A stretch of 11,676 nucleotides of DNA from Verrucomicrobiota bacterium (GTDB lineage Bacteria > Verrucomicrobiota > Verrucomicrobiia > Opitutales > Opitutaceae), in assembly GCA_030916665.1 (NCBI GenBank), contig JAUPWC010000381.1:1-11676 (forward strand), given 5' to 3'. The translations under genes were made by a program, and so were the position numbers. Below the pieces are notes generated by a model, which saw nothing but the letters and a program-made list of their open reading frames with translations, was not told the origin of the DNA and did no database searches. Each line of letters opens with the position of its first letter. Position 1 is the first letter of the stretch. Positions 1 through 11,676 of the stretch are shown piece by piece.

Positions 1-1370
1 AGGCTGGTGCGGCCGATCTCGATCAACTCGTCGAGGCGGCGGATCAGCGCGGCCTCGTCGCCCTGGTGCAGGTAGCCGAGGCGGGCGCAGGTGATCGTGA
101 CGACGCCGAGCGAACCGGTCTGCTCGGCGGAGCCGAAGAGGCCGTTGCCGCGCTTGAGCAGCTCGCGCAGGTCGAGCTGGAGCCGGCAGCACATGGAGCG
201 GATCATGTTGGGCTTGAGCTCGGAGTTGATGAAGTTCTGGAAATACGGCAGGCCGTATTTGGCGGTCATGGCGAAGAGCCGCTCGGCGTTCTCCGAGTCC
301 CACGGGAAGTCCCGCGTCATGTTGTAGGTGGGGATCGGGAAGGTGAACACGCGGCCCTTGGCGTCGCCGCCGCTCATGATCTCGATGTAGGCGCGGTTGA
401 TCAGGTCCATCTCCGCCTGCAGGTCGCCGTAGGTGAACGGCTGCTCCTTGCCGCCGATGATGGGCACCTGCGCGCGCAGGTCCTCGGGACAGGTCCAGTC
501 GAAGGTGAGGTTGGTGAAGGGCGTCTGGGTGCCCCAGCGGGACGGGACGTTGAGATTGTAGATGAGTTCCTGCACGCACTGGCGCACTTCCTCATAGCTC
601 ATGCGATCGATGCGCACGAACGGAGCCATGTAGGTGTCGAACGACGAAAAGGCCTGCGCGCCGGCCCACTCGTTCTGGAGCGTGCCGAGGAAGTTGACGA
701 TCTGGCCGACGGCGGAGTGGAAGTGCTTGGGCGGGCCGGCCTCGACCTTGCCTGGCACACCGTTGAGGCCCTCGATCAGGAGCGTGCGCAGCGACCAGCC
801 GGCGCAGTAGCCGGACAGCATGTCGAGGTCGTGGATATGGATGTCGCCGTTGCGGTGGGCGGCGCCGGCTTCGGGCGGATAGATGTGGCTGAGCCAATAG
901 TTGGCGGTGACCTTGCCCGAGACGTTGAGGATCAGGCCGCCGAGGCTGTAGCCTTGGTTGGCGTTGGCGTTCACGCGCCAATCCTGGCGGTGGAGGTATT
1001 CGTTGATGGACGACTCCACGTCCACTTGGGTGCGCTGCTCCGCGCGGGCGGCTTTGCGCTTCTCGCGATAGGCGATGTAGGCGCGCGCGGTGGTCAGGTG
1101 ACCGGTTCGCAGCAGGCAGAGCTCAACCTCGTCCTGGATCTGCTCGATGCCGATGGTCTCGCCTTCGGCGCGGGCCAGCAGGCTGCCGGTGACACCGGCC
1201 GCCAGCTTGACGGCGACGGTTTCATCGAAACTGCGGGCGGCCAAGCCCGCCTTGGCGAGGGCCTGGACAATCTTGGATTCGTCGAAGGAAACGAGCCGGC
1301 CGTCACGTTTTACAACAGTAAGGCGCAAACTCTCTCCCGGGGGGCGCCGGTCAACAGGTTGTGGGGTCAT
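1..1370 (-). CDS. nrdD: Anaerobic ribonucleoside-triphosphate reductase (class III), 3' end outside window
   Basis: Oxygen-sensitive glycyl-radical enzyme that reduces ribonucleoside triphosphates to deoxyribonucleotides in the cytoplasm. About 456 codons are visible. An N-terminal ATP-cone (about residues 15-105) contains VVKRDGRLVSFDESKI and ends in ARAYIAYREKRKA. The catalytic region follows, with NANQGYSLGGLILNVSGKV, NGDIHIHDLDMLSGYC and PIPTYNMTRDFPWD. SMCCRLQLDLREL has adjacent Cys394/Cys395, the usual place of the active-site thiol, and is followed by LFGSAEQTGSLGVVTI. The C-terminal zinc site and glycyl-radical loop lie beyond the window edge. ATG at 1368-1370 lacks a clear Shine-Dalgarno. 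A TTG at 1326-1328, preceded by GGAGAGAG, is an alternative start that would begin the protein just before the conserved VVKRDG and put both NrdR-like sites in the leader. The activase gene nrdG is not seen here. Confidence 0.93.
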   Translation of the reverse strand, partial: MTPQPVDRRPPGESLRLTVVKRDGRLVSFDESKIVQALAKAGLAARSFDETVAVKLAAGVTGSLLARAEGETIGIEQIQDEVELCLLRTGHLTTARAYIAYREKRKAARAEQRTQVDVESSINEYLHRQDWRVNANANQGYSLGGLILNVSGKVTANYWLSHIYPPEAGAAHRNGDIHIHDLDMLSGYCAGWSLRTLLIEGLNGVPGKVEAGPPKHFHSAVGQIVNFLGTLQNEWAGAQAFSSFDTYMAPFVRIDRMSYEEVRQCVQELIYNLNVPSRWGTQTPFTNLTFDWTCPEDLRAQVPIIGGKEQPFTYGDLQAEMDLINRAYIEIMSGGDAKGRVFTFPIPTYNMTRDFPWDSENAERLFAMTAKYGLPYFQNFINSELKPNMIRSMCCRLQLDLRELLKRGNGLFGSAEQTGSLGVVTITCARLGYLHQGDEAALIRRLDELIEIGRTS

Positions 1371-1395
1371 TGGCGCGGAACCACAACCGGTTGTG
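1352..1395. promoter_or_regulatory. Pair of NrdR-like palindromes in the nrdD promoter
   Basis: CACAACCGGTTGTG (1382-1395) is a perfect 14-bp palindrome, and CAACAGGTTG (1352-1361) is a related imperfect one. Their centres are 32 bp apart, close to three helical turns. The family pattern for NrdR, the repressor of ribonucleotide reductase genes, is a pair of ACA...TGT palindromes about three turns apart near the start of transcription. The cores here are CG-rich rather than the usual AT-rich, so the assignment is an inference. The second site lies inside the coding region if ATG 1370 is used. Confidence 0.45.
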
Positions 1396-1396
1396 A

Positions 1397-1402
1397 TTTT
1401 TA
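1397..1402 (-). promoter_or_regulatory. Possible -10 element for nrdD
   Basis: TAAAAA on the minus strand lies in an AT-rich patch (1396-1405) between the FNR-type site and the NrdR-like palindrome. Its distance from the FNR-type centre fits an activator-dependent promoter without a good -35. It rests on position and weak sequence match only. Confidence 0.35.
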
Positions 1403-1421
1403 CTTCAATCAGGTTGAGGGA

Positions 1422-1445
1422 AAGTCTTGATCCAGATCAAGACTT
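1422..1445. promoter_or_regulatory. FNR/CRP-type operator upstream of nrdD
   Basis: TTGATCCAGATCAA (1427-1440) matches the FNR consensus TTGAT-N4-ATCAA exactly. The symmetry extends to 10-bp arms (1422-1431 and 1436-1445). On the nrdD strand a TAAAAA hexamer lies at 1402-1397, so a start near 1390-1392 would put the operator centre (1433.5) about 41.5-43 bp upstream, the class II activator position. Activation of an oxygen-sensitive reductase under anoxia fits this arrangement. Confidence 0.7.
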
Positions 1446-1500
1446 TGACTGTTTCCAGCCCGATCTTACTCCGTGAAATTGCTCCGAGCGGGGTGTCGTT

Positions 1501-1546
1501 TGTCGGCCTCCGCTGCGACGGAGTCGAGAGCGCACCCGGGCCGACA
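1501..1546. repeat. Palindromic structure in the nrdD upstream flank
   Basis: TGTCGGCC (1501-1508) pairs perfectly with GGCCGACA (1539-1546). Inside, TCCG (1509-1512) pairs with CGGA (1519-1522) around CTGCGA. The shape is a stem with an internal hairpin, like an intergenic palindromic repeat. No second copy was found in this window, so repeat status is unproven. Confidence 0.35.
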
Positions 1547-1750
1547 GCGCGTCCGCCCTTACATGATCTGCATCAAGGCGACTGGGGTCATTGCGGTGTA
1601 GCGTGGAAGCGTGTCCCCAGACATGGATACCACGCTCAATTACGACCTGCTAACTCCTTCCCCTTGTCGGCGCGTCAATCTGGACCGGAGGGAACAGCTT
1701 GTTGGCGACGACCGTGCTACCCCGCGCACTGCGGACGCGGCGTGCGGAAA

Positions 1751-1767
1751 TCCTCAACAAACGAGGA
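1751..1767 (-). terminator. Weak hairpin, possible former tRNA-Val terminator
   Basis: On the minus strand TCCTC, a 7-base loop and GAGGA are followed by TTTCC. In the pre-insertion arrangement this would lie about 20 bases after the tRNA 3' end. The stem is only 5 bp and the T-run short, so it is a weak candidate. Confidence 0.3.
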
Positions 1768-1785
1768 AGATCCCATCTGAGCGCG

Positions 1786-1803
1786 ATGGTGGACGCTACA
1801 GGA
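1786..1803. repeat. attL: Left attachment site (displaced tRNA-Val 3' end)
   Basis: ATGGTGGACGCTACAGGA is identical to 5738-5755. It contains the complement of the CCA end, the acceptor 3' strand and the start of the T-arm of tRNA-Val. Flanking bases differ on both sides (G versus C before, G versus C after), so identity stops at 18 bp. Confidence 0.88.
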
Positions 1804-1833
1804 GCCCTTCGTTCCGCTCTATGGGAAGTGTGT

Positions 1834-1850
1834 GGTTGCCGTTCGGTTGT
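1834..1850. repeat. Left-end arm-type repeats
   Basis: GGTTGC (1834-1839) is followed 11 bp later by GGTTGT (1845-1850). The 16-base stretch GGTTGCCGTTCGGTTG differs at one base from GGTTGCCGTTTGGTTG at 5642-5657 near the other end of the element. Both lie on the element side of their att core in the same orientation, as expected for arm sites of a lambda-type integrase or an excisionase. Confidence 0.6.
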
Positions 1851-1851
1851 T

Positions 1852-2127
1852 CTATTTTCCGTCTTTTTTGGCCGGCTTTTTCTTGTAGCGAATAGCCTCT
1901 CCAACTTCTTCGCTCACTTCTTGTAAGAACTTTTCCTCTTCGCTGAGGGCAGGGCATCCTTGGCCATACCACCAACGGATAATGTTGGTCGCATATTCTG
2001 TCGGCGTCGCAGACATCGGACGAGCACGCTGATCAATAGCCATTCCAATGTGCTCAGGCAGTGAGACGGTGATTCGGCGTTTCAGAATCACGAAGCTGGC
2101 AGGATCGGGTTTTTGATCGGTGCTCAT
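1852..2127 (-). CDS. Ribbon-helix-helix (CopG/Arc-like) regulator
   Basis: 91-aa protein. Residues about 18-55 have the ribbon-helix-helix pattern: a short strand KRRITVSLPE, then helix HIGMAIDQRAR, a turn, and helix TPTEYATNIIRWWY. An acidic helix (SEEEKFLQEVSEEVGEAI) and a lysine-rich tail (KKKPAKKDGK) follow. Such proteins bind DNA as dimers. It is divergent from the excisionase-Rep run and probably represses that promoter, as CopG does for rep in rolling-circle plasmids and RstR-type repressors do in CTX-like phages. The second ATG (2125-2127) is preferred because it leaves the CAGCAT repeats outside the coding region. ATG 2148 would add seven residues, and neither start has a clear Shine-Dalgarno. 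A solitary antitoxin is an alternative, but no toxin partner is adjacent. Confidence 0.7.
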   Translation of the reverse strand: MSTDQKPDPASFVILKRRITVSLPEHIGMAIDQRARPMSATPTEYATNIIRWWYGQGCPALSEEEKFLQEVSEEVGEAIRYKKKPAKKDGK

Positions 2128-2130
2128 GGG

Positions 2131-2193
2131 AGCAGCATTTGCCAGCATATCGCAGTTGACAAGACTATCAGCATACGCTGCTAATTGCTGCTA
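2131..2193. promoter_or_regulatory. Divergent control region with repeated CAGCAT/GCTGCT operator motifs
   Basis: CAGCAT occurs at 2133, 2143 and 2169. GCTGCTA, close to its inverse, occurs at 2177 and 2187. Two of the intervals are 10 bp, so same-strand copies face one side of the helix. The motifs flank and overlap the promoter at 2156-2185 and are the best candidate binding sites for the RHH protein. Confidence 0.45.
2156..2185 (+). promoter_or_regulatory. Promoter for the excisionase-Rep run
   Basis: TTGACA (2156-2161) matches a sigma-70 -35 element perfectly. After an 18-bp spacer, GCTAAT (2180-2185) is a fair -10 (4 of 6). A start near 2192 would leave only about six bases before the ATG at 2198, so the first gene may be translated from a leaderless or nearly leaderless mRNA. 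That fits the absence of a Shine-Dalgarno there. Confidence 0.5.
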
Positions 2194-2197
2194 TTCG

Positions 2198-2443
2198 ATG
2201 TCTGTCACACTTGAAACAATCGCCGCCCGTCTCGAACGCATCGAGCAAGCGCTCTCGATGCAGGCTCCTGCGCGGGTAAGTTACACACCCAAGGAATTCG
2301 CCAAACTTGTAGGGCGGTCTTATCGTTGGACCGTGGACAGGTGCGCGGCTCGGGTGATTCGCACTGTTCGTGTTGGCGGGGCCTACCTGATACCGGCTTC
2401 CGAGCTAGAACGATTCAGCAACGGACAAAAGGCGCTCCTGTAA
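2198..2443 (+). CDS. Excisionase-like helix-turn-helix protein
   Basis: 81-aa protein. Residues 1-20 form an amphipathic helix (LETIAARLERIEQAL), probably a short coiled coil. Residues about 28-73 look like the small winged HTH of the MerR/excisionase (HTH_17) type: SYTPKEFAKLVGRSYRWTVDRC, then a wing RTVRVGGAYLIPASELERF. Such proteins bend DNA at att sites to favour excision, or regulate transcription. The pairing with a tyrosine integrase in the same element supports an excisionase role. The ATG was chosen because upstream in-frame ATGs overlap the divergent promoter. The stop overlaps the next start (TAATG, 2441-2445). Confidence 0.65.
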   Translation: MSVTLETIAARLERIEQALSMQAPARVSYTPKEFAKLVGRSYRWTVDRCAARVIRTVRVGGAYLIPASELERFSNGQKALL

Positions 2444-2655
2444 TGCCCTCCGTTGAACCAGTGTCGGCTCAATTGCGCGGCCTTCTCAAATATTTCGAGG
2501 CCAACCCGCATCATGCGGCGGAATTGCGGGCATGGTTCATGGTCTCGCAATTTTGTCCGTGTGCCGAGCGCATCGAGCGAGTTTCACGCAGCAATCGCAT
2601 GCTACGCGAGCACCGTGCGAAGCTGGGGGCAGGACGTCCGGAGGGGATGCCATGA
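2443..2655 (+). CDS. Small hypothetical protein, 70 aa
   Basis: No family recognised. It has a leucine-rich amphipathic start (SAQLRGLLKYFEANPHHAAELRAW), a CPC motif (FCPCAERIE) and an Arg-rich second half (RVSRSNRMLREHRAKLGAGR). Basic character and small size suggest a nucleic-acid or protein-binding accessory, but this is a guess. Its start overlaps the preceding stop by one base and its stop overlaps the rep ATG by four (ATGA, 2652-2655). It is therefore tightly coupled in translation and very likely a real gene despite its size. Confidence 0.6.
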   Translation: MPSVEPVSAQLRGLLKYFEANPHHAAELRAWFMVSQFCPCAERIERVSRSNRMLREHRAKLGAGRPEGMP

Positions 2656-3563
2656 GCGAAGCCTACAGGCATCTTTTTGGTGGGGGGTTCCCTGCCCCCA
2701 GCGGGGGCGGGGGAAGGGGCGTGGGGGAGAAGGCTGCGAATACTATGGAGCTACGATACTACACACCCGAAACGTGGTTCACGGCTGAGGGTGCATACCT
2801 GAAGGCGCGTCGTCTTCAGCGGTCGGGACTACCGGACATGACCAACTGGCGGTTTGTGACCCTCACAGTCGCCGTCAGGAACATTTCCCGGGAAGAGGCC
2901 TATCTGCGCGGCAAGGACCGTCTGCGGCGGTTCTTTGCCCGTTTCCGTGCGGCTATCGGCCGCGAATTCAAATGGTGCTGGAAACTGGAATTTCATGAAG
3001 ACGGATACGCGCACTGGCACGTCCTCTTGGAATACACCAAGCAGATTCCGCCCGAGATTCTTCCCGAGCTGGAAAAGTGGTGGGGCCTCGGCCGGGTCAA
3101 CGTAAAGCGGGTCAAGCAGCGTGACCTTTTCTACGTCTTCAAGTATGTCGCGAAGGGGCCTGATGATCTTCCCGCGTGGGTGCAAAACTATCGCGGACGG
3201 CTTCGGGTGTTTCAGGGGTCTAGAGGTTTTTTTGTCCACGCCCAGCGCAGGACAGCAAAGAAGCAGGAACCGCGCTCCTGCCTTTTGCCGCTGACGCTGG
3301 GCCAGCGTATGGAGTGGGACCGACGCAAGGCGATCTTGGCGGAGACGAACCACCGCGGGGAGATGTTCCTTAGCATCGTCAAACTGCGCATGCCATTTTC
3401 CGAGCTGTATCTGGCTCGGGTTCACCAATCAGTCACGAAGCGTCAACAGCTCGTCGGCTTCGGGACTGTTCCAATCAGCACGAGCCAAGCAGTAGAAATA
3501 AAACATGAGCACAAGCAATACAGCGGCCTCGGCCGCATCCCCCGCAACGCAGCCGCAGCTTAG
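2652..3563 (+). CDS. rep: HUH-endonuclease rolling-circle replication initiator
   Basis: 303-aa protein. Motif I is WRFVTLTV (66-73). Motif II is AHWHVLLEY with the metal-binding pair His121/His123. Motif III is LFYVFKYVAKG with Tyr161 and Tyr165 spaced Y-x-x-x-Y plus Lys168, the two-tyrosine pattern of phiX174 gpA-like and inovirus-type Rep proteins. Such enzymes nick one strand at the double-strand origin and become covalently joined to the 5' end. A good Shine-Dalgarno (GGAGG, 2640-2644) lies 7 bases before ATG 2652. The first 31 residues are a Gly-rich low-complexity tail encoded by a G-rich tract. A second ATG at 2745 (MELRYYTPE) could begin the folded protein. A role in transfer as a mobilisation relaxase is possible, but the motif set favours replication. 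Confidence 0.82.
   Translation: MSEAYRHLFGGGFPAPSGGGGRGVGEKAANTMELRYYTPETWFTAEGAYLKARRLQRSGLPDMTNWRFVTLTVAVRNISREEAYLRGKDRLRRFFARFRAAIGREFKWCWKLEFHEDGYAHWHVLLEYTKQIPPEILPELEKWWGLGRVNVKRVKQRDLFYVFKYVAKGPDDLPAWVQNYRGRLRVFQGSRGFFVHAQRRTAKKQEPRSCLLPLTLGQRMEWDRRKAILAETNHRGEMFLSIVKLRMPFSELYLARVHQSVTKRQQLVGFGTVPISTSQAVEIKHEHKQYSGLGRIPRNAAAA
2694..2727 (+). repeat. GC hairpin and G-quadruplex motif in the 5' end of rep
   Basis: GCCCCC (2694-2699), loop AGC and GGGGGC (2703-2708) form a perfect stem. The plus strand from 2703 to 2727 reads G5-C-G5-AA-G4-CGT-G5, a textbook quadruplex pattern with loops of 1, 2 and 3 bases. The two folds are mutually exclusive. Possible roles are an origin or strand-switch structure, or control of rep translation. 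Confidence 0.6.
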
Positions 3564-3804
3564 TGGCGGTTTATACCTCAAGGGCACGGTCATCGCCGTG
3601 CGCACGGAGGAGAAGGAGTGGGAGAAGGAGAAATACACGCAAACCACTGTCGAAGTTTCGGACGGCCAGCAGGTCTATTCCATGCGGCACCGACACGACG
3701 CTTCTCCGTATCAACCCCCGAAGCTCTTTTCGGAAATCAAGGTGCGTGTCACCTACGCCACCACCGAGAAAGGCAAGATCAGCGTCAAGGGCCTACTTGT
3801 CTAA
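3505..3804 (+). CDS. Small beta-rich protein, possible ssDNA-binding protein
   Basis: 99-aa protein with a Ser/Ala/Thr-rich disordered start (residues 1-18) and then a strand-rich body: GLYLKGTVIAVRT, a charged loop EEKEWEKEKY, TQTTVEVSDGQQVYSMRHR and EIKVRVTYATTEKGKISVKGLLV. The length, strand alternation and position directly after an HUH Rep resemble the ssDNA-binding proteins of filamentous phages (gene V or RstB-like, OB fold). No diagnostic motif proves it. The ATG lies inside the last 59 bases of rep, so the two genes overlap and may be coupled. No strong Shine-Dalgarno is seen. Confidence 0.5.
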   Translation: MSTSNTAASAASPATQPQLSGGLYLKGTVIAVRTEEKEWEKEKYTQTTVEVSDGQQVYSMRHRHDASPYQPPKLFSEIKVRVTYATTEKGKISVKGLLV

Positions 3805-3810
3805 CCCGTT

Positions 3811-4332
3811 ATGATTCCCCGTAACCGGCAAGACAAACAGGGCGTTGGGCACGATTTCCAAAAGGAAATTACGCCCGACTTCGAGCGTCAACGGTTTGAC
3901 GACGAGAGCCTTGCCTTATGGCAAGACTCGCTTCGAGCCTTGGACTCTGGAGAGGGAGAACTTATAGCTTTAATGCTCGATCGTTTAGGGGGTTTGTTTG
4001 ACTGGCTTACTCAAAGACAAGATCCCGAATACGTCATTATCAGAACGTGGGTTCTCTGCTATTTCTGCAGACCACAGATAATCCATTACGAGACCATTGG
4101 TTCATTTGCAAAACGTATGGGGAAAACAGCCCAAGGCATCACGCATCATATTCGTGAGTTTCAAGCTTTGTTCCCCGGGGTCCGGTTCCCAATGAGACCG
4201 TCTGGCATCAATCGTAAGCCGAACGCGAATCAGAACGGGCGACGATATCAGCAGGTAGTCAAAGCAGGCGGAAGCGAGTTTCACCATACACTTGATCGAT
4301 ACCAAGCCGAGGTGACGCGCGTTTGTGCTTAA
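3811..4332 (+). CDS. Hypothetical protein with probable HTH, 173 aa
   Basis: No family recognised. The N-terminal third is polar and acidic. The middle has a hydrophobic helical stretch (YVIIRTWVLCYFC). A helix-turn-helix-like segment follows at about residues 93-118 (HYETIGSFAKRMGKTAQGITHHIREF). The C-terminal part is basic and Asn/Gln-rich (GINRKPNANQNGRRYQQ). It starts six bases after the preceding stop and is the last gene before the terminator, so it belongs to the same transcript. The lower GC content than the host genes is clear here. It could be a late regulator, a replication accessory or cargo. The start is uncertain because no Shine-Dalgarno is visible. Confidence 0.6.
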   Translation: MIPRNRQDKQGVGHDFQKEITPDFERQRFDDESLALWQDSLRALDSGEGELIALMLDRLGGLFDWLTQRQDPEYVIIRTWVLCYFCRPQIIHYETIGSFAKRMGKTAQGITHHIREFQALFPGVRFPMRPSGINRKPNANQNGRRYQQVVKAGGSEFHHTLDRYQAEVTRVCA

Positions 4333-4353
4333 TCCCTCCCTACACAACACACG

Positions 4354-4379
4354 AAGGCCGGCGAAAGCCGGCCTTTTTT
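4354..4379 (+). terminator. Strong intrinsic terminator after the Rep run
   Basis: AAGGCCGGC (4354-4362), GAAA tetraloop and GCCGGCCTT (4367-4375) form a perfect 9-bp stem whose 3' arm runs into six T residues (4374-4379). It lies 22 bases after the last plus-strand stop. Confidence 0.9.
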
Positions 4380-4400
4380 ATTGGTCACAACATTCATGCC

Positions 4401-4450
4401 GAGCGCGAGCGCGAGCCGGCGCCAGCCGGCCGCGCCGCGCCGGCCTTTCC
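4401..4450. repeat. GC-rich palindromic cluster, terminator-like
   Basis: GCCGGC occurs at 4415, 4425 and 4439. The first pair is separated by GCCA, echoing the GCCGGC-GAAA-GCCGGC core of the terminator at 4357-4372. A GAGCGC tandem precedes it and CCTTTCC follows. It may be a second, degenerate terminator or a duplicated module, and could help stop minus-strand transcripts leaving int. Confidence 0.4.
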
Positions 4451-4462
4451 TTGTTCAATCTC

Positions 4463-4497
4463 AACGTAACTGACAGGGGCGGCTGTCAAGCTACGTT
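4463..4497. repeat. Long bulged inverted repeat beside the int stop codon
   Basis: AACGTA (4463-4468) pairs with TACGTT (4492-4497). Inside it, TGACAG (4471-4476) pairs with CTGTCA (4483-4488) around GGGCGG. That gives 12 bp of perfect pairing with a small internal bulge. No T-run follows on either strand, so it is not an ordinary terminator. A hairpin nicking site for the HUH Rep (double- or single-strand origin) or an oriT is possible. Confidence 0.5.
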
Positions 4498-4505
4498 CTC
4501 GGGAG

Positions 4506-5618
4506 TCAGATTCCGAAGAATCGGGCGGCATCTGCTGCCGTGGCCCGGCCCTTGTAGTGCTGGTAAAGCGTGCTCGGGTTGGCGTGGCACAGGATGACGG
4601 CGGTCCGGGCGGCGTCCTTGTGCTGGGCGACGTGGTAGGAGCAAAACGAGTGTCGGAGCACGTTGCCGGGGTTGTGGACGCCGGCTAACCGGAACGCATC
4701 ACCCTTCAAGGTCAGATACTGACGCTCAGTCATGGCCCACGCTTCGGCAGGGGCCGAACGCAGCCATTTCCAGAGGTTTTCTGGTAGGCCGTCGATGTAA
4801 TGCCGCTTCCGGGTTTTTAGCTTCGCAGCGGGCAAAGTAATGCCCTTGTCCGCGAAATTGATGTCCGCCTTCACAATCCGGGCCGCTGAGGAGAACCGGA
4901 GGCCGGCGAAGGCCTCCAGGGCGAGACGGGCACAGACCTGAGGAAGTCGCCTCCGGGCGGTGCGGAAGAGTTTCTTGGCGTCATCGGCACTTAGGACCGT
5001 CACGTCATCGGAAACACGGGCTGGGCTCCGGACGCTTTCGCAGGGGTTGACGCTGGCTAGTCCTTCGAGCCGTGCCCACACGTAGAAGGCGCTTACTCGC
5101 TTGTAGTGGTTGCGCTTGGTCACCGGGGCGAAGGGCAGGGCGGCAAGCCATGTCCTGATGTCGTCGGGGGTGAGGGCAAGCAACCTGTCCCCGAACGCTG
5201 CCACAAACCGGGCCATGTCCATCTTTGCATGTGTGAGTGTGCCTTTAGCGATGCCGTCTTTCTTTCGGGATTCCAAGTAGCGGGCCGATGCCTCCCGGAT
5301 CGTGATGGAAGCAACCACGCCGGCTTTTTTGCGCTCGGCAAGCCACTCGTGGGCCACCTGCAACGGATCGACTTCTCCCACCGCGTTTTTGAAGGAGAGC
5401 CATGTCCGCCACTCTTTCGGATCGAAGGTGAGAACATCGGCCCCGTGGGCGTTACGCTTCTCGGCCAGTGCCTTTGCCGCCTTTTCCCGTGCGCTTGGTG
5501 ATTCGTAGGCGGCCGCGTGTCTTTTGCCGTCCTCCTGCCAGTGGAGGAAGTGGGGCGCGTTGGTGCGCTCTGGCCGATGGCTGTAACGAATTCCGCGGGG
5601 TGGTGTCCAGTTGCTCAT
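4506..5618 (-). CDS. int: Tyrosine recombinase (integrase) of the element
   Basis: 370-aa site-specific recombinase. An N-terminal arm-binding region (1-75) precedes a core-binding SAM-like domain (about 100-190, with TIREASARYLESRKK and VTKRNHYKRVSAFYVWAR). The catalytic domain (about 205-370) has Arg241 in AFAGLRFSSAARI, Lys268 or a neighbour in KLKTRKRHYI, box II NVLRHSF with Arg322/His323, His345 in LCHANPS and the likely nucleophile Tyr355 in YQHYKG. The first box II His is replaced by Asn319. ATG 5618 was chosen because the frame extends upstream only to a TTG at 5702 and the extension is encoded by the GGTTGC repeat array. It lies just inside the tRNA and on the same strand. The tRNA location and flanking repeat make its job clear. 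Confidence 0.92.
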   Translation of the reverse strand: MSNWTPPRGIRYSHRPERTNAPHFLHWQEDGKRHAAAYESPSAREKAAKALAEKRNAHGADVLTFDPKEWRTWLSFKNAVGEVDPLQVAHEWLAERKKAGVVASITIREASARYLESRKKDGIAKGTLTHAKMDMARFVAAFGDRLLALTPDDIRTWLAALPFAPVTKRNHYKRVSAFYVWARLEGLASVNPCESVRSPARVSDDVTVLSADDAKKLFRTARRRLPQVCARLALEAFAGLRFSSAARIVKADINFADKGITLPAAKLKTRKRHYIDGLPENLWKWLRSAPAEAWAMTERQYLTLKGDAFRLAGVHNPGNVLRHSFCSYHVAQHKDAARTAVILCHANPSTLYQHYKGRATAADAARFFGI

Positions 5619-5658
5619 GGTTGCAGTCTGGTTGCTAACACGGTTGCCGTTTGGTTGC
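5609..5658. repeat. Right-end array of GGTTGC repeats upstream of int
   Basis: GGTTGC occurs at 5619, 5630, 5642 and 5653, with a near-copy AGTTGC at 5609. The periods are 10, 11, 12 and 11 bp, about one helical turn each. The array overlaps the integrase ATG (5616-5618). Bound protein could therefore both build the recombination complex and repress int. Confidence 0.65.
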
Positions 5659-5737
5659 CATAGAGCCGGCAAACAAGGGCATTTCGTAGCAAGGAATGAC
5701 AACCCTGCTCACTCTACGGACTCTCCTTACTCTGGAC

Positions 5738-5755
5738 ATGGTGGACGCTACAGGA
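5738..5755. repeat. attR: Right attachment site inside the tRNA-Val 3' end
   Basis: This is the second copy of the 18-bp direct repeat. It forms the 3' end of the intact tRNA gene, so integration restored a functional tRNA with element-borne sequence. Crossover must lie within these 18 bases. Confidence 0.88.
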
Positions 5756-5815
5756 CTCGAACCTGTGACCCCGTGCGTGTGAAGCACGTGCTCTAACCAA
5801 CTGAGCTAAGCGTCC
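5739..5815 (-). tRNA. tRNA-Val, anticodon CAC, with encoded CCA
   Basis: Minus strand from 5815. The acceptor arm GGACGCT pairs with AGCGTCC (5743-5749). The D-arm contains AGCTCAGTTGGTTAGAGC. The anticodon stem-loop is CGTGC-TTCACAC-GCACG with anticodon CAC. The T-arm has GGTTCGAGTCC. The discriminator is A (5742), followed by encoded CCA (5741-5739). All arms pair well. Its last 18 bases are the integration site of the element. Confidence 0.95.
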
Positions 5816-6217
5816 GAAACGAGGGGCAGACGGTTGCGAGCCCTCCTCCCGAAATCAACCATTCTTTTGTCGGGCCCCGAACTCCCGCCGCAGGGCCGCC
5901 AGCAACTCCGCCTCGGTGCAGGGCTGGCGCAGGCGGCCAGCAGAAACCTCACCTGCTCGGTGCGGCCCGGAAGCAGAAAATTGGATCGTTTCGCTCTCAT
6001 CTGCGCAGATCAGCGAAGATGAGCGGTTACCCAACTGCAGCCCAAGAGCTGAGGGGCAGCGCGGGGACAGGAATTCACGGCCGCACGGGAAAATCCCGCT
6101 GCTCCCGCAGCAGGCCACACCGGCAATCGCGGAATCCGGGTTCAGTCGAATCCTTGCCAGCGGCACCCCGTGCTCCGGTCCGTCACCCCGCCCGTGCAAC
6201 CGGGCCATCAGCCAACC
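5816..6217. other. Intergenic region between tRNA-Val and glycerate kinase, no convincing gene
   Basis: About 400 bases. A minus-strand frame (5855-6208) is open but has no recognisable motif, a cysteine-rich low-quality composition and no ribosome-binding site. The sequence holds a few short hairpins, including a weak terminator-like one near 6086-6111 and the 12-bp palindrome ATCTGCGCAGAT. It should contain the tRNA promoter, but no clear -35/-10 pair was found. Confidence 0.5.
6086..6111 (-). terminator. Weak possible terminator after the glycerate kinase cluster
   Basis: On the minus strand GCTGC-GGGA-GCAGC is followed by GGGATTTTCCC, itself a small hairpin with a T4 run. It lies a little over 100 bases after the glycerate kinase stop. 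Short stems make this a low-confidence call. Confidence 0.3.
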
Positions 6218-7333
6218 TCACCCCAATCCGCGGCCGAGCGCCGCAACCAGCAGTTCCGGACAGCGCGGCAGTGCCTCGCCCAAGGGCATTCCCGGCGGTG
6301 TGATGGCGTGATGAAATTTATCCTCCGGCAAGCCGAGGCTGCCCGCGAAGACGTGTGCCATATTGCCCAGGCTCCGTGCGGTCCGCACCAACGAGCCGGG
6401 CCCCTTGCCCGCGAGCGACGTCGCGTCGAACCGGCCCTCCCCGGTGATCACGAGATCGGCCGCAGCGATGCGTTTTTCCAGACCGAGCCAGTCGGCGACG
6501 AGATCAAATCCCGGCGTCAGCCGCGCGCCGGCCGCGACCATCAGGCCGAACGCGATCCCGCCGGCCGCACCGCTGCCCGGCGTTTCGACCAGACTGCGCG
6601 GTTTGCCCGCCGCGTCGCACAGCCTTGCGGCCAGGCGCGCAGCTTCGGCCTCCAGGCGCGGCACGTCGGCCGGAGCGAGGCCCTTTTGCGGACCGAAGGT
6701 CGCGGTCGCACCCTGCGGACCGAGCAACGGATTCACCACGTCGCACGCGATGAACACGGGCGGCAGTTCCGTGCGCCCTTCCATGAAACGGAGGGCGGCC
6801 CAATTGGCCGGGATCGGATCGCGGGCGAAGGACCAGCCGAGAGCCGACAGCGCGCCCAAGCCGAGGTCGTTGGTCGCGCTGCCGCCGACTCCGAGCAGGA
6901 TGACATCGGCGCCGGCCCGGTGCGCGAGCGCGATCAGTTCGCCCGTGCCGCGCGTGCTCGTGAGCCACGGGTTGCGCTGCGCGGCAGGCACGAGTTCGAG
7001 GCCGCTGGCCGACGCCATGCCGATGACCGCCACCGTTTCCGATCCGGAAAGTGTGAGGCGGGACCACACGGCGGCAGACAGGCACGCCGCCCGGACGCAG
7101 CCGATGCCTGCCCGCACGGGCTCGCCGAGCGGTCCGCGCACGACGTGGTAATCCATCCGCCCGCCCGCCGCCCCGGTCATGATCTCGGCGAACGACTCGC
7201 CGCCATCCGTCAGCGGGCACAGGTCGAAGGTCCAATCCGGATGCCTCGCTTGCAACGCCCCGACCGCGATCTCGCAGGCCGCAGCGGCGGAGAGCCCATC
7301 CTTGAATTTGTCGAAGGCGACCAGCGCGTGCAT
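6218..7333 (-). CDS. glxK: Glycerate kinase (GlxK/GarK family)
   Basis: 371-aa cytoplasmic kinase that phosphorylates glycerate to a phosphoglycerate (2-phosphoglycerate in this family), feeding glycolysis from glyoxylate or serine breakdown. Family motifs in order: AFDKFKDGLSA (6-16), CPLTDGGES (39-47), LGVGGSATNDLGLGALSALGW (147-167), ACDVVNPLLGPQGA (196-209), FGPQKG (213-218), PGSGAAGG (252-259) and ITGEGRFDATSLAGKGP (296-312). Length is normal. Small departures are DKFKDG for the usual DSFKGS and GGES for GGEG. The ATG has no obvious Shine-Dalgarno. It lies 31 bases after nth on the same strand, so it may end a three-gene transcript with GH5 and nth, though no functional link is evident. 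Confidence 0.93.
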   Translation of the reverse strand: MHALVAFDKFKDGLSAAAACEIAVGALQARHPDWTFDLCPLTDGGESFAEIMTGAAGGRMDYHVVRGPLGEPVRAGIGCVRAACLSAAVWSRLTLSGSETVAVIGMASASGLELVPAAQRNPWLTSTRGTGELIALAHRAGADVILLGVGGSATNDLGLGALSALGWSFARDPIPANWAALRFMEGRTELPPVFIACDVVNPLLGPQGATATFGPQKGLAPADVPRLEAEAARLAARLCDAAGKPRSLVETPGSGAAGGIAFGLMVAAGARLTPGFDLVADWLGLEKRIAAADLVITGEGRFDATSLAGKGPGSLVRTARSLGNMAHVFAGSLGLPEDKFHHAITPPGMPLGEALPRCPELLVAALGRGLG

Positions 7334-7364
7334 GGCGGGAGCAAACCCGGTCGGCCGCCCCGGA

Positions 7365-8009
7365 TCAACGCCGGAGCGTTCGCTTGCGGGCCGGAAACAG
7401 CGTCCGGCAGATTTCGCAGACCGTGCCGTCGCAGCCGCGGGCGGTGCAGTGCTCGCGGCCGTAAAAGATGATGCGCAGGTGCAGCTGGTTCCAGTGCGCC
7501 TCAGGGAACAGCTTCTTCAAATCACGCTCAGTCTGCTCGACGCTGCGTCCGTCGCTCAATTTCCACCGCTTCGCCAGCCGGTGAATGTGCGTGTCCACGG
7601 GGAACGCCGGCACGCCCCACGCCTGGCTCATGACGACCGACGCCGTCTTGTGGCCCACGCCCGGCAGCGCTTCGAGTTCGTCGAAGGTCCGCGGCACCGC
7701 GCCGCCGTGGCGCTCCGAGATCAGGCGCGAGAGTTCGCTCACCGCCTTGGATTTCTTCGGCGAAAGCCCGCAGGGGCGAATGACCTCCTGAATCTTCGTC
7801 ACCGGCACGCGCGCCATGCCGGCCGGGTTGTCCGCCAAGGCCCACAGGTGCGGCGTGACCTCGTTCACGCGTTTGTCGGTGCATTGCGCCGACAGCACGA
7901 CCGCCACGAGCAGTGAGTAGGGGTCGCGGTGGTCGAGCGGGATCGGCGTCTCGGGATAAAGCTCCGCGAGACGGCGATCCACATAGGCGGCGCGTTCGCG
8001 GCGGGTCAT
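7365..8009 (-). CDS. nth: Endonuclease III (DNA glycosylase/AP lyase)
   Basis: 214-aa base-excision repair enzyme that removes oxidised pyrimidines and cleaves AP sites. Helical core with PYSLLVAVVLSAQCTDKRVNE (30-50), helix-hairpin-helix ELEALPGVGHKTA (111-123) with catalytic Lys121, and PVDTHIHRLAKRW with catalytic Asp139. The C-terminal cysteines are 188, 193, 198 and 201 (C-x4-C-x4-C-x2-C), not the classic C-x6-C-x2-C-x5-C of the iron-sulfur loop. The frame is open upstream to 8114, but those residues overlap the GH5 gene and read as shadow. ATG 8009 begins at the conserved N-terminus, 19 bases after the GH5 stop. Confidence 0.93.
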   Translation of the reverse strand: MTRRERAAYVDRRLAELYPETPIPLDHRDPYSLLVAVVLSAQCTDKRVNEVTPHLWALADNPAGMARVPVTKIQEVIRPCGLSPKKSKAVSELSRLISERHGGAVPRTFDELEALPGVGHKTASVVMSQAWGVPAFPVDTHIHRLAKRWKLSDGRSVEQTERDLKKLFPEAHWNQLHLRIIFYGREHCTARGCDGTVCEICRTLFPARKRTLRR

Positions 8010-8028
8010 CGGGCCGGGGCCGGCAACG

Positions 8029-9198
8029 TCATTTCTTCTTCGCCCCGGCCAGCATGATGTCGAGCAGCTCCTGGTCCGGCTTCCATTCGGTCTGCTTGGG
8101 GTCTCGCCATTCATAGACGCCGAAGTCGCCCTTGTATTCCCAATTGGCCCAGGCCATGCCGTTCGACTCCATCACGGCGACGATGTCGCGGTAGTAGGCC
8201 AGCCGGTCCTTGCGCGGCACGGTGGGCAGACAACCGAACTCGCCGCAATACAACTGCAGCCCGAGTTCGCGGGCGCGTTGAATCGCCGGGGCGAGCTCCT
8301 GGGCGATGCGCTCCGGTCCCCAGTTGTCGCGGGCCGTGCCGATCAGGTCCTTCAACTCGCCCCGCGGGTCGGACTTCGTCAACTTGGCGAATTCTTTTTC
8401 GGTCACCACCGGGCCCGGGTAGCGGACCTTGCCCTGGTAAACCTTCGTCGGCGCCCAGTTCGCGGTGTAGTGGGTGAAGAGGAACGGCGCGTAGGTGTGA
8501 GTGCTCAGGATGATGTTGCGGTCGCCGGCCGGCACCTTGAGGAACGGCAGGGTCGGCGGAATCTGCCAGCGGTTCGAGCCGATGATAAGCACGCGGTCCG
8601 GTTCCATTTTCCGGATGACCGCATGGGCGCCGGCCACGAGCCGGTTCCACTGCTCGTGGTCGTCGGCCACGGGCTCGTTCATGATCTCGTAGGCCACGGC
8701 GTCCACCGGCTGGGCGCGCAGGCGCGCGGAGAGCTGCCGCCAGAGGTCGAAGAAGGCTTCCTGCGCCTTCGGGTCGGTGAAGAGCGTGTTGTGCCCGCCC
8801 TCGTTGGCGGCGTTGAAATGATGGGTGCGGATCGTGTGCAGGTCCACGATCACGCGCAGCTGGTGCGCTCGCGCCCACCCGATGGCCCGCAGCATCAGGG
8901 CGAAGGCTTCCTCGTTTTGCGAACCGTCCTCCCGCCACAGCTCCTTTTCGTCGATCGGCAGGCGCACATGGTCGAAACCGGCCTCCGCAATGAACTGGAA
9001 ATCCTTTTCCGTGATCCACTGCGACCGCGGCTGCCAGCCGAAGTCCTGCGACAGCCAGTGGCTGAGATTCGTGCCGCGGCGGATGACAAATCCCGAGGGA
9101 TTGAGCGGGGTGGCCTCGCCGGCCGGGGCGGAGGGGAGGGCAAAAGCCAGGGCAGCAAACCCGAGGCACAGCGGAGCGAGTCGGAGGGGTAGCTTCAT
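8029..9198 (-). CDS. Secreted glycoside hydrolase family 5 (cellulase-like)
   Basis: 389-aa predicted exported enzyme that cleaves beta-glucan-type polysaccharides by a retaining mechanism. The signal peptide is MKLPLRLAPLCLGFAALAFA with probable cleavage after APA (about residue 26). TIM-barrel motifs follow in order: RRGTNLSHWL (40-49), FDHVRLPID (75-83), LRVIVDLHTI (114-123), AYEIMNEPV with acid/base Glu175, STHTYAPF (232-239), LYCGEFG with nucleophile Glu320 and MAWANWEYKGDFGVY (348-362). No carbohydrate-binding module is seen. The frame extends to 9252, but ATG 9198 starts at the signal peptide. Endoglucanase, exo-1,3-glucanase and mannanase cannot be told apart from the sequence alone. 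It is first in a minus-strand series with nth and glxK. Confidence 0.88.
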   Translation of the reverse strand: MKLPLRLAPLCLGFAALAFALPSAPAGEATPLNPSGFVIRRGTNLSHWLSQDFGWQPRSQWITEKDFQFIAEAGFDHVRLPIDEKELWREDGSQNEEAFALMLRAIGWARAHQLRVIVDLHTIRTHHFNAANEGGHNTLFTDPKAQEAFFDLWRQLSARLRAQPVDAVAYEIMNEPVADDHEQWNRLVAGAHAVIRKMEPDRVLIIGSNRWQIPPTLPFLKVPAGDRNIILSTHTYAPFLFTHYTANWAPTKVYQGKVRYPGPVVTEKEFAKLTKSDPRGELKDLIGTARDNWGPERIAQELAPAIQRARELGLQLYCGEFGCLPTVPRKDRLAYYRDIVAVMESNGMAWANWEYKGDFGVYEWRDPKQTEWKPDQELLDIMLAGAKKK

Positions 9199-9442
9199 CC
9201 CCCAGGGACTAATCGCCGCCCTGCGCAAGGCAACGCCGGATGACCGGCCCATGGGGAACCGGCGGGTGAAATATCCGATTTATATCCGGCACAGAAGAAA
9301 CGGCACCGCTGGGCCGCGGGCATCCGGCCCGGGAAGCGGACCCGCCTAGCAGCCTCGCTTCCCGCCGCAGAACCGCGGTTAATGGGTCGCGCCGCGCTCA
9401 AAACTCAGTTGCACGGCACCGCCGGGGGGCGTAGCTTCAAAC
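9199..9442. promoter_or_regulatory. Divergent GH5/gcvP intergenic region
   Basis: 244 bases. An AT-rich island (9269-9285) in otherwise GC-rich DNA holds ATATCCG twice, 11 bp apart (9271 and 9282), and a TATAAA hexamer on the minus strand (9284-9279) that may be the GH5 -10. Toward gcvP there are two hairpins (GGGCCG/CGGCCC near 9311-9330 and GGGAAGCG 9331-9338 with CGCTTCCC 9356-9363) and the perfect palindrome AACCGCGGTT (9371-9380). No glycine riboswitch core was recognised. Confidence 0.4.

Positions 9443-11676
<2,234 letters not shown>

Follow-up and report, generated by a model that had tools for sequence, protein, structure and literature searches.

A compact element beside tRNA-Val

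The window, by which we mean the whole stretch of 11,676 nucleotides analysed here, probably contains a compact integrative element, whose host is a probable Opitutaceae bacterium (Verrucomicrobiota; Lacunisphaera-like). The element measures 3,952 bp from repeat start to repeat start, adjoins the 3' end of tRNA-Val(CAC) and is bounded by two copies of ATGGTGGACGCTACAGGA on the same strand with no mismatches (Table 1). ARAGORN (5739-5815) and Rfam (5742-5815) together place the right copy at the tRNA 3' end (T-arm/acceptor and encoded CCA) plus one base. No match to the repeat was obtained at up to three mismatches in 200 shuffles, and it was found nowhere else at up to two mismatches in the 4.29-Mb, 85%-complete assembly. 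A direct repeat of a tRNA end with an integrase beside that tRNA is the arrangement expected of tyrosine-integrase elements in tRNA genes, and it is present here. The GC content inside the element is 49-64% in 400-bp windows (mean, 58%), compared to 62-66% left of position 1400 and 64-73% right of position 5800.

Table 1. Features of the element and its target gene, in window coordinates
Feature	Position	Strand	Basis or remark
Left att copy, 18 bp	1786..1803	+	Exact repeat
98-aa small protein, RHH-like by eye	1852..2148	-	No Pfam match
HTH protein of excisionase type, 81 aa; Xis/RDF or regulator of the rep operon	2198..2443	+	HTH_17, 5.5e-6
70-aa ORF (orf70)	2443..2655	+	No family; overlaps both neighbours
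Hairpin, 12-bp stem (computed fold), followed by GGGGCGTGGGGG at 2716-2727	2688..2715	+	Dispersed-repeat copy
Rep, rolling-circle initiator of the HUH type (272 aa if started at ATG 2745)	2745..3563	+	PF23343, 3.3e-15
99-aa Rep partner (orf99)	3505..3804	+	Beside Rep in relatives; overlaps rep end
173-aa orphan protein (orf173)	3811..4332	+	Only itself found in protein set
Terminator-like stem-loop and T-run, after orf173	4353..4376	+	Stem-loop scan
Tyrosine integrase, 370 aa	4506..5618	-	PHROG 1; starts 121 bp from tRNA 3' end
Right att copy, in tRNA 3' end	5738..5755	+	Exact repeat and tRNA call
tRNA-Val(CAC), intact, target	5739..5815	-	ARAGORN, Rfam

The Rep protein belongs to Pfam PF23343 (REP_ORF2-G2P, filamentous-phage type), scoring 56.6 bits against a curated cut-off of 27.8 and keeping the HUH and tyrosine positions; H121/H123 and Y161/K164/Y165/K168 (303-aa numbering) are invariant across 30 aligned sequences. 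PF23343 was its sole Pfam match at E <= 1, with no match to the superfamily 3 helicase domain of CRESS-type Rep plasmids. The rep frame is also open from an ATG at 2652 and further upstream. The integrase matches PHROG 1 at 8.6e-28, though its score to Pfam Phage_integrase (22.7 bits) falls under the cut-off of 27.1. The 81-aa protein reaches 27 bits with HTH_17, at the cut-off, 25.9 bits with TIGR01764, under the cut-off of 28.8, and 0.0011 with PHROG 66. The 98-aa protein shares 50% identity across 54 aa with one encoded by a sister element in genome G083 (G083a), and tblastn matches to it lie in L032, L036, L038 and L039.

Among the 142 related genomes, orf99 adjoins Rep in all six others that hold it, and its homologues number 147 proteins at E <= 0.001, itself included. 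Searches with orf99 gave no family match and no solved-structure relative, and its alignment yielded no confirmed relative among viral contigs, just as scans of genome contigs and viral contigs with Rep alone gave none for Rep; the position of orf99 suggests that it could bind single-stranded DNA in the manner of gV. The orf173 product is 23% identical over 132 aa to a 158-aa G083a protein that itself has a weak HTH match. The stem-loop at the end of this gene row has the longest stem with a T-run on the operon strand, in a scan that found eight terminator-like sites against 4.5 expected in shuffles. Family searches recognised no structural, coat, secretion-ATPase (Zot/pI), relaxase, coupling or conjugative translocase gene among the seven element proteins, a set of searches that very small structural genes could escape, and no cargo was recognised in the element.

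These results bear out most of the initial annotation, which had described a compact 3,952-bp tRNA-Val element with perfect 18-bp att repeats, its own tyrosine integrase, an excisionase-like protein and a rolling-circle HUH initiator, free of visible structural, conjugation or cargo genes. Its HUH Rep can now be specified as the filamentous-phage (ORF2/G2P) type with a 99-aa partner. Its gene list is supported for the integrase, HTH protein and Rep and omitted orf99, orf173 and orf70, and its RHH regulator remains a reading by eye to which the resemblance to the sister-element protein lends some weight and for which no family match was obtained.

The hairpin and GGGGCGTGGGGG upstream of rep form a repeat with copies near several other rep genes as well. 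A 25-mer from it (up to two mismatches) occurs in eight places in 6 of the 142 genomes, compared to one for a reversed-pattern control, and the repeat-encoded peptide appears in 11 of the 120 Rep homologues listed, the window's included (43 of the 120 have a long enough N-terminal extension). We considered the G-rich hairpin at 2688-2727 as a Rep-specific nick site and rejected this, given that copies adjoin Reps of different types and also occur within a probable integrase ORF (read by eye, G013). The hairpin and G-run may be a cis-acting site common to these loci or a repeat that hitch-hikes with them.

Related loci in other genomes

We compared 21 Rep loci besides the window from the 142 related genomes, excluding G003 and G013 because their matches cover the N-terminal repeat only. 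A tRNA was present within the fetched stretch at 10 of the 21, and each of these 10 is enclosed, along with an integrase, by exact repeats of its tRNA that are 26-41 bp long. As a control, an 18-nt repeat was found at 4 of 38 other tRNAs, three of them beside a similar Rep or integrase. At G122, the integrase match extends 38 bp past the repeat. The remaining 11 loci, several of which are on short contigs, have no tRNA in the stretch. These 11 include both nearest Reps (G036 contig 122 and G069), whose contig pieces carry neither a tRNA nor a window-type integrase; these two loci do not decide the proposed test for the same genes without flanking repeats. Counting the window and one element with a different Rep, 12 tRNA-bounded elements could be delimited, and the window element is the smallest with this Rep. 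The relatives thus strengthen the reading of the locus as a tRNA-borne element. Defence-type genes (AbiEii, type III RM, SIR2, FRG and PDC-S19) are carried by 5 of the 11 sisters, mostly between rep and int, where the window has a small orphan only.

The integrase leads to a similar arrangement. At 11 of the 16 best-scoring Int-homologue loci, the int match begins 109-283 bp past the 3' end of a tRNA on the same strand, the tRNAs being Val, Ala, Met, Pro and Ser. At a twelfth (G035; a 71% homologue), int follows a partial tRNA-Val copy that has 36 bp in common with the intact gene, and a 16-bp copy lies 2.7 kb beyond it. No far-end repeat of the tRNA end of at least 13 nt was found at the 11 loci beside intact tRNAs. 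One 13-nt match among them belongs to another, doubtful tRNA.

The empty site that the initial annotation had proposed to look for was not found in 26 tRNA-Val stretches of relatives. The left-flank gene nrdD was in none of the 26 (16 extend at least 10 kb past the tRNA, and the others are shorter), and the left-flank DNA had no congener match; on the 5' side of the tRNA, nth was present no more than 0.6 kb away in 14 of the 26. In none of these stretches did the final 14 nt of the tRNA occur a second time, which favours an element over a repeat that strains carry regardless. The missing empty site would also be expected if an ordinary tRNA lay by chance near an 18-bp match with unrelated genes between. 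We regard this as extremely improbable, given the result of the shuffles, the uniqueness of the repeat in the assembly and the recurrence of the int-tRNA arrangement.

A filamentous-phage replication module and its possible helper

Zot was found within 5 kb at 6 of the 21 Rep loci. Genome G083, a single contig, holds both a 4.5-kb element without Zot and a 9.5-kb element with it, both tRNA-bounded and 81% identical in DNA over 1.76 kb of the rep module. An orf99 homologue also lies beside Rep in the Zot-bearing locus G028. Loci labelled Zot and loci labelled Int are interspersed on the Rep tree, which has 19 inner branches, 8 of them firm; the firm ones force at least three label changes. We claim no single origin for Zot-bearing or Int-bearing loci, given that the tree does not separate them.

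This interleaving is also what repeated loss would give, and with a Rep family common to Zot-bearing loci it could suggest a decaying prophage, an integrated inovirus stranded in the chromosome after deletion of its structural genes and serving no selected function. We consider this unlikely. Rep, orf99, the HTH gene and int all have open frames, and the two repeats match exactly; nine further tRNA-bounded loci with a Rep of this family follow the same plan of Rep and Int without Zot; and Rep and orf99 homologues are many (at least 120 listed for Rep), with defence-type cargo in sisters.

We favour, with fair confidence and leaving the helper step aside, an integrating element that would replicate by rolling circle with a module of filamentous-phage type. 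Judging from the protein families, Int would recombine the 18-bp site at the tRNA-Val 3' end. The HTH protein probably serves as a directionality factor or regulates the operon, and the RHH-like protein is probably a repressor. Excision would yield a 3,952-bp circle, which Rep would nick and copy by rolling circle, and the 99-aa partner would perhaps coat the single strand. Lacking a recognisable coat, secretion-ATPase, relaxase or coupling gene, the element presumably could not package or conjugate itself and might depend on a helper. The split between loci with and without Zot leads us to propose, tentatively, that it leaves as single-stranded DNA via a filamentous helper.

For this last step alone, an equally serious contender is an autonomous integrative plasmid, pSAM2-like without conjugation genes, that would use rolling-circle replication and move between cells through transformation, vesicles or the mobilising functions of an unrelated plasmid, needing no filamentous helper. 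Int, Xis and Rep in a tRNA fit such a plasmid. Zot was in none of the 21 genomes of the genus, the window's own 85%-complete assembly included, so no helper is in sight. The Rep protein had no match in the phage collection and a single relative in IMG/VR by the search used. Among the 120 Rep homologues listed, 16 have a longest contig of 3.6-4.6 kb, which by size alone approximates the element. Conversely, the IMG/VR relative has Zot on the same contig, neither the element DNA nor Rep matched any of 72,556 plasmid records, and the Rep type, the module common to the G083 pair and orf99 beside Rep in G028 point to a phage-derived module.

If our reading is right, small elements near Opitutales tRNA genes would be mobile rolling-circle elements shuttling defence genes. 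Most carry no viral hallmark and are thus likely missed by hallmark-based tools. G083 would then offer a testable satellite and helper pair for filamentous phages in Verrucomicrobiota, and the family would form a natural series with full prophages at one end and the 4-kb minimal element at the other. A broader and more doubtful proposal is that these are widespread filamentous-phage satellites of Verrucomicrobiota, tRNA-specific, with an HUH Rep and defence cargo, which exit in helper virions and use the hairpin and G-run as a signal shared with host or helper (for example, in second-strand priming or packaging), a single-stranded DNA counterpart of PICI and P4.

Comparison with known systems

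A tyrosine integrase, Xis and rolling-circle Rep in a tRNA are known from the pSAM2-type actinobacterial elements (AICEs), and the window is one of a family; the view that pairings of an integrase with HUH replication are seldom characterised must be tempered accordingly. AICEs differ from the window in their Rep family, and the relaxase or conjugative translocase that marks AICEs and IMEs was not recognised among the seven element proteins. A distant sister element in G003 has a Rep with sub-threshold likeness to the AICE RepSA (26.8 bits, under a 34-bit cut-off); this Rep is a remote PF23343 member at 29.4 bits (above cut-off).

Schmid et al. are said to have described, in 2024, an autonomous plasmid as an inovirus satellite. 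RS1 carries filamentous-phage replication genes without structural genes and uses host XerCD for integration. The window element likewise combines a phage-type replication module with no recognised structural gene, as does its parallel in the G083 pair, but it has its own tRNA-linked integrase. RS1 is treated as a satellite of CTXphi in a passage of PMC11389934; no helper was identified for the window element.

Inoviridae sensu lato and their prophages share with the window the PF23343 ORF2/G2P Rep and, in a Zot-bearing locus, an orf99 homologue beside it. Passages of Roux et al. (2019; PMC6813254) tally the inovirus prophages whose att repeats lie in tRNAs or beside integrases and place tyrosine recombinases among inovirus genes, and a passage of the ICTV profile (PMC8491893) gives Inoviridae genomes as 5.5-10.6 kb. 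At 3.95 kb, the window element is smaller, and neither the Zot/pI ATPase and coat genes that mark Inoviridae nor any other structural gene was recognised in it.

PICI- and P4-type phage satellites and other tRNA-borne islands are small tRNA-integrated elements with defence genes. Our family resembles them in size, in tRNA integration and in the defence-type cargo of its sisters. The window element differs from this type in having no recognised tailed-phage genes and in its predicted replication by an HUH Rep of filamentous-phage type.

Ends, gene order and Rep of the window element

The initial annotation described a 3,952-bp unit bounded by 18-bp repeats at a tRNA-Val gene; repeat search and tRNA detection confirmed all three features. 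The window makes up a complete contig of a draft assembly (85% complete, 698 contigs). The arrangement fits Int-driven integration, in which Int would insert the element at the tRNA 3' end, keeping the tRNA intact and displacing an 18-bp copy to the opposite end of the element. A search of 1700 to 5850 found no sigma-70-type promoter. Among 26 tRNA-Val stretches from relatives, nth ends 138 to 548 bp from the tRNA 5' side in 14 and lies on the 3' side in 3.

Features of the window element and its flank
Feature	Position	Strand	Remark
Left repeat	1786-1803		18 bp
RHH-like gene		minus	first after left repeat
HTH/Xis, orf70, rep, orf99, orf173		plus	consecutive, after RHH-like gene
Hairpin and G-runs	2682-2727		
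Conserved Rep start (probable)	2745	plus	ATG
Terminator-like stem-loop	4353-4376		closes plus-strand run after orf173
int		minus	last gene before tRNA, start 121 bp from it
Right repeat	5738-5755		18 bp
tRNA-Val(CAC)	5739-5815	minus	
Glycerate-kinase-like gene (by eye)	6218-7333		separates nth from tRNA-Val

The Rep start is considered probable given that the resulting length, 272 aa, is that of 15 of the 20 closest homologues listed and that all four 272-aa homologues read begin at the matching methionine. In a phylogeny of 22 Rep proteins, that of the window clusters with those of genomes G036 and G069 (support 97/95). The only organism-named homologues of Rep (80% identity) and orf99 among the matches listed come from a Lacunisphaera sp. 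MAG. Among 142 related genomes, the orf99 gene was found in six others, each time adjoining Rep, and this position, shared by the Zot-bearing locus of G028, suggests a putative ssDNA-binding protein.

A family of tRNA-bounded Rep elements

Rep matches were found in 19 of the 142 genomes. Excluding the window, and also genomes G003 and G013 because they match the N-terminal repeat only, we counted 21 loci, spread over 16 genomes. A tRNA was present in the fetched stretch of 10 loci, and in all 10, exact 26- to 41-bp direct repeats of that tRNA enclose Rep and an integrase (in G122, the integrase match extends 38 bp beyond the repeat). These elements span 4.5 to 11.1 kb; the repeat is the tRNA 3' end in five and the 5' half to the anticodon region in the other five. 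In a second integrase family (stretches L033, L034, L037, L041, L046 and L059), int adjoins the tRNA 5' end and the repeat is the 5' half, 37 to 41 bp, reaching the anticodon region. No tRNA was seen in the fetched stretches of the remaining 11 loci, which include the two nearest Reps to the window (G036 contig 122 and G069), both on short or end contig pieces. A further element on G036 contig 60 has a 37-bp tRNA-Met repeat and a different Rep with a weak Phage_CRI match (17.5 bits vs a cut-off of 21.7).

As a control, we searched 38 different tRNAs from other fetched stretches that were 10 kb or longer, a nonrandom sample since the stretches were chosen for mobile genes or tRNA-Val, and 4 had an 18-nt repeat. 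Three of these four are G003 (tRNA-Leu, 19 bp, enclosing a distant Rep), G059 (tRNA-Pro, 31 bp, lacking Rep but with a broken integrase and the G-rich motif) and the Int locus of G035.

tRNA and cargo of the ten bounded sister elements
Element	tRNA	Cargo
G122	Tyr	
G109a	Tyr	PDC-S19 (3.5e-152)
G117	Val	AbiEii, patatin-family protein; ISL3 transposase
G083a	Val	DUF6941
G083c	Gln	
G001b	Thr	DUF6941
G120	Thr	SIR2 and Type ISP proteins
G010	Met	type III methylase/ResIII pair, DndB/DpdB-like protein
G127	Met	MazE-like/PIN pair
G077	Arg	FRG-domain protein; PADLOC PDC-S15

Cargo lies between rep and int, except that of G120 (beyond rep) and the G117 transposase. Among 40 sister ORFs hand-picked from more, 17 match no Pfam family, none matches a conjugation family, and the sole structural-type match is Zot in G083c. 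In the window, orf173 has no PADLOC match and no homologue in the protein set; it is weakly similar to a 158-aa protein of G083a.

Int homologues (E ≤ 1e-10) occur in 51 of the 142 genomes, the window's included. In 11 of 16 Int loci fetched from the better-scoring ones, the int match shares its strand with a tRNA and begins 109 to 283 bp past the 3' end of that tRNA; the match in G035 comes after an incomplete copy of tRNA-Val. A tRNA-end repeat of at least 13 nt, a candidate element end, was found in G035 only among these 16. At tRNA-Val(CAC) of that family relative (L149), a 36-bp tRNA repeat bounds 9.7 kb of genes that look metabolic by eye. Next comes another unit, which holds an Int homologue (71%), and a 16-bp copy lies 2.7 kb beyond.

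G-rich motif and link to filamentous phages

The hairpin TTCCCYGCCC...GGGCRGGGGAA is followed by GGGGCGTGGGGG, which has G-quadruplex-like G-runs; some paired changes in the hairpin were seen by eye, uncounted. Copies occur in stretches L027, L048, L049, L058-L062, L064, L066 and L067, and the 25-mer motif at 8 places in 6 of the 142 genomes. The exact pattern matched no IMG/VR contigs and six genome_contigs records, two being G036 contigs and five named Opitutia or Opitutaceae; among these matches are two copies about 4 kb apart on a Pirellulales MAG contig. The five record names and the Lacunisphaera homologues of Rep and orf99 make an Opitutaceae host probable. The motif often lies close to the 5' end of rep genes of various kinds, is read in frame into Rep in 11 of 120 homologues listed and in one case lies inside an integrase-like ORF.

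The window Rep belongs to PF23343 (ORF2/G2P), a family that predicts rolling-circle copying of the element. Six of the 21 Rep loci have a Zot match no more than 5 kb away (G028, G109b, G128, G141, G083b and G083c). Using five integrase queries (E ≤ 1e-6), we saw an integrase at 13 of the 15 loci without Zot (in G001a at a distance of about 8 kb from Rep) and at 1 of the 6 Zot loci, a contrast that is suggestive only, given that the queries were drawn from the window and Zot-less loci and that the loci are not independent. In the single-contig genome G083, the DNA of a 4.5-kb element is 81% identical to that of a 9.5-kb Zot prophage across 1.76 kb that include rep with its upstream DNA and the following gene, and 68% identical across 262 bp at the RHH-like gene. 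Zot/Int labels require five changes on the Rep tree, at least three of them on firm branches, about equal to the mean of 5.3 for shuffled labels.

Transfer by a filamentous helper would be an economical use of a shell-less phage replication module. Zot was found in 9 of the 142 genomes and, in that search, in none from the window's genus. With no helper in sight, an autonomous integrative plasmid is just as likely as helper transfer. Judged by title and the opening of the abstract, none of the literature matches listed reports elements of this kind from Verrucomicrobiota, and on these searches the family appears undescribed; at least two papers contain the phrase "inovirus phage satellite".
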